64,000 bases of DNA, from NCBI GenBank assembly GCA_021323855.1, contig JAJPKE010000016.1, positions 1 through 64,000 on the forward strand, in the 5' to 3' direction. The notes beneath the pieces were generated by a model. The model ran no database searches, was not told the origin of the DNA, and was given only the letters and a program-made list of their open reading frames with translations. Source of the DNA: Chloroflexota bacterium. GTDB lineage: Bacteria; Chloroflexota; Ktedonobacteria; Ktedonobacterales; JADMIN01. The translations under genes and the position numbers were made by a program. Shown here one piece after another: positions 1 to 64,000 of the stretch. How positions within the stretch are numbered: the first letter of the stretch is position 1; each line of letters starts with the position of its first letter.

Positions 1-84
1 CGTATCTTCTCGCGTTTCGACAAGTTGGACCGCTCCTACCTGGGCTTCGTCCACTTCGTCTGCGCGCTCGTCTGGTTACGGTAA
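1..84 (+). mobile_element. IS5-type transposase, C-terminal end (cut by window edge)
   Basis: The window opens inside a reading frame that ends at TAA 82-84. The 27 visible residues contain RIFSRFDKLDRSYLGFVHF, which resembles the C-terminal end of IS5/IS4-group DDE transposases, where a short RxFSRFDKLD-like stretch precedes the stop. No terminal inverted repeat could be recognised because the rest of the element lies to the left. The neighbouring 89-832 gene converges on it with a 4-base gap, so the right end of the element, if intact, would overlap that gene's 3' end. The identification rests on a short stretch of residues. Confidence 0.6.
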
Positions 85-88
85 AATG

Positions 89-832
89 TCAACAGAACCT
101 AGTTATTTGAGGATAACGGCGTTGATAGGCATAGAGGCCAAATAGGAGCGAGATTCTTGCCCATTCCCACATCCAGTCATCGAACCGATCAATATTGTGT
201 ATAGCTTTCTGGCGTGTTTCCCACAAATCCATGAGCGCTTCGACGGAAAGAGGACTACCTTCGGGTCCTTTTGTTTGCCCTCTCTTTTCTGGCTTTCGCC
301 CCTCCATGAGTAAGGTAATTGGATCGCGGAGAGCATCTATATCCATGTTTGACCTTGCTATGATATCTTGAAGCTGCTTCTTCGCATGACGCACCTGTTG
401 AGCATCTTTGGTCTTTATCTGTTTTACAAGACGCTGAGCGGTACGACGGGCCACGTCCAAAGAGGGTGGCTTCACCCGCTCTGCCCAGCTTCTCATCACA
501 AGTTTGACCTGAGCAAGTGATACTCCGCCAACATCTTCACCAAAGAATATCCAGCCTCCCACTGGCAAATTGCATAAATGTATGATGTGAGCGTGCTCCT
601 GCCGACGAGTTTCAAGTAACTTGAGCCAAAGGCTAGCCTGTGCTGGTTTCCAAAGACCGCGTTCACCTTCCTCCGGCTTCCCTATAACTCCGAGCCGGAC
701 CCATTCATAGAGGAGTGATAACGTTGCATTCAGACCTTGGTCGTTAGCTAGTGCAACTAGGTCTGCTGCGGAATAGCGCTTTGCTTGTGCCATCTTACGC
801 TGTGCTTCAGGTGGAATCCACAAATCCGACAT
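89..832 (-). CDS. hypothetical protein with MerR-like N-terminal helix-turn-helix
   Basis: A 247-residue protein of unknown role. Residues about 18-75 (YSAADLVALANDQGL, then YEWVRLGVIGKPEEGERG and LWKPAQASLWLKLLE) have the layout of a MerR-type winged helix: a helix-turn-helix, a recognition helix with a Y-WVRLG core and a wing. The middle (about 115-165) is helical and rich in Lys/Arg/Gln, and the C-terminal part contains Trp-rich DDWMWEWARISLLFGLY. No catalytic motif or membrane segment is evident. It lies between a transposase remnant and a possible ribosomal protein gene, suggesting it belongs to the accessory region at the left edge. The DNA-binding role is inferred from the fold-like pattern only. 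Confidence 0.6.
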   Translation of the reverse strand: MSDLWIPPEAQRKMAQAKRYSAADLVALANDQGLNATLSLLYEWVRLGVIGKPEEGERGLWKPAQASLWLKLLETRRQEHAHIIHLCNLPVGGWIFFGEDVGGVSLAQVKLVMRSWAERVKPPSLDVARRTAQRLVKQIKTKDAQQVRHAKKQLQDIIARSNMDIDALRDPITLLMEGRKPEKRGQTKGPEGSPLSVEALMDLWETRQKAIHNIDRFDDWMWEWARISLLFGLYAYQRRYPQITRFC

Positions 833-874
833 AGGTGTTCCTCTCTGCGTCAGATAAACTGTCCATTGGGTTAA

Positions 875-1132
875 TCAATGGTGCAAGAAAGAAGATAGGA
901 CTCTTGCCACCAAGTCTTGCAGCAAGGCTGAGACGCAGGGAACAAGAACGAGTTGGATACCAATCCATCCCCATCGTTGAATATTCCGGCGGAAACTCAG
1001 ATTAGTGCGAAACCGTTGACGTCTTTTTGTTGGGAATGATCGCTTTTGACTATGTCCCTTGCCGCAATGGCAGCTCCCGTTTGATCGGGAGGGGCAATTC
1101 TTGCGTTTGCCTTTCCGATGAGCACGACTCAT
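875..1132 (-). CDS. possible 50S ribosomal protein bL28 (divergent)
   Basis: An 85-residue basic protein. It carries HCGKGHSQKR, then RRQRFRTNLSFRR and VLVPCVSALL, in the order expected for bL28 (CxxCGKG, a His/Ser/Lys-rich segment, RRFxPNLQ, VxVCxxCL). A strong ribosome binding site (AGGGGGAAG, 1142-1150) lies 9 bases before the ATG, which supports translation. Zinc-binding bL28 forms have two CxxC pairs; here the first is CHC and the second is reduced to a single Cys, so this would be a metal-free or degenerate copy. It might instead be an unrelated basic peptide. It stands apart from other ribosomal genes, next to transposase debris. Confidence 0.45.
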   Translation of the reverse strand: MSRAHRKGKRKNCPSRSNGSCHCGKGHSQKRSFPTKRRQRFRTNLSFRRNIQRWGWIGIQLVLVPCVSALLQDLVARVLSSFLHH

Positions 1133-1381
1133 TTACAATTTCTTCCCCCTGTGAACAATGGTGGATATGTCTAGGAAGCATTTTCGTAGGAAGTACCTGC
1201 CTAGAGGAAATAAAAAGTGGCCCAATTTTCTATAAAATGCGGCTGCTGGAAGTGCGGCTATGCCATTTAGGAGTAGTTTCCCGATCAATGCAAGCCGGTA
1301 GCATGAGTTGCAATCAGATCGTTGTGTGTGGTGTTATTCAGAAAGTTCATTCAACGAGATTCTTACTCAGGAGGTTCATTC

Positions 1382-1543
1382 GTGGCGAAACGATACAGCA
1401 GTCCCCCGGCGATGCAGATAGACCCGAACAAGCGGTACGTAGCGGTGTTCCATACCGATAGGGGCGACTTTCAGGTGGAACTCTTTGCCAAACAGGCGCC
1501 AGTCACCGTCAACAATTTCGTGTTTCTCGCGCCTGCACGGTAA
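1382..1543 (+). pseudogene. truncated duplicate of the cyclophilin gene 5' end
   Basis: The first 50 codons are nearly identical to the start of the intact peptidyl-prolyl isomerase gene at 2844, including the AGGAGGT-type ribosome binding site and the GTG start. Homology stops near 1530, after the segment encoding NNFVFLA, and the frame closes at TAA 1541-1543 after four more codons. The catalytic part ([18 protein letters not shown]) is absent, so the product would be an inactive 53-residue peptide. All seven differences between the copies in the shared stretch are synonymous third-position changes, implying that both copies were once under protein-level selection before this one was cut. 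Confidence 0.85.
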
Positions 1544-1710
1544 GTTTGTCTGTCACTGGTGTGTTATTGCGAGTTGTTTGGTGCTGGTGATGACGGCCTC
1601 TTTGGCTCGCGCACGCACAATACTAAGTTCTGGCAACTGGCAGCAGGATTCCAGAGGCGCATCTAGGCATCCTCAGTAGGACCCATATCCTGGAATGGAT
1701 GTGCCTGCTG

Positions 1711-2367
1711 CTAGGATGAGCCAGGAAGGACGTGTGGCCAGAACGCTTCTTCCTGCCTTCTCCTGTCCACTGTGACGAGCCACCAGTGATAGTGCGGCAA
1801 GATCACCCACGGTCGTTTACGGAATCGCCTGTCCTGCTCCTCACTCTCGGCGTCAGGAGACCAGGCTGATCGATCTAGGAAGTGAAATTGCATGAGTACC
1901 TTGTCACCGCCAGAGTCAAGGTACGAGATTCCGACGACATACACCGCCTCAGGGAGCTGGGTTTGCATGAGTCGCCATGCGGTTCGCGCGCTGATATGCC
2001 GACCAATGGCTTGGTGTTTCTGCTGTTTGGTGGCTACATAGACAACATAATGCTCAGCGACGATCTCTTCCAGGGAGTGGTGCCCGTCGTAGACAAATGC
2101 CGTATACGGGATGCACCTCCTTAACCACCAAGCGACCACCATAACGAAGAGGCTGACGCTTTGGACAAGTGCCAAGATCTTGATGACCCCGTCATAAAGC
2201 CAGGTGATCTGCGCCGCCCCGGCAGGAACCAGAGCAGAAAGCAGCACCGCGAGCAGTGCCGCAGCAACCATCAGAAAAGGGAATGCGAGAAACGCCAGAC
2301 ACCCTCCCAAGACGATTTTCTCGAGAAAGTAGCAGAGTTGAAGCATGCGTTTTGCTTGCTGCATCAT
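1711..2367 (-). CDS. hypothetical membrane protein, two N-terminal TM segments
   Basis: About 218 residues. Two hydrophobic spans occupy roughly residues 18-50 (VLGGCLAFLAFPFLMVAAAL) and 63-85 (ILALVQSVSLFVMVVAWW), followed by a soluble C-terminal half with several Tyr, Trp and His (ILPHYHWWLVTVD). No family was recognised. ATG 2367 is preferred over the longer GTG (2376) because GAAGG at 2376-2380 then sits 8 bases upstream, whereas the GTG overlaps that site. It lies between the truncated and the intact cyclophilin copies and points away from the latter, so it may have come in with the rearrangement that split them. Confidence 0.6.
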   Translation of the reverse strand: MMQQAKRMLQLCYFLEKIVLGGCLAFLAFPFLMVAAALLAVLLSALVPAGAAQITWLYDGVIKILALVQSVSLFVMVVAWWLRRCIPYTAFVYDGHHSLEEIVAEHYVVYVATKQQKHQAIGRHISARTAWRLMQTQLPEAVYVVGISYLDSGGDKVLMQFHFLDRSAWSPDAESEEQDRRFRKRPWVILPHYHWWLVTVDRRRQEEAFWPHVLPGSS

Positions 2368-2843
2368 GAGCATCACCTTCGCTGTTCCCTATGGGGTCCA
2401 AAGGCCGGAGGTCCTGAAGGACGGACGCCCTGCTATCCGACGTGGTTGCCATCTGGGCCAAGTTGAAAAGGACAACATCGCCCCTTCATTGATACCCTTC
2501 GATGACTGAGCGTTGTACATCTAGGTCAGAAAGGTGCCAAGCATGTCCTGAGTCGGTATGGCCAACCTAAAGCGACTTGTATCTCATGAAATAGTGAAGG
2601 TTCCTGGAACATTCATGGGCCGTCTGATGTATGATTGAGGACCGAAAGCACAGTACTGCGAATTTCTTTTATATCCATTGTTGCACCTCTCCTACCGTAT
2701 GAATTAGCAAATTGCTAGAACTTCACCTTGAGGCTCTTACAAAAGTATACCACTGTCCGTTTGCAATAGATTCGTTTGTGTGGCCTACTCAAAAGGTGGA
2801 TTCGATGTTGATACCACTATCTACATATTTAGGAGGTACTTTC
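2368..2843. other. intergenic region upstream of the cyclophilin gene
   Basis: About 475 bases without a convincing gene. It is less GC-rich than the neighbours, particularly 2640-2840, and must hold the promoters of both the minus-strand membrane protein and the cyclophilin gene. A ribosome binding site (AGGAGGT, 2831-2837) ends it. I see no tRNA, no clear terminator and no repeat-family member here. Confidence 0.5.
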
Positions 2844-3356
2844 GTGGCGAAACGATACAGCAGTCCCCCGGCGATGCAGATAGACCCAAACAAGCGGTAT
2901 GTCGCAGTGTTCCATACCGATAGGGGCGACTTTCAGGTGGAACTCTTTGCCAAACAGGCGCCAGTCACCGTCAATAATTTCGTGTTTCTGGCACGCGAGG
3001 GATATTATGACGGTGTGACGTTCCACCGCGTCATCAAGGGCTTCATGGCGCAGGGCGGCGACCCGACGGGGACTGGCACCGGCGGACCCGGCTATGAGTT
3101 CAACGACGAACGCAGCGCGCTGGACCTCAAGCATGACGCGCCGGGCACCCTCAGCATGGCGAACGCTGGTCCGAATACCAACGGCTCCCAGTTCTTCATC
3201 ACCTTCGTGCCGACGCCGCACCTCAACGGCAAACACGCCGTCTTTGGCCGCGTCATCAGCGGCATGGACGTGGTGAACAGCCTGCGCGAGCGCGACCCAG
3301 GGCGCGACCGCCAGCCCGGCGATAAGATTCTGCATATTGATATTCAAGAGAGCTAA
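2844..3356 (+). CDS. peptidyl-prolyl cis-trans isomerase, cyclophilin type
   Basis: A 170-residue single-domain cyclophilin that would catalyse cis-trans isomerisation of peptide bonds before proline, probably in the cytoplasm because no signal peptide is visible. Family motifs are present in order: [30 protein letters not shown] (catalytic Arg and Phe), [26 protein letters not shown] and [19 protein letters not shown]. The length is normal for bacterial PpiB-type enzymes. GTG 2844 is chosen because AGGAGGT lies 6 bases upstream and the same start is conserved in the truncated copy at 1382. It appears to be a single-gene unit, convergent with the histidine kinase at 3372. Confidence 0.93.
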
Positions 3357-3371
3357 CAGCTCATCACACGC

Positions 3372-4862
3372 TCAGGAATGAGCGGGCACACTCCCCTCTC
3401 CTTGCGGGAGAGGGGCCGGGGGTGAGGTCTGGGCGAGCGGGAGCGTGAAGATGAAGGTTGAGCCGTCGCCGGAGACGCCGTTGCTCTCGACCCAGATGCT
3501 CCCGCCCATCGCCTCGATATAGGACTTGCAGATGGCGAGGCCCAGGCCGGTGCCGTTGACGTTGGAGGCCAGGTCGCGTTCCAACCGCACGAACCGCTGA
3601 AACAGCAGCGGAATCTGCTCTGGGGGGATGCCCAGCCCGTGATCGCGTACCGCAACCTCCACCAGTGGCCGGGCGTTTGTTTTACCGCGCCCACGCCTGG
3701 CGGTCTCCGGCTGCTGGATGCGGGCGGAGATTTCGATAGGACTGCCGGGCGGCGAGTATTTGCTGGCGTTGGAAAGCAGATTGAGCGCCACCTGACGCAC
3801 ATGATCCTGGTCTGCAAAAACCGCCAACTCCGCCGGAATGTTGATATGCAGCTCGCGTTCCTGCTCCCCGGCCTCGCGTGGGTCCAGCAATTCCGTCGCC
3901 GCCAGAATCGTTGGCAACAACGGGAAGGTCGTAGGGTTGGCGGTGGATGCGTCGGCCTCGATGCGCCGCACGCTCAACACGCTTTTGACGAGCGACGCCA
4001 GGTGGTCCGCCGCGCCTGCGCTGCGTTCCAGCATATGTTGCTGGCGCTGGCTCTCGCCGCGTTCGCCCAACTCCTGCGCGATTTCGATATAGCCTTGCAG
4101 CGCCATGATCGGCGTGCGCAACTCGTGGTTGACGCTAGAAATGAATTGATCTTTGAGCCGTTCGAGTTCTTTCTCGCGCGCATAGGCCACACGGATGTCG
4201 CCTAGCTCGCGTTGCGTGCGGCGAAAGCCCCAGGTCGCCGCGAAGATCAGCGCGCCGAACGCCAGTTGCACCGAGATCGGCACAGTGAAGACCACCGGCC
4301 CGTTCGATTGTTGAAGTGTGGCATTGAGCGCGGGCGTATGGTGCGTAAAGAATATCGTTGCGAAGGTAAATATGCTGCTAGCGGCGGTCACCAGAACCAC
4401 GAAGCGCGGGCCGCCAAAGATGCCAGCGACAGCGATAGGTAGTATCAGCAGCGAGAACTCAGGCAGGGTTATCACATCGAGTGGGTTCTGTATCGCATCA
4501 TTGAAGAGCAACAGCACGATCACGCCGGTGATGCCGAGGAAGAACGCCAGCGACGCCAGATTGGCGCGGCGTTTCCAGGTCGCCAGCAGCGCCAGCGCGA
4601 AGAAGACGACGCCGATGCCGTCTTGCGTGCTGCTGTTGAGGCTCTGCGCGGCAACATCGGTCTGGATGGCGAACGGTAGCCCAATCAGCGCAATGCCAAA
4701 GAGCGCCGGCACGATGATGCGCAGCAGCGCCAGACGGCGCCCGGCATCGAACTGTTCGAGCATCGCCCGTTCGGCTGCCGTCGGATTGGTGGAGAGGGAT
4801 TCCGGCGCCGCTGTGGGGGAAGCGGAAGAAGATGTTTGCTCAGCCATTGCAACAACGCTCAC
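3372..4862 (-). CDS. membrane sensor histidine kinase
   Basis: A 496-residue sensor kinase. About six hydrophobic spans fill residues 45-215, with no large extracytoplasmic sensor domain. They are followed by a HisKA dimerisation segment with the phospho-acceptor His at about residue 246 (SSVNHELRTPIMALQGYIEI) and a HATPase_c domain with the N box (NLLSNASKYSPPGSP), G1 box (VRDHGLGIPPEQIPLLFQRF) and GTGLGLAICKSYIEAMGG. It starts at GTG 4862 overlapping the TAG of the upstream response regulator, so the two are translationally coupled and very likely cognate. The last 18 or so residues (TSPPAPLPQGEG...) are encoded by an interspersed palindromic repeat, which evidently displaced the original stop. 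The stimulus is not evident. Confidence 0.92.
   Translation of the reverse strand: MSVVAMAEQTSSSASPTAAPESLSTNPTAAERAMLEQFDAGRRLALLRIIVPALFGIALIGLPFAIQTDVAAQSLNSSTQDGIGVVFFALALLATWKRRANLASLAFFLGITGVIVLLLFNDAIQNPLDVITLPEFSLLILPIAVAGIFGGPRFVVLVTAASSIFTFATIFFTHHTPALNATLQQSNGPVVFTVPISVQLAFGALIFAATWGFRRTQRELGDIRVAYAREKELERLKDQFISSVNHELRTPIMALQGYIEIAQELGERGESQRQQHMLERSAGAADHLASLVKSVLSVRRIEADASTANPTTFPLLPTILAATELLDPREAGEQERELHINIPAELAVFADQDHVRQVALNLLSNASKYSPPGSPIEISARIQQPETARRGRGKTNARPLVEVAVRDHGLGIPPEQIPLLFQRFVRLERDLASNVNGTGLGLAICKSYIEAMGGSIWVESNGVSGDGSTFIFTLPLAQTSPPAPLPQGEGSVPAHS
3390..3428. repeat. family-1 palindromic repeat (CTCACCCC/GAGAGGGG), inside a kinase 3' end
   Basis: The arms CCCCTCTCC and GGGAGAGGGG flank a short loop (CTTGC region) and are followed by CCGGGGGTGAGG. 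The same arrangement recurs near 18134, 21323, 25260, 39225, 48107 and 59977. Here it lies inside the reading frame of the histidine kinase and codes for its C-terminal tail. Confidence 0.8.
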
Positions 4863-5398
4863 TATTCAGATACCGCCGCCGAAGACCGGCTCCCATCGGC
4901 GTTCATCCCATTCGCTCCATTCGTTCCATCCATCGCATCAGTGTCGTTGTTCTCGTCATCCTTGCTCAGCGCGCGCATGCGTTCGAGCCGCTGCTGTGCG
5001 CTGACGCGGATGGCCTCTTCAATCGCGGCGATCAACTCGCGCGGCTTCACTGGCTTATCCAGGTAGAGGTCGGCGCCGCTGAGCATGCCAGCGAGCCGGT
5101 CGCGGTCCTGCACCATCGCGGAGAGAATGATGAGTGGGAGATCGGCGGTGGCAGGGTCGCCACGCAACGCACGCACCACCTGATAGCCGTCGAGCCTGGG
5201 CATACGCACATCCACTACGACGACATCCGGCTGATCCTCATAGAGCCGCAAGAGGCCCTGCTCGCCATCGCAGGCGGAAACCACCTCAAAGTCGCTGAAG
5301 AGTTGCAGCGATGTGACCATCACCTCGTTGAGATGAGGATCGTCGTCAATGATGAGTACCTTACAGCGTTGCCCCATCGGGCGAGTTGCTTCCGCCAC
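4862..5398 (-). CDS. response regulator, receiver domain only
   Basis: A 178-residue regulator with one receiver domain: acidic pocket [10 protein letters not shown] (residues 16-25), phospho-acceptor Asp at about 63 ([15 protein letters not shown]), ILSAMVQD with the conserved Ser/Thr position, and the Lys in LYLDKPVKP. No DNA-binding or enzymatic output domain follows; the last 40 residues are polar and contain a low-complexity Asn/Gly/Met stretch. It is therefore probably a CheY-like relay that acts by protein contact. GTG 5398 is chosen because AGGAGGT lies 6 bases upstream; a longer frame starts at 5416 but has no such site. It overlaps the downstream kinase, which is its likely partner. 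Confidence 0.9.
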
Positions 5399-5484
5399 TG
5401 CTCGACCTCCTATCAAGACCTACAAGACGTGAACTATTCGCCTATATGTTTATCTAACGAGCGGCGTGCAGAGAGTAACACTGG

Positions 5485-6081
5485 TTAGCTTCTCATCCTG
5501 CCCACGAACAGCGATTTGTGGGTCAGCAGTGTGGGAACCAGCCAGAGCGGATAGACGAGATAGGGGATGCCGGAGATGATCGTTGTGATGAGATCGGTCG
5601 TCGTATGGTGAGCGGCAAGCGTGCCACTCAGCAGGAAATAGAGATCGGCGTAAAAGATCATCGCGCCGGTGATGATGCCCACTGCATATACCCATTTGCT
5701 CAGGCGAAGCAGCCCAATGCCGGTGATGAGGTAGAGCGGCCCCATCATAAAGGCATCCTCGATGCCGCCTGCCAGCGTACCAGGGTCCACCGTGAGATAA
5801 CCGCCCTGCTGGCCGCCGAGAATGTAATTGTACCAGACAGCGCCGAGTGGGTTGGCGTTTGGACCGATGGGGAAGACGTGCGGATTGATGGCGAAGAGAA
5901 CGTAATAGAGCTGCGGGATGCCGGTGATGATGGCCAGGACAATCGAATACACGGCGAGAATCGTGATGACGAGCGGGCGGCTCGACTTCGTTGCGTCGCC
6001 CGCCGCTGGAGCCGTCGCTGCGGCGTTGGGTCTGCTCGTGGCGCTGGTCGTCTGTGCGGAACTGGCATCGCTAGCTTCCAC
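5485..6081 (-). CDS. hypothetical membrane protein, about four TM segments
   Basis: About 198 residues. An N-terminal Ala/Ser/Thr-rich cytoplasmic stretch (about 40 residues) is followed by hydrophobic spans at roughly 45-70, 108-130, 133-155 and 165-185. No family was recognised. GTG 6081 is selected because AGGAGG (6088-6093) lies 6 bases before it; the longer ATG at 6096 would have this ribosome binding site as its own codons. The gene sits upstream of, and co-directional with, the 4862-5398 regulator, with about 86 bases between, so it might be a membrane partner of that signalling pair. That is context only. Confidence 0.65.
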   Translation of the reverse strand: MEASDASSAQTTSATSRPNAAATAPAAGDATKSSRPLVITILAVYSIVLAIITGIPQLYYVLFAINPHVFPIGPNANPLGAVWYNYILGGQQGGYLTVDPGTLAGGIEDAFMMGPLYLITGIGLLRLSKWVYAVGIITGAMIFYADLYFLLSGTLAAHHTTTDLITTIISGIPYLVYPLWLVPTLLTHKSLFVGRMRS

Positions 6082-6629
6082 CTGAAGCCTCCTCATGAGC
6101 GAATAGGCGTGTATGGGACAACAGGGCAACGTTTGCAGGTACGAGTATCTCGTTAGAGTAGCAGGGGTTAGGGCTGGCGTCAAGCCTATTTCTGCGATAT
6201 ATCATCCGTACCATCTCGACTATCAGAGAACTTTTATCCCGGCCCGCCGCTTTCTCCCTGCGCCCGTGCCTGAAAGTTTTGGTAGATGACACGGCTGCGC
6301 ATTGCTGCTATGATGCGTAAACAAGCGATAGCGGTGTTCGCCGGTAGCGCCTCACTCCTCTCATTCCTCAAAGGCGCTCTGGTCGCTGGTCAGCAGCGGG
6401 CGGCGCTAGGCTATGCCACGCCAGCGCATAGACAATGCAGACACAAAATGATCCGGTTCCTGGCCCGGCGGTATGCGGATTGAGATAGGGCGAACGATAT
6501 TGGCGGCGCCTGGCGATGAGGGGCGCGAAATAAAACTGGGGTGAGACGATATGGGGCTACTACAGTAAGCGTCAGGCACATATGCGATATATCCAGTGGC
6601 TGGCAAATGTAAGGTGAAAGGGCTGGCAG
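6082..6629. other. divergent intergenic region between the two signalling modules
   Basis: About 550 bases that separate the minus-strand membrane protein/regulator/kinase set from the plus-strand regulator/kinase pair. It should hold promoters for both. Short frames exist on each strand but show no ribosome binding site with coding-like composition. I saw no tRNA and no repeat-family member. Confidence 0.5.
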
Positions 6630-7127
6630 GTGACAGAACGCGAACAACTCGATGGTCGGCAGGCATCAAAGACGGTGCTGGTGGTTGATGATAATGATGA
6701 TCTCCTGTCCCTGATTGCCGAATCGCTACGCAAGCTGGGTCATTACACCGTTGTGACGGCCCGCGACGGCGCCGAAGGGCTGGAACGCTACTTCGAGGCG
6801 CGCCCAGACTGCGTGGTGATTGATGTGAAGATGCCAAAGCTGGACGGCTATCAACTGGTGAAGGCGCTGCGCGGTGATCCGGATTCTAGCGCGACGCCGC
6901 TCGTCATCCTCACGGCGATGGTGCAGGACAAAGATCAGTTGGCTGGTTTCCTCTCCGGCGCCGACGAGTATCTGACGAAACCCATTGGTCCGCTCGAACT
7001 CGTGCGCGCTATCAGCGACGTGCTGGGCAGAAGCGAGGCAGAACGCCGCCAGCGGCAGCAGGCATTGCTCGAACACCTGGAGCGCCAGGAACGCCAGGAG
7101 CAGCAAGAACGTGGAGAAGGGAACTGA
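6630..7127 (+). CDS. response regulator, receiver domain only (paralog of 4862-5398)
   Basis: A 165-residue CheY-like regulator: VVDDNDDLLSL (acidic pocket), phospho-acceptor Asp at about 65 (VVIDVKMPKLDGYQ), ILTAMVQDKDQLAG and the Lys in YLTKPIGP. The stretch LDGYQLVKALRGDP and the AMVQDxDxLAGxLSGADxYL segment closely match the regulator at 4862, showing that the two came from one duplication. The C-terminal end is a Gln/Glu/Arg-rich helix (ERQERQEQQERGEGN) with no output domain. GTG 6630 has AAAGGG some 7 bases upstream. The kinase at 7135 follows after 7 bases and is the presumed partner. Confidence 0.92.
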   Translation: MTEREQLDGRQASKTVLVVDDNDDLLSLIAESLRKLGHYTVVTARDGAEGLERYFEARPDCVVIDVKMPKLDGYQLVKALRGDPDSSATPLVILTAMVQDKDQLAGFLSGADEYLTKPIGPLELVRAISDVLGRSEAERRQRQQALLEHLERQERQEQQERGEGN

Positions 7128-7134
7128 GGCACCT

Positions 7135-8703
7135 ATGACAGATACCGTTGCAGTCCCACCCGCCAGCGATTCATCTACGAAACCCGATACAAACGGAGAG
7201 CCAGAGGAGCAAGCGCAACAGACGCAACAGGCGCAACAGACAGCATCTGATATGTTTGGCGGCTATGAATGGCAGCGCCGGCTGCGGCTAGCGGGCGTGC
7301 TCCTGCCGATCTTTGCGCCCATTCAATTCCTCCTCGCTATCCTCAGTATCGTCATCGTCCTCGACTCGCACTTTCCCCCACCGCTGCTTCAGATTGGCAT
7401 ATTTACCGCCGTCATCATTGCGCTGGGCTTTGTCTCCTATGTCGCTGGTATCTACTTCGTGCGCAAGCAACGGACGGGGCCGGCGATTCTCTGCCTCATC
7501 ATTCCGGCCTGCGCGACGATTCTCTTGCCCGTCCCGCTCTACGATTTCGCCTATCGTCTCTCCGCGCATGTTTCCGGCGATCCAATTGTCGCCGTTACGC
7601 TAAATATCGTGATTGCGACCTTCGCGTTGCTCGTTCTCGTCGGTCTGCTGGCAAGTAATCGCTGGCAATTGGTTGGCGCGACCATTCTGCTCAACTTATT
7701 CACGGTCGGCATCATGCTCTTCGCCTTGCGCGTCCCTGGTATGGGAACCAGCATGGGCCAGCAGGCGCAGATGTTCATTCCCTTGCCACTGATGGTGCAA
7801 TGGACCGTCGCTGGCATCCTCATTGCTTCGATGGATGTCTCGTTGCGGACGATCCGCGAATTGGGTGAGGTGCGCGTCGCCTATGCGCAGGCGCAGCAAC
7901 TCGACGATCTAAAAGACCAGTTCATCACGCATATCAACCATGAGTTGCGCAGCCCGGTAATGGCGATGCAGGGGCATATCGAGTTGCTGCTGCTGACCGG
8001 CGAGACGCTGACGCCCGAAGAACGAACCTCCTATCTGGAGCATGCCAAGCATGCAGGCGATACGCTTTCGTCATTGGTGATGAGCATTCTCGATATCCGG
8101 CGTATCGAGCAGGAGGCGGGTACGCTGGTGCCGGAGCCGGTGCCGGTGAAAGCGGCGGTGGAGGCGGCGGCGCAGTTGATTGACCCACGCGAGGCAACGG
8201 TCTCCGGGCGCGAACTGCGCATAGATATCCCTGAGTCGCTGGCGATCTGGGGGGACCCGGTGCGGCTGCGCCAGATTCTCATCAATCTGCTCTCCAACGC
8301 CGTCAAATACTCCGCGCCAGAGACGCCGGTGAAGGTGACGGCGCGTCTTGTCACTGAGAAACCGGCTGCCAGCGCACGCCGCAGCGGGCAGCAATCGCAA
8401 CGTCTCATGGCGGAAATTACGGTGCGCGACTATGGGCTGGGCATCCCGCCGGAACAGATTCCGCTGCTCTTCAAGCGGTTCGTGCGCCTGCCGCGCGACC
8501 TGGCCTCCAACGTCGTCGGCAACGGGCTGGGTCTGCACCTCTGTCAGTTGTTCGCAGAGGAGATGGGCGGCTCGATCTGGGTCGAAAGCTCCGGCGTCGA
8601 GGGCGAAGGCTCGACGTTTCATGTGCAGTTGCCGCTGCCGCCCGCCGGTATTGCAGATGTTACCAACGCCTCAGCTTCGGCAACCGATGGGGCGGGCATC
8701 TGA
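7135..8703 (+). CDS. membrane sensor histidine kinase (paralog of 3372-4862)
   Basis: A 522-residue sensor kinase. A Gln/Thr-rich N-terminal stretch (about 45 residues) precedes six hydrophobic spans (residues about 50-235). The HisKA segment has its phospho-acceptor His near residue 269 (THINHELRSPVMAMQGHIEL). HATPase_c boxes follow: NLLSNAVKYSAPETP, VRDYGLGIPPEQIPLLFKRF and NGLGLHLCQLFAEEMGG. The layout and many local sequences match the kinase at 3372, including the RELGEVRVAYAQAQQL linker. No large extracellular sensor is seen, so the stimulus may be sensed in or at the membrane. Together with the upstream regulator it forms a second copy of the same two-component unit in the opposite orientation. 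Confidence 0.93.
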   Translation: MTDTVAVPPASDSSTKPDTNGEPEEQAQQTQQAQQTASDMFGGYEWQRRLRLAGVLLPIFAPIQFLLAILSIVIVLDSHFPPPLLQIGIFTAVIIALGFVSYVAGIYFVRKQRTGPAILCLIIPACATILLPVPLYDFAYRLSAHVSGDPIVAVTLNIVIATFALLVLVGLLASNRWQLVGATILLNLFTVGIMLFALRVPGMGTSMGQQAQMFIPLPLMVQWTVAGILIASMDVSLRTIRELGEVRVAYAQAQQLDDLKDQFITHINHELRSPVMAMQGHIELLLLTGETLTPEERTSYLEHAKHAGDTLSSLVMSILDIRRIEQEAGTLVPEPVPVKAAVEAAAQLIDPREATVSGRELRIDIPESLAIWGDPVRLRQILINLLSNAVKYSAPETPVKVTARLVTEKPAASARRSGQQSQRLMAEITVRDYGLGIPPEQIPLLFKRFVRLPRDLASNVVGNGLGLHLCQLFAEEMGGSIWVESSGVEGEGSTFHVQLPLPPAGIADVTNASASATDGAGI

Positions 8704-8729
8704 CGGCCACGGTTGAGATGAGCTATAAT
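8701..8729 (+). promoter_or_regulatory. putative sigma-70-type promoter of the phosphoesterase gene
   Basis: A perfect -10 hexamer TATAAT (8724-8729) with a weak -35 match TGACGG (8701-8706) at 17-base spacing. It starts at the kinase stop codon and lies about 50 bases before the phosphoesterase start, so that gene is probably transcribed separately. Confidence 0.5.
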
Positions 8730-8780
8730 GAGTGATGGGACCATTGGAACTGTGTTTTGAGAAGGAAAGTAGCTCTATCG

Positions 8781-9653
8781 TTGCCTAGTTTTGCCGTCAT
8801 TGCCGATATTCATGGGAATCTGCCCGCGCTCGACGCTGTGCTGGCCGATCTGGAACGGGTGCGACCAGACCGCATCGTCGTCGCTGGCGATTTCGTCAAT
8901 CGTGGACCACAGAGCCGCGCCGTGATGGAACGCATCGCGCCCTATGAGTTTCCCGCGATCAGCGGCAACCATGATACCTGGCTGGCGATGTTGAGCCGGG
9001 GCGAAGGCAAACCACCGGAATGGGACACCTCCTGGTGTACGCCGGTGCGGCTGGCGATGGAAGAGACGGGGGCGGAGTGGCTTCGCTGGCTGGAAGCGTT
9101 GCCAGCGACGATGCGCCTGGAATTGCCGGGGACGACGCCTGTACGCATTGTGCATGGCAGCCCACGCCACTCACGCGAGGGCATGGGACGCATGTGTTCA
9201 GATGCGGAGGCGACGGCGGCGCTGGCTGGCGTTGAGGAGCCGCTGATAATCGGCGCGCACATCCACTATCCCTTTGTGCGCACGGTCGGCGCGCAGCAGG
9301 TGGTGGTAATCGGCGCGGTCGGTTGCCCTTTCAACGGCGATATCAACGCGCAGTACGGCCTCTTTCATTGGGATGAAGACGCGAAGCAGTGGCGCTTCGA
9401 GCATCGTTCAGTGCCCTATGACCATGAGCCGCTCTACACGGCATGGCGTGATGGCGGCTATCTGGCTGACGGTAGCCTGGCGTCAGAGTTGATGATGCGC
9501 GAGCATCAGACAGCGCGCACCCACTATGTGCCCTTCTGGGAGTGGTGCCTGGCGCATCATCTCGACCTCACGCGCGACAATATGGAACGTTTCCTGGCCG
9601 AGCGCGAGCCGTTCACACCTCCACCGATGCGTTTCGCTTCGAGCAGCGTCTGA
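8781..9653 (+). CDS. calcineurin-like metallophosphoesterase
   Basis: About 290 residues. All metal-binding motifs of the YfcE/calcineurin-like superfamily are visible in order: IADIHGN (D-x-H), VAGDFVNRGP (GD), ISGNHDTW (GNHD), a His near VHGSPRH, and GAHIHYPF replacing the usual GHTH. Such enzymes use two metal ions to hydrolyse phosphomono- or diesters; the substrate cannot be told from the sequence. The C-terminal third is less typical (MREHQTARTHYVPFWEWCLAHH). The start is uncertain: TTG 8781 gives the usual short lead-in to the first motif, while TTG 8757 would add 8 residues; GAAGGAAAG lies between them at 8761-8769. Confidence 0.85.
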   Translation: MPSFAVIADIHGNLPALDAVLADLERVRPDRIVVAGDFVNRGPQSRAVMERIAPYEFPAISGNHDTWLAMLSRGEGKPPEWDTSWCTPVRLAMEETGAEWLRWLEALPATMRLELPGTTPVRIVHGSPRHSREGMGRMCSDAEATAALAGVEEPLIIGAHIHYPFVRTVGAQQVVVIGAVGCPFNGDINAQYGLFHWDEDAKQWRFEHRSVPYDHEPLYTAWRDGGYLADGSLASELMMREHQTARTHYVPFWEWCLAHHLDLTRDNMERFLAEREPFTPPPMRFASSSV

Positions 9654-9739
9654 TTTTTTGTTTGCCGCCCGCTCACTGTCATTAGTTGATGAGACCGAAC
9701 TACATACCCTGAACCAACCTCAAAGACGATAAGGGGGAA

Positions 9740-9763
9740 GGCGGAAGTTCTCATGCTTCCGCC
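9740..9763. terminator. stem-loop between convergent genes
   Basis: Perfect 8-base arms GGCGGAAG and CTTCCGCC around an 8-base loop, placed between the convergent phosphoesterase and membrane protein genes. There is no long T-run on either side, so a bidirectional terminator role is plausible but not certain. Confidence 0.45.
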
Positions 9764-9802
9764 CTGCCTCACTCTCATACTGAATAAGAGGTCGTTTTGG
9801 TA

Positions 9803-10321
9803 TCAGTCGTCATCCTGCTCTTCGACAACACTCGCCGGGCTTTGTGATGTATCTCTCGTTGCCATCCAAGATGTGAACATGGTGAGGGCAAGCGCTGGTA
9901 AGAGGGCAATCCAGAGGTATTGGGCAAAAATAAGCGATTGACCAAAGAGGGAAATCTGGCCAAAGGAGTTGGCATTCGATAATGCGGCTATGATGACTAT
10001 TACCAACAACAACGCGGTCGCCCCCCACACGATCCAACGCCCTAATGCAACCCCACGATTATGGAGAATTGCGCCAAGCGACAAGAGCAAAAGGCATCCT
10101 ATACTGATGACAAATGGAAGCGTGAGTTGTAGAGGTAGTGGTATTACATCTCCATGTGGGTTCATGGCTAGACCTGTGCGGACAGAGATCGTCTCCCCAT
10201 GACTGCCATTTGTTTGCCAGAGATAGACTGGACCGAAGAGCAGAAAGGTGAGACCACATATCCCAATTATGGTGGCATAAATGGCAAATACTACTTCTCT
10301 ACGACGAAGATCTGTTCTCAT
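9803..10321 (-). CDS. hypothetical membrane protein, four TM segments
   Basis: 172 residues with four hydrophobic spans at about 10-33, 65-86, 93-115 and 128-150, and an acidic C-terminal tail (VVEEQDDD). The loop between the first two spans is polar and would probably lie outside. No family was recognised. GAGGAG lies 8 bases before the ATG. It is a stand-alone gene; an AT-rich palindrome sits just upstream of it at 10356-10389. Confidence 0.65.
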   Translation of the reverse strand: MRTDLRRREVVFAIYATIIGICGLTFLLFGPVYLWQTNGSHGETISVRTGLAMNPHGDVIPLPLQLTLPFVISIGCLLLLSLGAILHNRGVALGRWIVWGATALLLVIVIIAALSNANSFGQISLFGQSLIFAQYLWIALLPALALTMFTSWMATRDTSQSPASVVEEQDDD

Positions 10322-10355
10322 ACCACGTCTCCTCTATTACGCTGTTATGTACAAG

Positions 10356-10389
10356 AAACTCATCATAATCCTAGCACTATGATGAGTTT
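10356..10389. repeat. perfect 11-bp inverted repeat upstream of a membrane protein gene
   Basis: AAACTCATCAT and ATGATGAGTTT flank a 12-base loop. It is AT-rich in a GC-rich region and lies between two minus-strand genes, about 35 bases upstream of the 10321 start. It could be an operator or the tail of the glyoxalase-like transcript; the flanks show no T-run. Confidence 0.6.
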
Positions 10390-10467
10390 ATTGCTTTGTA
10401 ATCGCTCTTCTTTACAAGAAGGCAGTTAACGCTTTAATCTTGCCTCCATTTATAGTATTCGGCATGC

Positions 10468-11328
10468 TTAACTATGTTCAATCATGCCGAGCCACAGGCC
10501 ACCAATCTGTGTGGGATCGAACCAGCGCAACTCATGCCCAAACCACTCATGTGGCTCGCCAAGCGAAAAGCGCCGGACGGAAGTTGCCATATCTTTGGTG
10601 CCAATGAGGAAGGCGCAGGGCAACGGACCGAAGCGGCGCAGGCGCTCCGCGAGCCAGTCACCGCCCGATAACGGCGTGGCAAGCGTCACCGGCGTGCCAG
10701 GGAAATGCGTGAGAGTCGCGCCAAATAGCGGGTCATCCTGCGTGGCTGTTTCCGTCCAGCTATAGACGGTTTGGAAAAGGTTGCTGGCCGATTGGGAGTC
10801 TGCCACGCCCAGCACGACCATCGCAATGCCGGTCAGTTCGCTGCCATGAACGGCGGGCGAGGGCTGCACACGCCAGTCGCGCGGCGTGCGGTCATGAATG
10901 ATAAAGGGCAGCAGATTGCCCGGCTGTCCATCGCCAGGAAACGCCAGGTCCCACTCCACCAACCGGCCATCCGGTCGCAGGCGGTTGAGTGACTGCGGTC
11001 CGCGCACGGGCACGCCCAGCGCCGCCACGCGCGCCGCTTCATCCGCTACCACGCCGGGGTCCACGGCCCAGGCGCAGGGGCCAGCGTCGCCAGTGATGGC
11101 ATCCTGCCAGAGCGGTGAGGCGCGATCCGCCGCCAGCAACGCGATCAGTTCGATATAGGAGCCGTCGTCGAAGCCGAGCAGCGCCATATGGGTCGCGCCG
11201 TTGGAATGTGGTCCGCCATACTCCGTGCGCAACCCCACCCGCGCAAAATTTTCCTCTAACGTCGCTAGATTGGTGGCTGCGATGGTCACATGGTCAATGG
11301 TTTCGATGGTATGCTGGGCAGGTGACAT
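10468..11328 (-). CDS. glyoxalase-like domain protein (VOC superfamily)
   Basis: About 286 residues. The start IDHVTIAATNLATLEENFARVGLRTEYGG and the later AWAVDPGVVADEAARVAALG resemble the glyoxalase_3-type VOC proteins, with a second, more divergent half (ELTGIAMVVLGVADSQSASNLFQ). VOC proteins form metal-binding beta-alpha-beta modules used in glyoxalases, dioxygenases and resistance proteins; this one's substrate is unknown. The first His of the usual metal set is present (DHVT), others are not certain. ATG 11328 is chosen over 11352 because AGGAG lies 8 bases upstream. It is downstream of tRNA-Val but separated from it by a terminator. Confidence 0.75.
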   Translation of the reverse strand: MSPAQHTIETIDHVTIAATNLATLEENFARVGLRTEYGGPHSNGATHMALLGFDDGSYIELIALLAADRASPLWQDAITGDAGPCAWAVDPGVVADEAARVAALGVPVRGPQSLNRLRPDGRLVEWDLAFPGDGQPGNLLPFIIHDRTPRDWRVQPSPAVHGSELTGIAMVVLGVADSQSASNLFQTVYSWTETATQDDPLFGATLTHFPGTPVTLATPLSGGDWLAERLRRFGPLPCAFLIGTKDMATSVRRFSLGEPHEWFGHELRWFDPTQIGGLWLGMIEHS

Positions 11329-11387
11329 CGTATACGCTCCTGACGGATGCACAGTGGCCTACGAAGACATACAAAGATATACAAAAA

Positions 11388-11420
11388 CGAAAAACCGCCA
11401 GGAATCATTATCCCGGCGGC
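11388..11420 (-). terminator. intrinsic terminator of tRNA-Val
   Basis: On the minus strand CCGCCGGGA pairs with TCCTGGCGG (one bulge or mismatch), followed at once by TTTTTCGTTTTT. It is placed directly downstream of tRNA-Val and upstream of the glyoxalase-like gene. Confidence 0.85.
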
Positions 11421-11431
11421 ATGTGTTTGGG

Positions 11432-11505
11432 TGGGCGATGAGGAACTCGAATCCCCGACCTCCACGATGTCAACGTGGCGCTCTAACCAACTGAGCTAAT
11501 CGCCC
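11432..11505 (-). tRNA. tRNA-Val (GAC)
   Basis: A complete cloverleaf on the minus strand: acceptor GGGCGAT paired with ATCGCCC, D arm GCTCAGTTGGTTAGAGC, anticodon arm CCACG-TTGACAT-CGTGG with anticodon GAC, and T arm with GGGGATTCGAGTTCCTC. The discriminator is A and CCA is not encoded, so it must be added after transcription. It has its own promoter-like site (11516-11545) and terminator (11388-11420), so it is a single-gene transcript. Confidence 0.95.
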
Positions 11506-11515
11506 GCGCAGACAC

Positions 11516-11545
11516 AGTGTACCATCCTCACCCGCAATCAGTCAA
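11516..11545 (-). promoter_or_regulatory. putative tRNA-Val promoter
   Basis: Read on the minus strand, TTGACT (11540-11545) and TACACT (11516-11521) lie 18 bases apart, about 10 bases before the mature tRNA end. Both hexamers match the sigma-70 consensus at five and four of six positions. Confidence 0.65.
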
Positions 11546-11563
11546 GTTCTCGCTGGAAGTGGG

Positions 11564-12253
11564 TCAGCTTTTGCGCGCCCGGATGAGGGCTGCCCCTGGA
11601 AACGCAGAGAAGCGCAGTGGCGGCATCTCTTCCGTCTCTATCGGCGCGAAACCCGCCTCCGTGACCATGTTCACCAGGTCTTGCAGGTCACTTCCGCCAG
11701 CGTGAAAGCGCGCTCCCTGGCCCTGGCGTTGCTTCTTGTGAGTGAAGTCAGCGATAATCAGGCGACCACCCGGCTTGAGGACGCGCGCAATTTCACTGAG
11801 TCCCTGGCGTTTGAGCGGCGTGGGCAGGTGGTGCATCATCAGCGTTGAAAGCACCACATCAAACGTTTGATCGGGGAAATCGAGTTGCTCGATGACGCCA
11901 ACCTGGAACTCAACGGACAGGTGATGCCGGTTCGCTTTCGCGCGGGCACGCGCAATTTGTTCTGAACTGGGGTCAATGCCGCAGACACGGCCAGCATTGC
12001 CCACTCGTTTCCGGGCTTCCAGCGCTAGCGTGCCAGTTCCGCAGCCGACATCCAGCACTTGTTCGCCGGAGCGCAGTTGCGCCAGCATTGCAGTCCGCCG
12101 CCGTAGTTCGCGTCCCTGACCACGGAACCGGAAGGTGTCAATGAACCACCCATGCAAGTCGTAGCGCCAGCCTCCTCTCATGGTTAGCCCTTTGGTCGGC
12201 GCTTCATTTGCAGCGCCGTGGCTATGGCGTGCGGATGAGTGCATAGATTGCAT
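11564..12253 (-). CDS. class I SAM-dependent methyltransferase (UbiE/MenG-like)
   Basis: About 229 residues. The Rossmann-type SAM-binding motifs are clear: VLDVGCGTGTLALEARKRVG (motif I), GIDPSSEQIARAR (acidic loop), FDVVLSTLMMHHLPTP (motif II region) and ARVLKPGGRLIIADF (motif III). It resembles small-molecule methyltransferases of the UbiE/COQ5 type; the substrate is unknown. The start is taken at ATG 12253 with AAAGG some 10 bases upstream; a longer frame reaches 12391 but its N-terminus is not coding-like. It is divergent from the TetR-type regulator at 12437, which may control it. Confidence 0.85.
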   Translation of the reverse strand: MQSMHSSARHSHGAANEAPTKGLTMRGGWRYDLHGWFIDTFRFRGQGRELRRRTAMLAQLRSGEQVLDVGCGTGTLALEARKRVGNAGRVCGIDPSSEQIARARAKANRHHLSVEFQVGVIEQLDFPDQTFDVVLSTLMMHHLPTPLKRQGLSEIARVLKPGGRLIIADFTHKKQRQGQGARFHAGGSDLQDLVNMVTEAGFAPIETEEMPPLRFSAFPGAALIRARKS

Positions 12254-12436
12254 ACCTCGTGTGCCTTTCTGGGAAAGCCGCTCATTTTGTATGAGCAGAT
12301 AACTTGACAGGATGACCGGATTGGTACACACTGTCTCGAATGAACTATCACGTCTGACTCTCACTGTAATCCGGTGGTTGGCGGGCGGCAAGGGGCAATT
12401 AAGAGCAGGTGTCCCATTCGAGACAGGAAGCGCAAA

Positions 12437-13096
12437 ATGTCACGGCAAATGAGCCAGACGAGCCAGATCAACCAAACCAACCAAACCAACCAAACTGGCA
12501 ATCTGCGGGTAAAGCGTACACAGAAACTCTTGCGCGAGGCGCTCATTGAGTTGATCGAAGAGCGCGGCTTCGAGGCGCTCACCGTCGGCGAATTGACCGA
12601 ACGCGCGATGGTGAGCCGCGCCGCTTTTTATCGCAACTACCAGGATAAATATGCTCTGGTGGAGCAAATCTTTGCGGAAGCGATGAGCGCCCTGATGAAC
12701 GCGGTTGGCGACCTGGGACAAGAACATCCGGCTGAGGTCTGGGTGCGGTTCTTCGAGCATATCGCAGAATATGAGCGGCTCTATCGTGCGCTGCTCGGCA
12801 GCAAGGGAAGCCCCTGGTTTGTGCGCACGATGCGGGCATCGCTGGCCGAGCTGATACTAGAGCGCGGGCATCCGCTACATAGTACGAACGCCACGCATGC
12901 CACGCATGCTGCTCGTGCGCCTCATGCTTCCATTCACGCTTTCTCAGATGGATTCGTGCCCGGCTTCGTTGCCGCAATGTTTGTAGAAGCGATCACCTGG
13001 TGGCTGGAACAGGGAAGGCCGTATAGCCCAAGAGAGATGGCGACGCGCAGCTCCCGGCTGGCCGCCGCCATCTTCAAAGAAGCGAGCGCCTGGTAA
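12437..13096 (+). CDS. TetR/AcrR-family transcriptional regulator
   Basis: 219 residues. The N-terminal helix-turn-helix is typical: TVGELTERAMVSRAAFYRNY followed by QDKYALVEQIF. The C-terminal ligand-binding part contains a FEHIAEYERLYRALLGSKGS segment seen in many TetR proteins of Gram-positive-type bacteria. The first 20 residues contain five NQT/NQ units from a tandem 9-bp DNA repeat (AACCAAACC), and a second short repeat encodes NATHATHAARAPHA near residue 155. ATG 12437 has AGGAAG about 6 bases upstream. The divergent methyltransferase at 11564-12253 is the most likely regulated neighbour, since regulator and target often share an intergenic region. Confidence 0.9.
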   Translation: MSRQMSQTSQINQTNQTNQTGNLRVKRTQKLLREALIELIEERGFEALTVGELTERAMVSRAAFYRNYQDKYALVEQIFAEAMSALMNAVGDLGQEHPAEVWVRFFEHIAEYERLYRALLGSKGSPWFVRTMRASLAELILERGHPLHSTNATHATHAARAPHASIHAFSDGFVPGFVAAMFVEAITWWLEQGRPYSPREMATRSSRLAAAIFKEASAW

Positions 13097-13147
13097 TACT
13101 CACGAGTGCCTGTTTGGAAGAGGGTCTCGGTAGAGCAGAGGGCAGGA

Positions 13148-14077
13148 TTAACCGGTGGCTCCGAAGCGCCGCGCCACCTCCGCGCGCGTGGGGATGCCGC
13201 CGCCGCCGATTTGTTCTACAGAGCAGGCGGCAACGCGGTTGGCAAAGTCCACTGCTGCGCGCGCATCGCCCGTCTGATGCAGTTCGCAGAGGAAGGCCGC
13301 TGCGAAGACATCGCCCGCGCCGGTAGGGTCCACCTCCTGCGCTGGATACCCCGGAAAGTGTTCGGGCGCTTCGGTTCCCTGATAGAGCAGCGCACCCGCT
13401 GGCCCCTGTGTCACGGCGATCAGCGGGAGCAGACGCGCCCAGTCGGCCAGCAGCGCGTCCGCCTCGTCCGTGGTGCGCGGAATGTCACTGACGCTTTCTT
13501 GCGTGGCGGCGGATTGGCCCGGCTCGTTCGCTGGCGCGAGCAAATCTTCGCGGCTGAGGATGAGCGCGCGCAGGTGTGGCAGCACCGCCTGCGCCGCTAC
13601 GAACGGTCCCGGTGAGACGTGGCCCGTCGCATCCCAGCGGCGCAGCCAGCCCTGCGGCGTCGCGGCAACCAGCGAGTGCGGGAAGGCCGCCGCCAGCGTT
13701 GGGTCTACTTCATTCGCCAGCGGCGCTAGCAGCACCAGCGGCGCATTGCGCCAGCCTGTGGGAATGGCATCGAGGGCGAGCGGCGCGGCGCGTCCGCGCA
13801 GGTATTGGCGGCGCGCGCCGTTGGTATAGATGTTTTCGTAGGTCGTGGCATCGGCTGAGGGTATGGCATGGACGGCAATATCTGGCAGCGCCTCGCGTAG
13901 CGCCGCCAGAACATCGGGCGGGCCACTGGTGACGATGGCAGCGTGCAGTCCCAGCCGCTCTGCCGTCAGCGCGGCAAAGGTGACGGTGCCACCGAGCCGC
14001 CAGTCGCCGCCCGGTAGCAGATCGCGTGTGGCGTGGCCAATGGTCAGGAAGTCCGGCGTATCAGCGAGGAGTGCCAC
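13148..14077 (-). CDS. PfkB-family carbohydrate kinase
   Basis: About 309 residues. PfkB/ribokinase features are the N-terminal DFLTIGHATRDLLPGGDWRLGG (substrate-binding Gly-Gly turn), the C-terminal VDPTGAGDVFAAAFLCEL with the catalytic Asp in GAGD, and NRVAACSVEQIGGGGIP near the end. These enzymes phosphorylate sugars or nucleosides with ATP; the substrate is not evident. GTG 14077 is preferred since AAGG lies 8 bases upstream and the sequence before it is not coding-like. It lies downstream of jag but a strong hairpin (14109-14136) separates them, so it is probably not part of the membrane-insertion operon. Confidence 0.87.
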   Translation of the reverse strand: MALLADTPDFLTIGHATRDLLPGGDWRLGGTVTFAALTAERLGLHAAIVTSGPPDVLAALREALPDIAVHAIPSADATTYENIYTNGARRQYLRGRAAPLALDAIPTGWRNAPLVLLAPLANEVDPTLAAAFPHSLVAATPQGWLRRWDATGHVSPGPFVAAQAVLPHLRALILSREDLLAPANEPGQSAATQESVSDIPRTTDEADALLADWARLLPLIAVTQGPAGALLYQGTEAPEHFPGYPAQEVDPTGAGDVFAAAFLCELHQTGDARAAVDFANRVAACSVEQIGGGGIPTRAEVARRFGATG

Positions 14078-14108
14078 GATCACCGCCTTTTCTTGTGGGT
14101 ATAGCAAA

Positions 14109-14136
14109 GGGGCCGGCGAGCATCTTCGCCGGCCCC
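14109..14136 (-). terminator. GC-rich hairpin after jag
   Basis: Perfect 11-base arms GGGGCCGGCGA and TCGCCGGCCCC with a 6-base loop, 11 bases after the jag stop and before the kinase gene. On the minus strand it is followed by only TTTGC, so it is a probable but not textbook terminator. Confidence 0.65.
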
Positions 14137-14147
14137 TACAGTGCGCA

Positions 14148-14987
14148 TCAGGCGCGGGCAGGACGTTTGAGGGAGACGACGACGCGCCGCTGGTCGCCTT
14201 CGCCGGTGCTCTCGGTGGAGATGTCGCCGGTTTCGGCAAGCGCCATATGAATGATGCGCCGCTCGTTTGGTGGCATCGCTTCGAGCATCACGGGATTGCC
14301 GGAGCGGCGCACCTGATCGGCGACGCGCGCCGCCATCGAGCGTAGATTCTGCTCGCGGCGCTCACGATAGCGTTCGGCGTCCACGATGATGTGTTCGCGG
14401 GTTCCCGTCTGTTTGCTGACGATCAGATTGACCAGCAATTGGATCGAGGCAAGGGTTTCGCCACGCCGCCCGATGAGCAGGCTGACCATCGAGGGGTCGT
14501 CGCTGTGAATATTGAGGGTGAGTGGCTCCTCTTCGGCGGCCTCCTCGTTGATGGGATCGCAGACTTCGACGGTGGCGCGGATGCCCATATGCCCCAGGAT
14601 CACGCGCAGAGCTTCCTCGGCGAATTCTTCGATGCTGGCGTCTTCCGGCAGGAGTTCCTGTAATACGCCGGTGGTGAAAGGCTCGGCAACGTATGGCTCA
14701 ACGTAGTCTTCTGCATACTCGTCATAGCCAGCGTACTCGCCTTCGGTGTAAGCCGCTTCCTCATCGTCATACGCCGCAGACGCGGGAAACCCGCCATCCG
14801 GCGGCTCGGCGCGGCCCGGCAACACGTGAACGCGCACCCGCGCCTCGCGCACGCCGATGCCGCGCTGGCCACGGCTCGGCTCCTGCAATACGGTGATCTC
14901 CACCTCATTGCGGTTGCGCCCCAGCTTGGCGAGCGCCTGGAGAATCGCGTCTTCGATAGATTTGCCGGAGGCTTCGACACTCTCCAC
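14148..14987 (-). CDS. jag: RNA-binding protein Jag/KhpB
   Basis: 279 residues with the full Jag layout: Jag_N domain (residues 1-55, VEASGKSIEDAILQALAKLG and GQRGIGVREARVRV), an acidic linker rich in Glu, Tyr and Asp (about 70-110), a KH domain (about 150-205, SLLIGRRGETLASIQLLVN) and an R3H domain (RYRERREQNLRSMAARVADQVRRSG). KhpB binds small and messenger RNAs, often with KhpA, and is linked to cell division and envelope control. GTG 14987 has GGGAGG 9 bases upstream and starts 2 bases after the yidC stop, so the two are one transcript. The domain order and place behind yidC are the classic arrangement. Confidence 0.93.
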   Translation of the reverse strand: MESVEASGKSIEDAILQALAKLGRNRNEVEITVLQEPSRGQRGIGVREARVRVHVLPGRAEPPDGGFPASAAYDDEEAAYTEGEYAGYDEYAEDYVEPYVAEPFTTGVLQELLPEDASIEEFAEEALRVILGHMGIRATVEVCDPINEEAAEEEPLTLNIHSDDPSMVSLLIGRRGETLASIQLLVNLIVSKQTGTREHIIVDAERYRERREQNLRSMAARVADQVRRSGNPVMLEAMPPNERRIIHMALAETGDISTESTGEGDQRRVVVSLKRPARA

Positions 14988-14989
14988 GG

Positions 14990-16576
14990 CTATCTGCCTC
15001 CCTTCGGGCGATTGGTGTTGCGATTACGCGCGCCAGATGATCCCTTGCCGCTGCCATTCCCACCGGACTTACGCGCGCCATTACCATTATTGCCATTGCC
15101 ATTGTTACCGTTACCTTTTGCGGCGCTAGCAGGGCGAACGACGGTGGCGCTGGTGCTATGCGCCCCGGAACTACCATTATTGCCGTTATTGCCGTTGCCA
15201 TTGTTATTGCTGGCAGTGCGGGCAATCGCGACCTCCGGCAACGGCTCGTCCTTCGCGCTGGCTGGCGTCGTCGCGTCGCGCTGAATCGCCTGTTCGGGTA
15301 GTTCGGCTTTGGCGGGTTTGGTGGATGAGGCTGGCGGTTTCACCAGCACCGGCCCAGCTTTGGCGGCGGAACGCGGGCGGCGGCTCGCGGCGTTGGCACT
15401 CTCCGGCTTCTTCGCACCCTCTTCGTTGGTTACGCCAGCCGGACTTGCCGTTTTTGCCGCCGCTTCATTTTTGGCGAGCGTGCTATCCACCACCTTGCCC
15501 TCGCGTCTGGCTTTGGCCGTTTCCTCGGCCTGCGCAGTGGCGGCGGCGGACATTTCACGCATCTGCTGGAAGAAGCCGCGAATTCCGCGCGGCTGTTCCC
15601 CTCCTGCTGCGGTTGAGGCCGAAACGAGGCTACGCGCACCCGCGCCAGCAACGTGGCTATTGGCGCGCGCACCGCCGGTCTGTGTCACCATGCTGGTTGG
15701 CGGTTCTTTCGGCTCCGGCACAAGATGCTCGAATCCAGGGATACCGACGAAGAGCGATCCCCAACCCGTCAGGAAGTATTGCTGTGTCGAGGCGAAGATT
15801 GCGCCGACCGTCCAGTAGAGCGCCAGGCCAGCGGGGAAGGTCCAACCGAAGAAGAGCGTAATCAGCGGCATGATATACATTGTTGTCTGCGTCGCCTGGC
15901 TGGTGGCGTCGCGCGGCGCGCCAGGCGCCGGCTTCTTGCGCACCGGCATCGCCATACGCAACTGGATGAAGGTGAAGAGCGCCGCCAGCACCGGCAAGAC
16001 ATGCCAGGGGTCGGGCGTCGCCAGATTTGTCCAGAAGAATTGGAGGTTCGGCAGATGCGTCAGATGCGGCAGGAATGGATAGATATCGTTGTTGATATTT
16101 TGGAGATGGACAGCATCTATATGAGCAGGCGTCCAGTGCTGGCCTGCTGGCGGCGTCGGCGCGCGGAGGATGCCCCAGAACGCATAATAGAGCGCATAGA
16201 GGAACGGCAACTGGATCAGCAGTGGCAAACAACCGGAGACCGGGCTGTAGCCGTGCTCTTTATAGAGCGCCTGCTGCGCCTGCATCAGACCTTGCGGGTC
16301 GCCACGATACTGCACTTTGAGGGCGTTGAGTTGCGGCGCCAGTTCTTGCATGACACGGCTGGATTTGAGCTGTTTGCGGGTGAGCGGGATGAGTGCGCAG
16401 CGGATGAGAAGGGTCAGAACGATGATAGCAAGCGCAAACGCTCCATAAATGCCGGTGGCGTTGATGACGTGATACAACAACATCAAGATGTTGTAGATCG
16501 GTTCGTAGAAGATGGTATGAAAAACAGTCCCGATTGGGCTTAACAATTGGCCCAATCCACTCAGTATATTGCCCAC
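14990..16576 (-). CDS. yidC: membrane protein insertase YidC/Oxa1
   Basis: 528 residues. The Oxa1-type core lies in residues 1-285: an N-terminal hydrophobic span, LAIIVLTLLIRCALIPLTRK with the functional Arg in the hydrophilic groove, the coiled hairpin (ELAPQLNALKVQYRGDPQGL), SGCLPLLIQLPFLYALY, and later TM spans ending in FPAGLALYWTVGAIFASTQQY. There is no large periplasmic domain, as in Gram-positive-type YidC. The remaining 240 residues form an unusual basic, low-complexity tail with Asn-Gly repeats (NNGNGNNGNNG and similar) ending in RNRNTNRPKGGR, suited to ribosome or rRNA contact. GTG 16576 has GGAGG 9 bases upstream. Confidence 0.94.
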   Translation of the reverse strand: MGNILSGLGQLLSPIGTVFHTIFYEPIYNILMLLYHVINATGIYGAFALAIIVLTLLIRCALIPLTRKQLKSSRVMQELAPQLNALKVQYRGDPQGLMQAQQALYKEHGYSPVSGCLPLLIQLPFLYALYYAFWGILRAPTPPAGQHWTPAHIDAVHLQNINNDIYPFLPHLTHLPNLQFFWTNLATPDPWHVLPVLAALFTFIQLRMAMPVRKKPAPGAPRDATSQATQTTMYIMPLITLFFGWTFPAGLALYWTVGAIFASTQQYFLTGWGSLFVGIPGFEHLVPEPKEPPTSMVTQTGGARANSHVAGAGARSLVSASTAAGGEQPRGIRGFFQQMREMSAAATAQAEETAKARREGKVVDSTLAKNEAAAKTASPAGVTNEEGAKKPESANAASRRPRSAAKAGPVLVKPPASSTKPAKAELPEQAIQRDATTPASAKDEPLPEVAIARTASNNNGNGNNGNNGSSGAHSTSATVVRPASAAKGNGNNGNGNNGNGARKSGGNGSGKGSSGARNRNTNRPKGGR

Positions 16577-16844
16577 GATCTATGTCCTCCCCCGCGACGA
16601 TTGCTGAGAGGGCATTCCTCTATCCTCAGCCGCGACGCTCCAGGTCTTTCTCACTTGTCGAACTCGTGAATCATGGCGATGGTTCACGCTGTGTACTCTA
16701 TCCACTCTATTGTACGCGATATACGTGGGTCTTGGGCGCAAAACATGCCATTATCCTTATTCATCCTTTTCCTCACACTGGTTCCTCCATGCCTGTGCCG
16801 GAAGAGGAACGATTGATTGAGTTGTGGATGATGGCGGTCTGTCG

Positions 16845-17084
16845 CTATTTGGCTGTTTTGCTCTGCGGAAGCTCCGGAACCGGATCGTAGAGGTTGCCGG
16901 TATAGAACGGCTGGCAACGTGCGATACGTTTGGCTGTCATCCAGCCGCCACGCAACAGCCCAAAACGCTCGATGGCAGTGTAGCCATACTGCGAGCAGGA
17001 CGGCGTGAAACGGCAACTTGGTGGCAGAATGACCGAAAATGTCCGTTGATACAGACGGATGAGACCCATGCCAAGATACTTCAT
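16845..17084 (-). CDS. yidD: membrane protein insertion efficiency factor YidD
   Basis: About 79 residues carrying the YidD signature: [35 protein letters not shown], with the CRFxPSCSxYxxxAI core, and [17 protein letters not shown]. The protein is a small amphipathic membrane-bound factor that helps YidC-dependent insertion. ATG 17084 (MKYLGMG) is the usual family start; the ribosome binding site is weak. A longer frame from ATG 17192 would overlap rnpA by 32 bases and includes a palindrome at 17130-17149, so it is less likely. The position between rnpA and yidC is classic. Confidence 0.9.
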
Positions 17085-17129
17085 GATAAATGCCCCGCGA
17101 ATTTTGTGCCACCCCAGCGCCCCGCTAGC

Positions 17130-17149
17130 GGCAGACAGGAATGTCTGCC
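17130..17149. repeat. palindrome between rnpA and yidD
   Basis: GGCAGACA and TGTCTGCC are perfect 8-base arms around GGAA. The element lies 11 bases from the rnpA stop and inside the leader of yidD, so it may be a transcript stem-loop or a solo copy of an interspersed repeat. Confidence 0.6.
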
Positions 17150-17160
17150 TCACCAGATGC

Positions 17161-17679
17161 CTATGAGGCTGGATGAGCCGAGAGATGGGCACGAATGAGG
17201 AGGTGATCCACCTCCTGCGCCAGCGCCTGATATGTTGCGCTGGCAGCCGATGGTCGCGCCGTCAGCACGACATCCCAGCCGGGAGCCAGCCCGGCCAGCC
17301 GCCGCCGCACCGCCTCGCGCAGCCGCCGCTTGACGAGATTGCGTGTCACGGCGTTGCCAACGCGCTTGCTGACCGAGAAGCCGATGCGCGCCGGACCAAC
17401 GGAACGAACAGAACCATCCGTCACGTTCGCCGCGCCTTTAGCGGCACCCGATCCGGCAGATTGCCGCGCATAGCTCAGCGAGAGATATGTTCCGCTGAGG
17501 TGGCGTCCGCGCCGCCGCACACGCTGAAAGTCTTGCGATGAGCGGAGGCGCTGTTCGCGACGGAATCGCTCATCGCCTTTCGGTCGCTCGACGCGACCGA
17601 TACCATCAACGCTCTCATTGAGATCATTGCGATCATCGCCAGATATACGTTCAGCGCGCTGGTCCTGTTTCACACTCAT
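17161..17679 (-). CDS. rnpA: ribonuclease P protein component
   Basis: 172 residues. The RnpA core begins at about residue 42 ([21 protein letters not shown]) and includes the RNR-like motif region [20 protein letters not shown] and AVRRRL, which contact the RNA subunit and the tRNA precursor; a hydrophobic C-terminal part ([16 protein letters not shown]) completes it. Typical proteins are about 110-125 residues, so the polar N-terminal extension of about 40 residues and an Ala/Gly-rich loop ([16 protein letters not shown]) are extra. The start is ATG 17679; the true start may be later. Downstream of rpmH, as in most bacteria. Confidence 0.92.
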
Positions 17680-17775
17680 TACCAACTCTTATGATACGCG
17701 AAACGGCGCATGGGCTGCACAGGAAGAGAACCGAAAATAGCAGGAACACTATACAAGCGCCAGCAAAAGGTCGCA

Positions 17776-17872
17776 GGCACGCAGAATGCGTCTCGCGGGT
17801 CGCCTGGAAGACATAGTATCAACTACGATCATTCATTCCAGGCCGATCAACCAGCACGAGACGCATTGCATG
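17776..17872 (-). other. long nested hairpin in the rpmH-rnpA intergenic region
   Basis: An outer stem of 11 perfect pairs (AATGCGTCTCG 17785-17795 with CGAGACGCATT 17857-17867) encloses an inner stem of 8 pairs (GCCTGGAA 17802-17809 with TTCCAGGC 17836-17843). Pairing can extend on both sides with small bulges. It lies in the transcribed spacer of the rpmH-rnpA unit, where no gene is visible on either strand, so it may be a structured RNA element, a processing signal or a miniature mobile element. Confidence 0.6.
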
Positions 17873-17920
17873 CGGTGCAGATATGGTCCCATTGTTTCGC
17901 GGCCAGCAGTTATCTAACCG

Positions 17921-18058
17921 CTAGACGACGGTGAGACGCCAGCGGCCCTTGAGCCGGCGCGCTTTGAGTACCTTACGGCCCGAGCGCGTGGACATACGTT
18001 TCATAAAGCCGTGTTCACGCTTGCGCGGGATGCGTTTCGGCTGCCATGTACGCTTCAT
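17921..18058 (-). CDS. rpmH: 50S ribosomal protein bL34
   Basis: A 45-residue, very basic protein with the family sequence [36 protein letters not shown] and a short C-terminal end. bL34 is a late-assembly protein of the large ribosomal subunit that binds 23S rRNA. A ribosome binding site GGAAAGGGA lies 10 bases upstream, and a near-perfect promoter is found at 18095-18123. It heads the conserved rpmH-rnpA-yidD-yidC-jag cluster on the minus strand; dnaA is not next to it on the other side, unlike in many bacteria. Confidence 0.95.
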
Positions 18059-18094
18059 CGAACTTCAATCCCTTTCCAGCAGACATTCCAAAAG

Positions 18095-18123
18095 ATTATA
18101 TACGGCTGCGCCTACGCTGTCAA
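18095..18123 (-). promoter_or_regulatory. consensus promoter of rpmH
   Basis: Read on the minus strand: TTGACA (18118-18123), 17-base spacer, TATAAT (18095-18100), an exact sigma-70 consensus about 37 bases upstream of the rpmH start. Confidence 0.85.
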
Positions 18124-18133
18124 CCGGAATGGG

Positions 18134-18172
18134 CCTCACCCCCTGACCCCCTCTCCCATAGGAGAGGAGGGA
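18134..18172. repeat. family-1 palindromic repeat left of the nuclease-helicase gene
   Basis: CCTCACCCCCTGACCCC, then CTCTCC with loop CATA and GGAGAGGAGGGACCATGCG. It has the same orientation as the copy at 25260 and the opposite one to the copy at 21323, so the 18299-21295 gene lies between inverted copies. Confidence 0.8.
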
Positions 18173-18225
18173 CCATGCGGCAAGCCGATCTGCCAGTGGC
18201 AACCAGCTACGATCCCTGTGACGGC

Positions 18226-18255
18226 TTGACCGGGCTGGCTGCGCCGCACTACACT
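18226..18255 (+). promoter_or_regulatory. putative promoter of the nuclease-helicase gene
   Basis: TTGACC (18226-18231), 18-base spacer and TACACT (18250-18255), about 44 bases upstream of the start codon. Confidence 0.5.
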
Positions 18256-18298
18256 TTGCTGAGCAGGCGAGAAGCGCCAAGAAGATGGGAGGGATGGC

Positions 18299-21295
18299 AT
18301 GAGCGCAGAGATCAGCCAGGAGAACGACATGGCGGCGCAGACGGATGCTGTCGGCTGTTTTCTCTGTGGCTATGGCGACCATCCCTGTGACCTTGGCAGC
18401 CTTGAAGGGCGCATCATCCGGGTAAGCGTGGGGAACGCTGGCACGAGGAGCAACGGCGGTAGTGGACGCGCAACGCCGCCACGAGTCGCGCTGCTACTGG
18501 AAGACGGCGAGACGGCGGTGGTCAGCCTGCCGGAACATGCGGCGCCATTCATACGCTCGCTCGCCGCTATTCCCACGGAAACGCTTCAACGGCTACTGCT
18601 ACGCATCCATCACCTGTTGCGCGCTGGTGAGCGAATGACCGAGGAGGATGGCATCCAGCGATTGTGGCGCTCAACGCCGATCAGCGCCGTCGTCCTGGAA
18701 CCCGATCACCTGCTCAACATTACCGACATCAACAACGCCGAATATTGCGTGCGCCAGTATCCTTTGCGGCGGATGGTTCCCAGCCCGCCGACCAGCGCGA
18801 CACTGCGCGGCAACATCATTCATGGCGCGTTCCGCCACATCCTCAGAGGTCAGGCTGATAGGCTCAGTAGTCCTGACAGCCTTCAGCAGCACTTCACGCA
18901 GGCGATGCAGCCGTATCTCGCCGATATTGCGCTCCAGCAGATCGCGCCGGATGTGCTGGAAGCAGAGGCCACGCCGCACCTGGAGGCGCTGGCGAACTGG
19001 TATGCCCACGAACGGAACACCATCTGGGGCGGCGACCTTATCGTGCGCGCGGAGACGTTTCTGCTGGCGCCGGAGATTGGGCTGAAGGGGCGGCTCGACT
19101 TCTTGCTTCAGGATGAACGCGGCGGCGCGCTGCTGGAACTGAAGACCGGCAACGCCCGCACCGACCTGCCCAAACGCGAGCATCGCTGGCAGGTGCAGGG
19201 CTATCAGGCGTTGCTGGCTGCGCGACGCCCGCATGACACTGCGCGCCCCAGGGCAACCATTCTCTATAGTGGACTGCCCGGTCGGGCGGAAGGCTATGGC
19301 ATCCCCTTCATGCTGCGCGACCTGCATCGCGTCCTCGATCTGCGCAATCAACTGGTGCTGGCGCAGACAACAGGCATCGTTCCGCCGCCACCTGGGGAAC
19401 GCAAGTGCGCCCGCTGCATGCTGCGCACGGATTGCCTGCGCGCCTCGCAGGTGTTGGGCTGGGAAGCGCCGCAGAGCGACGAAGTGCCGGAAAGCGTCGC
19501 GCCCGCCGATGCAAAATGGTTTGCCCACATGTACGATCTCCTGCGTATGGAATCGCTGGCCGCCGATGCAGCGGTGAGCGCGCTCTGGCGTGAGACGGTG
19601 CAGCAGCGCGCGGAGTCCGGCCAGGCGCTGGCCGGTCTGGAACTGATTGGCGAACCGGAGCCAACAGCGAGCGGCGAATGGGAATACCATTTCCGCTGCC
19701 GCAATCACTCGGAACTGCGTGAAGGTGACGAGGTGCTGCTCAGCGAGGGTGATCCGATTTCCCGCGCCGTCGTCTCTGGCACGATTCTGCGGCTTGGCGA
19801 CCAGGGTGTCACCGTCTGGGCGCGCGAATACCTACGCCACCCGACGCTCCTCGATAGCTATTCCAGCGATATCGTTCACGACCGCACTGTGCGCAATCTC
19901 TGGCGCTGGCTGAACGCTGCACCGACCTGGCGGGCACGGGTGGGTGGCGCGCGTCGCCCGGCCTTTGCGCCACGGCAACCCCTGGATGATCTGCCTGCGC
20001 AGTTCAATCCGGAGCAGCGTGAGGCCGTTGAGCGGGCGCTGGCCGCTGAAGACTTTCTTTTGGTGCAGGGTCCGCCCGGCACCGGCAAAACGCGCGTGGT
20101 AGCCGAAATTGCCAGACATGCCATCGCGCGCGGCGAACGGGTGCTGGTCGCAGCCTTCACTAACCAGGCGGTTGATAACGTGTTGCTGCGGCTAATGGAG
20201 GATGGTGTACACGATTTCGTGCGTCTGGGGCACGAGCTAAATATGCACCCGGCGCTCCACGGCAACCGGCTGGCGGAGCGGGCGCGTGCGTTATCCAGCG
20301 ATGATGAGGCGCAGAATGAAGCACCGACACCGGCGCAGTTGCGCGAGGCGTTGCAGTGCGCGCCGCTGGTCGCCAGCACCACAGCTACCTGGTCCGCCGA
20401 ATGCTATGACGCTGCCGGCGAGATACTGCGCTTTGATCTGGCGATTGTGGACGAGGCGAGCCAGTTGACCGCACCCGCGCTGCTGGGCGCGCTGCGTTTC
20501 GCGCCGCGCTTCATTCTGGTTGGCGATGAACGTCAGTTGCCGCCGCTGGTGGTCAGCGAAGAGGCGGCGGCGCTGGGCCTCAAACGCTCGCTTTTCAGCG
20601 AACTGCTGGATCAGTGGGGTGCGGTGGCCAGTGTGGCGCTGCGGCGGCAATATCGCATGCACCCGTTGATTTGTGGTTTCCCCAGCGCCGCCTTCTATGG
20701 CGGCGACCTGCTGACGGAGGGTGAGGCACGGACGGCGACGCTGCCCATCGCGCCTGGCGCGGACGATGCGCTGGCGCTGCCGCTCGCGCCGGAGAAGCCG
20801 CTGACCTTCGTAGATGTGCGCGCGCCTGCGGAGCCAGCCGGCAAGGTCAGCGCCGCCCAGGCATCCATTGCGTGTAAGCTGGCGTTGGCGTTGCGGCGCG
20901 CGGGGATACCAGCGCAGGAGATCGGCGTCATCGCACCCTATCGCGCGCAGGTGGCGGCGATACGGCAGCGGCTCGCCGCCAAGAACGAGACGAGTATTGC
21001 GGTGGATACGGTAGACCGCTTCCAGGGAGCGGAGCGGCAGGTGATCCTCTTCTCATTCGGCGGACGGGTGGAGCAGCAGTCTCTCAGGCGAGGGATGGAT
21101 TTCCTGGCGGACCCGAATCGCTTGAATGTGGCATTGACCCGCGCGCAACGCAAGCTGATTCTGCTTGGTGATCGTGCATGGCTGGAACAGACGCCGCTGT
21201 TGGCACAGCTCATCGCGTACTGCGCATCGCTCTACGATGGGCGTGGCGGCATCATCACTGCGCAGGTGCGCGCCGAAGATATGGAGGCGCGATAG
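18299..21295 (+). CDS. Dna2-like fusion of Cas4/RecB-type nuclease and superfamily 1 helicase
   Basis: 998 residues. After a 130-residue lead, residues about 140-390 form a PD-(D/E)xK nuclease of the Cas4/Dna2 type: AEYCVRQYPLRR (first cluster Cys), RGNIIHGAFRH, LKGRLDFLL and ALLELKTGNA (catalytic D-ELK), HRWQVQGYQALL, and KCARCMLRTDC (remaining Cys of an iron-sulfur cluster). Residues about 565-990 form an SF1 helicase: QGPPGTGKTRVVAEI (Walker A), AIVDEASQLTAPAL (II), GDERQLPPL (III), RRQYRMHPLI (IV), DTVDRFQGAE (V) and NVALTRAQRKLILLGD (VI). Eukaryotic Dna2 has this order and acts in end resection and flap removal. GGGAGGG lies 5 bases before ATG. Two palindromic repeats bracket it. Confidence 0.9.
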   Translation: MSAEISQENDMAAQTDAVGCFLCGYGDHPCDLGSLEGRIIRVSVGNAGTRSNGGSGRATPPRVALLLEDGETAVVSLPEHAAPFIRSLAAIPTETLQRLLLRIHHLLRAGERMTEEDGIQRLWRSTPISAVVLEPDHLLNITDINNAEYCVRQYPLRRMVPSPPTSATLRGNIIHGAFRHILRGQADRLSSPDSLQQHFTQAMQPYLADIALQQIAPDVLEAEATPHLEALANWYAHERNTIWGGDLIVRAETFLLAPEIGLKGRLDFLLQDERGGALLELKTGNARTDLPKREHRWQVQGYQALLAARRPHDTARPRATILYSGLPGRAEGYGIPFMLRDLHRVLDLRNQLVLAQTTGIVPPPPGERKCARCMLRTDCLRASQVLGWEAPQSDEVPESVAPADAKWFAHMYDLLRMESLAADAAVSALWRETVQQRAESGQALAGLELIGEPEPTASGEWEYHFRCRNHSELREGDEVLLSEGDPISRAVVSGTILRLGDQGVTVWAREYLRHPTLLDSYSSDIVHDRTVRNLWRWLNAAPTWRARVGGARRPAFAPRQPLDDLPAQFNPEQREAVERALAAEDFLLVQGPPGTGKTRVVAEIARHAIARGERVLVAAFTNQAVDNVLLRLMEDGVHDFVRLGHELNMHPALHGNRLAERARALSSDDEAQNEAPTPAQLREALQCAPLVASTTATWSAECYDAAGEILRFDLAIVDEASQLTAPALLGALRFAPRFILVGDERQLPPLVVSEEAAALGLKRSLFSELLDQWGAVASVALRRQYRMHPLICGFPSAAFYGGDLLTEGEARTATLPIAPGADDALALPLAPEKPLTFVDVRAPAEPAGKVSAAQASIACKLALALRRAGIPAQEIGVIAPYRAQVAAIRQRLAAKNETSIAVDTVDRFQGAERQVILFSFGGRVEQQSLRRGMDFLADPNRLNVALTRAQRKLILLGDRAWLEQTPLLAQLIAYCASLYDGRGGIITAQVRAEDMEAR

Positions 21296-21322
21296 AGCAG
21301 CGCGAGCAGGCGGGTAAACTCG

Positions 21323-21369
21323 CATGGTTCCCCCTCTCCTACGAGGAGAGGGGCCAGGGGGTGAGGTCT
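21323..21369. repeat. family-1 palindromic repeat right of the nuclease-helicase gene
   Basis: CGCATGGTTCCCCCTCTCC, a short loop, GGAGAGGGGCCAGGGGGTGAGG. It is the reverse complement of the copies at 18134 and 25260, and the flanking CATGCG-type tail is conserved between them. Confidence 0.85.
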
Positions 21370-21375
21370 AACCAA

Positions 21376-21759
21376 TCAGGCGATCATTCCGTCTACGATA
21401 TGCTGCACTTCGGCGGCCATAATCAGCGATTGGATACGTTTGCGCGTGGTCTCGACGGAGCGCGGACTGGCGAGCAGCATATGCGAGAGTAGTTTGAGCG
21501 CTTCATCGAGGATACCGCTCGAAAGCAGAAAGGCTTCATAAGAGGTCTTATCCAGGCCGAGCGTCGAACAGATCGGCACGACGAAGACGGGCGCCGGCTG
21601 TGTGCCTGCCTCATGCGCCTCGCGCCGCGCTGCAATACGTGGCCGGCTGAGATGACGTGGCGATGGATGCGCGACGACCCAGAAACGACCTGTACGCCCA
21701 TTTTTCCTTGTTCTGACACGCCTGAAGACGAGCGTGTATTCCGTAATACCGTATCCCAC
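21376..21759 (-). CDS. small hypothetical protein
   Basis: About 127 residues from GTG 21759; a longer frame extends to 21840 but its N-terminus is not convincing. The C-terminal half looks like real coding sequence (VFVVPICSTLGLDKTSYEAF, then LDEALKLLSHMLLASPRS and MAAEVQHIVDGMIA), with high-GC third positions and alternating helices. No family was recognised. An overlapping frame on the same strand exists, so the choice of frame is not beyond doubt. The gene converges with the Dna2-like gene across a palindromic repeat. Confidence 0.45.
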   Translation of the reverse strand: MGYGITEYTLVFRRVRTRKNGRTGRFWVVAHPSPRHLSRPRIAARREAHEAGTQPAPVFVVPICSTLGLDKTSYEAFLLSSGILDEALKLLSHMLLASPRSVETTRKRIQSLIMAAEVQHIVDGMIA

Positions 21760-22317
21760 CAGCAAACCCCACCTCTCCAATCCGGCAGGCCGCGCGCTAA
21801 GGAGGGTTTCTGAGCGACCACCGTTTCCACTCCCCCACACAGCGAGAGACGAAACGCCATCAGGTCAGTAACGACACGGCAATACGTACTAGCCCATCCA
21901 GCGCGTGCCAATCCTGATCGCTCACAACTGCTCCCAACACACCCCAACTCCTACACATGTCCGCCGAAACGCTGCTACTTGCCGCTGAACCTACCTATCG
22001 TATCCCGTATGCGATGTACGGACTGCACTAGCAAAAGTGATACCATCACCCATTTGCCTCTCTGGTATCTCCCAGGTTTTGGTATTCACCTGCCCCAATT
22101 GCCCCTATTTTCATCATCCACCACAACCGTTCTTTCTGACCTGGCTGAGAATGGTACACTATATGGAGCGTGCGGCAATTTTTCACTCGTGTTTTAGTGA
22201 GGGCGTCAGGCGGCGGATGTGACGATACGACAGGCGGGCGACGGCTCACCAGCACTTTCCAACCCATCCAGGTCAGCCGGACATACGAGGACATCACGGC
22301 AAACCGGCGTTTCGACC
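21760..22317. other. intergenic region before the NA37-type operon
   Basis: About 560 bases with no convincing gene. Composition is lower in GC around 21980-22190. It must carry the promoter of the NA37-type operon; a TATA-like GGTACACTATAT occurs near 22155, but no good -35 was found. No repeat-family member seen. Confidence 0.45.
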
Positions 22318-23439
22318 ATGCTCACAGTGAGTGAAACTTTGACGACGACCAGCCAGACCATTTCTCTTCCTGCGAGGGATAGCGCACCGGTTGGGCGCAT
22401 TCACATCGAACGGCTGATCCTGCACAGCCTCAATAACCGTAGCGGCGAGCTAAAGCTGGTGGATGCGCCGGCGGTGCTGAGCGGCGAGGCCGAAACGTTT
22501 TTCGTCGCACATATCGAGGCAGCAGCGGCGCGCGCAGATTGGCGCGCGCACTTTGCGGAGCCTGCCGGTGAGGTGGCGCTGCTCTGCCGCGATCTGCTCG
22601 GCGCGTCGGCGGAGTTCGTGGCGGCGTCTCAACAGCTTGCCCGCCGTCTCTTCGTGCAGATGCGTCCGCGCACCATCGCGCCCGGCGACTTCGTGGCGCT
22701 GACGTATCTACGCGGCGACAACCCCATGCGCCAGATTGCGCTGCTCAAGCTCGATCCGGATCACCGGCTGATTCGCACCTTCGAGCTGGTGGATGGGCAG
22801 ATGCGTGTCTCGATCAGTTCGGCGGAGAATCTCCTGCCGGAGAGCGCGCGGCTCCAAAAGTGCGCGCTGCTGACCCGCGATGCTCCCGGCGCAGACTTTG
22901 TAGTGACACTGCTGGATACGCAGGCGGGGCCACGCGCCGAAGGTGTGGCGGCGTTCTTCTATCGCGGCTTCCTGGCAACTGAACTCGCGCCCTCGGCGCG
23001 GCGGCGCACTCGCGAGTTTCTGCGTTGCTGTGATCTCTGGCTCGCCGCGCACCAGGACGACTTTACGCCGCCGCATCTGACGACCTTCTATGAGGCGCGC
23101 CGCGCCGCGCTGGATGCCGAACTATTGGATTGCGCTGCCTTTGTCGCCGCCGCGCTGCCGTCGCATCCCGATCTCCGCGCCAGCCTGCATGCGGCACTGC
23201 AATCGCTCTTCCAGGGAGAGGAGAGCGAAGACGGCGCGGCGCAAGAGTTTCCAATTGACCATAGCGTCGCTGACCCCTTCATTCAGCGCGTGACGCTAGA
23301 ACTGGACGGCGGCGCGCGGTTGATCGTTCCTGCCGGTCGTTTTGCGGAACTGGTTCATATCGAGCCGGAACGCACGGCGGAGAACAAGTATCGCCTGGTC
23401 ATCGAGTCGGCAACGTTGAAAGAGGTGAGCGAACGGTGA
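22318..23439 (+). CDS. nucleoid-associated protein, NA37/YejK-like
   Basis: About 373 residues that resemble the 37-kDa nucleoid-associated family (NdpA/YejK): an N-terminal RIHIERLILHSLNNRSGELKL strand pattern, ETFFVAHIEAAAARADW, EFVAASQQLARRLF, a GDFVALTYL segment and MRQIALLKLDP followed by HRLIRTFELVDGQM. The C-terminal part is divergent. Known members bind the nucleoid, but a biochemical role is unclear. ATG 22318 is the start that excludes a Ser/Thr-rich lead; GTG 22219 is possible. The stop overlaps the start of the next gene by 4 bases (GTGA), which implies translational coupling with the membrane-anchored protein that follows. Confidence 0.7.
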   Translation: MLTVSETLTTTSQTISLPARDSAPVGRIHIERLILHSLNNRSGELKLVDAPAVLSGEAETFFVAHIEAAAARADWRAHFAEPAGEVALLCRDLLGASAEFVAASQQLARRLFVQMRPRTIAPGDFVALTYLRGDNPMRQIALLKLDPDHRLIRTFELVDGQMRVSISSAENLLPESARLQKCALLTRDAPGADFVVTLLDTQAGPRAEGVAAFFYRGFLATELAPSARRRTREFLRCCDLWLAAHQDDFTPPHLTTFYEARRAALDAELLDCAAFVAAALPSHPDLRASLHAALQSLFQGEESEDGAAQEFPIDHSVADPFIQRVTLELDGGARLIVPAGRFAELVHIEPERTAENKYRLVIESATLKEVSER

Positions 23440-25259
23440 GCGATCTACGACGACGTGGGACACATCGCGCGCCGCGCCAGCCCGATGCGCTCGCCAGTCT
23501 ATCCAGCGTCGCACCTACGACCAGCGCGGCCCCTCGTCTGGCTACTACGGCAGAGCGTACACCCAACGTCTTCTCCACGCTGGTAGGTTACGGCGCACTG
23601 GTGGCTGAGATGGCGGCGTTGCTGGCGCTTCCGCCGGAACGTATCGCGCGCGCAGAGGCGCTCGACCGGCTGGAAATCACGACCAATCTCACAGCAACCG
23701 AATTGTTCGCGTGGGATACCGGCGCGGTGAAACGCTGGTTTGCGTCGTTTGAGGACGATCTGGAACTCGATCTGCGCCTGATGGGTTTGGATAGCGCGTC
23801 ATCCAGCGAACTCGCGGTCTCGCTGCGCGCGGGACGCGATCCGCAGCGCGCGCTACGGCATTTCATTGAGGAGACGCAACATCTCAGAGAGAGCCAGGGC
23901 AACGAGCTGGATGTAGAGATACGGCTCAGCATTGCCAAGACACGCGCTGTTGCCGGGGCACGGGCAATCCTGGCGACCCGACCGGAATATCCCGGCTCGC
24001 CTGATCTGCTGGCGGTCACCAATGTCTTCGTCTTCTACCATGCGGCGTCGTTGGAGAAGCTGTTGCGTTTCGGCGCGCTCGCGGACTGGGAGCAGCGAGG
24101 GCTGGCATGTGAGCAGGGACGCGCGGTGATCGTTCTCTGCGACGCCACCGGCTATCTGGCGGGGATGGCGCTGGAAGTGCTGGGCGCACGCCAGCCGGAG
24201 GCAGAGACGCATCCACACTGGCTGGCATTTTCACGCGCGGCATGGCGCGAGCTTCAGGAACGCGCCCACGAGACGCGAGACCTGCACACGGCGGAAAGCA
24301 ACTGGCCTGGCGCGCCACGCACGTTGACACCTGCGCATCTACGCCTGGCGCAACGCACGCCCGGCCTGGAACCGTTGGCGCAGCAACTACATGCGATGCG
24401 TGCGGCGCTCTCTGCGGCGTATCTGGCATCCACCGTGACCGGCGAGGTCAACACGGAATTGCTGTTGCGTTTTACGGGGCCACGTCCGGCGGTCTGCCAT
24501 CTCGCGGCGAAGGCAACAAACAACCCTCCCATCGCTGATACGGCGCACGCGACAGACGGGGATGGTGGTGAATCGCTGGCGAGGCTGGCGGCGTGGGCCT
24601 ATCAGCATGCGTCGCCGGATAAGCTGGCGATTGCGCGCGAATGTCTGGCTGGCGAGTTACCAGCAGGTACATCTGTCTCGCTGGCGACGGTGGAACATGC
24701 GGCGCAGGGAGCGCTGGAGGCGGCGAAGGCGAACTTTGCGCTCTATCTACGTGGCAATACGGCGCAGTACTTCGCGCTGCGCCAGCGGGCGCTGGATGCA
24801 GTGGCGGACTACGCGGCGAACATGCGCAAGGCGGTGAGTGATCTAACGAGCGATGTGGTGGATACGGTCTATCGCACGGCAGGCTTGCTGGTGGGGGTGG
24901 TGTTCGCGACGCTGCTCCAACCCCGGCTCGCGCTGACGGTGCAGCAAATCGCGGCGCTTCTCTTTACGGGCTATCTGCTGTTTGTGGTGTATTATCTGCT
25001 CGGCGCGCGCTACAAACGCTTCACGCTGGAAAAGAGCGATTTGCAGGCGCGGCTGGCTGCGATGCCGGAGTTGAGCGAGAGCGAACGCGCGCGCATCGCG
25101 GCGGAGGCGAACGGCGCGAACGACCACTTCGAGCTATATTTCCGGCGCTCACGGCTGATCTATCTGGCGCTGGCCGCCGTTGGCGCGCTTTACTTCGTGC
25201 TGCTGTTGACGCCGCTGGCCGCGCACCTGCCGCTGGCGCCGACGCCGGTGCATCGCTAG
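23436..25259 (+). CDS. unknown protein with C-terminal membrane anchor, coupled to the NA37-type gene
   Basis: 607 residues of unknown function. A polar 45-residue N-terminus is followed by a long, Ala/Leu-rich, mostly helical region (residues about 45-470) without recognised catalytic motifs. The C-terminal 140 residues have hydrophobic spans at about 485-505, 510-535 and 575-600, with a charged cytoplasmic loop (YKRFTLEKSDLQARLAAMPE) between the second and third. So the large domain would face the cytoplasm, held at the membrane. GTG 23436 overlaps the NA37-type stop codon by 4 bases. The pairing suggests the two proteins work together, perhaps linking DNA to the membrane; that is inference. 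No homolog is named. Confidence 0.8.
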   Translation: MSDLRRRGTHRAPRQPDALASLSSVAPTTSAAPRLATTAERTPNVFSTLVGYGALVAEMAALLALPPERIARAEALDRLEITTNLTATELFAWDTGAVKRWFASFEDDLELDLRLMGLDSASSSELAVSLRAGRDPQRALRHFIEETQHLRESQGNELDVEIRLSIAKTRAVAGARAILATRPEYPGSPDLLAVTNVFVFYHAASLEKLLRFGALADWEQRGLACEQGRAVIVLCDATGYLAGMALEVLGARQPEAETHPHWLAFSRAAWRELQERAHETRDLHTAESNWPGAPRTLTPAHLRLAQRTPGLEPLAQQLHAMRAALSAAYLASTVTGEVNTELLLRFTGPRPAVCHLAAKATNNPPIADTAHATDGDGGESLARLAAWAYQHASPDKLAIARECLAGELPAGTSVSLATVEHAAQGALEAAKANFALYLRGNTAQYFALRQRALDAVADYAANMRKAVSDLTSDVVDTVYRTAGLLVGVVFATLLQPRLALTVQQIAALLFTGYLLFVVYYLLGARYKRFTLEKSDLQARLAAMPELSESERARIAAEANGANDHFELYFRRSRLIYLALAAVGALYFVLLLTPLAAHLPLAPTPVHR

Positions 25260-25304
25260 ACCTCACCCCCTGTCCCCCTCTCCCACAGAGAGGGGGACCA
25301 TGTG
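25260..25304. repeat. family-1 palindromic repeat after the NA37-type operon
   Basis: CCTCACCCCCTGTCCCC, CTCTCCC with loop ACA and GAGAGGGGGACCATG. It begins within one base of the upstream stop codon and has the same orientation as the copy at 18134. Confidence 0.85.
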
Positions 25305-25391
25305 CGACGCGGCAGGTGGTAGCGCGAACATTCTTGTCTGCGGGCGCGGTGCAGTGAGATCTGGCAGACGCTCGCCACGATGTGTTAGCAC

Positions 25392-25420
25392 TTGCAACGG
25401 CAAACGCGGTGTGCTATACT
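25392..25420 (+). promoter_or_regulatory. promoter of tRNA-Ala
   Basis: TTGCAA (25392-25397), 17-base spacer and TATACT (25415-25420), 11 bases before the mature tRNA. Each hexamer matches the consensus at four or five positions. Confidence 0.75.
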
Positions 25421-25431
25421 AACCGGCGTCT

Positions 25432-25504
25432 GGGGATGTAGCTCAGTTGGGAGAGCACCACGTTCGCAATGTGGGGGTCGAGGGTTCGAGTCCCTTCATC
25501 TCCA
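25432..25504 (+). tRNA. tRNA-Ala (CGC)
   Basis: A complete cloverleaf: acceptor GGGGATG with CATCTCC, D arm GCTCAGTTGGGAGAGC, anticodon arm with loop TTCGCAA (anticodon CGC) and T arm GAGGGTTCGAGTCCCTT. Discriminator A; CCA is not encoded. It has its own promoter (25392-25420) and terminator (25543-25586). The HNH genes start 125 bases further on, a position typical of integrated or acquired DNA, though no repeated tRNA 3' end was found downstream. Confidence 0.95.
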
Positions 25505-25542
25505 CCTCAGTACTACAATCTGGAGTACAGATTATAATCTGT

Positions 25543-25586
25543 GAGTGCGATTCACAGCTTGTTAGCAGTGGGTCGCACTCTTTTTT
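25543..25586 (+). terminator. intrinsic terminator after tRNA-Ala
   Basis: GAGTGCGA (25543-25550) pairs with TCGCACTC (25573-25580) and is followed by six T. The loop is 22 bases long. It should end the tRNA-Ala transcript. Confidence 0.8.
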
Positions 25587-25628
25587 GTGTTCCGCGACCT
25601 CTGCGCCAATCACAGAACGGAGGTTGCC

Positions 25629-26309
25629 ATGTCGCGTACTTGCACGAAATGCCACGCAGAGAAAGAGAAAACAGAGTTCTATAAAGTGACGCAACGTGGT
25701 GTTACCCGCCTGCGTGCCGTCTGCAAGGAATGCTCAAAAGCTCAGTTACGAGACCGCTCTAACGATCCACAACCAGCAGGCCGTGTATGTACTCAATGCG
25801 GCGTCTATCAACCACTTTCTGCATTCCACAAACACAAAATTTGCCAGTATGGTGTAGAGCCAATGTGCAAGTCATGCCGGTTGGAAAAACGCAGAGAGTA
25901 CAGTCGCAAATATCCTGAGCGCATTCGTAATACAGACTTGCAGCAACGCTATGGCATCACGCTGGACGACTACAACGCCATGTTCGCGCGGCAGGAGGGT
26001 AAGTGCGCCATCTGCGGCACGGGCGACAAGAAGCTGGTTGTGGACCACGACCATGCCACCGGCAGAGTGCGGCGCCTGCTCTGTTCCCTCTGCAACGCCA
26101 TGCTCGGCTGCGCCCGTGAAAATATCCAGAACATTGCGTATGCCATCGCCTATCTACATGCCGACCAGCACCCCCAAGAGGCGGGCGCGCTGATAACGCT
26201 CACCTTCGCTCGCGGCGACACCCCATTGGAGAGCGTCAGTGTGCGCGCCAGGAAGTGTCGCGTTGCCTCACTGGGCTATCAAGATCAACAACACGATCAG
26301 GGCGAATGA
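25629..26309 (+). CDS. endonuclease VII-like HNH protein with zinc ribbons (copy 1)
   Basis: 226 residues. Two N-terminal zinc-binding Cys sets are visible (CTKCHAEK with CKECSKAQ; CTQCGVYQ with CKSCRLEK), then a recombination-endonuclease-VII-type HNH domain: RYGITLDDYNAMFARQEGKC, CAICG, VVDHDHATGRVRRLLCSLCN (catalytic DH-DH pair and second CxxC) and GCARENIQNIAYAIAYL. Phage T4 endonuclease VII cleaves branched DNA; this protein's target is unknown. ATG 25629 has GGAGG 5 bases upstream. Its stop overlaps the next, paralogous gene (ATGA). The location behind tRNA-Ala suggests horizontal acquisition. Confidence 0.88.
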   Translation: MSRTCTKCHAEKEKTEFYKVTQRGVTRLRAVCKECSKAQLRDRSNDPQPAGRVCTQCGVYQPLSAFHKHKICQYGVEPMCKSCRLEKRREYSRKYPERIRNTDLQQRYGITLDDYNAMFARQEGKCAICGTGDKKLVVDHDHATGRVRRLLCSLCNAMLGCARENIQNIAYAIAYLHADQHPQEAGALITLTFARGDTPLESVSVRARKCRVASLGYQDQQHDQGE

Positions 26310-26992
26310 GCAAAGTGGAGAGGGGTACGCGCGTCATGAAGCTATGTATCGGATGTGGCGTCATGAAAGATGAGACGGCGTTCGCCAACAAGGGCCGTCA
26401 CGGCAATTTCAAGCTGCGCAGCCGCTGCAAGGACTGCTACAAAGCCGCACGCCAGCGCAGGTTGAGCGGCCAACTGCTGCCATTAGAAAAGATGTGTAGC
26501 ATCTGCGGGCAGCGCAAGCCGCTCGCCGCCTTCCACAAAAGCCCTGTTTGTCTCTATGGCGTCGAGTCGTACTGCAAAGCCTGTAAGGCCGAGAAGCGAA
26601 GGACGTACAACACGCTATATCCGCAGCGCGTTAGAGATTCCGACCTGAAAGGGATGTACGGCATCACCGTTGAAGAATATCAGCAGATGCTCGCGCAGCA
26701 AGACGGACTCTGCGCCATCTGCGGCGTGGGTAGTGAGGATGGCGCTGAGCCGCTGGTCGTGGACCACAACCATACGACGGGGAGCGTGCGCGGCCTGCTC
26801 TGCGCGCTCTGCAATGCGCTCGTTGGCTATGCGCGCGAAGACATCGCCATTCTAGCACGCGCCGCCGCGTATCTGTATGAGGAGCAGCATCCTGAACAGC
26901 GGGGTGAGGCTATCGGCGGGCTGCCAGTCTATTGTACTTTGCCACTGCCGATTCATACGCTTCAGCCAGCAGCGGTTGCACTTTCGTCGTAA
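26306..26992 (+). CDS. endonuclease VII-like HNH protein with zinc ribbons (copy 2)
   Basis: 228 residues with the same order as its upstream neighbour: CIGCGVMK with CKDCYKAAR, CSICGQRK with CKACKAEK, then KGMYGITVEEYQQMLAQQ, CAICG, VVDHNHTTGSVRGLLCALCN and YAREDIAILARAAAYLYEE. The His of the first pair is kept (DHNH). The two copies differ at many positions, so the tandem duplication is old or both arrived together. ATG 26306 overlaps the preceding stop; ATG 26336 is an alternative. The last 27 or so codons overlap the convergent DUF6194-like gene and the tail they code for is not part of the domain. Confidence 0.87.
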   Translation: MSKVERGTRVMKLCIGCGVMKDETAFANKGRHGNFKLRSRCKDCYKAARQRRLSGQLLPLEKMCSICGQRKPLAAFHKSPVCLYGVESYCKACKAEKRRTYNTLYPQRVRDSDLKGMYGITVEEYQQMLAQQDGLCAICGVGSEDGAEPLVVDHNHTTGSVRGLLCALCNALVGYAREDIAILARAAAYLYEEQHPEQRGEAIGGLPVYCTLPLPIHTLQPAAVALSS

Positions 26993-27386
26993 ATGTCTCA
27001 TCGCCGGGGTTGAGGACGCATACCCAATACATCCGGCCATAGAGCGGGTGAGGCATCACCTGATTCAGCGCGGTGAAGTCATAGTTGCTGAGGGTATCGC
27101 TGCTCTCAGACGAGCTATCGCTGTCCGATGGTAATCTGGGCGTGCCGAAGAGAGTGCGAAACGTCTCTTTACCGATGCCAATATTCAGCCGAAAGACCGA
27201 TGGACGGTTGAGGTCGGAGAACTGGTCATAGATGTCGCTCGTCACCAGCGTTGCGAATGGAAAGCGGTGATCCGGTGGTATGTTGCTATCCGGGTTGTAG
27301 AAAAAGAAGCTATTGCCATCTGTTACCACGACATCCACGCCCGCAAAAGTCTCGGTGATGTAGCGGCTGACCTCAGCTTCATTCAT
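26910..27386 (-). CDS. DUF6194-like protein
   Basis: 158 residues. The order VSRYITETFAGVDVVV, DGNSFFFYNPDS, HRFPFATLVTSDIYD, LNRPSVFRLNIGIGKETFRTLFG, YDFTALNQVMPHPLYG and VCVLNP matches my memory of DUF6194 proteins, which are small soluble proteins of unknown role found mostly in Actinobacteria and Chloroflexi. A Ser/Asp-rich loop (SDSDSSSESSD) is inserted before the YDFTALN segment. It overlaps the 3' end of the second HNH gene by 83 bases in convergent orientation, so the two mRNAs would be complementary at their ends. Confidence 0.8.
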   Translation of the reverse strand: MNEAEVSRYITETFAGVDVVVTDGNSFFFYNPDSNIPPDHRFPFATLVTSDIYDQFSDLNRPSVFRLNIGIGKETFRTLFGTPRLPSDSDSSSESSDTLSNYDFTALNQVMPHPLYGRMYWVCVLNPGDETFTTKVQPLLAEAYESAVAKYNRLAARR

Positions 27387-27499
27387 GGTGTCGCCCCTTT
27401 TCGATGATGCTTGGGCACCGGTGCCCCATATGATGGTTCTTGACAGTGGACCTTGTATTGTACAACTTCAGCGGATAGAAATCCGTGGGGAGCAGTTTT

Positions 27500-28327
27500 A
27501 TGGGGAACAGAGAAGACGAGAAGATCGAGGACAAGATTGCGGCATTGAACGGGCTGGCGTCGCATGAACGCTGGATGGCGTACTTGGATACAGTGGCTCA
27601 ACTACCGTACATGACGGCGGTGAAACAGCAGATCACGGAGTTGTTGGAACTCCATCCTGGTGATAGTGTTCTCGATGCCGCATGTGGCACGGGGGACGAC
27701 GTGCAGGCGATGGCTGCATACGTCGGACCAACTGGTAGAGTGGTGGGACTGGACATCCATGAAAAGACGCTTATCGAGGCTCGTCAGCGCGCCGAAGGAT
27801 TGGGGCTACCTATTGAGTTTGTGCGGGGCGATGTCCAGCAGATGCCATTTGCAGATGACACGTTTACTTGCTGCCGCTCCGAACGGATGCTGCAACATTT
27901 GCCCGATCCACGACGTGCGCTCAGCGAACTGGCGCGAGTAACGCAACCAGGAGGGCGCATAGTTCTCTATGATACTGATTGGGAGACGCTGATCGTGGAT
28001 GCCAGCGACGCAGACACGACGCGGGCAATCCTGCATGCAAAGCGTGCGGATGTACGCCAGGGATGGATCGGACGACAACTGATGGCGCTGATGCGGGAAG
28101 CCAGTTTACACGACATCACCGTCATACCCTCTACGCTCATTCTCACCGATGGACCGCTGGCGATAGCCCTCCACGAATTGCGGCCCGCTGCTACGCTGGC
28201 CCTGCAACATGGGGAGATTACGCAAGCGCAACACGATGCCTGGTTTGCTGAACTCTTGCTCCGTCATCAAGAGCAGCGTTTCTTCTCCGCCGTAACCGCC
28301 TTTACTGTCTGTGGACGCAAACTATAA
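27500..28327 (+). CDS. class I SAM-dependent methyltransferase
   Basis: 275 residues with clear SAM-binding motifs: SVLDAACGTGDDVQAMAAYV (motif I, with GTGDD), GLDIHEKTLIEAR, FVRGDVQQMPFADDTF, CRSERMLQHLPDPRRALSE and ARVTQPGGRIVLYDTDWETL (motif III). Such a profile is typical of UbiE-like or small-molecule methyltransferases; substrate unknown. ATG 27500 is chosen because GGGGAG lies 7 bases upstream. It is divergent from the DUF6194-like gene and followed after 27 bases by a nucleotidyltransferase-like gene, so the latter two may share a transcript. Confidence 0.87.
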   Translation: MGNREDEKIEDKIAALNGLASHERWMAYLDTVAQLPYMTAVKQQITELLELHPGDSVLDAACGTGDDVQAMAAYVGPTGRVVGLDIHEKTLIEARQRAEGLGLPIEFVRGDVQQMPFADDTFTCCRSERMLQHLPDPRRALSELARVTQPGGRIVLYDTDWETLIVDASDADTTRAILHAKRADVRQGWIGRQLMALMREASLHDITVIPSTLILTDGPLAIALHELRPAATLALQHGEITQAQHDAWFAELLLRHQEQRFFSAVTAFTVCGRKL

Positions 28328-28354
28328 ATAAAATAGTTTGGTTAGGAGAGCAAC

Positions 28355-28924
28355 ATGCCAGATGATATCGTTGATGCGTGGACGGAGCGGCTGATTGCGC
28401 TGCTGTTGCAGATTGCGGCAGCGGCGGAGCAGCATGGGCGGCGCTATTTCATCAGCAGCGGGCTGGCGGTGGATTTGGCGTTCGGTGGGCTATCGCGGGC
28501 GCATGAGGATATAGACTTTCACCCGTTGGAGGCGGATACCGAATGGTGGAAAGAGTGGTTTGTGGCGCAGGGTTACGTCATTGACCATGATCCCGATATG
28601 GCGCAGTTCCCCTACGCTTTCCTCGTGACCAATGCGCAGCGCGAGTATCTAGCGGATGTCTACCCTATGCGCGAGGCGGCGGACGGTACGGTTGAAATCA
28701 CGCATACCGGCGACTACGAGGGGCGGCCCTGGTGGGCGGGCAAATCCTGGCGCGCGCTGCGGCGCATCACCTATCGCGGGCAGCGCATCGTCGTCGAGCC
28801 ATATGAGACGGCGCTGGCGCAGAAGGCGGGTCATGTGCTGTGGCACGGCGGCATGCTCGACGAGAAGCATCTGCATGATTTCCGGCGCGCAGGTATGTCG
28901 CTGGATGATTTTATGCCCCAGTGA
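28355..28924 (+). CDS. nucleotidyltransferase-like protein (aminoglycoside adenylyltransferase fold)
   Basis: 189 residues. FISSGLAVDLAFGGLSRAHEDIDFHP has the G-AVD---G---R-H-DID pattern of the aminoglycoside 2''-adenylyltransferase/LinA-type nucleotidyltransferases, with the metal-binding Asp pair in EDIDF. A later segment, ITYRGQRIVVEPYETALAQK and HLHDFRRAGMSL, fits the same group. Substrate unknown; an antibiotic-modifying role is possible but not shown. It lies behind a methyltransferase gene in an accessory region. A run of AAATAAAATAG-like sequence in front of the start is AT-rich, with GGAG before the ATG. Confidence 0.75.
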   Translation: MPDDIVDAWTERLIALLLQIAAAAEQHGRRYFISSGLAVDLAFGGLSRAHEDIDFHPLEADTEWWKEWFVAQGYVIDHDPDMAQFPYAFLVTNAQREYLADVYPMREAADGTVEITHTGDYEGRPWWAGKSWRALRRITYRGQRIVVEPYETALAQKAGHVLWHGGMLDEKHLHDFRRAGMSLDDFMPQ

Positions 28925-29250
28925 TTTTGCGGCGCTCATCTATAAATATGAGTAAATATCTTCTATAAACTACACGTTAAACCGCATATTCGGGCTAGCG
29001 GCGCACCCGGCTAAACGGGCCATTCGTCGGAGAGTGAGAAGCGGCGCTAACCCGCATGGCAACTGGTTTCGCGCCTCATCCCAGCGTTTGACAGGGTTTC
29101 GCTGGCGTGTTACATTATCCTGTGGCGCGGTATGCGCAGCGCCGATGCACGCCGTGACGTTCACGATGTTTCGCGTAGATTTCTGCCACCATGTGTCATC
29201 AAAATTGGCTGGCAAAATACGTTGGCATCGCTCCAGGGAGACCGCTCCGC
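28925..29250. other. intergenic region upstream of the nuo operon
   Basis: 326 bases without a gene. It holds the promoter at 29088-29116 and, further left (28940-28975), an AT-rich stretch. A long leader of about 125 bases separates the promoter from nuoA, which leaves room for post-transcriptional control, but no riboswitch fold was recognised. Confidence 0.6.
29088..29116 (+). promoter_or_regulatory. promoter of the nuo operon
   Basis: A consensus -35 TTGACA (29088-29093), 17-base spacer and TACATT (29111-29116). It is the best promoter-like site upstream of nuoA. Confidence 0.75.
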
Positions 29251-29604
29251 ATGGCTGATTATATTCCGGTGCTGATCCTGATGGGATTGGCTTTTCTCTT
29301 CACCATTCTCGTCACGCTGGTGACGTTTATCTTTGGTCCGAAGAAGCCGACGCCTGAAAAGCTCGCGCCGTATGAGTGCGGCATCGAGGAGATCGAGGCG
29401 CCAAAGCAGCGGTTTCCTGTCAAATATCTCGTCACTGGCATGCTCTTCATCATATTCGATGTGGAAGCGGCGACCATCATTCCGCTGGCGATCCTGATGC
29501 ACAGCCTCAAAGTGTTGGGGCTGGTCGAGCTAGTGATCTTCGCGGTGATTCTGGTGGTGCCGTTTGTCTATATCTGGCGTAAAGGGGCCTTCATGTGGGA
29601 GTAG
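29251..29604 (+). CDS. nuoA: NADH-quinone oxidoreductase subunit A
   Basis: 117 residues with three TM spans (about 5-27, 62-82, 88-108) and the conserved [16 protein letters not shown] loop, which lies near the quinone site in complex I, followed by [19 protein letters not shown]. Complex I couples NADH oxidation and quinone reduction to ion pumping. The length is normal. ATG 29251 has AGGGAG 10 bases upstream; the frame continues further left but without a fitting start. First gene of a complete 14-gene operon; the stop overlaps the nuoB start by 10 bases. Confidence 0.96.
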
Positions 29605-30209
29605 AAGACGACATCCAGAACGCAGGAACCCCAAATCCCTGGGCGCCCGTCCAGTATTTTTCCAATACACAGACGCCACGCGCGCCGCGCGGCATAGAGC
29701 GTCCGGAAGGCTTTGGCATCGTGCTGACGCAGATGAACAAGGTGCTGGATTGGAGCCGCAGCAACTCGCTCTGGCCGGCCACCTTTGGCCTTGCCTGTTG
29801 CGCCATCGAGATGATGTCCGCCAGCGCCTCGCGCTGGGACATCTCACGCTTCGGCGCCGAGGTCTTCCGCGCCAGCCCGCGCCAGGCCGACCTGATGATC
29901 GTCGCCGGACGGCTCTCGGTAAAGATGGCGCCGGTGCTGCGCCGCATTTATGACCAGATGCCCGAACCCAAGTGGGTGCTTTCGATGGGCGCCTGCGCCT
30001 CCTGCGGCGGCGTCTTCAACAACTACGCCATCGTGCAGGGCGTGGATAAAGTGGTGCCGGTGGATGTCTATGTGCCCGGCTGCCCGCCGACGCCCGATAT
30101 GCTGCTCTATGGCATCAACCTGCTGCAAGAGAAAATCCGCAAGCACGTCCCCAACCCGCCAGATCCGCTGAAGGTCTCCGGCCAGACGTATCTTGGCAGC
30201 GAGAATTAG
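29595..30209 (+). CDS. nuoB: NADH-quinone oxidoreductase subunit B
   Basis: 204 residues. The four Cys ligands of cluster N2 are visible: LACCAIEMM (two adjacent Cys), [11 protein letters not shown] and [15 protein letters not shown]2 passes electrons to quinone at the junction with the membrane arm. The N-terminal 35 residues ([20 protein letters not shown]) are an extension relative to the compact family. GTG 29595 has AAAGGGG upstream and overlaps nuoA. Confidence 0.96.
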
Positions 30210-30236
30210 GCAGGAAGTGACGGCGAGGAGAACGAT

Positions 30237-30926
30237 ATGGCAAACCCGGCAGGTATGACGGAGGGCGCGGGACAGGGAGCAGAGCAGCAGACGACACAGC
30301 CGTTTACGCCAACGAATCCACTGGCGGCGGCGAGCGTTGCGCTGCTGCGCGAGCGGTTCGCTGATGATATCGAAGACGTGAGCGAGCATCGTGGCGAAGC
30401 GACCGTCATCGTGCGCCCGCAGGCTATCACGGACATCTGCCGCGCGCTCCGCGATGAGCCGTCGCTACGCTATAACTTCCTGGCGGACCTGACGGCGGTG
30501 GACTGGAAAGAGCGCGAGCCACGCTATGATGTGGTGTATCATCTGCTCTCGCTGGAGACACGCGCGGTGCTGCGGCTGAAGGTGCAGGTTGGCGACGACG
30601 ATACGCCCGACCCCGACGTGCCGACGGTGACGAACGTCTGGCCGGCGGCGAATTTCTTCGAGCGCGAGGTCTTCGATCTCTTTGGCATCCGCTTCACCGG
30701 CCATCCCAATCTGACGCGCATCCTGATGCCAGCGGACTGGGTGGGCTACCCACTGCGCAAAGATTACCCGCTGACGGGCATCGTGCTGCCGGACCCACAC
30801 TGGGGTGGGCAGGTGCCGCTGGATCAGCCCTTGCCGATGGGCATCGGCCAGCAGACCTTACGCACCGCCGACCGCACGCAGGCGCCACCGCTGGCGAAGG
30901 GGCCAGGCATCTCGCACGACGATTGA
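30237..30926 (+). CDS. nuoC: NADH-quinone oxidoreductase subunit C
   Basis: 229 residues. Core motifs of the 30-kDa subunit are ANFFEREVFDLFGIRFTGHP, followed by RILMPADWVGYPLRKDYPL. NuoC and NuoD are separate genes here, not fused. The first 35 residues are polar and Gln/Thr-rich. GAGGAG lies 8 bases before the ATG. The C-terminal 35 residues are Pro/Gln-rich. The subunit helps to form the quinone-site junction of the peripheral arm. Confidence 0.95.
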   Translation: MANPAGMTEGAGQGAEQQTTQPFTPTNPLAAASVALLRERFADDIEDVSEHRGEATVIVRPQAITDICRALRDEPSLRYNFLADLTAVDWKEREPRYDVVYHLLSLETRAVLRLKVQVGDDDTPDPDVPTVTNVWPAANFFEREVFDLFGIRFTGHPNLTRILMPADWVGYPLRKDYPLTGIVLPDPHWGGQVPLDQPLPMGIGQQTLRTADRTQAPPLAKGPGISHDD

Positions 30927-31020
30927 GTTGGCGCGAACAGGCATAAACAGGAGACGAGACGGAGCGGCAGGCGATAGCACGCAAGCGTACACCGGCAGGT
31001 GATTGGATAGAAGGCGACGT

Positions 31021-32247
31021 ATGCAATTAGAGGAACGGCAGCTTCAACTGGATGAGCGCGAAGAGCTAGGCCAGGGGATGCGCCGCGACACCATGACGAT
31101 CAACATGGGGCCGCAGCACCCTTCCACGCATGGTGTGCTGCGCCTCATCCTGACGCTGGATGGCGAAACCATCGTCAAGGCGGAGCCCGAAATCGGCTAT
31201 CTGCATACCGGCATCGAGAAGACTGCCGAAAGCAAGAGCTACTTCAAGGCGCTGGTTGTCACCGACCGCATGGATTATCTGGCGCCGCTCTGCAACAACC
31301 TGGGCTATTCGCTGGCCGTCGAAAAGCTGCTCGGCATCGAGGTGCCTGAACGCGCGCTCTATGCTCGCGTGATCCTGGCGGAGTTGCAGCGCATCGCCAG
31401 CCACCTCGTCTGGCTGGGCACCAGCGCGCTGGACCTCGGCGCACAGAGCGTGTTCCTCTACTGCTTCCGCGAGCGTGAAATCATCCTCGACATCTTCGAA
31501 CTCTGTTCCGGCGTGCGCATGATGACCAGCTACATCATGCCCGGCGGCCTCCAGGCGGACCTGCCGCCCAAGTTTGCAGAGCGCGTGCGCGCATTCCTGG
31601 AGCTTTTCCCAGCGCGGTTACGTGAATACCACGACCTGCTCACCAACAACCGGCTCTGGCTAGATCGCACCAGAGGCGTCGCGGTTCTCTCTGCCGAGGA
31701 TGCCGTCAAGTTCGGCTGCTCCGGCGCCACGCTACGCGGCAGCGGCGTCGCCTACGATGTGCGTAAGTTCTTCCCGTATGGCGGCTACGAGCGCTTCGAC
31801 TTCGAGATTCCCGTCGGCACCAACGGCGATGTCTACGACCGCTATCTGGTGCGCATGCTGGAGATGGAGCAGAGCCTGCGCATCATTCAGCAGGCGCTCG
31901 ATGCGCTCCCCGGTGGACCCTGGCAGGTGGATGACCATAAGATCGTGCCGCCGCCGAAGTGGGAAATTTCTTCCAACATGGAGGCGCTGATCCATCACTT
32001 CAAGCTCTACACCGAGGGCTACCGTCCCCCGGCGGGCGAGGTCTATGTGCGCACCGAATCGCCCAAAGGTGAGCTTGGCTTCTATATCGTCAGCGACGGC
32101 TCGGCGAAGCCCTATCGTATGCACGTGCGCGCGCCGTCGTTCGCCAACTTGCAGGCGCTGCCGACGATGATTCAGGGCATGCTCTTCGCGGATGTGGTGG
32201 CTGCCATCGGCAGTATTGATATCGTGCTTGGAGAGGTGGACCGCTGA
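31021..32247 (+). CDS. nuoD: NADH-quinone oxidoreductase subunit D
   Basis: 408 residues. Motifs of the 49-kDa subunit are MGPQHPSTHGVLRL, EIGYLHTGIEKTAE, TDRMDYLAPLCNNLGYSLAVEK, RIASHLVWLGTSALDLGA and, near the end, ESPKGELGFYIVSDGSAKPYR; they build the quinone pocket next to cluster N2. ATG 31021 has GAAGG 7 bases upstream; the frame continues some 18 bases to the left without a better site. The TGATG junction overlaps nuoE by one base. Confidence 0.96.
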   Translation: MQLEERQLQLDEREELGQGMRRDTMTINMGPQHPSTHGVLRLILTLDGETIVKAEPEIGYLHTGIEKTAESKSYFKALVVTDRMDYLAPLCNNLGYSLAVEKLLGIEVPERALYARVILAELQRIASHLVWLGTSALDLGAQSVFLYCFREREIILDIFELCSGVRMMTSYIMPGGLQADLPPKFAERVRAFLELFPARLREYHDLLTNNRLWLDRTRGVAVLSAEDAVKFGCSGATLRGSGVAYDVRKFFPYGGYERFDFEIPVGTNGDVYDRYLVRMLEMEQSLRIIQQALDALPGGPWQVDDHKIVPPPKWEISSNMEALIHHFKLYTEGYRPPAGEVYVRTESPKGELGFYIVSDGSAKPYRMHVRAPSFANLQALPTMIQGMLFADVVAAIGSIDIVLGEVDR

Positions 32248-32828
32248 TGATTTCAGAGGATGTCAAGGCGCAGATGCGCGAGATTTGCGCGCGCTATCCC
32301 AGCCCGCGCTCCGGCATGCTGCCCTGCCTCCACCTCGCCGAAGCCACCGAAGGCTACATCACACCGGAGGGCATTGCGGCAGTAGCCGAGGCGACTGGCG
32401 CCAAGCTGGATGAGGTGGATTCGGTCGTCTCGTTCTATTCGATGTACCACCGCCAGCCACAGGGCAAATATGTCATCAAGGTCTGCACCAGTATCTCCTG
32501 TTACCTGATGGGGTGCGACGATGTGCTGGCGCACCTGGAAAATCGTCTCGGTATACGGCGGGGCGAAACGACGCCGGACGGCCAGTTTACGCTACAATGC
32601 GTCGAATGTCTGGCTGCCTGTGGTATGGCTCCGGCGCTCCAGGTCAATGAAGACTTTGTGGAGAACGTGTCGCTTCAGGTGGCCGATACGATGCTGGAGC
32701 GGCTCAAACGCGACGAGGGCGTTGCAGGAATGAACGCGAACTGGGACGTGGCGGGCATCGGCGCCGGTGATACAGCAAACAATGCGAACAGTGCAAACAC
32801 TACGTCCTCAGAAAAGAAGGCCAGGTAG
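32247..32828 (+). CDS. nuoE: NADH-quinone oxidoreductase subunit E
   Basis: 193 residues. The thioredoxin-like fold binds a [2Fe-2S] cluster through CTSISC (C-x4-C, near residue 84) and CLAAC (C-x3-C, near 130); LPCLHLAEATEGYITPEG is the typical N-terminal part. With NuoF it forms the NADH-oxidising tip. The last 25 residues are low complexity (ANNANSANTTSS) and outside the domain. Coupled to nuoD by TGATG. Confidence 0.95.
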   Translation: MISEDVKAQMREICARYPSPRSGMLPCLHLAEATEGYITPEGIAAVAEATGAKLDEVDSVVSFYSMYHRQPQGKYVIKVCTSISCYLMGCDDVLAHLENRLGIRRGETTPDGQFTLQCVECLAACGMAPALQVNEDFVENVSLQVADTMLERLKRDEGVAGMNANWDVAGIGAGDTANNANSANTTSSEKKAR

Positions 32829-32830
32829 TA

Positions 32831-34222
32831 ATGGCTGATACACTCGATACGGTTGCGGCGCAGCCAGCCCTGCCATTGGGTCCGCGCCCGCAGATCGTGA
32901 TGAAAAATATCTTTGCGCCCGGCATAGATCAGATCGAGACGTACCGCAAACATGGCGGCTATCAGGCGCTGGAGAAGGCGCTGCGCCAGTTCCAGCCGGA
33001 CGAATTGCTGGAAGAGGTCAAGAAGTCCGGTCTGCGCGGGCGTGGTGGCGCGGGCTTCGCCACCGGCATGAAGTGGAGCTTCCTGCCGCCGCAATCGCCA
33101 AAGCCGCGCTATCTCTGTGTCAACTGCGACGAGAGCGAGCCGGGAACCTTCAAGGACCGCATGCTGATGGAACTCAATCCGCACCAACTGGTTGAGGGCG
33201 CCATCATCACCTCGTATGCCACCAAAGTGCATCACGCCTTCATCTACGTGCGCGGCGAGCTGGCGCTGGCCGGGCGACAGGTGGAACGGGCTATACGCGA
33301 AGCCTACGAGGCCGGTTTCATCGGCAAGAACATCCTGGGCAGCGGCTTCGATCTTGAGATGACGATTTCGCGCGGCGCGGGCGCATACATCTGCGGCGAA
33401 GAGAGCGCGCTGTTGGAATCGCTGGAAGGCAAACGCGGCTACCCGCGCCTCAAGCCGCCCTTCCCGGCGGTGGTCGGCCTCTATGGTGGGCCGACGGTCA
33501 TCAACAACTGCGAGACGGTCGCCACGGTGCCCGCCATCGTGACACTTGGCGCGGATACCTACGGCGCGTATGGCACCGAGAAGAGCAAGGGCACGCGCAT
33601 CTTCTGCCTCAGCGGCCATGTGCAGCGCCCCGGCAACTATGAATTGCCGCTGGGCACACCAATGCGCACGCTGATCGAAGACTACGGCGGCGGCATGCGC
33701 AACGGCAAGAAGCTGAAGGCGATCATCCCCGGCGGCTCCTCCACCTTTATTCTGGGGCCGGACAAGCTTGATACGCCGCTCGATTTCGAGTCGGTGGCGG
33801 CGGCAGGCTCGATGCTCGGCTCCGGCGGCGTGATCGTGCTGGACGAAGACACCTGCATCGTCGGCGCGGTGCTGCGCATGACGGAGTTTTACCGCGACGA
33901 ATCCTGCGGCAAGTGTACGCCATGCCGCGAGGGGACGTTCTGGCTGGTGCAGTTGCTCGAACGGCTGGAACACGGCGATGGCAAGGCCAGCGATATAGAC
34001 CTGCTCAACGACATCTGCGACAACATCAGCGGCAAGTCGTTCTGCCCGCTGGGCGACGCCGCCACGAGCAGTATCACCAGCAGCATCAAGCTCTTCCGCG
34101 ATGAATACCTGCATCATGTCTATGCGCATGGCTGCCTGGTGGGTCCGCACGCCAAACCCGCGCCTGCTACGGCGCGTGAGACCAATCAATCGCGGCAATC
34201 AACGCCGGTTGGCGCGCGCTAA
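32831..34222 (+). CDS. nuoF: NADH-quinone oxidoreductase subunit F
   Basis: 463 residues. NADH and FMN binding motifs are present: GLRGRGGAGFATGMKW, CDESEPGTFKDR and IYVRGELALA; the [4Fe-4S] cluster N3 uses ESCGKCTPCREGTFW plus the Cys in GKSFCPLGDAA. This is the NADH entry site of the complex. The sequence ends in a short variable tail. Start ATG is 2 bases after the nuoE stop; the minus strand carries a 507-codon shadow frame with no role. Confidence 0.96.
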   Translation: MADTLDTVAAQPALPLGPRPQIVMKNIFAPGIDQIETYRKHGGYQALEKALRQFQPDELLEEVKKSGLRGRGGAGFATGMKWSFLPPQSPKPRYLCVNCDESEPGTFKDRMLMELNPHQLVEGAIITSYATKVHHAFIYVRGELALAGRQVERAIREAYEAGFIGKNILGSGFDLEMTISRGAGAYICGEESALLESLEGKRGYPRLKPPFPAVVGLYGGPTVINNCETVATVPAIVTLGADTYGAYGTEKSKGTRIFCLSGHVQRPGNYELPLGTPMRTLIEDYGGGMRNGKKLKAIIPGGSSTFILGPDKLDTPLDFESVAAAGSMLGSGGVIVLDEDTCIVGAVLRMTEFYRDESCGKCTPCREGTFWLVQLLERLEHGDGKASDIDLLNDICDNISGKSFCPLGDAATSSITSSIKLFRDEYLHHVYAHGCLVGPHAKPAPATARETNQSRQSTPVGAR

Positions 34223-34259
34223 ACGCTGACTTCTGGGGAAGATGAGAAGATAAACAGTC

Positions 34260-36602
34260 ATGGCTGAGCAAGAAGAACTGGTCAATCTGACAATTGATGG
34301 GCAGCCGGTGAGCGTGCCGAAGGGGTCGGTCATCTGGGCGGCGGCGCAGAAACTTGGCATCGAGGTGCCGATCTACTGCTACCATCCCAAGATGGAGCCG
34401 CTGGGCGCGTGCCGCATGTGCTTCGTGGCGGTGGAGAAGATGCCCAAACTGGCAACCGCCTGCACCACCGTCGTCTCTGAGGGTATGGTCGTCCGCACCG
34501 ACACGCCAGCCGTCAAGAAGGCGCGCCAGGGCACGCTGGAGTTTCTGCTCATCAATCACCCGCTGGATTGCCCGATCTGCGACAAGGGCGGCGAGTGCGA
34601 TTTGCAGGATTTCACGCTGCGCCACGGCCCCAGCGCCAGCCGCTTTGACCTCAGCAAACGCCACTTCCAGAAGCCGATACCCGTCAGCGAGAATATTCTG
34701 CTGGACCGCGAACGTTGCATCGCCTGCCAGCGTTGCATGCGCTTCTGCCAGACCGTCGCAATGGAAGATGGCCTGGTGATGGAGGAGCGCGGCTTCCGCA
34801 CGGAGATTGGCGTCAATCCCGATGCGCCCTTTGATTCAAACTTCTCCGGCAATGTCGTGGAGATGTGCCCTGTCGGCGCGCTGACGGCCAAGAGCTATCG
34901 CTTTGTGACACGCCCCTGGGAACTGCAAAAGACCGGCAGCGTCTGCGGCAATTGCGCGGTGGGCTGCAACGTGCGGGTGGATGTGCGCGTGGATAAGGTG
35001 CTGCGCCAGTATTCGCGTACCAACGACAGCATAGACGACGGTTGGCTCTGCGACCGTGGCCGCTGGGACCTGGATGCGATCAACAGCCTGGAACGCCTGC
35101 GCACGCCGCTGATTCGCAAGGGCGGCAAGAACAGCGAATTGCAACCGGCAAGCTGGGACGAGGCGCTGACGCTGATTGCGACGCGCCTGCGCGAGATCAC
35201 CGAACGCGATGGCGGGCGCGCCGTCGGCGGCATCGGCTCGACGCATACCACCAACGAGGAAGCGTACCTCTTCCAGAAGCTCTTCCGCGCCGGGCTGGGC
35301 AGCAATAACGTTGACCACCGGCATGGGCGTTTCCCCGCCACCGAGCGCAACGGTCTACCCTGGGTCTGGAGCGATTCTATCGCTGGGCTGGAAAAAGCCT
35401 CGCATATCGTCATTCTCGGCGCGGACCCCTATCACCGCCAGCCCATCGTTGACCTGCGCATCCGCAAGGCGATTCGCGGCGGCGCGCAGGTGTATGTCGT
35501 CACACCGGAGCCGAACCGGCTGGACCGCCTCGCCACCGGCGTCATCCGCTATCAGGCAGGGCAGACCGGCACAATTGCCCGCGCGCTGCTAAACGTCGTG
35601 ACGGCGGAAAACCTGACGCGCGGTGACTTCGCGGAGAAGCGTAGCGCCAGCCTGGACGCGCGCCGCACCACGGTGGCGCAGGATACGCCGGAACGCGCCG
35701 CCGAAATCGCAGGCGTGGATGCCGCCGCGCTGCGCGAGCTTGCCCGTGAGATTGCGGGAGCGAAGGGCGCAGTGATCCTCTACGACGAGATGGCGACGCT
35801 GGAACCTACCGGCGCAAACCTCGCCGCTGATCTGCTGGACCTGGCGTTGCTCACCGATAACTTCGGCAGGCCGGGGGCAGGCGTGGGGCCGCTGCTGGAA
35901 GACAACAATTCGCTCGGCGCGCGTGACATGGGCCTGCTGCCCGATACGCTGCCGGGGTATCGTCCTGTCAGCGATGCGGCGGCGCGTGCGGCGCTCGGCG
36001 GCGTCTGGAACGCGACGCTGCCTTCGGAGCCGGGCAAGAGCTACGACGAGATGCTCTCCGGCGGCGTGAAGGCGCTCTATGTGATGGGCGCGAACCCCGC
36101 TAGCGACGCGACACCACAGCAATTGGCGGCGCTCAATGCGCTCGAATTGCTGGTGGTGCAGGACATGTTCCTGACGGAGACGGCAAAACGCGCGACGGTG
36201 GTGCTGCCGGCGGTGGCCTACACCGAGAAAGACGGCACATTCACCAACACCGAACGCTGCGTGCAGGTGGTACGGCGGGCGATGCAACCGCTGCCAGGGG
36301 CAAAGGCTGATTGGGAGATCCTGCGCGGGGTAGCGCGGGCGCTGGGGCTGCACTGGGCATACCTCTCGCCAGCCGAAATCCTCAAAGAGATTGGCCGTGC
36401 GACGCCGATCTACGCTGGTGTGACACGCCGCGCGCTGGGTGACTCCGGGGCGCGCTGGCCGCTGGTGCCGGGCGAACGCGCCGCCGATGGCCGCCCGGCG
36501 TTGCAAAGCAGCCCGTATCTGACATGGCAGATGGTGGAGCAGGGCGTGGCGCGGGGCATCGCCGCCGGTGAGTTGGTCGCCGGACGCGGGCGGGGAGAGT
36601 GA
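34260..36602 (+). CDS. nuoG: NADH-quinone oxidoreductase subunit G
   Basis: 780 residues. The N-terminal ferredoxin-like part binds N1b (YCYHPKMEPLGACRMCFV plus the Cys in LATACTT) and N5/N4 (HPLDCPICDKGGECDLQ; CIACQRCMRFCQ; CPVGALT). A further set, CGNCAVGCNVR with WLCDRGR, fits the molybdopterin-type N7 cluster found in some bacteria. The rest is a molybdopterin oxidoreductase-like domain without the cofactor, from about residue 220 to the end, with VYVVTPEPNRLDRL and VLPAVAYTEKDGTFTNTERC. The length is typical of bacterial NuoG with this domain. Confidence 0.95.
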   Translation: MAEQEELVNLTIDGQPVSVPKGSVIWAAAQKLGIEVPIYCYHPKMEPLGACRMCFVAVEKMPKLATACTTVVSEGMVVRTDTPAVKKARQGTLEFLLINHPLDCPICDKGGECDLQDFTLRHGPSASRFDLSKRHFQKPIPVSENILLDRERCIACQRCMRFCQTVAMEDGLVMEERGFRTEIGVNPDAPFDSNFSGNVVEMCPVGALTAKSYRFVTRPWELQKTGSVCGNCAVGCNVRVDVRVDKVLRQYSRTNDSIDDGWLCDRGRWDLDAINSLERLRTPLIRKGGKNSELQPASWDEALTLIATRLREITERDGGRAVGGIGSTHTTNEEAYLFQKLFRAGLGSNNVDHRHGRFPATERNGLPWVWSDSIAGLEKASHIVILGADPYHRQPIVDLRIRKAIRGGAQVYVVTPEPNRLDRLATGVIRYQAGQTGTIARALLNVVTAENLTRGDFAEKRSASLDARRTTVAQDTPERAAEIAGVDAAALRELAREIAGAKGAVILYDEMATLEPTGANLAADLLDLALLTDNFGRPGAGVGPLLEDNNSLGARDMGLLPDTLPGYRPVSDAAARAALGGVWNATLPSEPGKSYDEMLSGGVKALYVMGANPASDATPQQLAALNALELLVVQDMFLTETAKRATVVLPAVAYTEKDGTFTNTERCVQVVRRAMQPLPGAKADWEILRGVARALGLHWAYLSPAEILKEIGRATPIYAGVTRRALGDSGARWPLVPGERAADGRPALQSSPYLTWQMVEQGVARGIAAGELVAGRGRGE

Positions 36603-36611
36603 GGGCGCGGT

Positions 36612-37901
36612 ATGTCTGATGTTGCGATACAACTCATTGGGGCGCTCATCAAATGCGTCGTGGTCATCGGCGCGCTGCTGACAATCTTCGCCTACATGAC
36701 GCTGATCGAGCGGCGTGTGCTGGCGCGGTTCCAGCGCCGCGTCGGCCCGAACCGCGCTGGTCCGTTCGGGCTGCTTCAGCCGCTCGCTGATGGCATGAAG
36801 ATGGCCTTCAAGGAGCAGATCATCCCCTCGAAGGCGCGGCGTTTCGTCTTTCTGATTGCGCCCAGCATCAGCGTCTTCGTCGCGCTCTCGGCCTTCGCGG
36901 TGGTGCCGCTGGGCGATACGACCGCCTGGGGTAACTCAGTCTGGGCGCATGCGCTGGCTCCCTATATCGCGGACATCAACGTCGGCGTGTTGTATATCCT
37001 GGCGATTTCGTCGCTGGCGGTTTATGGCATCGTGCTGGGCGGCTGGTCCTCCGGCAATCACTATTCGCTGCTCGGCGCGCTGCGGTCGGCGGCGCAGATG
37101 GTCTCGTATGAGGTCAGCATTGCGCTCTCGCTGGCGGGCGTGTTGATGTTCTCGCAGACCCTGAGCATGGTAGGTATCGTTCACGCGCAGGTCAATTACG
37201 GCATCTGGTTCATTCTGGTACAGCCGCTGGGCTTCTTGCTTTATGGCATCGCGGCGACGGCAGAGGTCAATCGCGCACCGTTCGATCTACCGGAGGCGGA
37301 GCAAGAACTGGTCGCTGGCTATCTGACGGAGTTCAGCGGGCTGCGCTGGAGTCTCTATCAGATGGCTGAATACATCAATATGATTACCGTCAGTTCAATT
37401 GCGGCGACGCTCTTCTTCGGCGGCTGGACTCTCGGCGGACTCAGTGGCATTCCAGGGCTGCCCATCGTCTGGTATGTCGTGAAGGTGGCCATCTTCCTGT
37501 TCATCTTCATGTGGTTGCGCGCGACGTTGCCGCGCATCCGCTACGACCAGTTGATGCGCTTTGGCTGGCAAGTGTTGCTGCCGCTCTCGGTGCTGAATCT
37601 GCTCGCCACCGCCGTGGTCATCGCCTTTGGCTGGCCGTGGTGGATCAGTGGCGTCTTTGGGCTGGCGGTGCTGCTCGTTGGCGGCGCGGTCTACTACGCG
37701 CGCATGCGTCGCAACCATCCGTTGACGCAGCCGACGCAAGATGAAATCGGTCTGCTGCTGCCACAATCGGTGCGGCTGGTCCACATCGAGGCGCAGGCGC
37801 TGGCGACGAACGGAACGAACGGCGCAATCAGCGCAAATGGCAGCAAGGGCGACAAGAGCGGCGCGTCTGCGGAGGCCGTTGAGGCTGGCGCGCGACCATA
37901 A
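36612..37901 (+). CDS. nuoH: NADH-quinone oxidoreductase subunit H
   Basis: 429 residues, eight or nine TM spans. The conserved ERRVLARFQRRVGPNRAGPF and LLQPLADGMKMAFKEQIIP lie at the quinone entry, and EVNRAPFDLPEAEQELVAGY is a second signature. The last 50 residues are a soluble tail with Asn/Gly/Ser repeats (NGTNGAISANGSKGDKSG), absent in most family members. It begins 9 bases after nuoG. Confidence 0.95.
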   Translation: MSDVAIQLIGALIKCVVVIGALLTIFAYMTLIERRVLARFQRRVGPNRAGPFGLLQPLADGMKMAFKEQIIPSKARRFVFLIAPSISVFVALSAFAVVPLGDTTAWGNSVWAHALAPYIADINVGVLYILAISSLAVYGIVLGGWSSGNHYSLLGALRSAAQMVSYEVSIALSLAGVLMFSQTLSMVGIVHAQVNYGIWFILVQPLGFLLYGIAATAEVNRAPFDLPEAEQELVAGYLTEFSGLRWSLYQMAEYINMITVSSIAATLFFGGWTLGGLSGIPGLPIVWYVVKVAIFLFIFMWLRATLPRIRYDQLMRFGWQVLLPLSVLNLLATAVVIAFGWPWWISGVFGLAVLLVGGAVYYARMRRNHPLTQPTQDEIGLLLPQSVRLVHIEAQALATNGTNGAISANGSKGDKSGASAEAVEAGARP

Positions 37902-37939
37902 TGGGCTGGCGAATACATTCACACGAAACGAGTTAGCGT

Positions 37940-38668
37940 ATGGCGATGGAAATGCTCAAAGGGCTGGGGACGACCCTCAAGGAGTTCGGCAAAAAGCCGA
38001 CAACCGTGTCGTACCCGGAGGAGAAGCGCGAGCTGCCGCCGCGTTTCCGGGGGCGGCATGTGCTGCACCGCTATGAGAATGGCCTGGAGCGCTGCATCGG
38101 CTGCTTTCTCTGCGCGGGCGCGTGCCCGGCGGACGCCATTTACATCGAGGCGGAGGAGAACAGCGACGACAACCATATCTCCCCAGGCGAACGCTATGCG
38201 CGCATCTACGACGTGAATCTCTTGCGCTGCATCTTCTGCGGCTACTGTGAGCAAGCCTGTCCTACCGGCGCAATCACGCTGGAAAACATCTATGAGCTGG
38301 CCAGCACGCACCCCGAAGACCTGGTCTATCACAAAGAGCAACTGCTAGAGCCAGTGGGCAGCGCGACCCGTGGCTCGCTGGAAGCCTGGGCTGCGCCTGC
38401 GCCAGCCGAAACGACGACACCGCTGCCCGGTCGCCAGGGTTTCTTCGATGGTTTACCCGCCACCGCCGCCTCCGTCGGCCAGGCGGATTTGCCCACGGAG
38501 ACGGAGATACTGGTCCCTGGGAGCGAGACGATCAATACCAGCAATCCATCGGATCGGGCGGACGCCAGAACCGTTGAAGCGGCTGAGGCAGGCGACTTGC
38601 GTGATGCAGGTGATGCAGGTGATGCAGATGATGCAGGTGAGATGGTAGACGGCCAGGAGGAGAGGTAG
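37940..38668 (+). CDS. nuoI: NADH-quinone oxidoreductase subunit I
   Basis: 242 residues. Two [4Fe-4S] clusters (N6a, N6b) are bound by CIGCFLCAGACP and CIFCGYCEQACP, as in the TYKY subunit; RGRHVLHRYENGLERC precedes them. The family is usually 160-180 residues; here about 90 extra residues follow, ending in an Asp/Ala/Gly stretch from a tandem 9-12-bp repeat (DAGDAGDADDAGE, near 38600-38640). The start is ATG 37940; the ribosome binding site is weak. Confidence 0.94.
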   Translation: MAMEMLKGLGTTLKEFGKKPTTVSYPEEKRELPPRFRGRHVLHRYENGLERCIGCFLCAGACPADAIYIEAEENSDDNHISPGERYARIYDVNLLRCIFCGYCEQACPTGAITLENIYELASTHPEDLVYHKEQLLEPVGSATRGSLEAWAAPAPAETTTPLPGRQGFFDGLPATAASVGQADLPTETEILVPGSETINTSNPSDRADARTVEAAEAGDLRDAGDAGDADDAGEMVDGQEER

Positions 38669-38673
38669 GCTCG

Positions 38674-39216
38674 ATGACTGGCGCGCAGATTGCCTTTTTC
38701 GTGCTGGCGGTGGTGGCGGTGGCCTCGGCGCTTGGCGTCATTCTCTTTCGCAACGCCGTCTATAGCATGCTCAGCCTGATTCTGAACCTGCTCAGCCTGG
38801 CGTTCTTCTTCCTGACGCTGGATGCGATGTTCGTCGCCACGATTCAGGTATTGATCTATGCCGGTGCGGTGATGATTCTCTTCCTGTTCGTCGTCACCAT
38901 GCTCTCGCAGGATACCAGCAACACCAACGGACCGGACCGCCTGCGCTGGCAGGCGGTAGCTGGCGTGGGCTTCGGCGTGATCCTGGCGGGCGGCCTCATC
39001 ATCGCGCTCTTGAACGGTTCGCTGGCCCATGATGCGCACGCCGCTGGATTGGATACGCTCTCCAACGCGATAGCTGCCCTCGGCGGCAATACGCAGGCGT
39101 TCGGCTGGGCGCTGTTCCATAACTTCTCGTTCCCATTCGAGATTACCAGCGTGTTGATTGTCGTGGCCATTCTGGGCGCGGTGGTGCTGGGTCGCCGCCT
39201 CACCAGCCGTAATTGA
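38674..39216 (+). CDS. nuoJ: NADH-quinone oxidoreductase subunit J
   Basis: 180 residues with five TM spans. RNAVYSMLSLILNLLSLAFF and DAMFVATIQVLIYAGAVMILFLFVV are the conserved third-span region of the antiporter-linked membrane arm. AGGAGG precedes ATG 38674. A palindromic repeat of 60-70 bases separates it from nuoK. Confidence 0.95.
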   Translation: MTGAQIAFFVLAVVAVASALGVILFRNAVYSMLSLILNLLSLAFFFLTLDAMFVATIQVLIYAGAVMILFLFVVTMLSQDTSNTNGPDRLRWQAVAGVGFGVILAGGLIIALLNGSLAHDAHAAGLDTLSNAIAALGGNTQAFGWALFHNFSFPFEITSVLIVVAILGAVVLGRRLTSRN

Positions 39217-39224
39217 TATTCCTA

Positions 39225-39291
39225 ACTCCCCTCTCCCGCGCGCCGGAACTTCAGTGCCGCGAGCCAGGGGGAGGGGTTGGGGGTGGGGGAA
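39225..39291. repeat. nested family-1/family-2 repeat between nuoJ and nuoK
   Basis: Outer arms CTCCCCTCTCC and GGGGGAGGGG (family 1) enclose a family-2 unit GCCGGAACTTCAGTGCCGC (39243-39261). The G-rich right arm ends at the nuoK start and contains its ribosome binding site (GGTGGGGG). Confidence 0.8.
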
Positions 39292-39591
39292 ATGCCAGTT
39301 ACCGCGTATCTGATCGTGAGCGCGCTGCTCTTTACCATCGGCACCATTGGCGTGCTGGTGCGGCGCAATCCGCTAGTGATGTTCATGTCCATCGAGTTGA
39401 TGCTCAACGCTGTCAATCTGTCGTTCATGGCGTTTGCGCACTTCCTCAACTCGGTGGATGGCTGGATGTTCGTGTTTCTCGTCCTGACGGTTGCTGCCGC
39501 TGAGGTGGTGGTAGGGCTTGCTATCATCGTTTCGATTTTCCGCACCCGGCGCAGCATTGATGTGGACGATCTCAATTCGCTGAAGGGCTAA
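39292..39591 (+). CDS. nuoK: NADH-quinone oxidoreductase subunit K
   Basis: 99 residues, three TM spans, with [21 protein letters not shown] (the conserved Glu in the membrane that belongs to the E-channel) and [20 protein letters not shown] with the second conserved Glu. ATG 39292 lies directly behind a palindromic repeat that supplies the G-rich ribosome binding site; the frame extends only five codons further upstream. Confidence 0.95.
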
Positions 39592-39609
39592 GGGGCTGGT
39601 AGGACGCTT

Positions 39610-41604
39610 ATGCTGAATCTGACGCCATACATCCTGGGGCTGCCGCTGCTGGGCTTTCTCGTGGTGGGGCTGTTTGGCAAACGCATGTCAAAAGCCGTCA
39701 TCGGAGGCATTGCATGCAGCGCCATCCTGCTGGCCTTCTTGTGCGCCGTGGCTGACTTCTTCTCAATGCTCGGCCAGAGTGTTGCGAATCGCAGCAACGA
39801 CGTCACGCTCTTTCATTGGGTCGCCTCCGGCACGCTGACCATCAACTTCGGCCTGCTCTCAGACCAACTCTCTGCCGTGATGCTGCTGATCGTGACGGGC
39901 GTGGGCTTCCTGATTCATGTGTATTCCATCGGCTACATGGGCGACGATGAGGGGTACTGGCGCTTCTTCTCGTTCCTCAATCTCTTCGTCTTTGCGATGG
40001 CGCTCTTGGTTGCGGCTGATAATTTCCTCTTCCTGCTGGTTGGCTGGGCGGGCGTCGGCCTCGCCTCGTTCCTGCTGATCGGCTTCTGGTATACGCGCCC
40101 CTCAGCGGTGGCCGCCGCGCGCAAAGCCTTCGTCGTCAACGTCATTGGTGACTTTGGCCTGATGCTTGCCATCTTCATGCTCTTCAAGTTCTTCCACACG
40201 CTTGACTACAGCCGCATCTTCTTGGGAATATCTCAGCGGAATGTCGCTCCATCTCCTCTGCCTCCTCCGTCACCTATCACCGGCGATGTGCTGACTGCCA
40301 TTGCGCTGCTGCTCTTCGTGGCGGCGGTGGCGAAGTCGGCGCAGTTGCCGCTGCATGTGTGGCTGCCGGATGCGATGGAGGGTCCGACGCCGGTGAGCGC
40401 GCTGATCCACGCGGCGACGATGGTAACGGCTGGCGTCTATCTCGTCGCCCGCGCTGCGCCAATCTTCACCGCTGCGCCGAATGCGTTGGTGGTGGTCGGC
40501 ATCATCGGCGGCGCGTCGTCGCTCTTCGCCGCGACGATAGCCTGCGTGCAGACGGATATCAAGCGCGTGCTGGCCTATTCGACGATGAGCCAGCTTGGCT
40601 ACATGTTCATGGGCGAGGCGGCGGGCGGCTTCAGCACCGGCATCTTCCACCTGACGACGCACGCCTATTTCAAGGCGCTGCTCTTCATGTGCGCGGGCGC
40701 GGTGATTCATGCGCTCGGTGGCGAGCAGGATATGCGCAAGATGGGCGGGCTGCGTTCGCGGCTGCCCTACACCTTCTGGATGTTCGTCGCCAGCGGCCTT
40801 GCATTGGCGGCGATCTTCCCATTCGCTGGCTTCTGGAGCAAAGACGCCATTCTCGCCGCCATCTTCTCCACCGCGCAGGCGCACACCAATCCCGTCTGGT
40901 GGATTCTCTACGCGGTGGGCATCCTCACCGCCGCGCTGACCGGCTTCTACACGTTCCGGCTGATCTTCACCGTCTTCCTCGGCTCGTATCGCGGCACTGA
41001 AGTGCCGGCGCACGGAGTCGCAGCGGTGGCGCGCAACGGCAACGGTAACGGCAACGGCAGCCGTAATGATCCGCTGGCGAATGTGCATGAGGTGGGCGCG
41101 GCGATGCTGATACCGATGGCGATTCTGGCGGTGCTGTCCATTATCGGCGGCTTCGACGGCATCCCACGGCACAGCGCCATCGGTGATTTCCTTGCGCCGG
41201 TGCTGGGCGTCTCGCCGGATTTGAGCGGCGGTCTCTTCTGGTTTTCACTACTACTGAGCCTTGCCGCCGCGCTGATTGGCATTGGCATCGCCTGGGTTCG
41301 CTACGGCGTGCGCCAGCATACCTTTGCCCCCGCGCGCGGCCTCGTCAAGTTCCTTGAACGCCGCTACTACATAGATGACCTGTACAACGCGGTGATCGTT
41401 GTGCCAATTGTGGCGGTGGGCAATGTGCTGCGCAACTTCGCCGAGGATGCGGCGCTCGATGGCGGCAGCCGGGGCGTCGCGCGCACGGTCGGTGCGACTA
41501 GCCGGGGGCTGCGCCGTCTCCAGACGGGCTACGTGCGCAACTATGCGCTGGCGATCTTTGTCGGCGCGGCGCTGATTGTGTTGTTCTATGTCATCCATCC
41601 GTAA
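39610..41604 (+). CDS. nuoL: NADH-quinone oxidoreductase subunit L
   Basis: 664 residues, about 16 TM spans, the distal Mrp-type antiporter subunit that pumps ions. Conserved parts: LLVGWAGVGLASFLLIGFW (membrane Glu region replaced by Gly-Ala as seen here), AKSAQLPLHVWLPDAMEGPTPVSALIHAAT, TDIKRVLAYSTMSQLGYMF and FWSKDAI. Between the TM span near residue 455 and the next, an in-frame family-2 repeat (40989-41014) codes for RGTEVPAHG, followed by an Asn-Gly run (NGNGNGNG). Most homologs have a shorter loop here. GGTAGGA lies 5 bases before ATG. Confidence 0.95.
   Translation: MLNLTPYILGLPLLGFLVVGLFGKRMSKAVIGGIACSAILLAFLCAVADFFSMLGQSVANRSNDVTLFHWVASGTLTINFGLLSDQLSAVMLLIVTGVGFLIHVYSIGYMGDDEGYWRFFSFLNLFVFAMALLVAADNFLFLLVGWAGVGLASFLLIGFWYTRPSAVAAARKAFVVNVIGDFGLMLAIFMLFKFFHTLDYSRIFLGISQRNVAPSPLPPPSPITGDVLTAIALLLFVAAVAKSAQLPLHVWLPDAMEGPTPVSALIHAATMVTAGVYLVARAAPIFTAAPNALVVVGIIGGASSLFAATIACVQTDIKRVLAYSTMSQLGYMFMGEAAGGFSTGIFHLTTHAYFKALLFMCAGAVIHALGGEQDMRKMGGLRSRLPYTFWMFVASGLALAAIFPFAGFWSKDAILAAIFSTAQAHTNPVWWILYAVGILTAALTGFYTFRLIFTVFLGSYRGTEVPAHGVAAVARNGNGNGNGSRNDPLANVHEVGAAMLIPMAILAVLSIIGGFDGIPRHSAIGDFLAPVLGVSPDLSGGLFWFSLLLSLAAALIGIGIAWVRYGVRQHTFAPARGLVKFLERRYYIDDLYNAVIVVPIVAVGNVLRNFAEDAALDGGSRGVARTVGATSRGLRRLQTGYVRNYALAIFVGAALIVLFYVIHP
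40989..41014. repeat. family-2 repeat unit inside nuoL coding sequence
   Basis: CGCGGCACTGAAGTGCCGGC followed by GCACGG is identical to the unit at 48014 and close to units at 45274 and 45407. In nuoL it is in frame and encodes RGTEVPAHG in a loop region. Confidence 0.8.
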
Positions 41605-41609
41605 CTGTA

Positions 41610-41722
41610 CGCTCGGCTCTAAAGAGCCGGGGCACGCGCGATGGACTAAAGTCCAATGTGCGTGCGGCAGGCGGTCTCCCGGCTTCAGCCGAGTTCGTGC
41701 GTGTGCCGGCAATTTATTGCCG
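41610..41722. repeat. family-2 repeat array between nuoL and nuoM
   Basis: Four short palindromes in series: GGCTCTAAAGAGCC, GGACTAAAGTCC, CGGCTTCAGCCG and GGCAATTTATTGCC, separated by GCACGCGC-like spacers, in the 150 bases between nuoL and nuoM. Confidence 0.8.
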
Positions 41723-41754
41723 CGATGTAGTCATTTTGAGATAGAGAAGCAGCG

Positions 41755-43362
41755 ATGCAGTTTCCAATCTTGAGCGTTATTCTCTTCTTGCCGCTGGCTG
41801 GCGCAATTGGCGCTGCCGCGCTGCCGCGTATGGCTGGCTGGGGCTGGGCCATGCTCGCGGCGCTGGCCGACCTCGCGCTCTGCATCTGGCTCATCGTCCA
41901 GTTCGCGGCAGGCGTCGGCGGCATGCAGTTCACCGAGAGCCATCCCTGGCTGCCGCAGATCGGCATCAACTATGCGCTCGGCGTGGATGGCATCAACCTC
42001 TTCCTGCTGGGATTGAACGCGCTGCTGACGGTGGTGGCGCTGGGCGCGTCGCTCGGCTTCGTGCGCGGCAGCGACCGCTCGCGCGAATACCTAGCGCTGA
42101 TGCTGCTGCTCAGCACCGGCATGATGGGCGTCTTCCTGGCGACCAACCTGTTCCTGTTCTATGTTTTCTGGGAACTAATGCTGGTGCCGGCGTATCTGCT
42201 GGTGGGCATGTTCGGCGGACCGCGCCGCGCTTATGCCGCCATCAAGTTTGTGCTGTACACCGCCGTTGGGTCGCTGCTGATGCTCGTCGGCATCATCGCG
42301 CTTGGCGCAGTCGTCAGCAGCACAGCGCACACCGCCTACAGCCTCGATCTGGCGACGCTCATCAAGAACGGCGCGACGGCGCTGCCACATGGCACGCAGA
42401 TCTGGCTGTTCCTGGCCTTCGCTGCTGCCTTTGCCATCAAGAGCGGCGTCTTCCCGTTGCATAGCTGGGTGCCGGATACCTATAGCGAAGCGCCTGCGCC
42501 GGTGGTGGTGCTGATCGCCGGGGTGATGGCAAAGACCGGCGCATACGGCTTCATTCGCTTCAATCTGGCGCTCTTCCCGGATGCCACAAAGTCGCTGACG
42601 CCGCTGATGAGCATTCTGGCGGTGGTTGGCATTCTCTATTTCGCGCTTCAGGCGTTGGTGGCGCGCGACTTCAAGCGGCTGCTCGGCTATGTCAGCATCA
42701 GCCATATGAGCGTCATCATCCTGGGCATCTTCGCGCTGAACACGCAGGGCATCGAGGGTGGCGTGCTGCAAATGGTCAACCACGGCATCATCATTGCTGC
42801 GCTCTTCCTGATTGCCGCGTTCATCGAGTCGCGCACCAGTTCGCGGCGGCTGGCGGACTTTGGTGGATTGGCGACGCGGCTGCCCTGGCTGGCGACCGTG
42901 TTCCTGATTGCGGCGCTGGCGGCGCTTGGCCTGCCCGGTCTGAATAGCTTCGCCGGTGAGTTCCTGGCGTTCCTGGGCGCGTTCCAGGCAAGCTATGTCT
43001 TTGGCGTGCTGGGGACGCTGGTGGTGATTCCTGCGGCGTGGTATATGCTGCGCTTCTTCCAGGGTGTGATGGAGGGTCCGGCGACCGGGGTTGCCAGCGA
43101 TACCGTCATGGAGACGCCCACGCGCACCGGCAAACGCACCACCCGTAAGACGTTGCGCGACCTGAGTTGGAGCGAGTTCGCCGTGCTGGCGCCGCTGCTG
43201 GCGCTGATGATCGTTTTCGGCGTCATCCCCGGCGCGTTGACCAACCGCATCGAGCGCAGCGTCCAGCAGTTGCTCCCGCCGATCACGGCGTCGCATACCG
43301 CGCCAGCGAGGCACACAGCATCGGGCAGAGTAGAGTTATTTGGTGTGCATGGGCAGCGATGA
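41755..43362 (+). CDS. nuoM: NADH-quinone oxidoreductase subunit M
   Basis: 535 residues, 14 TM spans. Conserved: LFYVFWELMLVPAYLLVGMFGG (membrane Glu), FAIKSGVFPLHSWVPDTYSEAP, KRLLGYVSISHMSVI and LPGLNSFAGEFLAFLG. It is the middle antiporter-type subunit. A soluble insert (ETPTRTGKRTTRKTLRDL) lies before the last TM span. Its start follows a family-2 repeat array, and the region to nuoN is another array. GAGAAG precedes the ATG. Confidence 0.95.
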   Translation: MQFPILSVILFLPLAGAIGAAALPRMAGWGWAMLAALADLALCIWLIVQFAAGVGGMQFTESHPWLPQIGINYALGVDGINLFLLGLNALLTVVALGASLGFVRGSDRSREYLALMLLLSTGMMGVFLATNLFLFYVFWELMLVPAYLLVGMFGGPRRAYAAIKFVLYTAVGSLLMLVGIIALGAVVSSTAHTAYSLDLATLIKNGATALPHGTQIWLFLAFAAAFAIKSGVFPLHSWVPDTYSEAPAPVVVLIAGVMAKTGAYGFIRFNLALFPDATKSLTPLMSILAVVGILYFALQALVARDFKRLLGYVSISHMSVIILGIFALNTQGIEGGVLQMVNHGIIIAALFLIAAFIESRTSSRRLADFGGLATRLPWLATVFLIAALAALGLPGLNSFAGEFLAFLGAFQASYVFGVLGTLVVIPAAWYMLRFFQGVMEGPATGVASDTVMETPTRTGKRTTRKTLRDLSWSEFAVLAPLLALMIVFGVIPGALTNRIERSVQQLLPPITASHTAPARHTASGRVELFGVHGQR

Positions 43363-43371
43363 GATTGGCGT

Positions 43372-43562
43372 TTCCCGGCTGTTCACAGCCGGGGCACGCA
43401 GCGGATGGGCTGAAGCCCAGTGGAGCGCCACCTTTCGGACTTTAGTCCATCTTTAGTGTGCGCCGGCTCTTTAGAGCCGCGATAATGCCTATTCCGAACC
43501 TGCGGAGGCAGGTTTTGCGGCGGCACGCCATCCAGGCGCGCATTCATTCGCCAGCCAATATG
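43372..43562. repeat. family-2 repeat array between nuoM and nuoN
   Basis: Palindromes CGGCTGTTCACAGCCG, GGGCTGAAGCCC, GGACTTTAGTCC and GGCTCTTTAGAGCC in series, followed by a second type of unit: AACCTGCGGAGGCAGGTT with GCCATCCAGG and GAATGAAT-like ends (43498-43556). The array fills most of the 237-base gap. Confidence 0.8.
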
Positions 43563-43599
43563 AGGCACAACGACGCATTACGAGGCAAGAGGAAAGACG

Positions 43600-45258
43600 A
43601 TGCACGTACTCCCATTCACCTATCAGCCGCAGGGCCAGGACTGGCTGCGCATCCTGCCGGAACTGATTCTGCTGGCGGCGGCGCTGCTGGTGTTGCTGGT
43701 GGACCTGGCGCTGCCACAGCGACGCAAGAGCGCGCTGGCGCTGGTCGGCGTGGCGGGCGTCGTCGCGGCTTTCGTCTGCGCAGCCATCATGATTGGCGCG
43801 GGCGACCATCAGACTGCCTTTGCCGGCATGATCTTCTCAGACCAGACGGCGCTGCTGGCCGATCTCATCATACTCTTCTCCGCCGGCCTGGGACTGCTGC
43901 TCTCCCCTGGTTATATCGAACGGCAGGGCATCACCCAGCAGGGCGAATACTATGCGCTGCTGCTGCTGGCCGCGCTTGGCATGATGGTGATGGCCTCCGC
44001 CGCCAACCTGATGATCGTCTTCGTCGGGTTGGAGGTGCTGTCGCTCGCGCTCTATGTCCTCTCCGCCTTCATCGTCGCGCGCAATCGCTCGCAGGAAGCG
44101 GGCATGAAATATTTCATTCTCAGTTCCTTCGCCTCCGGCTTCCTGCTCTATGGCATGGCGCTGACCTACGGCGCAACCGGCCAGACCAGCCTTCAGGGCA
44201 TCCAGCGTTTCCTCGGCGGCCATGCCCTCGCCACGACCTCCGGCTTTGGCCCGCTGCTGATTGCCGGTCTTGGGTTGATGGCGGTGGGCTTTTGCTTCAA
44301 GGTCTCGGCGGTGCCGTTCCAGGCGTGGACGCCGGATGTCTATGCCGGCGCGCCAACCGCCGTCACCGCTTTTATGTCTGTCGGCACAAAGGTGGCGGCG
44401 TTCGTGGCGCTGGCGCGCGTCTTCATGGTGGCGCTGCATCCCGTGCAGACGCAGTGGACGCCGATCCTCTGGGCCATCGCTGTGCTGACGATGGTGGGCG
44501 GCAATGTGCTGGCGGCGACGCAGCGCAATGTCAAACGCATGCTGGCCTATTCGAGCATCGCCAACGCCGGCTATATCCTCGTCGCCGTGGTGACGGGCAC
44601 GCAGACCGCTTTCGCTGCGCTGCTGGTCTATCTCGCCAGCTATGCCGTCATGAACATCGGCGCGTTCGGCGTGGTACTGGCGCTGGAGCGCAACGACGGC
44701 CTGGGCACGACGCTCGACGACTTCGCTGGCTTGGGGCGCAGACGGCGCGGGCTGGCGGCGGCGATGGCCGTCTTCCTCTTCTCGCTGGCTGGCATCCCGC
44801 CGCTGGTGGGCTTTGCTGGCAAATATTATGTGTTCTATGCGGCGATTGTCGGCGGACACCTGGAACTGGCGATCATCGGCGTGCTGACCAGTGTGATTGG
44901 CATGTTCTACTATCTGCGCGTCGTCTGGGCAATGTATTTCGTGGAACCGCAGCCAGCGACAGCGCCCGCCAGTGTCGTGGTGGCGCCCGCGCCTGAGCCG
45001 GTGTTGGCGGCAACCACAGCAGGCACATCTGGCGGTGGTTCCGGTGGCGTCGCGCTGGCTGAGCCAGCCATTGCCACAACCAGCACTGCCACCAACACGC
45101 CAGCCGCCGCTGAGCCGCTCACCGCGCAGCCAGCGCATGTGACGCCGGGCGCATGGCTGGCGCTGGCGCTCTCACTCGTGCTGACAATTGCGCTGGGCAT
45201 CATTCCCGGCGGCCTCTTCGATCTCGCCAACCGCGCCGCCAGCGTGCTGTTCCACTGA
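43600..45258 (+). CDS. nuoN: NADH-quinone oxidoreductase subunit N
   Basis: 552 residues, 14 TM spans. Conserved: LMIVFVGLEVLSLALYVLSAF (membrane Glu), FKVSAVPFQAWTPDVYAGAP and KRMLAYSSIANAGYILVAV. Between the penultimate and last TM spans lies a soluble Ala/Thr/Pro-rich stretch of about 65 residues (APAPEPVLAATTAGTSGGGS and more). AGAGGA precedes ATG 43600. Last gene of the operon, followed by a long family-2 array. Confidence 0.95.
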   Translation: MHVLPFTYQPQGQDWLRILPELILLAAALLVLLVDLALPQRRKSALALVGVAGVVAAFVCAAIMIGAGDHQTAFAGMIFSDQTALLADLIILFSAGLGLLLSPGYIERQGITQQGEYYALLLLAALGMMVMASAANLMIVFVGLEVLSLALYVLSAFIVARNRSQEAGMKYFILSSFASGFLLYGMALTYGATGQTSLQGIQRFLGGHALATTSGFGPLLIAGLGLMAVGFCFKVSAVPFQAWTPDVYAGAPTAVTAFMSVGTKVAAFVALARVFMVALHPVQTQWTPILWAIAVLTMVGGNVLAATQRNVKRMLAYSSIANAGYILVAVVTGTQTAFAALLVYLASYAVMNIGAFGVVLALERNDGLGTTLDDFAGLGRRRRGLAAAMAVFLFSLAGIPPLVGFAGKYYVFYAAIVGGHLELAIIGVLTSVIGMFYYLRVVWAMYFVEPQPATAPASVVVAPAPEPVLAATTAGTSGGGSGGVALAEPAIATTSTATNTPAAAEPLTAQPAHVTPGAWLALALSLVLTIALGIIPGGLFDLANRAASVLFH

Positions 45259-45261
45259 GCA

Positions 45262-45427
45262 GACGCGGCGTTCGCGGCACTCAAGTGCCGGCGCACGCTA
45301 GGGGACCGGCTGAAGCCGGAGACTGCCGCCGCGTACTCTGGGCTTTAGCCCCAACGTCCGTGCGTCGGCAATTTATTGCCGCGAGGCATGTTTGTTCGTG
45401 CGCCGGCACTTCAGTGCCGCGAACGCC
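45262..45427. repeat. family-2 repeat array after nuoN
   Basis: At least five palindromes: GGCACTCAAGTGCC, CCGGCTGAAGCCGG, GGGCTTTAGCCC, GGCAATTTATTGCC and GGCACTTCAGTGCC, with CGGCGCACG-type spacers. It begins right after the nuoN stop and, because of its many stems, may end the nuo transcript. Confidence 0.8.
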
Positions 45428-45456
45428 GCCACACTCGACATAATCTTTGTACTCTT

Positions 45457-45550
45457 CCAGTCTTGGTCATAGCGTCTCAGTCTCGTTCATCACCCAGGCA
45501 TGACCGACACTGGACGGGATGACCGAGACTGGACAGGATGAGTGAGACTG
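45457..45550. repeat. 14-bp unit cluster at 19-bp spacing (left of the ABC-2 permease)
   Basis: Units CCAGTCTTGGTCAT (45457) and its variant at 45477 are in one direction; ATGACCGACACTGG (45500), ATGACCGAGACTGG (45519) and ATGAGTGAGACTG (45538) are in the other, at an exact 19-base period. The same unit occurs in the cluster at 47455. Confidence 0.8.
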
Positions 45551-45780
45551 TCGTTCTCGCCACTATTCTTCAGTGTTGCCCATTTGTATCAGTTCTGCCC
45601 TTCGCCCTGGCATGGGCATCACTGGCGATGGTGGGCAGCACTGTGCTTTTAGCCGCTTCGCCAGGGAGCAACCGAACGCGAACCTTTTCAGAGGTTGGCT
45701 CGTGATAGGGGTGGTGTGCCAACTGCTGCGTGCTGGTATGCCATGCACGTACTCACTCCTTTCGACAGCAGGAGCGTTCT

Positions 45781-46734
45781 ATGACAACGACAGCCCTGAC
45801 AACATCCCAAGAGGTTACGCCTACCATCCAGCGCACGAATCCGCTGCTGAGCGTCATGACGTGGGAACTGCGGCGCTTCAGCAGCAATCGCATCTTCTGG
45901 TTTCAGGTCCTCGGATTCTTCTGCTTTCTGCTGCTAGTGCAATTTATTTTCAATAGTGAGGTTGCCAATCGCGCCTTCAGCGGCTCGGTGGCGGCTAGCA
46001 GCCCGTGGGGGTTGCTGCAACAACTTCCCTTCGGCTCGTTGATGTTGCTGTGCATGCTGCTGCCGTTTGTCAATGCCGATGGCGTGACGCGCGACCTGAC
46101 CCGTCGCACCCATGAGTTGCTCATGACGACCGCTGTGCCGAATTGGGCGTATGTCTGGGGGCGCTATCTGGTTAGTCTGCTCATGAGCCTGGGGCTGGCT
46201 ATTGTGGTGTTGGCTGCCATCCTGGTGGTGGGCTGGATACGCCATCTGGCTGACAGTGGTTATCCGGCGCCGGAGATTGGCGTTGTGCTGCTACTCTGGG
46301 TTGGCATGGTCATTCCAGCGACGGCACTCATCAGCAGCCTGAGCTTCGCGCTCGGCACGATCTTTCCGCGCCAATCTACGCTCATTAAAGTTATTCTACT
46401 GTTGGGCTGGTTTTTCGAGGCATCTATCATACCCGTCGCGCTGAATCTCACCTATGGTCAGTCCCTCCCTCCTTCCTGGCTTAGCGCCTGGGATCCAACG
46501 AGTTCAATTAGCGCATTCGCAACGCTCCATCAATATCAGACGGCCTGGATGAATCAGATTGGCCCAACCACCGGCGCAGCGCAGGCACAGCATATTTTCA
46601 TCACAGTTGAGAACACGGTTCCCAACGTCTCAAACTGGTTCGTGCCCCATCTCTTCCTCGCTGTATTGAGTCTGCTGCTGGTGGCGCTGGCCGCTCTTAC
46701 CTTCCAGCGATTCCGCAACGTCCGTGCTGGCTAA
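45781..46734 (+). CDS. ABC-2-type permease-like membrane protein
   Basis: 317 residues with about six TM spans, an N-terminal cytoplasmic stretch (PLLSVMTWELRRFSSNRIF, typical for ABC-2 permeases) and the segment VTRDLTRRTHELLMTTAVPN, which resembles the coupling region of ABC-2 permeases. The partner ATPase is not next to it, so it would have to work with an ATPase encoded elsewhere or form part of an unknown complex. AGGAG lies 6 bases before the ATG. Stands between two clusters of 14-bp repeat units. Confidence 0.75.
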   Translation: MTTTALTTSQEVTPTIQRTNPLLSVMTWELRRFSSNRIFWFQVLGFFCFLLLVQFIFNSEVANRAFSGSVAASSPWGLLQQLPFGSLMLLCMLLPFVNADGVTRDLTRRTHELLMTTAVPNWAYVWGRYLVSLLMSLGLAIVVLAAILVVGWIRHLADSGYPAPEIGVVLLLWVGMVIPATALISSLSFALGTIFPRQSTLIKVILLLGWFFEASIIPVALNLTYGQSLPPSWLSAWDPTSSISAFATLHQYQTAWMNQIGPTTGAAQAQHIFITVENTVPNVSNWFVPHLFLAVLSLLLVALAALTFQRFRNVRAG

Positions 46735-46892
46735 GAGCGCACGAGATACTACTCAGCGAGTGACTGTCTGGCAAAAAGTGCGCAAGATAGGAGAAGCGTT
46801 GGTCCTTGCTCCATGCTACAATGGCGTGCGTTTCCAGTAGCATACCTTTCCAGTGGGAAGGCACGGTATCAGCTAGTGAGGAGCAGGCAACT

Positions 46893-47429
46893 ATGACAGA
46901 CCAGGTAGCACCCCTTGCGATGTTCTACAAACCAGGGTGGGAGAACTATCAACGAGCCATCACCCAAACTATCGCCTCGCTTTCGTCCGAACAACTCGCC
47001 CTCTCTCTTGGACCAGATCAACGATCAATAGGCGAGCTTCTCGACCATATGATCGGCGCACGCTTCAACTGGTTCCACCTCTGGATGGGCGAAGGAGACC
47101 CCCACCGCGACTGGAATGATGATGAGGAGAATGGTGAGGGGAATACCGCGCCAACCGTGTACAAGCCAACTTCACTGGTCGCCATGTTCGAGAAGAGCTG
47201 GCGCGTGATCTCCTCCGCGTTGGACCGCTGGACCTCCGCTGATCTGGAACAGGTCTTTCCAGCCCCCGCCTCTCATCAGCAGTGGCTCCGTAATCAAGGG
47301 CTGGAAGAAGAGCCACCGCATACACGGCTGTGGATTGTCTGGCATGTCATGGAACATGAGATATACCACGGCGGCGAGCTTTCCCTGACGCTTGGCACGC
47401 ATGGTGTGGATAGTTTCTATACCTGGTGA
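46893..47429 (+). CDS. DinB-family protein
   Basis: 178 residues of the DinB/YfiT four-helix type: LSLGPDQRSIGELLDHMIGARFNWFHLW, with the first metal His, and RLWIVWHVMEHEIYHGGELSLTLG, with the HxxxHxxxG-like second metal site. Members are metal-binding, often thiol-dependent transferases; this one's substrate is unknown. ATG 46893 has AGGAG 9 bases upstream. Lies directly behind the ABC-2 permease, with about 160 bases between. Confidence 0.85.
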   Translation: MTDQVAPLAMFYKPGWENYQRAITQTIASLSSEQLALSLGPDQRSIGELLDHMIGARFNWFHLWMGEGDPHRDWNDDEENGEGNTAPTVYKPTSLVAMFEKSWRVISSALDRWTSADLEQVFPAPASHQQWLRNQGLEEEPPHTRLWIVWHVMEHEIYHGGELSLTLGTHGVDSFYTW

Positions 47430-47454
47430 GTATCAGATTGAGGTGAGTTCTTGT

Positions 47455-47529
47455 CCAGTCTCGGTCATCCTGTCCAGTCTGGGTCATGCGTGGGTGATGA
47501 CCGTGACTGAACGCAATGACCGAGACTGG
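47455..47529. repeat. 14-bp unit cluster at 19-bp spacing (right of the DinB gene)
   Basis: CCAGTCTCGGTCAT (47455) and CCAGTCTGGGTCAT (47474) are followed by ATGACCGTGACTG (47497) and ATGACCGAGACTGG (47516), inverted, with a 19-base period in each half. The cluster matches that at 45457. Confidence 0.85.
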
Positions 47530-47654
47530 TGTGGAGAATTATTGGCCTTTCTTCTGCGTGGCAAAATGGCTCTTGGAAAGTGTCCTTTCGGCGGCGTACC
47601 ATGCACGCCGGAAACGGTGACGTTCACACACCCGGCGAAAGGGGTTTTCCAACG

Positions 47655-48023
47655 ATGGATATGCAACGCAATACGCTTGCGGACCTGATAGCGGCGCGCG
47701 AACAATCTGGCAAGCTCTATCACGAATTTTTGCGCTTGCCCACGATGAGCGCGGGCCTCTATCAGTTGGCGGTGGGGGCGAGCGATCCGCAGCAGCCGCA
47801 CACCGAAGATGAACTCTATTATATTGTGCAAGGCCGCGCACAGTTGCAGGTTGGGCAGGAGCAGGTGCCCGTCGCGCCCGGCTCGCTGGTCTTTGTGGCG
47901 GCGAACGTAGATCATCGCTTCCATAGCATCACCGAAGACCTGAGCGTGCTGGTGTTCTTCGCCCCCGCCGAATATTCGCAATCGTCGCAATCGTCGCAAT
48001 CGTCGCAATCGTCGCGGCACTGA
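47655..48023 (+). CDS. cupin-domain protein
   Basis: About 122 residues. A single cupin fold: [22 protein letters not shown] (motif 1 with H-x-E-x-Y) and [17 protein letters not shown] (motif 2 with the second His). Cupins are metal-binding beta-barrels with many functions; the role is unknown. The last residues are a run of SQS units from a tandem 9-bp repeat, and the stop TGA lies within a family-2 repeat (GGCACTGAAGTGCC). So the original 3' end has been replaced. ATG 47655 has GAAAGGGG 10 bases upstream. Confidence 0.82.
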
Positions 48024-48129
48024 AGTGCCGGCGCACGGGCTGGCGGTTGAAACCGCGCCTGGATGGCTTTCAGCCGCGAAACCTGCCTCCGCAGGTTCAG
48101 AGCAGGCGAGAGGGGCTGGGGGTGGGGCA
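48010..48129. repeat. composite repeat: family-2 units and half family-1 unit after the cupin gene
   Basis: GGCACTGAAGTGCC, GCGGTTGAAACCGC and a GCCTGGATGG...CAGCCGCGAAACCTGCCTCCGC unit like the one at 43498, ending in GAGAGGGGCTGGGGGTGGGG (half of a family-1 element). It starts inside the cupin reading frame. Confidence 0.75.
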
Positions 48130-48169
48130 CACACGGGATAGCGTTAGCGAGCAGAGGAGCAGAGCAGCG

Positions 48170-48847
48170 ATGACATCCGATGAATCCAATCAATCCAATC
48201 AGTCCACAGAACCATCTCAGCAGACGACAAACCCAATGACCCGCTTGGCGGCGTTCGCGCGGATGGCGGCGATGCACGCGATTGGCGACCAGGAGGCGCT
48301 GGCGCAGATGCTCCGCGAGGCGCAGACCGCTGGCATCTCATGGGATGCCTGTTATGAGGCGCTGCTACAACTGATCGCCTATACTGGCTACCCGCGCACG
48401 CTCAATGCGCTGGCGACGTTCCGCGCGGTCTCTGGCGTCCCCACGTCTCCCACGCCGACGGAACCCTGGCAGGAGTATGCGCTGGCGACCTGGCCGGCGC
48501 GTGGTGTGGAGATATTTCACACACTCTGGCCAACCAGCGAACTGGCTTCCAGCGTGCGCCCCCTCTCGGCGGAGCTGGCGGAATGGGTCATCAATGATGA
48601 CTTCGGGCGCATTTTCGGTCGTCCCGGCCTGACGCTGCTCGAACGCGAATCGGTCGTGTTCGGCTGCCTGATTGCGCTGCGGGTGCCGCCGCAATTGCGG
48701 TCACACCGGCTGGCGTTCCTGGCCGTCGGCGGCAGCGAGGCGCAACTCGATGGGATCGTGGCGGCGGTGGCGCCGCTGCTGCCCATCGAGGCGACGCAAA
48801 TCGCCCGCACGGCGCTGGCGACCTTTCGCAACGAGCCTGCTGAATGA
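48170..48847 (+). CDS. carboxymuconolactone decarboxylase-like protein
   Basis: 225 residues. The conserved CMD-type signature LLQLIAYTGYPRTLNALATF occurs near residue 72, and a second, weaker copy (ERESVVFGCLIALRVPPQLR, then HRLAFLAVGGSEAQLDGI) is found in the C-terminal half, so this is a two-domain member. The CxxC redox motif of AhpD is not seen, so a peroxidase role is not supported. The N-terminus has a Ser/Asn/Gln-rich stretch. GAGGAG lies about 10 bases before the ATG. Function unknown. Confidence 0.78.
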   Translation: MTSDESNQSNQSTEPSQQTTNPMTRLAAFARMAAMHAIGDQEALAQMLREAQTAGISWDACYEALLQLIAYTGYPRTLNALATFRAVSGVPTSPTPTEPWQEYALATWPARGVEIFHTLWPTSELASSVRPLSAELAEWVINDDFGRIFGRPGLTLLERESVVFGCLIALRVPPQLRSHRLAFLAVGGSEAQLDGIVAAVAPLLPIEATQIARTALATFRNEPAE

Positions 48848-48898
48848 ACCTGCCGGATGAGCCGGTGTGATGGAGATGACGACGTGGCCTGGGCGCGT

Positions 48899-48960
48899 GG
48901 CGAATGAATTCGCGGCTGGATGGCGTACTGCCGCGAAGTCCGCCTGCGCGGACTGGAGAC
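48899..48960. repeat. family-2b repeat unit
   Basis: GGCGAATGAATTCGCGGCTGG, then CCGCGAAGTCCGCCTGCGCGGACT. The same unit occurs reversed near 43498-43562 and in part near 48045. It fills a good part of the gap between the CMD-like gene and the next unknown. Confidence 0.8.
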
Positions 48961-49139
48961 AGGAATATTCCAATGTCTCAGCGCAAGGTGGGTTTCTATT
49001 CTTACTGAATTAGGCAATGAGATATACAGTACATTTCTACCAGTATCTCTTCCACAACTCACAAGCTTGTGGGTAGCATATCTACAATCCATTCAGCACA
49101 ATAGAGTGGCAAGCCCGATACGCAGAAGGAGACCGCCCA

Positions 49140-49901
49140 ATGATTATCCCCGCGCCCGGTTACAATCTGTATGCGTGCGTCCTCGTCGCCATCCTCGACG
49201 GTCCACCATTGGGTAGCCCAGCAGGCACGCCCAGGCGCGGGAAAGACCTGGATTCACTCGACGATGATGGCTTCGATCCCTATGCGAACATATTTGAAGA
49301 CAATCGCATCGCTCCTGAAATAGTGCGCCGTCTCAAACGTTCTCTTGTCGTTGCCGGCCAGTTCCCTATCCTGAGCCGGAAAGACATGCTAAAAATAAAG
49401 AAGACCTATGCGCTCAATCCCCAGGAGATGCTGATTCTGAATGCCGCTGTCCTGGCGACGGGTATCGAGGCCAAACTCTATCCACGAGTAGATATTGAAA
49501 TTGCCAGAGGAGCCGCTGAAAAGCTGCTCCCATTATTGGAAGAAGCATTAAAAACCATGCAAGATGATGAATATATCGGCGCCATTCAGCGTGGCCCAAC
49601 CGCTGCGCAGGCTGACGAAACCGAAATTGATCGCCGCTGTGGCCCGGCGCTGGATGCGATTGACCGGGCGATGTTGCATCTGGGGGTGGTCGAAGATGGC
49701 CTCGCCACTCCGGCGCAATACGAGGAGCTACGCGAAGCCGTCGCTGCGTTCCAACTGGCGTTGAAGCTGCTCAAACAGGCGGATGAGGCGCTCCAGCAGA
49801 CCTCTGCCTGGAAGTACTGGTTTGCCTATGCGCAACAGGGGCTGGCCGATAGCCTGAACCTGTTGCCTCCGGGTGGTTTTGCTGCGCTGGATGGCGAATA
49901 G
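49140..49901 (+). CDS. hypothetical protein, mostly helical
   Basis: 253 residues, soluble, no family recognised. Hydrophilic N-terminus (LDSLDDDGFDPYANIFEDN), then largely helical: APEIVRRLKRSLVVAGQFPI, TYALNPQEMLILNAAVLATG and a Leu/Ala-rich C-terminal half (EALKTMQDDEYIGAIQRG, AAFQLALKLLKQADEALQ). AAGGAG lies 8 bases before the ATG. It stands alone between a repeat unit and the convergent HAD gene. Confidence 0.7.
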   Translation: MIIPAPGYNLYACVLVAILDGPPLGSPAGTPRRGKDLDSLDDDGFDPYANIFEDNRIAPEIVRRLKRSLVVAGQFPILSRKDMLKIKKTYALNPQEMLILNAAVLATGIEAKLYPRVDIEIARGAAEKLLPLLEEALKTMQDDEYIGAIQRGPTAAQADETEIDRRCGPALDAIDRAMLHLGVVEDGLATPAQYEELREAVAAFQLALKLLKQADEALQQTSAWKYWFAYAQQGLADSLNLLPPGGFAALDGE

Positions 49902-49908
49902 TACACTT

Positions 49909-50949
49909 CTAACGAATACTTGCGAGCGCCGCTGGCAGATCGCCCACCTGTGTGAGTACGATGTCGGCGCCGCGCTCCTGATAGGTGCGCGCCTGTTCGC
50001 CATACGCGATGCACACGGCCAGCACCGGCGCTTTGCGCTCGCCCGCTGCCACCGCTTCCTGACGATAGTGCAGCACGAGATCAAGGTCATCCGCCGTATC
50101 GCCAACGAAGAGCGCCGCCGAGGCATCCAGCGTGCGCAGCGCGTGGATCAAGGCGCGCGGGTCCGGCTTGGCATAGGTGTCCGCAGAGACGATGGAGGCG
50201 AACGGCGAGCGCCCGTATTCGCTCTCGTGCCAGTGCGCCGGATCGTGGGCGGGGATGCAAACGGCGCCCAGACGCTCAACCGCCCAATTCACCTCAGCGT
50301 CGGCGCGCCCGGTAATCAATCCGAGCTTGCTGATGCCCTGCTCTTTTAGCTCGGTGAAGAGTTCAGCCGTGAAGAGCATCGCCTCATTGTGAACAAAGCC
50401 ATCGGCGTCTGCGGCGAAGCGCGGCTCATGCTGATAGAGCCTGCGCGCCAGGTCAGCCCCCCAATAGAACTCATCATGCGCCCAGCGCGCCGTCTCTGCA
50501 TCTGGGATAGCGGAGGCGGGAACTGTCGCGCGCAGCCAGGTGAGGCCGCCGCGCCGCTCGCGCGCCGCTGCGCTGGCCCGCTGCGCCCAGTCCTGCATCG
50601 AAAGCTGCGCCTCTGGCTGGCCGCGCCACTCGCGCAGCTTCGCCGTCCAGAGCGCGGCAAAGAGTTGTGTCGCATCCCAATCACTATTGAAACCGCCGGC
50701 CATCTTGAAGGCGGCGATGTCGTCCTCGCTCACCATTGGCGATGGCGCTTCGGTCAGCCCGTTTACCACGCGCACCAGATGCTCGGAGGCATAGGCCACG
50801 GCGTAGCGATATGAGCGGCTGGTGTCAATCAGCACACCATCCACATCGAAGAGCGCGGTATCGAGCGCGCTGGCGGATTCCAGAAAGCTATTGAGACGCA
50901 AGCCGGGACGGATCCACGGCGCGGGGGTGGCGGAACTGAACAACTCCAT
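49909..50949 (-). CDS. HAD-superfamily hydrolase
   Basis: 346 residues. The HAD motifs are ALFDVDGVLIDTSRSYRYAV (motif I with DxDG), LITGR (motif II, Thr), KPDPRALIHAL (motif III, Lys) and FVGDTADDLDLV (motif IV). A long cap insertion includes FKMAGGFNSDWDATQLF, which resembles the HAD-SF-IA-hyp1 group (TIGR01548-like). Phosphatase activity is likely; the substrate is unknown. ATG 50949 has GAGGA 4-5 bases upstream; a longer frame to 51072 is not favoured. Convergent with the 49140 gene. Confidence 0.87.
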   Translation of the reverse strand: MELFSSATPAPWIRPGLRLNSFLESASALDTALFDVDGVLIDTSRSYRYAVAYASEHLVRVVNGLTEAPSPMVSEDDIAAFKMAGGFNSDWDATQLFAALWTAKLREWRGQPEAQLSMQDWAQRASAAARERRGGLTWLRATVPASAIPDAETARWAHDEFYWGADLARRLYQHEPRFAADADGFVHNEAMLFTAELFTELKEQGISKLGLITGRADAEVNWAVERLGAVCIPAHDPAHWHESEYGRSPFASIVSADTYAKPDPRALIHALRTLDASAALFVGDTADDLDLVLHYRQEAVAAGERKAPVLAVCIAYGEQARTYQERGADIVLTQVGDLPAALASIR

Positions 50950-51123
50950 ACTTTCCTCAAACGGTGGTGTCGGAACCTCTGCATCGAGCGACAAAGCTAC
51001 ACAGGCGACAACAGGCGATGCCCATTGATCGTACACTGCGGAGTATAGCACGCTGTAGCAGCCGACCGGCATAGTACTCCTCCTTCTAGCTAGTGATACC
51101 CAGCGTTTCGGACGAACGCCGTA

Positions 51124-51633
51124 TCATTCGGGCACAAACACGGCAGTGTAACTGATGGATGGCGGCGTATCAATGATATAGGTGTAGGTGATCGGATCAT
51201 GCCGGCGGTCATATTCCATGAACTCGATGCCAAGTTTTTCCGTGCAGAGGGCTTCCAGCGCGCTGAGGATGGCCTCATCACCCAGGAGACGCGCATGCGC
51301 TAACTTGCCACTGGTGTCGCGCAAAAACTCTTCAATTGCCGCTTTGTTCAGCGTGAATTGCGACCACCAGTAGCGCGAGAAGTCGTAGGGTATAAGATTG
51401 TTTTCGGCATCGGTCACAATGATAATGGCCGCATCACGAAAGCGATAATTCTGCTGAGGCTCTGACACGATAGAGATCGTGATCTGATGAGGCCGATGAC
51501 CATGCGGACTATAGGTGGAGTCCAGCCCATAGAGCGCGCTCACATAGTCGCGCGCGCCCTCCCAATGGCGTAGATCATCCAACTCTTGCCCCAGTTGGAT
51601 GATTTCATCGCGTGTCAATTGGCGGTAGGCCAT
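51124..51633 (-). CDS. hypothetical protein
   Basis: 169 residues, soluble. Contains EIIQLGQELDDLRHWEGARD, a Gly-rich turn (STYSPHGHRPHQITISI), IIIVTDAENNLIPYDFSRYW and a C-terminal YTYIIDTPPSISYTAVFVPE. No family recognised and no catalytic motif evident. AAGGGA lies 8 bases before the ATG. Divergent from the next gene pair. Confidence 0.65.
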   Translation of the reverse strand: MAYRQLTRDEIIQLGQELDDLRHWEGARDYVSALYGLDSTYSPHGHRPHQITISIVSEPQQNYRFRDAAIIIVTDAENNLIPYDFSRYWWSQFTLNKAAIEEFLRDTSGKLAHARLLGDEAILSALEALCTEKLGIEFMEYDRRHDPITYTYIIDTPPSISYTAVFVPE

Positions 51634-51787
51634 CCCCGTTATCCCTTCTTAGCTGCCAGACTTCAGCAGAGCAAAAGATAGCAGAGTATAGACACGCAGG
51701 TCTCCTCGATGCAAGAGAGGCTGGTTGTGCTAAAATACTGCGGAGCTTGCAGGTGAAAATGGTGGATTGAGGACTGGGAGGCGACCG

Positions 51788-52087
51788 ATGCTCTGGCGAC
51801 AAGGCGACGTGCTGATTGAAACGGTTGAAGAGATTCCAGAAGGCGCAGAGCGGCGTCCTGGGCCGCCGGTCCTCGCCTATGGCGAAGCGACAGGACATTC
51901 TCATCGTGTTGAACTGCCGGAAAAGGCCGAAATCTGGGAACAGTATGGGCAACTCTATCTGAAAATACTGGAGGCCGTTCGCATCGTTCACGACGAACAT
52001 GGGCCGATCACGTTGCCTGCCGGCATCTACCGCGTATGGCAGCAGCGCGAGTACACGCCACAGGACATCCGTACAATACGAGATTAA
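51788..52087 (+). CDS. small conserved hypothetical protein upstream of the LRR protein
   Basis: 99 residues: WRQGDVLIETVEEIPEGAER, YGEATGHSHRVELPEKAEIW and YRVWQQREYTPQDIRTIRD. The pattern QGDVL, GE-TGHSH and Y-V--QREYTP is, as far as I remember, shared by small proteins that sit next to leucine-rich-repeat proteins in various bacteria, but no function is known. GGGAGG lies 6 bases before the ATG. Only 11 bases separate it from the LRR gene, so the two are one transcript. Confidence 0.78.
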   Translation: MLWRQGDVLIETVEEIPEGAERRPGPPVLAYGEATGHSHRVELPEKAEIWEQYGQLYLKILEAVRIVHDEHGPITLPAGIYRVWQQREYTPQDIRTIRD

Positions 52088-52098
52088 AGGGTTGGCCC

Positions 52099-53367
52099 GT
52101 GGCAACGATCATGAAGCCGGAGCAGGCGAGTGAGGCGATACTTCGCGGCGTGGCCCCCGATGGGCTGATAGTGGATGGTGAGTTGTCGTTCTCAACCTAT
52201 TATCAGCGTTCTAAGCAATCTGCGCCGTTGACACGCCTGCCTGACGATCTTCAGGTGGGCAAGTTGCATCTGCGTGGCTGCGGTGATTTGCGCGCGTTGC
52301 CTAAAAGGCTTCGCTGTGAGCAGTTGGAAATCTATGATAGCGCGATTACCTGGCTGCCTGCGGACCTTCAGGTGAGCAACTCATTGACCCTGGATTCATG
52401 CTACTATCTCAAATCGTTGCCATATGGCCTCAAAACCCGGCACCTTACCCTGCGGCGCTGCCAGCGCCTCACCAGGCTACCGTATGGCTTGCAGGTTACA
52501 GAAAACCTGAGCGTGACAGCGTGTGAGAATTTGGAGTATCTGCCTTCGCAATTATCGCTACGCGCACTTGATATCTCCGGCAGCAAGATCATAGCGCTCC
52601 CCGCAGACCTGCGGGTCACACAGAGCATCACTGCGGAGGGATGCAAACAGTTGGATTCAGTGCCACCGTTGAGCGTCGAAACGCTCGATCTTTCGGACTG
52701 CACTTCCCTCCAAGAATTGCCCGATGGCCTACAAGTTCGTAATCTTAGCGTGGCTGGCTGCACGGCGCTGCAACGCTGGCCGAGTGATGGCATTCCATGG
52801 CTACGACGGCTAAATATGCGCGGCTGCATGCGGCTGCGCTCACTGCCGCCAGGCGTGCGCGAGTTGGATGAACTGGACCTCCGCGATTGTGACGCTTCAC
52901 TGGCGCTGCCGGAGCGGCTGCGTGTGCGCAAGTGGCTCGATATTGGCGGCCTGCCCTGGCGCGCGTTGCCGCTGTCGAGTCGCGGTTTCCGGCTGCGCTG
53001 GAATGGCGTCGCCATCAGCGGGCATATCGTGTTTCATCCAGAATCCATCACCACTGACGATATCTTCGCAGAGGAGAACGCGGAGGTGCGCCGCATGATG
53101 CTGGAACATCTGGGTTATGAGCGCTTCTTTCAGAGCGCAAAGGCAGAAGTGCGCCACCAGGACACGGACCCCGGCGGCGTCCGTCAACTTCTGGTGGTGC
53201 CTATGCCCGGCGATGAGCAATTGGTCTGCCTGTCGGTACATGACCCTTCAACCGGCAGGCAGTATGTCATACGAGTGCCGCCGTGGATACGCGAGTGTCA
53301 TCAAGCCGCAGCCTGGATCGCTGGCTTCGATGATCCCAACGACTACCACCCGGTGGCCGAAACTTAA
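52099..53367 (+). CDS. leucine-rich-repeat protein with C-terminal DUF6745-like domain
   Basis: 422 residues. Around eleven LRR-like units (pattern LxLxxCxxLxxLPxxLxV) cover residues about 50-300, for example LTLRRCQRLTRLPYGLQV and LDLSDCTSLQELPDGLQV, each about 20-22 residues. The C-terminal 110 residues (SITTDDIFAEENAEVRRMML, ERFFQSAKAEVRHQDTDPGG, YVIRVPPWIRECHQAAAWI, ending DYHPVAET) resemble the DUF6745 tail. No secretion signal. GTG 52099 is chosen with AAAGGG 7 bases upstream. The role is unknown; protein binding is likely. A relic of the same C-terminal end lies at 56019. Confidence 0.85.
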   Translation: MATIMKPEQASEAILRGVAPDGLIVDGELSFSTYYQRSKQSAPLTRLPDDLQVGKLHLRGCGDLRALPKRLRCEQLEIYDSAITWLPADLQVSNSLTLDSCYYLKSLPYGLKTRHLTLRRCQRLTRLPYGLQVTENLSVTACENLEYLPSQLSLRALDISGSKIIALPADLRVTQSITAEGCKQLDSVPPLSVETLDLSDCTSLQELPDGLQVRNLSVAGCTALQRWPSDGIPWLRRLNMRGCMRLRSLPPGVRELDELDLRDCDASLALPERLRVRKWLDIGGLPWRALPLSSRGFRLRWNGVAISGHIVFHPESITTDDIFAEENAEVRRMMLEHLGYERFFQSAKAEVRHQDTDPGGVRQLLVVPMPGDEQLVCLSVHDPSTGRQYVIRVPPWIRECHQAAAWIAGFDDPNDYHPVAET

Positions 53368-53825
53368 CCCTCCGCCTGGTAGCGGCGCAGTGCCACACAG
53401 GTGACTGTCAGCATGGTGACGACTGCTCCGGTCTCATCTTGCACCTCGACGCCGACCGATAGGCGAGTACGCCCGGTTTGTGTCCATTCCCGGCGGGCGC
53501 GTTCCGCGTCTCCACGGGGAAGCGTTGCTCTGCCTGTCAGGTCTCCTTGCGCAGGCAAAGTATAGGTTATGGAGGCTTGCCCGGTGAGCAGGTTGATAGT
53601 ATCCAGGTGACCGGCGAAAATGGTGGCCACCAGCGCCACTGCTGTCGCTTCGCCCAGCGAGAATTGGGCGCCTGCATGCAGCATCTGCGCGTGATTACTG
53701 AGTTGCGGGCGATACCGCAGCCGGAGTATGACCGAAGTGGAATCTGCGCTCAGGACTTCCAATCCGAGTTGCGCCAGGAAAGGTTCTGCGGCGAGGGCAG
53801 CCAAGAGTTGCTTCATCTGCATCAT
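53364..53825 (-). CDS. hotdog-fold thioesterase-like protein (DUF4442/PaaI type)
   Basis: 153 residues. FLAQLGLEVLSADSTSVILR, HAQMLHAGAQFSLGEATAVA (hotdog helix with HAG-x-FSL) and TGQASITYTLPAQGDLTGRA followed by VGVEVQDETGAVVTMLTVTC match the hotdog fold of PaaI-like thioesterases and DUF4442 proteins. The substrate is unknown. AGGAG lies 12 bases before the ATG. It converges with the LRR gene with a 4-base overlap. Confidence 0.82.
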   Translation of the reverse strand: MMQMKQLLAALAAEPFLAQLGLEVLSADSTSVILRLRYRPQLSNHAQMLHAGAQFSLGEATAVALVATIFAGHLDTINLLTGQASITYTLPAQGDLTGRATLPRGDAERARREWTQTGRTRLSVGVEVQDETGAVVTMLTVTCVALRRYQAEG

Positions 53826-53967
53826 GGATAGATAGGTCTCCTGAACCGGTTTTTCGCAACGACGAAGATCAACCGTCTTTAGGGTAACAGAGCTTTGTTA
53901 AAAGGATATATGGAGCATCCAATCTCTATTGTGGAGGTGCCGAGGATAGTAGAGGTGAGTTATGAAG

Positions 53968-54001
53968 CCACTGGCGCCAGTGATATTGCTGGCGCCAGTG
54001 G
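53968..54001. terminator. strong stem-loop downstream of the phosphoesterase gene
   Basis: Perfect 13-base arms CCACTGGCGCCAG and CTGGCGCCAGTGG around TGATATTG; each arm is itself palindromic (CTGGCGCCAG). Located 60 bases beyond the phosphoesterase stop; no T-run follows. Likely transcript end or protein-binding site. Confidence 0.5.
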
Positions 54002-54060
54002 TCAGAGTTGAAAAGCCCGTGTTCTGAGCTTTCTATCTGGGTCTCTATCTTCTGCCGTTT

Positions 54061-55623
54061 TTATGCGTGCGTTGGTTCGCCCGTTGTCGGATCGAGATAG
54101 AGTGGCTGTGCCCTTCCGCCATGCGCAAAATCGAACATGGTGGTAAGGCTCCCTGCCAACGCATCAAAGGACTGGTTGCCGATGCGCCCCAGGCTCCAAT
54201 TGTCCTCGATGAACCGCAGAATCGAGCTTTGGTCGCTCACTGCGTGGTCTACAAAGTTGATCTTCGCGTAAGGCGAGATCACCAGTAGTGGCAGGCGCGG
54301 GCCATAGCCACAGCGGTCCTCATAGGCGCCAGCTTTAGCTGTGCCACACAAACCTGGATCGGTCAGCGCATCAGCTGTGGCATCGTTAGACTGGCTGACA
54401 ATCGGACCCATGACATGATCGTACCAGCCATCAGAGTCGTCATAGGCGATTACCACCGCCGTACTCTTCCAATCCGCTGTCCTTTCCAGACGATTGATGG
54501 TATTGACGACGAAATGCTGTTCATCCAGCGGGTCGGAATAGCCAGCATGACCGTCCTGATAGGCCGCTGCCTTGAGAAAGCTCACAGATGGCATATGACC
54601 AGCATCAACGGCCTGCCAGAAATTCGTCAGATCATACTGATGATTCGCCTGGTCGTTTTTGCCAATCATCGCCACGGAGCTTGGTGGCAGGTGGTTAGGA
54701 TTAGCTGTCGATTGGTAGTACTGGAACGGTTCGTGATGCGGGATGTAGTCGGTCACCGTGGCTCCGCCGATATTTTGGTGAGTAGCGCCACAGACGATCT
54801 GCCCACCACTCGTTGAGGTTGGCGCAAAGCCGCCTTCAAACCAGCCCCAGGTGATGTTATGGGCCGTCAGCAGATCACCAATGTTGGTGCCTGACAATGC
54901 GATAGTCGTGCCATGTGAGCAGGCGTCGTACGTGGGGTCGGCATCGCCAATGACCGTTCCATTGGCTACTGTGCCAGCGAGTGTGGCAGGTGTCGCGCCA
55001 TGCGTCTGACCAGAAATGAGATTCAGCGCCCCTGGCGTAGACGGCCCGAAGGTCGTGCCATAGGAGTTGTCACTCAGGGCAAAACCCTGCGCGTAGTTCC
55101 ACATTGCTGTGACAGTGTTACCGTCGTAGTAGTCCATCACAATGGACTTGTCGGGACAGCTTCCACCGCTCACACTTTGGACAAACTGGTCCATCAGGCC
55201 GTGGTCGAATGCCTTTTGCTCATCCGTGTAGCGGTGATCCTGGTCGCAGGTCAGCGCCTGTGAGCGGTCCAGGCGGCTAGGATTTGCCAGATTGGGATTG
55301 TTTGTCAGCAAGGCGCTATCGAGTCCATTGACCGATGGCGTACCAGGTGCGGCAACAAACTGTGGTTCACCGGCAGGGTTGAGCGCATAGGGGTACGTGG
55401 CAAAGTAGTGGTCGAAGGAGACATTCTCCTGGAAAATAATGACAATATGTTTGATTGGCGTGGTCGTCGCAGGGCCGCCCGACAGTGATCTTTGGCCTGC
55501 TGATACGGAAGCGATCTGGCTCAGCCCAAGCGCCACTACAGCAATCACCACCAGGGCGACGCCAAGCAAACCGGATAACCTCGCACGTGAGAGGCGTTTC
55601 ATCTGAAGTCTCATCAGTCCCAT
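54061..55623 (-). CDS. secreted phosphoesterase (phospholipase C/acid phosphatase type)
   Basis: 520 residues. A N-terminal hydrophobic span (residues 19-40, LLGVALVVIAVVALGLSQIA) is a signal peptide or anchor. The mature part begins with IKHIVIIFQENVSFDHYFATYP, the signature of PF04185-type phosphoesterases, and contains MWNYAQGFALSDNSYGTTFGPSTPG, VIAYDDSDGWYDHV and RLPLLVISPYAK. These enzymes cleave phosphate esters outside the cell and often supply phosphate. ATG 55623 has GGAGG 9 bases upstream; a longer frame to 55644 is not favoured. No Pho-box was searched for. Confidence 0.9.
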   Translation of the reverse strand: MGLMRLQMKRLSRARLSGLLGVALVVIAVVALGLSQIASVSAGQRSLSGGPATTTPIKHIVIIFQENVSFDHYFATYPYALNPAGEPQFVAAPGTPSVNGLDSALLTNNPNLANPSRLDRSQALTCDQDHRYTDEQKAFDHGLMDQFVQSVSGGSCPDKSIVMDYYDGNTVTAMWNYAQGFALSDNSYGTTFGPSTPGALNLISGQTHGATPATLAGTVANGTVIGDADPTYDACSHGTTIALSGTNIGDLLTAHNITWGWFEGGFAPTSTSGGQIVCGATHQNIGGATVTDYIPHHEPFQYYQSTANPNHLPPSSVAMIGKNDQANHQYDLTNFWQAVDAGHMPSVSFLKAAAYQDGHAGYSDPLDEQHFVVNTINRLERTADWKSTAVVIAYDDSDGWYDHVMGPIVSQSNDATADALTDPGLCGTAKAGAYEDRCGYGPRLPLLVISPYAKINFVDHAVSDQSSILRFIEDNWSLGRIGNQSFDALAGSLTTMFDFAHGGRAQPLYLDPTTGEPTHA

Positions 55624-56018
55624 AGTAGGTGTCCTCCTCTGCATCAGTGGATCACGTAGATTCCGTACATCAGCACAACAGGCACAGCAGAGATAGGGGT
55701 AAGGAAGAGAGGCGAAGAAATTGGCAACGCTCTCGATTCTGCGTTATTCGCCTCCCGCCCGATGCTACTACCATGCTGCGCGAAGTGCCCATGCCATCAC
55801 ACTATAGAAGCAGTGGGTTATCGCAATGTTAAGGCTGGTTGAAAATCAGAAGGCGCAGCTAGTTTCGCCGCAGAGCGGAGAGGTAAATCGGCAGTGGCAA
55901 GCATACCTTTAGTACTACCTTGAGCGTGGCTAATGTTCTCCGGACAGCGATGCCTACCTGGCCTTTGATGGAGTTTCTTGGGTCAGGCAGGCAACGATGC
56001 TTGCCTCTGGGTAGCATA
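55624..56018. other. intergenic region with no gene visible
   Basis: About 400 bases between the phosphoesterase start and the relic at 56019. No coding-like frame with a ribosome binding site. The left part carries the phosphoesterase promoter and leader; the right part (55900-56018) might be decayed sequence that belonged to the lost LRR gene, but I could not align it. Confidence 0.5.
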
Positions 56019-56083
56019 GCCTGGATCGCCAGTTTCCCAGTTTCAATGATCCAGACGACTACCAGCCGGTGGTCGAGACCTAA
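56019..56083 (+). pseudogene. relic of the C-terminal end of an LRR/DUF6745 gene
   Basis: The stretch encodes AWIA, then NDPDDYQPVVET and a stop, closely matching AWIAGFDDPNDYHPVAET at the end of the gene at 52099. An 8-base tandem duplication (CCAGTTTC twice, 56029-56044) breaks the frame. It is out of context and has no gene upstream, so it is a remnant. Its stop codon overlaps that of the acyl-CoA ligase on the other strand. Confidence 0.8.
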
Positions 56084-57810
56084 TTGCCGGCTTTGTGCTG
56101 GCGTTCGCGTTCGCGCAGTTCCACGCGGCGAATCTTGCCGCTGATCGTCTTCGGCAGTTCGGTGACGAATTCGATCTCGCGCGGATATTTATAGGGCGCC
56201 GTCACCGATTTGACGTGTTCCTGTAGCTCGACAACTAGCGCCTCGCTTGCGGTGTAGCCCGGCGCGAGAATCACGAACGCTTTGACGATTTCGCCGCGCA
56301 CCGCGTCCGGGCTGGCGATGACGGCAGATTCGATCACCGCCGGATGCTCCACCAGCGCGCTCTCCACCTCGAAGGGGCCGATGCGGTAGCCAGCGGAGAT
56401 TATCACATCATCGGCGCGGCCAACGAACCAGAAGTAGCCGTCGGCGTCTCGATAGGCGCGGTCGCCGGTGAGATACCAGTCGCCCTTGAAGGACTTCTCC
56501 ATTGCTTCAGGATTGCGCCAGTATTCGCGGAAGAGGCCCAGCGGACGCACCGGCTTAACACGCACGGCGATGTCGCCCTCCTGGTTTGGCCCAAGCTCCA
56601 GGCCCTCGTGGTCTATCACCGCCACGTCAAAGCCTGGGGACGGCTTGCCCATCGAGCCGGGGCGCACCTCCTCGCCGGGGAAGTTGCCGCAGAGTAGTAC
56701 CGTCTCTGTCTGGCCGTAGCCGTCGCGTATCGTGATGCCGGTGGCCTCATGCCAGGCGTCTATCACCTCCGGGTTGAGCGGTTCGCCCGCGCCGACACAA
56801 TGGCGTAACGCCGCAAACGTCGTCGCTTTCAGGTCTTCCTGCACCAGCAGCCGGTACGCAGTGGGCGGCGCGCAGAACACGGTGATGGGATATTTCGCCA
56901 GCATGTCCAGCGTCTCTTTTGCGTTGAACTTGCCACGCGCATCCTGGATGAACAAAGCGGCGCCGTTGCCCCAGGGACCAAAGAAATTGCTCCAGGCTGC
57001 TTTTGCCCATCCCATTTCGCTCAAATTCCAGATAAGGTCGTCGGGTTTAAGGTCCAGCCAATAGCGCCCGGTGACACGGGTGTGGCCGATGGGATAACTG
57101 GCGTGGGTATGCAGCACCATCTTGGGATAGCCGACCGTGCCGCTGGTGAAGTAGATCAGGCTGGGGTCGGAACTGACCGTGCGACGACCATACCAGGTAG
57201 GCGAGGCGACATCAGTGATGGGGTGATAACCAACGCAGCCTTCGGGGCAGTTCGCTCCTGGCTCATCTACCACGACAGCGACACGCAGCGTCGGGCACTG
57301 GTCGCGCACTTGCGCCAGTTTCTCCGCGCCGCTGGCGTCCGTCACCAGCGCCACCGCTTCCGCCAGGTCGGCGCGATATTGGATATCTTTGGGGGTCAGC
57401 AAAGTGGTACAGGGAATGCTGATAGCTCCCAGTTTCATCAGGCCGAGATTGGTTTCCCACCATTCGGGGATGCGTGGTAACATGACCAGGACGCGATCAC
57501 CTTTCTGGATGCCCAGCTTCTCGAAAGCATTCGCTGCTCTGCTGCTCTGCTCGTCGAAGTGGACGAAGGTGTAGCGTTCTTCGCGCCCATCCTGGCCGAC
57601 CCAGAGCATCGCCAGCTTATCGGGGTCTTCAGCCCAGGCGCCGATGGTATCCAACGCGAAGTTGTAGTCGTCAGCTACGTCCCAGCTAAACTCGCGGCGC
57701 GCCTGCTGATAACTGGTCATGTTTGGGGTGTTGCGCGCGTCTGGATTGTCCTGCACATTGGGCGTCGTCGCCCGGTCGTTCGTCTGATCGCCTGCGCCGT
57801 CTGCTGGCAT
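56080..57810 (-). CDS. acyl-CoA synthetase (AMP-forming, medium-chain type)
   Basis: 576 residues. All adenylate-forming motifs are visible: IYFTSGTVGYPKM (P-loop-like; the usual TSGTTG has Thr to Val), DGYGQTETVLLCGN (A5), YLTGDRAYRDADGYFWFVGR (A7/A8 with Asp and Arg), ADDVIISAGYRIGPFEVES and PKTISGKIRRVELR with the catalytic Lys. It would activate a fatty or aromatic acid to its CoA ester with ATP. The overall sequence resembles ACSM-like ligases. ATG 57810 is chosen, with GAGAG a few bases upstream. Divergent from the sigma factor gene. Confidence 0.93.
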   Translation of the reverse strand: MPADGAGDQTNDRATTPNVQDNPDARNTPNMTSYQQARREFSWDVADDYNFALDTIGAWAEDPDKLAMLWVGQDGREERYTFVHFDEQSSRAANAFEKLGIQKGDRVLVMLPRIPEWWETNLGLMKLGAISIPCTTLLTPKDIQYRADLAEAVALVTDASGAEKLAQVRDQCPTLRVAVVVDEPGANCPEGCVGYHPITDVASPTWYGRRTVSSDPSLIYFTSGTVGYPKMVLHTHASYPIGHTRVTGRYWLDLKPDDLIWNLSEMGWAKAAWSNFFGPWGNGAALFIQDARGKFNAKETLDMLAKYPITVFCAPPTAYRLLVQEDLKATTFAALRHCVGAGEPLNPEVIDAWHEATGITIRDGYGQTETVLLCGNFPGEEVRPGSMGKPSPGFDVAVIDHEGLELGPNQEGDIAVRVKPVRPLGLFREYWRNPEAMEKSFKGDWYLTGDRAYRDADGYFWFVGRADDVIISAGYRIGPFEVESALVEHPAVIESAVIASPDAVRGEIVKAFVILAPGYTASEALVVELQEHVKSVTAPYKYPREIEFVTELPKTISGKIRRVELRERERQHKAGN

Positions 57811-58012
57811 GGTCGCTCTCTCTTTCTGAAAAGTAAAGCGTCTTGGCGGCAGTATACGCCGCAGCGGCACCAACGGCAATGGCGGCGATGGCAGACATGG
57901 AGCGGGCTGCGTTTCGGGCAATTCTCGTGATTTCGCAGTCTCACTGGTACTTCCAGCCCATAGCGATGGGAATGAAGGGCCAGGTTGTCGTATATATTTC
58001 CGTCCGGCGCTC

Positions 58013-58041
58013 TTGCGACGGGGCAGCGTCAGTGCTATACT
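58013..58041 (+). promoter_or_regulatory. putative promoter of the sigma factor gene
   Basis: TTGCGA (58013-58018), 17-base spacer and TATACT (58036-58041), 33 bases before the start codon. Confidence 0.7.
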
Positions 58042-58074
58042 GCCCGCGCAGGGGTCCCAGCGGAGCGAACGATT

Positions 58075-59007
58075 ATGATGAATATGGACGACCGCACAGC
58101 AACATATGAGGCGGAACGCGCTGCCCGCGCGGCGCGCGATACGCCGATAGACACCGACACCTCAGACCTGAGTGGGGTTGCCCAGAGCGATAGCCTGCGC
58201 ATGTATCTGCGCGAGATTGCGCGTATCCCGTTGCTCTCTGCGCAGAACGAGCTACAGATTGCGCGGCGGGTGGAGGCGGGCGACCGCGAAAGCCGCAACC
58301 AGTTGATCGAGGCAAACCTGCGGCTGGTCGTCAGCATTGCCAAGAAATACGCCAACCAGGGTCTGCCAATGGAAGACCTGATCGGCGAGGGCAATATCGG
58401 CCTGATTCGCGCCGTCGGCAAGTTTGACCCTAGCAAGGGCTTCAGATTCTCCACCTATGCGACCTGGTGGATCAAACAGGCGATTTCGCGCTCGATTCTC
58501 GAAGGCACACGCGCCGTGCGGTTGCCGGTCTATATCATGGAAGAGGTGATGCGGGTCAAGCGCATGACACGCCAGCTCTACCAGGAACTTGGGCATGAAC
58601 CGACCAACGCGCAGATCGGTGAGGCGTTAGGCATCTCCGGTGCGCGCGTGGGCGAGCTACTGATCTGGGCGGAGAAGGTCTTCTCGCTGGATGCGCCACT
58701 CTCTGAGGAAGAAGAGAACTCGCTCGGTGATATCATTGAGGATACGCAGGTGCAGGGGCCGACTGAGACCACCGACCGCGCCTTGCTCCGCGACGAGGTG
58801 CGCCGTGTGCTGAGCAACCTCACCCAGCGCGAGCGCGAGGTGATCGAGTTGCGCTTCGGCCTGCTCGATGACCATGACTATACGCTCGAAGAAGTCGGCC
58901 AGAAGCTCAAAGTCACCCGCGAGCGTGTTCGGCAGATCGAGGAGCGCGCCATCCGCAAGCTGCGCCATCCGCAATCGAGCCGCGTGCTGAAGGATTACCT
59001 CGATTGA
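58075..59007 (+). CDS. RNA polymerase sigma factor, sigma-70 group 1/2
   Basis: 310 residues. Region 1.2 ([19 protein letters not shown]), region 2 ([59 protein letters not shown] with the -10 contacts), region 3 ([20 protein letters not shown]) and region 4 ([20 protein letters not shown] with the -35 helix, then [11 protein letters not shown]) are complete. It lacks a long region 1.1, so it is either a group 2 sigma or a compact primary sigma. ATG 58075 follows GGAG by 9 bases. The downstream gene overlaps its stop by 4 bases. Confidence 0.94.
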
Positions 59008-59975
59008 GTGCCACACCCGCCGATTCCGCCGCCGATGCCTCTGGCGACCTGAGCACGCTTGGCGCCATCGGCTTCGTCGGCGCGGGCGCGGTCGGTTCCA
59101 TGCTGGCGCGCGCGCTGGCGGCGCGTGGCGCACATATCACCGCTATTGCCGCGCGCCAAATCGCCCATGCCGCTGCGCTCGTCGCCTTGCTGCCGGAAGG
59201 CATGGCGCAGGCGCTGCCCGCTGAAGCGGTCGTTACTTCCTGTGATCTGGTGTTCCTCGCCGTGCCGGATGATGCGATCACACCGCTGGCGGAGATGTTA
59301 CCCTGGCGCAGCGGCCAGCGCGTCGTCCATCTGAGTGGCGCGAAACCGGCGCGCGCGCTGACGGCGGCGCAAGCGCGCGGCGCACAGATTGCCGCGCTCC
59401 ATCCACTGATGACGTTCCCACGCGCGGCGCTCGATGGTCCGGTGGCGTCGCTGCTGAAGCGACTGAGTGGCTGCTACTGGGCGCTGGAAGCTGAAGATCG
59501 TGAGCTGGCGCAATCGCTGACAGGGATGGTCACGGCGCTGGACGGGCATGTGTTGCGGCTGGGCGCGGAGGATCGCGTGCCCTATCATCTGGCGGGCGTG
59601 TTCACCTCGAACTATGTCGTGACTCTGCTCGCCACCGCCAGCGCGCTCTGGGAGACGTTTGGTGTCGCGCGCGGCGAGGCGCTTCAGGCGTTGTTGCCGC
59701 TGCTCCGCGCAACTGTGGAGAATCTGGCGGAGCGCGGTCTGCCACAGGCGCTGAGCGGGCCGGTGGCGCGCGGCGATACGAGTACCGTGGCGGCGCACCT
59801 CGCCTGGCTGGATGGCGCGGTTCAGGGGGCACAAGGGCAAACGCAGGCTGATACAGCCAGGGCGCGGGACGAACTCTATCGTTTGCTCGCGCGGCTGACG
59901 ATTCCGCTGGCGCTGGAAAAGCAGACGATCACGCCGGAGCAGGCGGCAGCCCTGCGCGATCTTTTGGGGAAATAA
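59004..59975 (+). CDS. Rossmann-like and DUF2520 domain protein
   Basis: 323 residues. [20 protein letters not shown] is a dinucleotide-binding Rossmann loop (GxGxxG). [46 protein letters not shown] and, later, [21 protein letters not shown] fit the Rossmann-like/DUF2520 group related to pyrroline-5-carboxylate reductase and ketopantoate reductase-type enzymes. An oxidoreductase role is likely; the substrate is unknown. The TTG start 59004 overlaps the sigma factor stop (TTGA), indicating translational coupling. A family-1 repeat follows the stop. Confidence 0.88.
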
Positions 59976-59976
59976 T

Positions 59977-60033
59977 CCTCACCCCGGCCTCTCGGCCACC
60001 CCTCTCCTCGCAAGGAGAGGGGCTAGGGGTGAG
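59977..60033. repeat. family-1 palindromic repeat at a convergent gene end
   Basis: CCTCACCCCGGCCTC, CCCCTCTCCT with loop CGCA and AGGAGAGGGGCTAGGGGTGAGG. It separates the convergent DUF2520 and livF genes and could act as a bidirectional terminator. Confidence 0.85.
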
Positions 60034-60038
60034 GACAG

Positions 60039-60743
60039 TTAGCCGCCGAGGTAGGCGCGGCGCACGAGATCATTGGTCAGCAGATTTTTGGCGGTGTCAC
60101 TGAGGACGATATGCCCCTGCTGAAGCACATAGCCACGGTCGGCGATGTTGAGCGCCATGAAGGCGTTCTGCTCCACCAGGAAAACCGTCACCCCTTGCTC
60201 ACGAATCCGCTGGATGGTATCAAACACCGTCTGGACGAGAATCGGTGAAAGGCCCATCGAAGGCTCATCCATGCAAATCAGCCGTGGCTGCGCCATCAGC
60301 GCGCGACCCATCGCCAGCATTTGCTGCTCGCCGCCGGAGAGCGTGCCTGCTACCTGCTTGTCGCGCTCTTTGAGGCGCGGGAAGAGTGTATAGACGCGCT
60401 CCATCTCCTGTGTGATGGCGGCGCGGTCGTCAATCATATACGCGCCCATCTCCAGGTTCTCGCGCACGCTCATGCGGGTAAAGACACGCCGCGCCTCCGG
60501 CACCAGCGCCAGCCGCCGCTTGATGACGCCATCGGTGCCAACGGTGTCAATGCGTTCGCCTTCCAGCGTCACGCTGCCACTGCGCGGCTTCACCAGGCCG
60601 AAGATGGTTTTCATCGTGGTGGTTTTGCCTGCGGCGTTCGCGCCAAGCAAGCAAACAATTTCACCTTTATTGACCTGGACCGTGACATCATGCAGAACGA
60701 GGCTGGGTCCGTAGCCGGCGTTGACATTGTGTAGTTCGAGCAT
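60039..60743 (-). CDS. livF: branched-chain amino acid ABC transporter ATPase LivF
   Basis: 234 residues. Walker A LLGANAAGKTTTMK, signature LSGGEQQMLAMGRALM, Walker B PRLICMDEPSMGLSP and the H-loop region near VFLVEQNAF. It shows the compact LivF form with GTDGVIKRRLALVPEARRVF. With LivG, LivH and LivM it imports leucine-type amino acids or other substrates such as urea or amides; the specificity cannot be read from the ATPases. The start follows the livG stop closely, so the genes are co-transcribed. Confidence 0.94.
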   Translation of the reverse strand: MLELHNVNAGYGPSLVLHDVTVQVNKGEIVCLLGANAAGKTTTMKTIFGLVKPRSGSVTLEGERIDTVGTDGVIKRRLALVPEARRVFTRMSVRENLEMGAYMIDDRAAITQEMERVYTLFPRLKERDKQVAGTLSGGEQQMLAMGRALMAQPRLICMDEPSMGLSPILVQTVFDTIQRIREQGVTVFLVEQNAFMALNIADRGYVLQQGHIVLSDTAKNLLTNDLVRRAYLGG

Positions 60744-60746
60744 AGG

Positions 60747-61535
60747 TTATTCCACCGCCGCCTTTCGCCCTAGATACGCCTCGATCACCTGCTCGTTGCG
60801 CTGAATCTCGGCAGGAACCCCCTCGGCGATTTTGCGTCCATAGTCTAACACCGCAATCCGGTCTGAAATGCCCATCGTCACCTGGAGCTTATGCTCGATC
60901 AGCAGGATGGTCAAGCCAAACTCGCTGCGGAGCCGCTGGATATAGTTGATGGCCTCGCCGGTTTCAGCGTCGTTCATGCCAGCGGTTGGCTCATCGAGCA
61001 GCAACAGCTTAGGTTCCGACCCCAACGCACGCGCAATCTCGACACGCCGCCGTTCCGCGTAGGAGAGGTTGGCGGCGTAATCGTCTTTGCGCGCCACCAG
61101 CGACGGCCCGAAGAACGACAATAATTCGACGGCGCGCTCTTCGGCGCGGCGTTCGGCGCGCTGGTAGTTTGGCAGATGTAGCAAGACGGAAGGCAAATTG
61201 CCAGGAATCTTGCTATGCTGGCCGACCAGCACGTTTTCCAGCACGGTCATGTTGTTGAAGAGACGGATGTTCTGGAAGGTGCGCGTAATGCCACGCCGCA
61301 GCACCCGATCAGGCGAAAGGCCGCTGATAGATTGCCCCTCAAAGAGCATTTCGCCGCCATCCGGCTTATAGATGCCGGTAATCAAGTTGAAGACGGTGGT
61401 TTTGCCAGCGCCGTTGGGACCAATGACGCTATAGATTTCACCCTGATTGACATCAAAGGTGATGCCATCCACCGCCGTCAGGCCACCAAACACTTTCTTG
61501 ACATCGCGCAGGCGCAGTAGCACGTTCTCTGGCAT
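60747..61535 (-). CDS. livG: branched-chain amino acid ABC transporter ATPase LivG
   Basis: 262 residues. VIGPNGAGKTTVFNLITG (Walker A), LSYAERRRVEIARALGSEPK (signature) and LLLDEPTAGMNDAET (Walker B). FQNIRLFNNMTVLENVLVGQH is typical of LivG. The characteristic C-terminal end GVPAEIQRNEQVIEAYLG is present. GGGAGG lies 7 bases before the ATG, 2 bases after the livM stop. Confidence 0.95.
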   Translation of the reverse strand: MPENVLLRLRDVKKVFGGLTAVDGITFDVNQGEIYSVIGPNGAGKTTVFNLITGIYKPDGGEMLFEGQSISGLSPDRVLRRGITRTFQNIRLFNNMTVLENVLVGQHSKIPGNLPSVLLHLPNYQRAERRAEERAVELLSFFGPSLVARKDDYAANLSYAERRRVEIARALGSEPKLLLLDEPTAGMNDAETGEAINYIQRLRSEFGLTILLIEHKLQVTMGISDRIAVLDYGRKIAEGVPAEIQRNEQVIEAYLGRKAAVE

Positions 61536-61537
61536 CG

Positions 61538-62818
61538 TCAGTCCTCCCGCCCTTGCGCATCCGAACCGGCGCCGACAGTGGTTGTCTCGCCACCGGCTTC
61601 GTCTTCGCCAGCCTCTTCGCGTTCCAGCAAGCCAACCGCCGAGGCGCCCTCCGCCGAAGCGCCGATGCCCTGAAGCTCGCGCTTGCGGCGCACGTCTGGG
61701 ATGAGACCCTGTGGCCGGAGCAAGATCATGAACATCAGGATGAGGCCATAGATCAGGAACTTGGCGGTGTTGAAATCAACGTTGTTCAGGAAATGCAGCG
61801 GCGCGCCACTGCCTGAGACCAGCGGGAGGCCATGCACCGCATCGTTGATCTTGCCGAGCAGGTATACGTCAACGAAGCGCAGCACAATCGCGCCGACGAT
61901 CACGCCAGGGATACTACCCAGGCCGCCCAGCACGATCATAATGAGGATGGTGATGGAGATGTTGAAGTTGAAATCTGAGGGAGCAATCGAAGAGACGAAG
62001 GCGGCGTTTAGCGCGCCACCGATGCCGCCGACCAGCGCGCCAAGACCGAAAGCCATCAGCTTCGTGCGCACAAGATTCACGCCAGCCACCGATGCCGCCG
62101 TTTCATCTTCGCGAATGGCGATCCAGGCGCGCCCAATGCTGGAGCCACGTAGCGAGGTCACGCCAAGAATGACGAGCACCACCAGAGCAAGGGTCAGATA
62201 GTAGAAGGGATACTGGTTGAGCGGATCGGAGAAGGTAATGGGGCCGACATCCGGCGGTGGGCTGGCGCTCATACCAAACTGGCCGAAGAACCACGGCACA
62301 TTCTGGAAGACAATGGGCACAATCTCGCCAAAACCGAGTGTAACGATGGCGAGATAATCGCCGCGCAGACGCAGCGTTGGCGCGCCAAGCAGAATGCCAA
62401 AAAGACAGGCCAGCAGCGCAGCCAGTGGTATCAAAAGCCAGAACAACTGCCCACTGAAGCTTGGGATGGGAATGGATTTGCCCTGCGCATTCTGCAGGAA
62501 GCCATAGGTGCCGACCGCGACGGTATACGAGCCAATCACGAAGAAGGCGACATAGCCGAGGTCCAGCAGACCGGCATAGCCGACGACGATGTTCAGACCG
62601 AGCGCCAGGATGATATAGGTGCCTATGGCAATGGAGGTGGTCACCAGGCTGGGATCTATGCCATCCAGCACGAATGGCAGGATGATACATACCACCAGCA
62701 GGATGATGCCAAGCCGCCAGCCGGAGAGATACCAGCGTAGCTCACGACCCGCGATTTTGTTAGAAAGTACCGCGCTGATACTATCGGAAAGTTGGGCGCG
62801 AATGTTGGTTGCGCTCAT
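61538..62818 (-). CDS. livM: branched-chain amino acid ABC transporter permease LivM
   Basis: 426 residues with about ten TM spans. LNIVVGYAGLLDLGYVAFFV and TLRLRGDYLAIVTLGFGEIV are the conserved LivM segments, and GRAWIAIREDETAASVAGVN is the cytoplasmic coupling loop. The last 60 residues form a cytoplasmic Glu/Gly-rich tail beyond the family's usual end. AGGAG lies 6 bases before ATG 62818. Confidence 0.94.
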   Translation of the reverse strand: MSATNIRAQLSDSISAVLSNKIAGRELRWYLSGWRLGIILLVVCIILPFVLDGIDPSLVTTSIAIGTYIILALGLNIVVGYAGLLDLGYVAFFVIGSYTVAVGTYGFLQNAQGKSIPIPSFSGQLFWLLIPLAALLACLFGILLGAPTLRLRGDYLAIVTLGFGEIVPIVFQNVPWFFGQFGMSASPPPDVGPITFSDPLNQYPFYYLTLALVVLVILGVTSLRGSSIGRAWIAIREDETAASVAGVNLVRTKLMAFGLGALVGGIGGALNAAFVSSIAPSDFNFNISITILIMIVLGGLGSIPGVIVGAIVLRFVDVYLLGKINDAVHGLPLVSGSGAPLHFLNNVDFNTAKFLIYGLILMFMILLRPQGLIPDVRRKRELQGIGASAEGASAVGLLEREEAGEDEAGGETTTVGAGSDAQGRED

Positions 62819-62844
62819 ATGCTTCTCCTACTCCCCCTACACCC

Positions 62845-63804
62845 TTATACCTTATCCGGAACCTGCTGGCCAAGCAGACCAGAGGGCCTGAACACGAGGA
62901 TGAGAACCAGCACGGCAAACACAACCGCCAGGCTCCACTGGAACCCGCCAGGGATAAATTGAATCGCCAGCGACTGAATCAAGCCGATCAGGAAACCGCC
63001 AAACACTGCGCCATAGATATTGCCGATGCCACCAAGAACGGCGGCAGTAAAAGCGATCAGGCCAAGCTGGAAGCCGGTGAGATACCACACCTGCCCAATA
63101 TACATGTTATAAACCACAGCAGCCGCTCCGGCCAGTGCGCCGCCGATCAGGAAGGTGATGGAGATGGTGCGATTGATGTTGACGCCCATCAAGGCGGCGG
63201 CTTCGGGGTCTTGCGCCGTCGCGCGCATGGCACGCCCAAGTTTGGTGGTGTTGATGAAGCGCGCCAGGCCATACATCATGGCGACAGCCAGCACGACGAT
63301 GAAGATGTCGAGATAATTCACTCTGGCGCCGAATATGGTGAATCCGCCGTGGGGGAAGATATCGGGGAAGGCATAGAAATTGGTGCCGCGCCAGAGTTGC
63401 ACGATGGTTTCGAGGATGAACGAGGCGCCGATGGCAGCGATCAAAGGTGCCAGACGCGGCGCTTTGCGCAAGCGGCGATACGCGACGCGCTCGAGTCCGG
63501 CGTTCAGAAATGCGGAAACTGCCATGCCAATGATGATGAGCAACAGTAGCACGCCGACCAGAGCAAACCCGCTCAACGGATGGTTCAATCCCATCATCTG
63601 CACGACGATGAAGGTTATCACGGTGCCCCACATGAAGATATCACCGTGCGCAAAGTTGATCAGTTCGATGATGCCGTAGACCAGGGTATATCCCAGCGCG
63701 ACCAGGGCATACATCGCGCCAAGCGTGATCCCATTCTCGATCTGTTGCAGAAAGATGTTGCTGCTGCTGCTGTTTGCGGCAAACACCGAGGCCAGCGTGA
63801 GCAT
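62845..63804 (-). CDS. livH: branched-chain amino acid ABC transporter permease LivH
   Basis: 319 residues, about eight TM spans. NGITLGAMYALVALGYTLVY and ELINFAHGDIFMWGTVI are LivH hallmarks; GRAMRATAQDPEAAALMGVN is the coupling loop. ATG 63804 has AAGGGCGG 6 bases upstream; the frame continues upstream without a fitting start. It is the first gene of the visible liv operon (livHMGF); a substrate-binding protein gene would be expected further right, outside the window. Confidence 0.94.
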   Translation of the reverse strand: MLTLASVFAANSSSSNIFLQQIENGITLGAMYALVALGYTLVYGIIELINFAHGDIFMWGTVITFIVVQMMGLNHPLSGFALVGVLLLLIIIGMAVSAFLNAGLERVAYRRLRKAPRLAPLIAAIGASFILETIVQLWRGTNFYAFPDIFPHGGFTIFGARVNYLDIFIVVLAVAMMYGLARFINTTKLGRAMRATAQDPEAAALMGVNINRTISITFLIGGALAGAAAVVYNMYIGQVWYLTGFQLGLIAFTAAVLGGIGNIYGAVFGGFLIGLIQSLAIQFIPGGFQWSLAVVFAVLVLILVFRPSGLLGQQVPDKV

Positions 63805-63910
63805 AGTTATCCGCCCTTCTAGCTGCGACGGCCTACCTACGAGGACGTATCGAAACGATTGTGACTTGAAAACGCCAGAAACGATATGGTGGGTGGTCAG
63901 AAGTATAGCA

Positions 63911-63947
63911 GGAGCAGGCCCCAATGTGAAAGGCCTGCTCCGCTTTT
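63911..63947. terminator. hairpin upstream of livH
   Basis: Perfect 10-base arms GGAGCAGGCC and GGCCTGCTCC around an 11-base loop, with TTTT on the plus-strand side. It lies about 105 bases before livH. On the minus strand no T-run follows, so it might be a partial terminator between an upstream liv gene and livH. A frame on the minus strand stops at 63967-63969 and may be the end of that gene, but only 10 codons are visible. Confidence 0.5.
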
Positions 63948-64000
63948 CCTCACGAGTGAGGTCCCTCTAGACGAGTGAATCGCTCATTGCGCTAATGACG

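Follow-up and report, generated by a model that had tools for sequence, protein, structure and literature searches.

Our analysis revealed that three short palindromic arrays in the window, the whole 64,000-nt stretch of Chloroflexota contig JAJPKE010000016.1 analysed here, are members of a previously undescribed family of putative protein-binding arrays. Members of this family share one geometry, carry a unit of their own at each locus, are linked to AAA_25 replication genes, and include both paired and solitary orphan copies. Related arrays lie immediately behind replication genes carried by mobile elements, so those in the window are probably stray copies of the site where such an element starts its replication. 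We put at about one half the probability that the family consists of initiator-binding, origin-type arrays of PrimPol/AAA_25 replicons, with the three in the window as orphan copies.

The window arrays are built from 14-bp units, listed here with the strand of each unit.

45457-45532, array A core: units 45457-45470 (-), 45477-45490 (-), 45500-45513 (+) and 45519-45532 (+); unit ATGACCGAGACTGG, centre CACCCAGGC
45538-45551, plus strand: degenerate fifth unit of array A (ATGAGTGAGACTGT), in phase at 19 bp
45570-45644, array C: units 45570-45583 (-), 45589-45602 (-), 45612-45625 (+) and 45631-45644 (+); unit about ATGGGCATCACTGG
47455-47529, array B: units 47455-47468 (-), 47474-47487 (-), 47497-47510 (+) and 47516-47529 (+); centre GCGTGGGTG

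The first-pass annotation had described nine units in two inverted clusters, and all nine were recovered in place. Cluster A (45457-45551) has two minus-strand units followed by three on the plus strand, and cluster B (47455-47529) has two followed by two; in each, two left-facing units and the remaining right-facing ones lie on either side of a 9-bp centre, giving the step patterns 14-6-14-9-14-5-14(-5-14) in A and 14-5-14-9-14-5-14 in B. The sequence ATGACCGAGACTGG was matched with at most two mismatches by eight of the nine units, against a chance expectation of 0.49, and none of 100 shuffles reached eight. The earlier exclusion of CRISPR was also correct, as 5-bp spacers and inverted arms differ from the direct repeats and 25-40 bp spacers of CRISPR. 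In contrast, the statement that nothing similar occurs elsewhere in the window was wrong: array C (45570-45644) has the geometry of A and B, with a different unit. We used a unit-blind scan, whose sole requirement is that four 14-mers in the array geometry resemble one another (maximum 84). It scored B at 75, A at 72 and C at 65, whereas the top score across 30 simulated windows (1.92 Mb) was 50. Furthermore, B repeats A in inverted orientation for 82 bp at about 88% identity, spacers and centre included; on the outside, the homology extends to the border of the outermost unit and no further. The inverted alignment scored 60 and the direct alignment 36, the latter being no better than that of either cluster with its own reverse complement.

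As had been claimed, A and B bracket a permease gene and a DinB gene; the cupin gene beyond B is probably outside the bracketed unit.

45781-46734, plus strand: ABC-2 family permease, first bracketed gene (PF12698, PF12679)
46893-47429, plus strand: DinB-family protein, second bracketed gene (PF05163; also mycothiol-S-transferase PF04978)
47655-48023, plus strand: cupin-domain protein, downstream of B (PF07883)

Homologues of the permease and DinB genes in relatives are neighbours neither of each other nor of nuoN. No close relative of the bracketed permease was found in GTDB contigs; a paralogue in the window's genome (C29:13985-14875, L053) shows 71% DNA identity and has no arrays. The neighbourhood contains other repeats as well. 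A 97% inverted pair beside array A (45265-45297 and 45397-45429) is built around CGGCACTN(C/A)AGTGCCG, and a related stretch of about 70 bp, seen at C12, occurs dozens of times in the window's genome and its family, with one copy in the window at 48899-48963. This CGGCACTN-related repeat is a different element from the arrays, abundant and REP-like. A tandem TCGTCGCAA repeat at 47976-48013, at the 3' end of the cupin gene, encodes a run of SQS residues.

Within the window's genome, the exact unit pair was found at A and B only, and exact-unit searches of 101 and 400 genomes returned the window and one other genome only; in the 400 phylum genomes, the exact pattern gave one extra hit, a Chloroflexi contig (L127, genome G196) with the unit ATGAGCAAAACTGG. 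Because the unit varies too much between loci, array searches needed covariance models, namely a palindrome model (R1) and a broader model (R2). R1 added arrays with other units, namely two around a DinB gene in a genome of the window's family (G004), and one in genome G168. R2 added arrays in the window's genome at C16 (two), C12 (a perfect pair and a nested outer pair), C22, C45 and C43, and arrays in two other genomes, G003 and G006. Among the 39 genomes searched with R2, strong arrays were limited to the window's family; outside the family, arrays were present in G168 and G196. In all, arrays were found in the window's genome, with no more than about a dozen copies, in three further genomes of the same family, and in two Chloroflexota from outside it. 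Searches of plasmid and phage collections yielded nothing relevant, and Rfam gave no match at the gathering score, only sub-threshold, hairpin-like microRNA matches. Unit matches on viral contigs were rejected as a single homologous coding gene that has one unit on either side, and four candidate loci (L136, L129, L131 and L154) as tandem repeats of other kinds.

The geometry 14-5/6-14-9-14-5-14 was kept at nearly all loci, with one centre of 10 and spacers of 4-7, and family loci scored 59-84 of 84 in the unit-blind scan against the simulated maximum of 50. Arrays usually have four units, although A and C12 are among those with five or six. Across 14 arrays (56 units), units agreed at 11.5 of 14 positions within an array and at 7.3 between arrays. 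Two positions are nearly fixed (T2 in 55/56 and G3 in 56/56), and only A or T occurs at position 10. The palindrome structure is thus kept while the unit sequence differs, as expected of a pRN1-type origin. The six possible unit-unit comparisons within arrays gave equal mean identity (11.4-11.9 of 14), suggesting that the four units are equivalent sites of one protein and not hairpin stem partners. The arrays fold as long hairpins; an RNA hairpin was nevertheless rejected as the primary reading, since outer-outer and inner-inner pairs show no greater similarity than other unit pairs. Because the four units look interchangeable, binding sites for a multimeric protein fit best among the three proposals of the first-pass annotation.

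The gene neighbourhoods point to a candidate for that protein. The arrays at L127 and in G168 occupy the same place, the last codons of an AAA_25 (RepA-like) gene, just before a TubC_N-domain gene. With this AAA_25 protein as query, 15 matches were obtained across nine genomes, and seven AAA_25 genes in four genomes had an array at the 3' end, each with its own unit: L127 and L216 in G196, L195 and L217 in G168, L214 in G004, and L212 (C16) and L213 (C43) in the window's genome. The last two, the former at L212 8944-11454, are the only AAA_25 genes found in the window's genome, a tenth of which is missing from the assembly. A PrimPol domain was found in L212, L214 and L195, and the neighbours include tyrosine integrases at L127 and L216 and a phage terminase at L212. 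At L216 842-4327 (G196), a GyrB gene with an intein lies near an integrative element. The second AAA_25 copy in G004 is decayed and, as read by eye, has a degenerate array pair around it. The window lacks an AAA_25/HTH gene, as do the DinB, Mo-oxidoreductase and other orphan loci, and none was detected in the incomplete assemblies G003 and G006, in which arrays are present. Unlike the arrays at the seven genes listed above, none of A, B and C is directly downstream of a PrimPol/helicase replication gene. An AT-rich unwinding element was absent beside the arrays, with flanking maxima about background at most loci.

In an alignment, the C-terminus of the AAA_25 proteins contains a helix-turn-helix (HTH)-like segment (ISEITLRRAK.ALG) followed by a wing-like segment. 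Pfam returned nothing convincing for the HTH region, and a single-sequence structure model of it was weak, without a resolved wing or a significant fold match. L127 and L216 are 87% identical in the AAA core, 84% in the HTH and 27% in the wing; their units have the first six bases (ATGAGC) in common and differ mostly afterwards. The wings of L195 and L217 are 86% identical, and their units are nearly alike. In a partial Mantel analysis of seven proteins over all permutations, with core identity removed and the unit split at position 6, a point picked after seeing one protein pair, the wing correlated with unit positions 7-14 (r=0.66, p=0.0036) and the HTH with positions 1-6 (r=0.53, p=0.021), while the crossed comparisons of wing or HTH with the other unit half gave negative correlations. 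Given the small sample and a split point chosen after one comparison, the co-variation of the predicted HTH and wing with the unit is suggestive. Among 47 relatives, the HTH-wing domain was found in G000, G004 and G013 only, and the first two are also among the four strong-array genomes (about p=0.02, hypergeometric, 39 genomes searched both ways). In G013, L261 encodes a 75-residue stand-alone HTH-wing protein; as read by eye, ATGATCAAAACTGG lies within about 70 bp, followed by a serine recombinase. This protein and ATGATCAAAACTGG are possibly a reduced form of the pair formed by HTH-wing and unit.

The fit with pRN1 and with the primases of mobile elements leads us to read the arrays as initiator-binding and origin-type. 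Each 14-bp site would be read by the C-terminal HTH and wing of a RepA-like AAA_25 helicase, often fused to PrimPol, with the HTH on the first half of the site, which holds the invariant TG, and the wing on the variable second half. Several subunits on the four sites might then assemble the helicase ring and open the DNA, and the array would serve as the replication origin of the element, like the palindrome behind rep in pRN1. Mobile elements encode such helicases immediately in front of an array of this type. On this reading, A, B and C would be orphans, either remnants of such elements or copies taken from them; the window retains no initiator gene, and A and B would be an inverted duplication enclosing the permease and DinB genes. 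We hold this reading at a confidence near one half, since there is no AT-rich region, no replication gene near the window arrays, and no explanation for the inverted duplication. An origin duplicated in inverted orientation around a DinB or restriction gene is unexplained and counts against the origin reading.

The paired arrays bring in the main rival, in which the arrays are ends of small non-autonomous mobile cassettes and a trans-acting enzyme recognises an inverted pair of arrays and mobilises whatever DNA it encloses. We regard this as possible but unlikely. Matched inverted pairs enclose the permease and DinB genes in the window (2.0 kb), a DinB gene in G004 (0.87 kb) and a Type ISP restriction-modification gene at C16 in the window's genome (3.8 kb). 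A further G004 pair (3.3 kb) surrounds AAA_25/PrimPol and a 215-residue ORF, and at C12 the array forms a perfect 94-bp inverted repeat, 450 bp apart. In the window and at C12, the duplicated stretch stops exactly at the outer unit edge, which favours cassettes, as does the separation of permease and DinB homologues in relatives. However, the C12 pair holds no convincing ORF, the inverted orientation of the G004 AAA_25 pair is weakly supported (32 vs 29), and homology is limited to the array itself. No target-site duplication was seen on inspection of the flanks, and no transposase inside the pairs examined. The comparison with relatives that the first-pass annotation had suggested gave no empty site, as synteny is kept neither downstream of nuoN nor at C12 and there is no syntenic relative. 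IS21-type elements have arrays of transposase sites about 20 bp apart; such ends were rejected, since IstA (NF033546) had no match in the window's genome. Arrays also occur singly, at C22, C45, C43, L239, L240, L127, L195, L216 and L217. The neighbours of solitary arrays include unrelated genes, such as a molybdopterin oxidoreductase, a second Type ISP gene and an AidB-like acyl-CoA dehydrogenase. Arrays are therefore not always paired, and the earlier proposal of cassette ends is half right, in that matched inverted pairs do enclose genes at several other loci; many solitary clusters at unrelated intergenic sites had been named as the sign of a general interspersed repeat, and the solitary arrays come close to that situation.

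Other observations concern these loci. The arrays of a pair in G006 are 0.3 kb apart. Between the C12 halves, a 28-bp unit (TATGTTCTATACCGCCTTATGGCGTCAT) is repeated about four times (L236 7508-7640). The two Type ISP/IIG restriction-modification genes of the window's genome (L212 5354-8755 at C16 and L237 10175-13072 at C22) both adjoin arrays of one common unit family, and for the C16 gene a further analysis agreed with the restriction-modification assignment.

A combination of the two readings, in which PrimPol/AAA_25 initiators recognise inverted array pairs and amplify or move the DNA between them, with a specificity that evolves with the wing, seems to us improbable. If it were true, chromosomal genes, among them DinB, an ABC permease or a Type ISP restriction gene, would be mobile passengers.

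It is likewise improbable that the arrays are REP/REPIN-like interspersed extragenic palindromes without a dedicated role at these genes, possibly RNA hairpins or sequences mobilised in the RAYT manner. Like REPs, they are intergenic, often 3' of genes, with several unit families per genome and pairs in opposite orientation (PMC3733652), and their folding as long hairpins agrees with this. However, REP elements would be expected in hundreds of copies and not in about a dozen, the equivalent units show no stem-partner preference, no Rfam family covers them, and their place behind AAA_25 genes is systematic. A similarly improbable reading, a multimeric regulator bound to operators at A and C upstream of the permease gene and at B upstream of the cupin gene, accords with the location of all three arrays 100-330 bp upstream of start codons and with four equivalent sites suited to cooperative binding, but other arrays lie at gene 3' ends or inside the AAA_25 coding end, no regulator gene recurs beside the orphans, and the unit changes between loci of one genome.

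The initiator-binding, origin-type reading can be compared with known systems. The inverted matched ends around cargo in the window, at the G004 DinB locus and at C16, and the likewise matched and inverted C12 pair, resemble those of transposons or cassettes. REP/REPIN sequences are also small extragenic palindromes; the arrays differ in being low-copy and tied to AAA_25 genes. In the origins of SaPI and lambda (gene O) and in P4 ori/crr, initiator-specific repeats lie in or beside the initiator gene, and the unit differs between elements. The arrays are similar to these iteron origins in having repeated sites with about two helical turns per step, but they are arranged 2+2 in inverted orientation around a 9-bp centre, without an adjacent AT-rich region. 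In RSF1010, the iterons are read by a separate RepC, and the ssi sites are single hairpins, whereas in the family one array type appears to serve both roles. The RSF1010 oriV system, as partly set out in the discussion of PMC4234260, resembles the family in combining a RepA helicase (AAA_25 in the family) and a primase, RepB', with two inverted palindromic sites, ssiA/ssiB.

The closest precedent is pRN1, which has been compared with P4 (PMC4234260). Its Rep protein, made up of PrimPol, helicase and a C-terminal winged helix, depends on a stem-loop of about 100 bp located immediately downstream of the rep gene. Between pRN plasmids, this stem-loop is the only part whose sequence is not conserved, although its structure is (PMC4234260). 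The family likewise has a long palindrome directly behind a PrimPol-helicase replication gene, divergent in sequence and kept in structure. In contrast to pRN1, its helicase is a RepA-like AAA_25 protein and not SF3, its palindrome consists of four repeated sites at a fixed 19-bp step, and orphan pairs flank unrelated genes. Replication proteins that join PrimPol and helicase occur widely among the mobile elements of bacteria, which also commonly encode primases fused to RepA-family helicases and winged helices (PMC5862659). The C-terminal winged helix of such primases has been predicted, without proof, to recognise the cognate origin (PMC5862659). The arrays behind PrimPol/AAA_25 genes are concrete candidates for its DNA targets, so that this proposal becomes testable. 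If they are origin-type, the arrays would serve as a marker by which such replicons could be found together with the origins they have shed, among them copies on either side of restriction-modification and other host genes.
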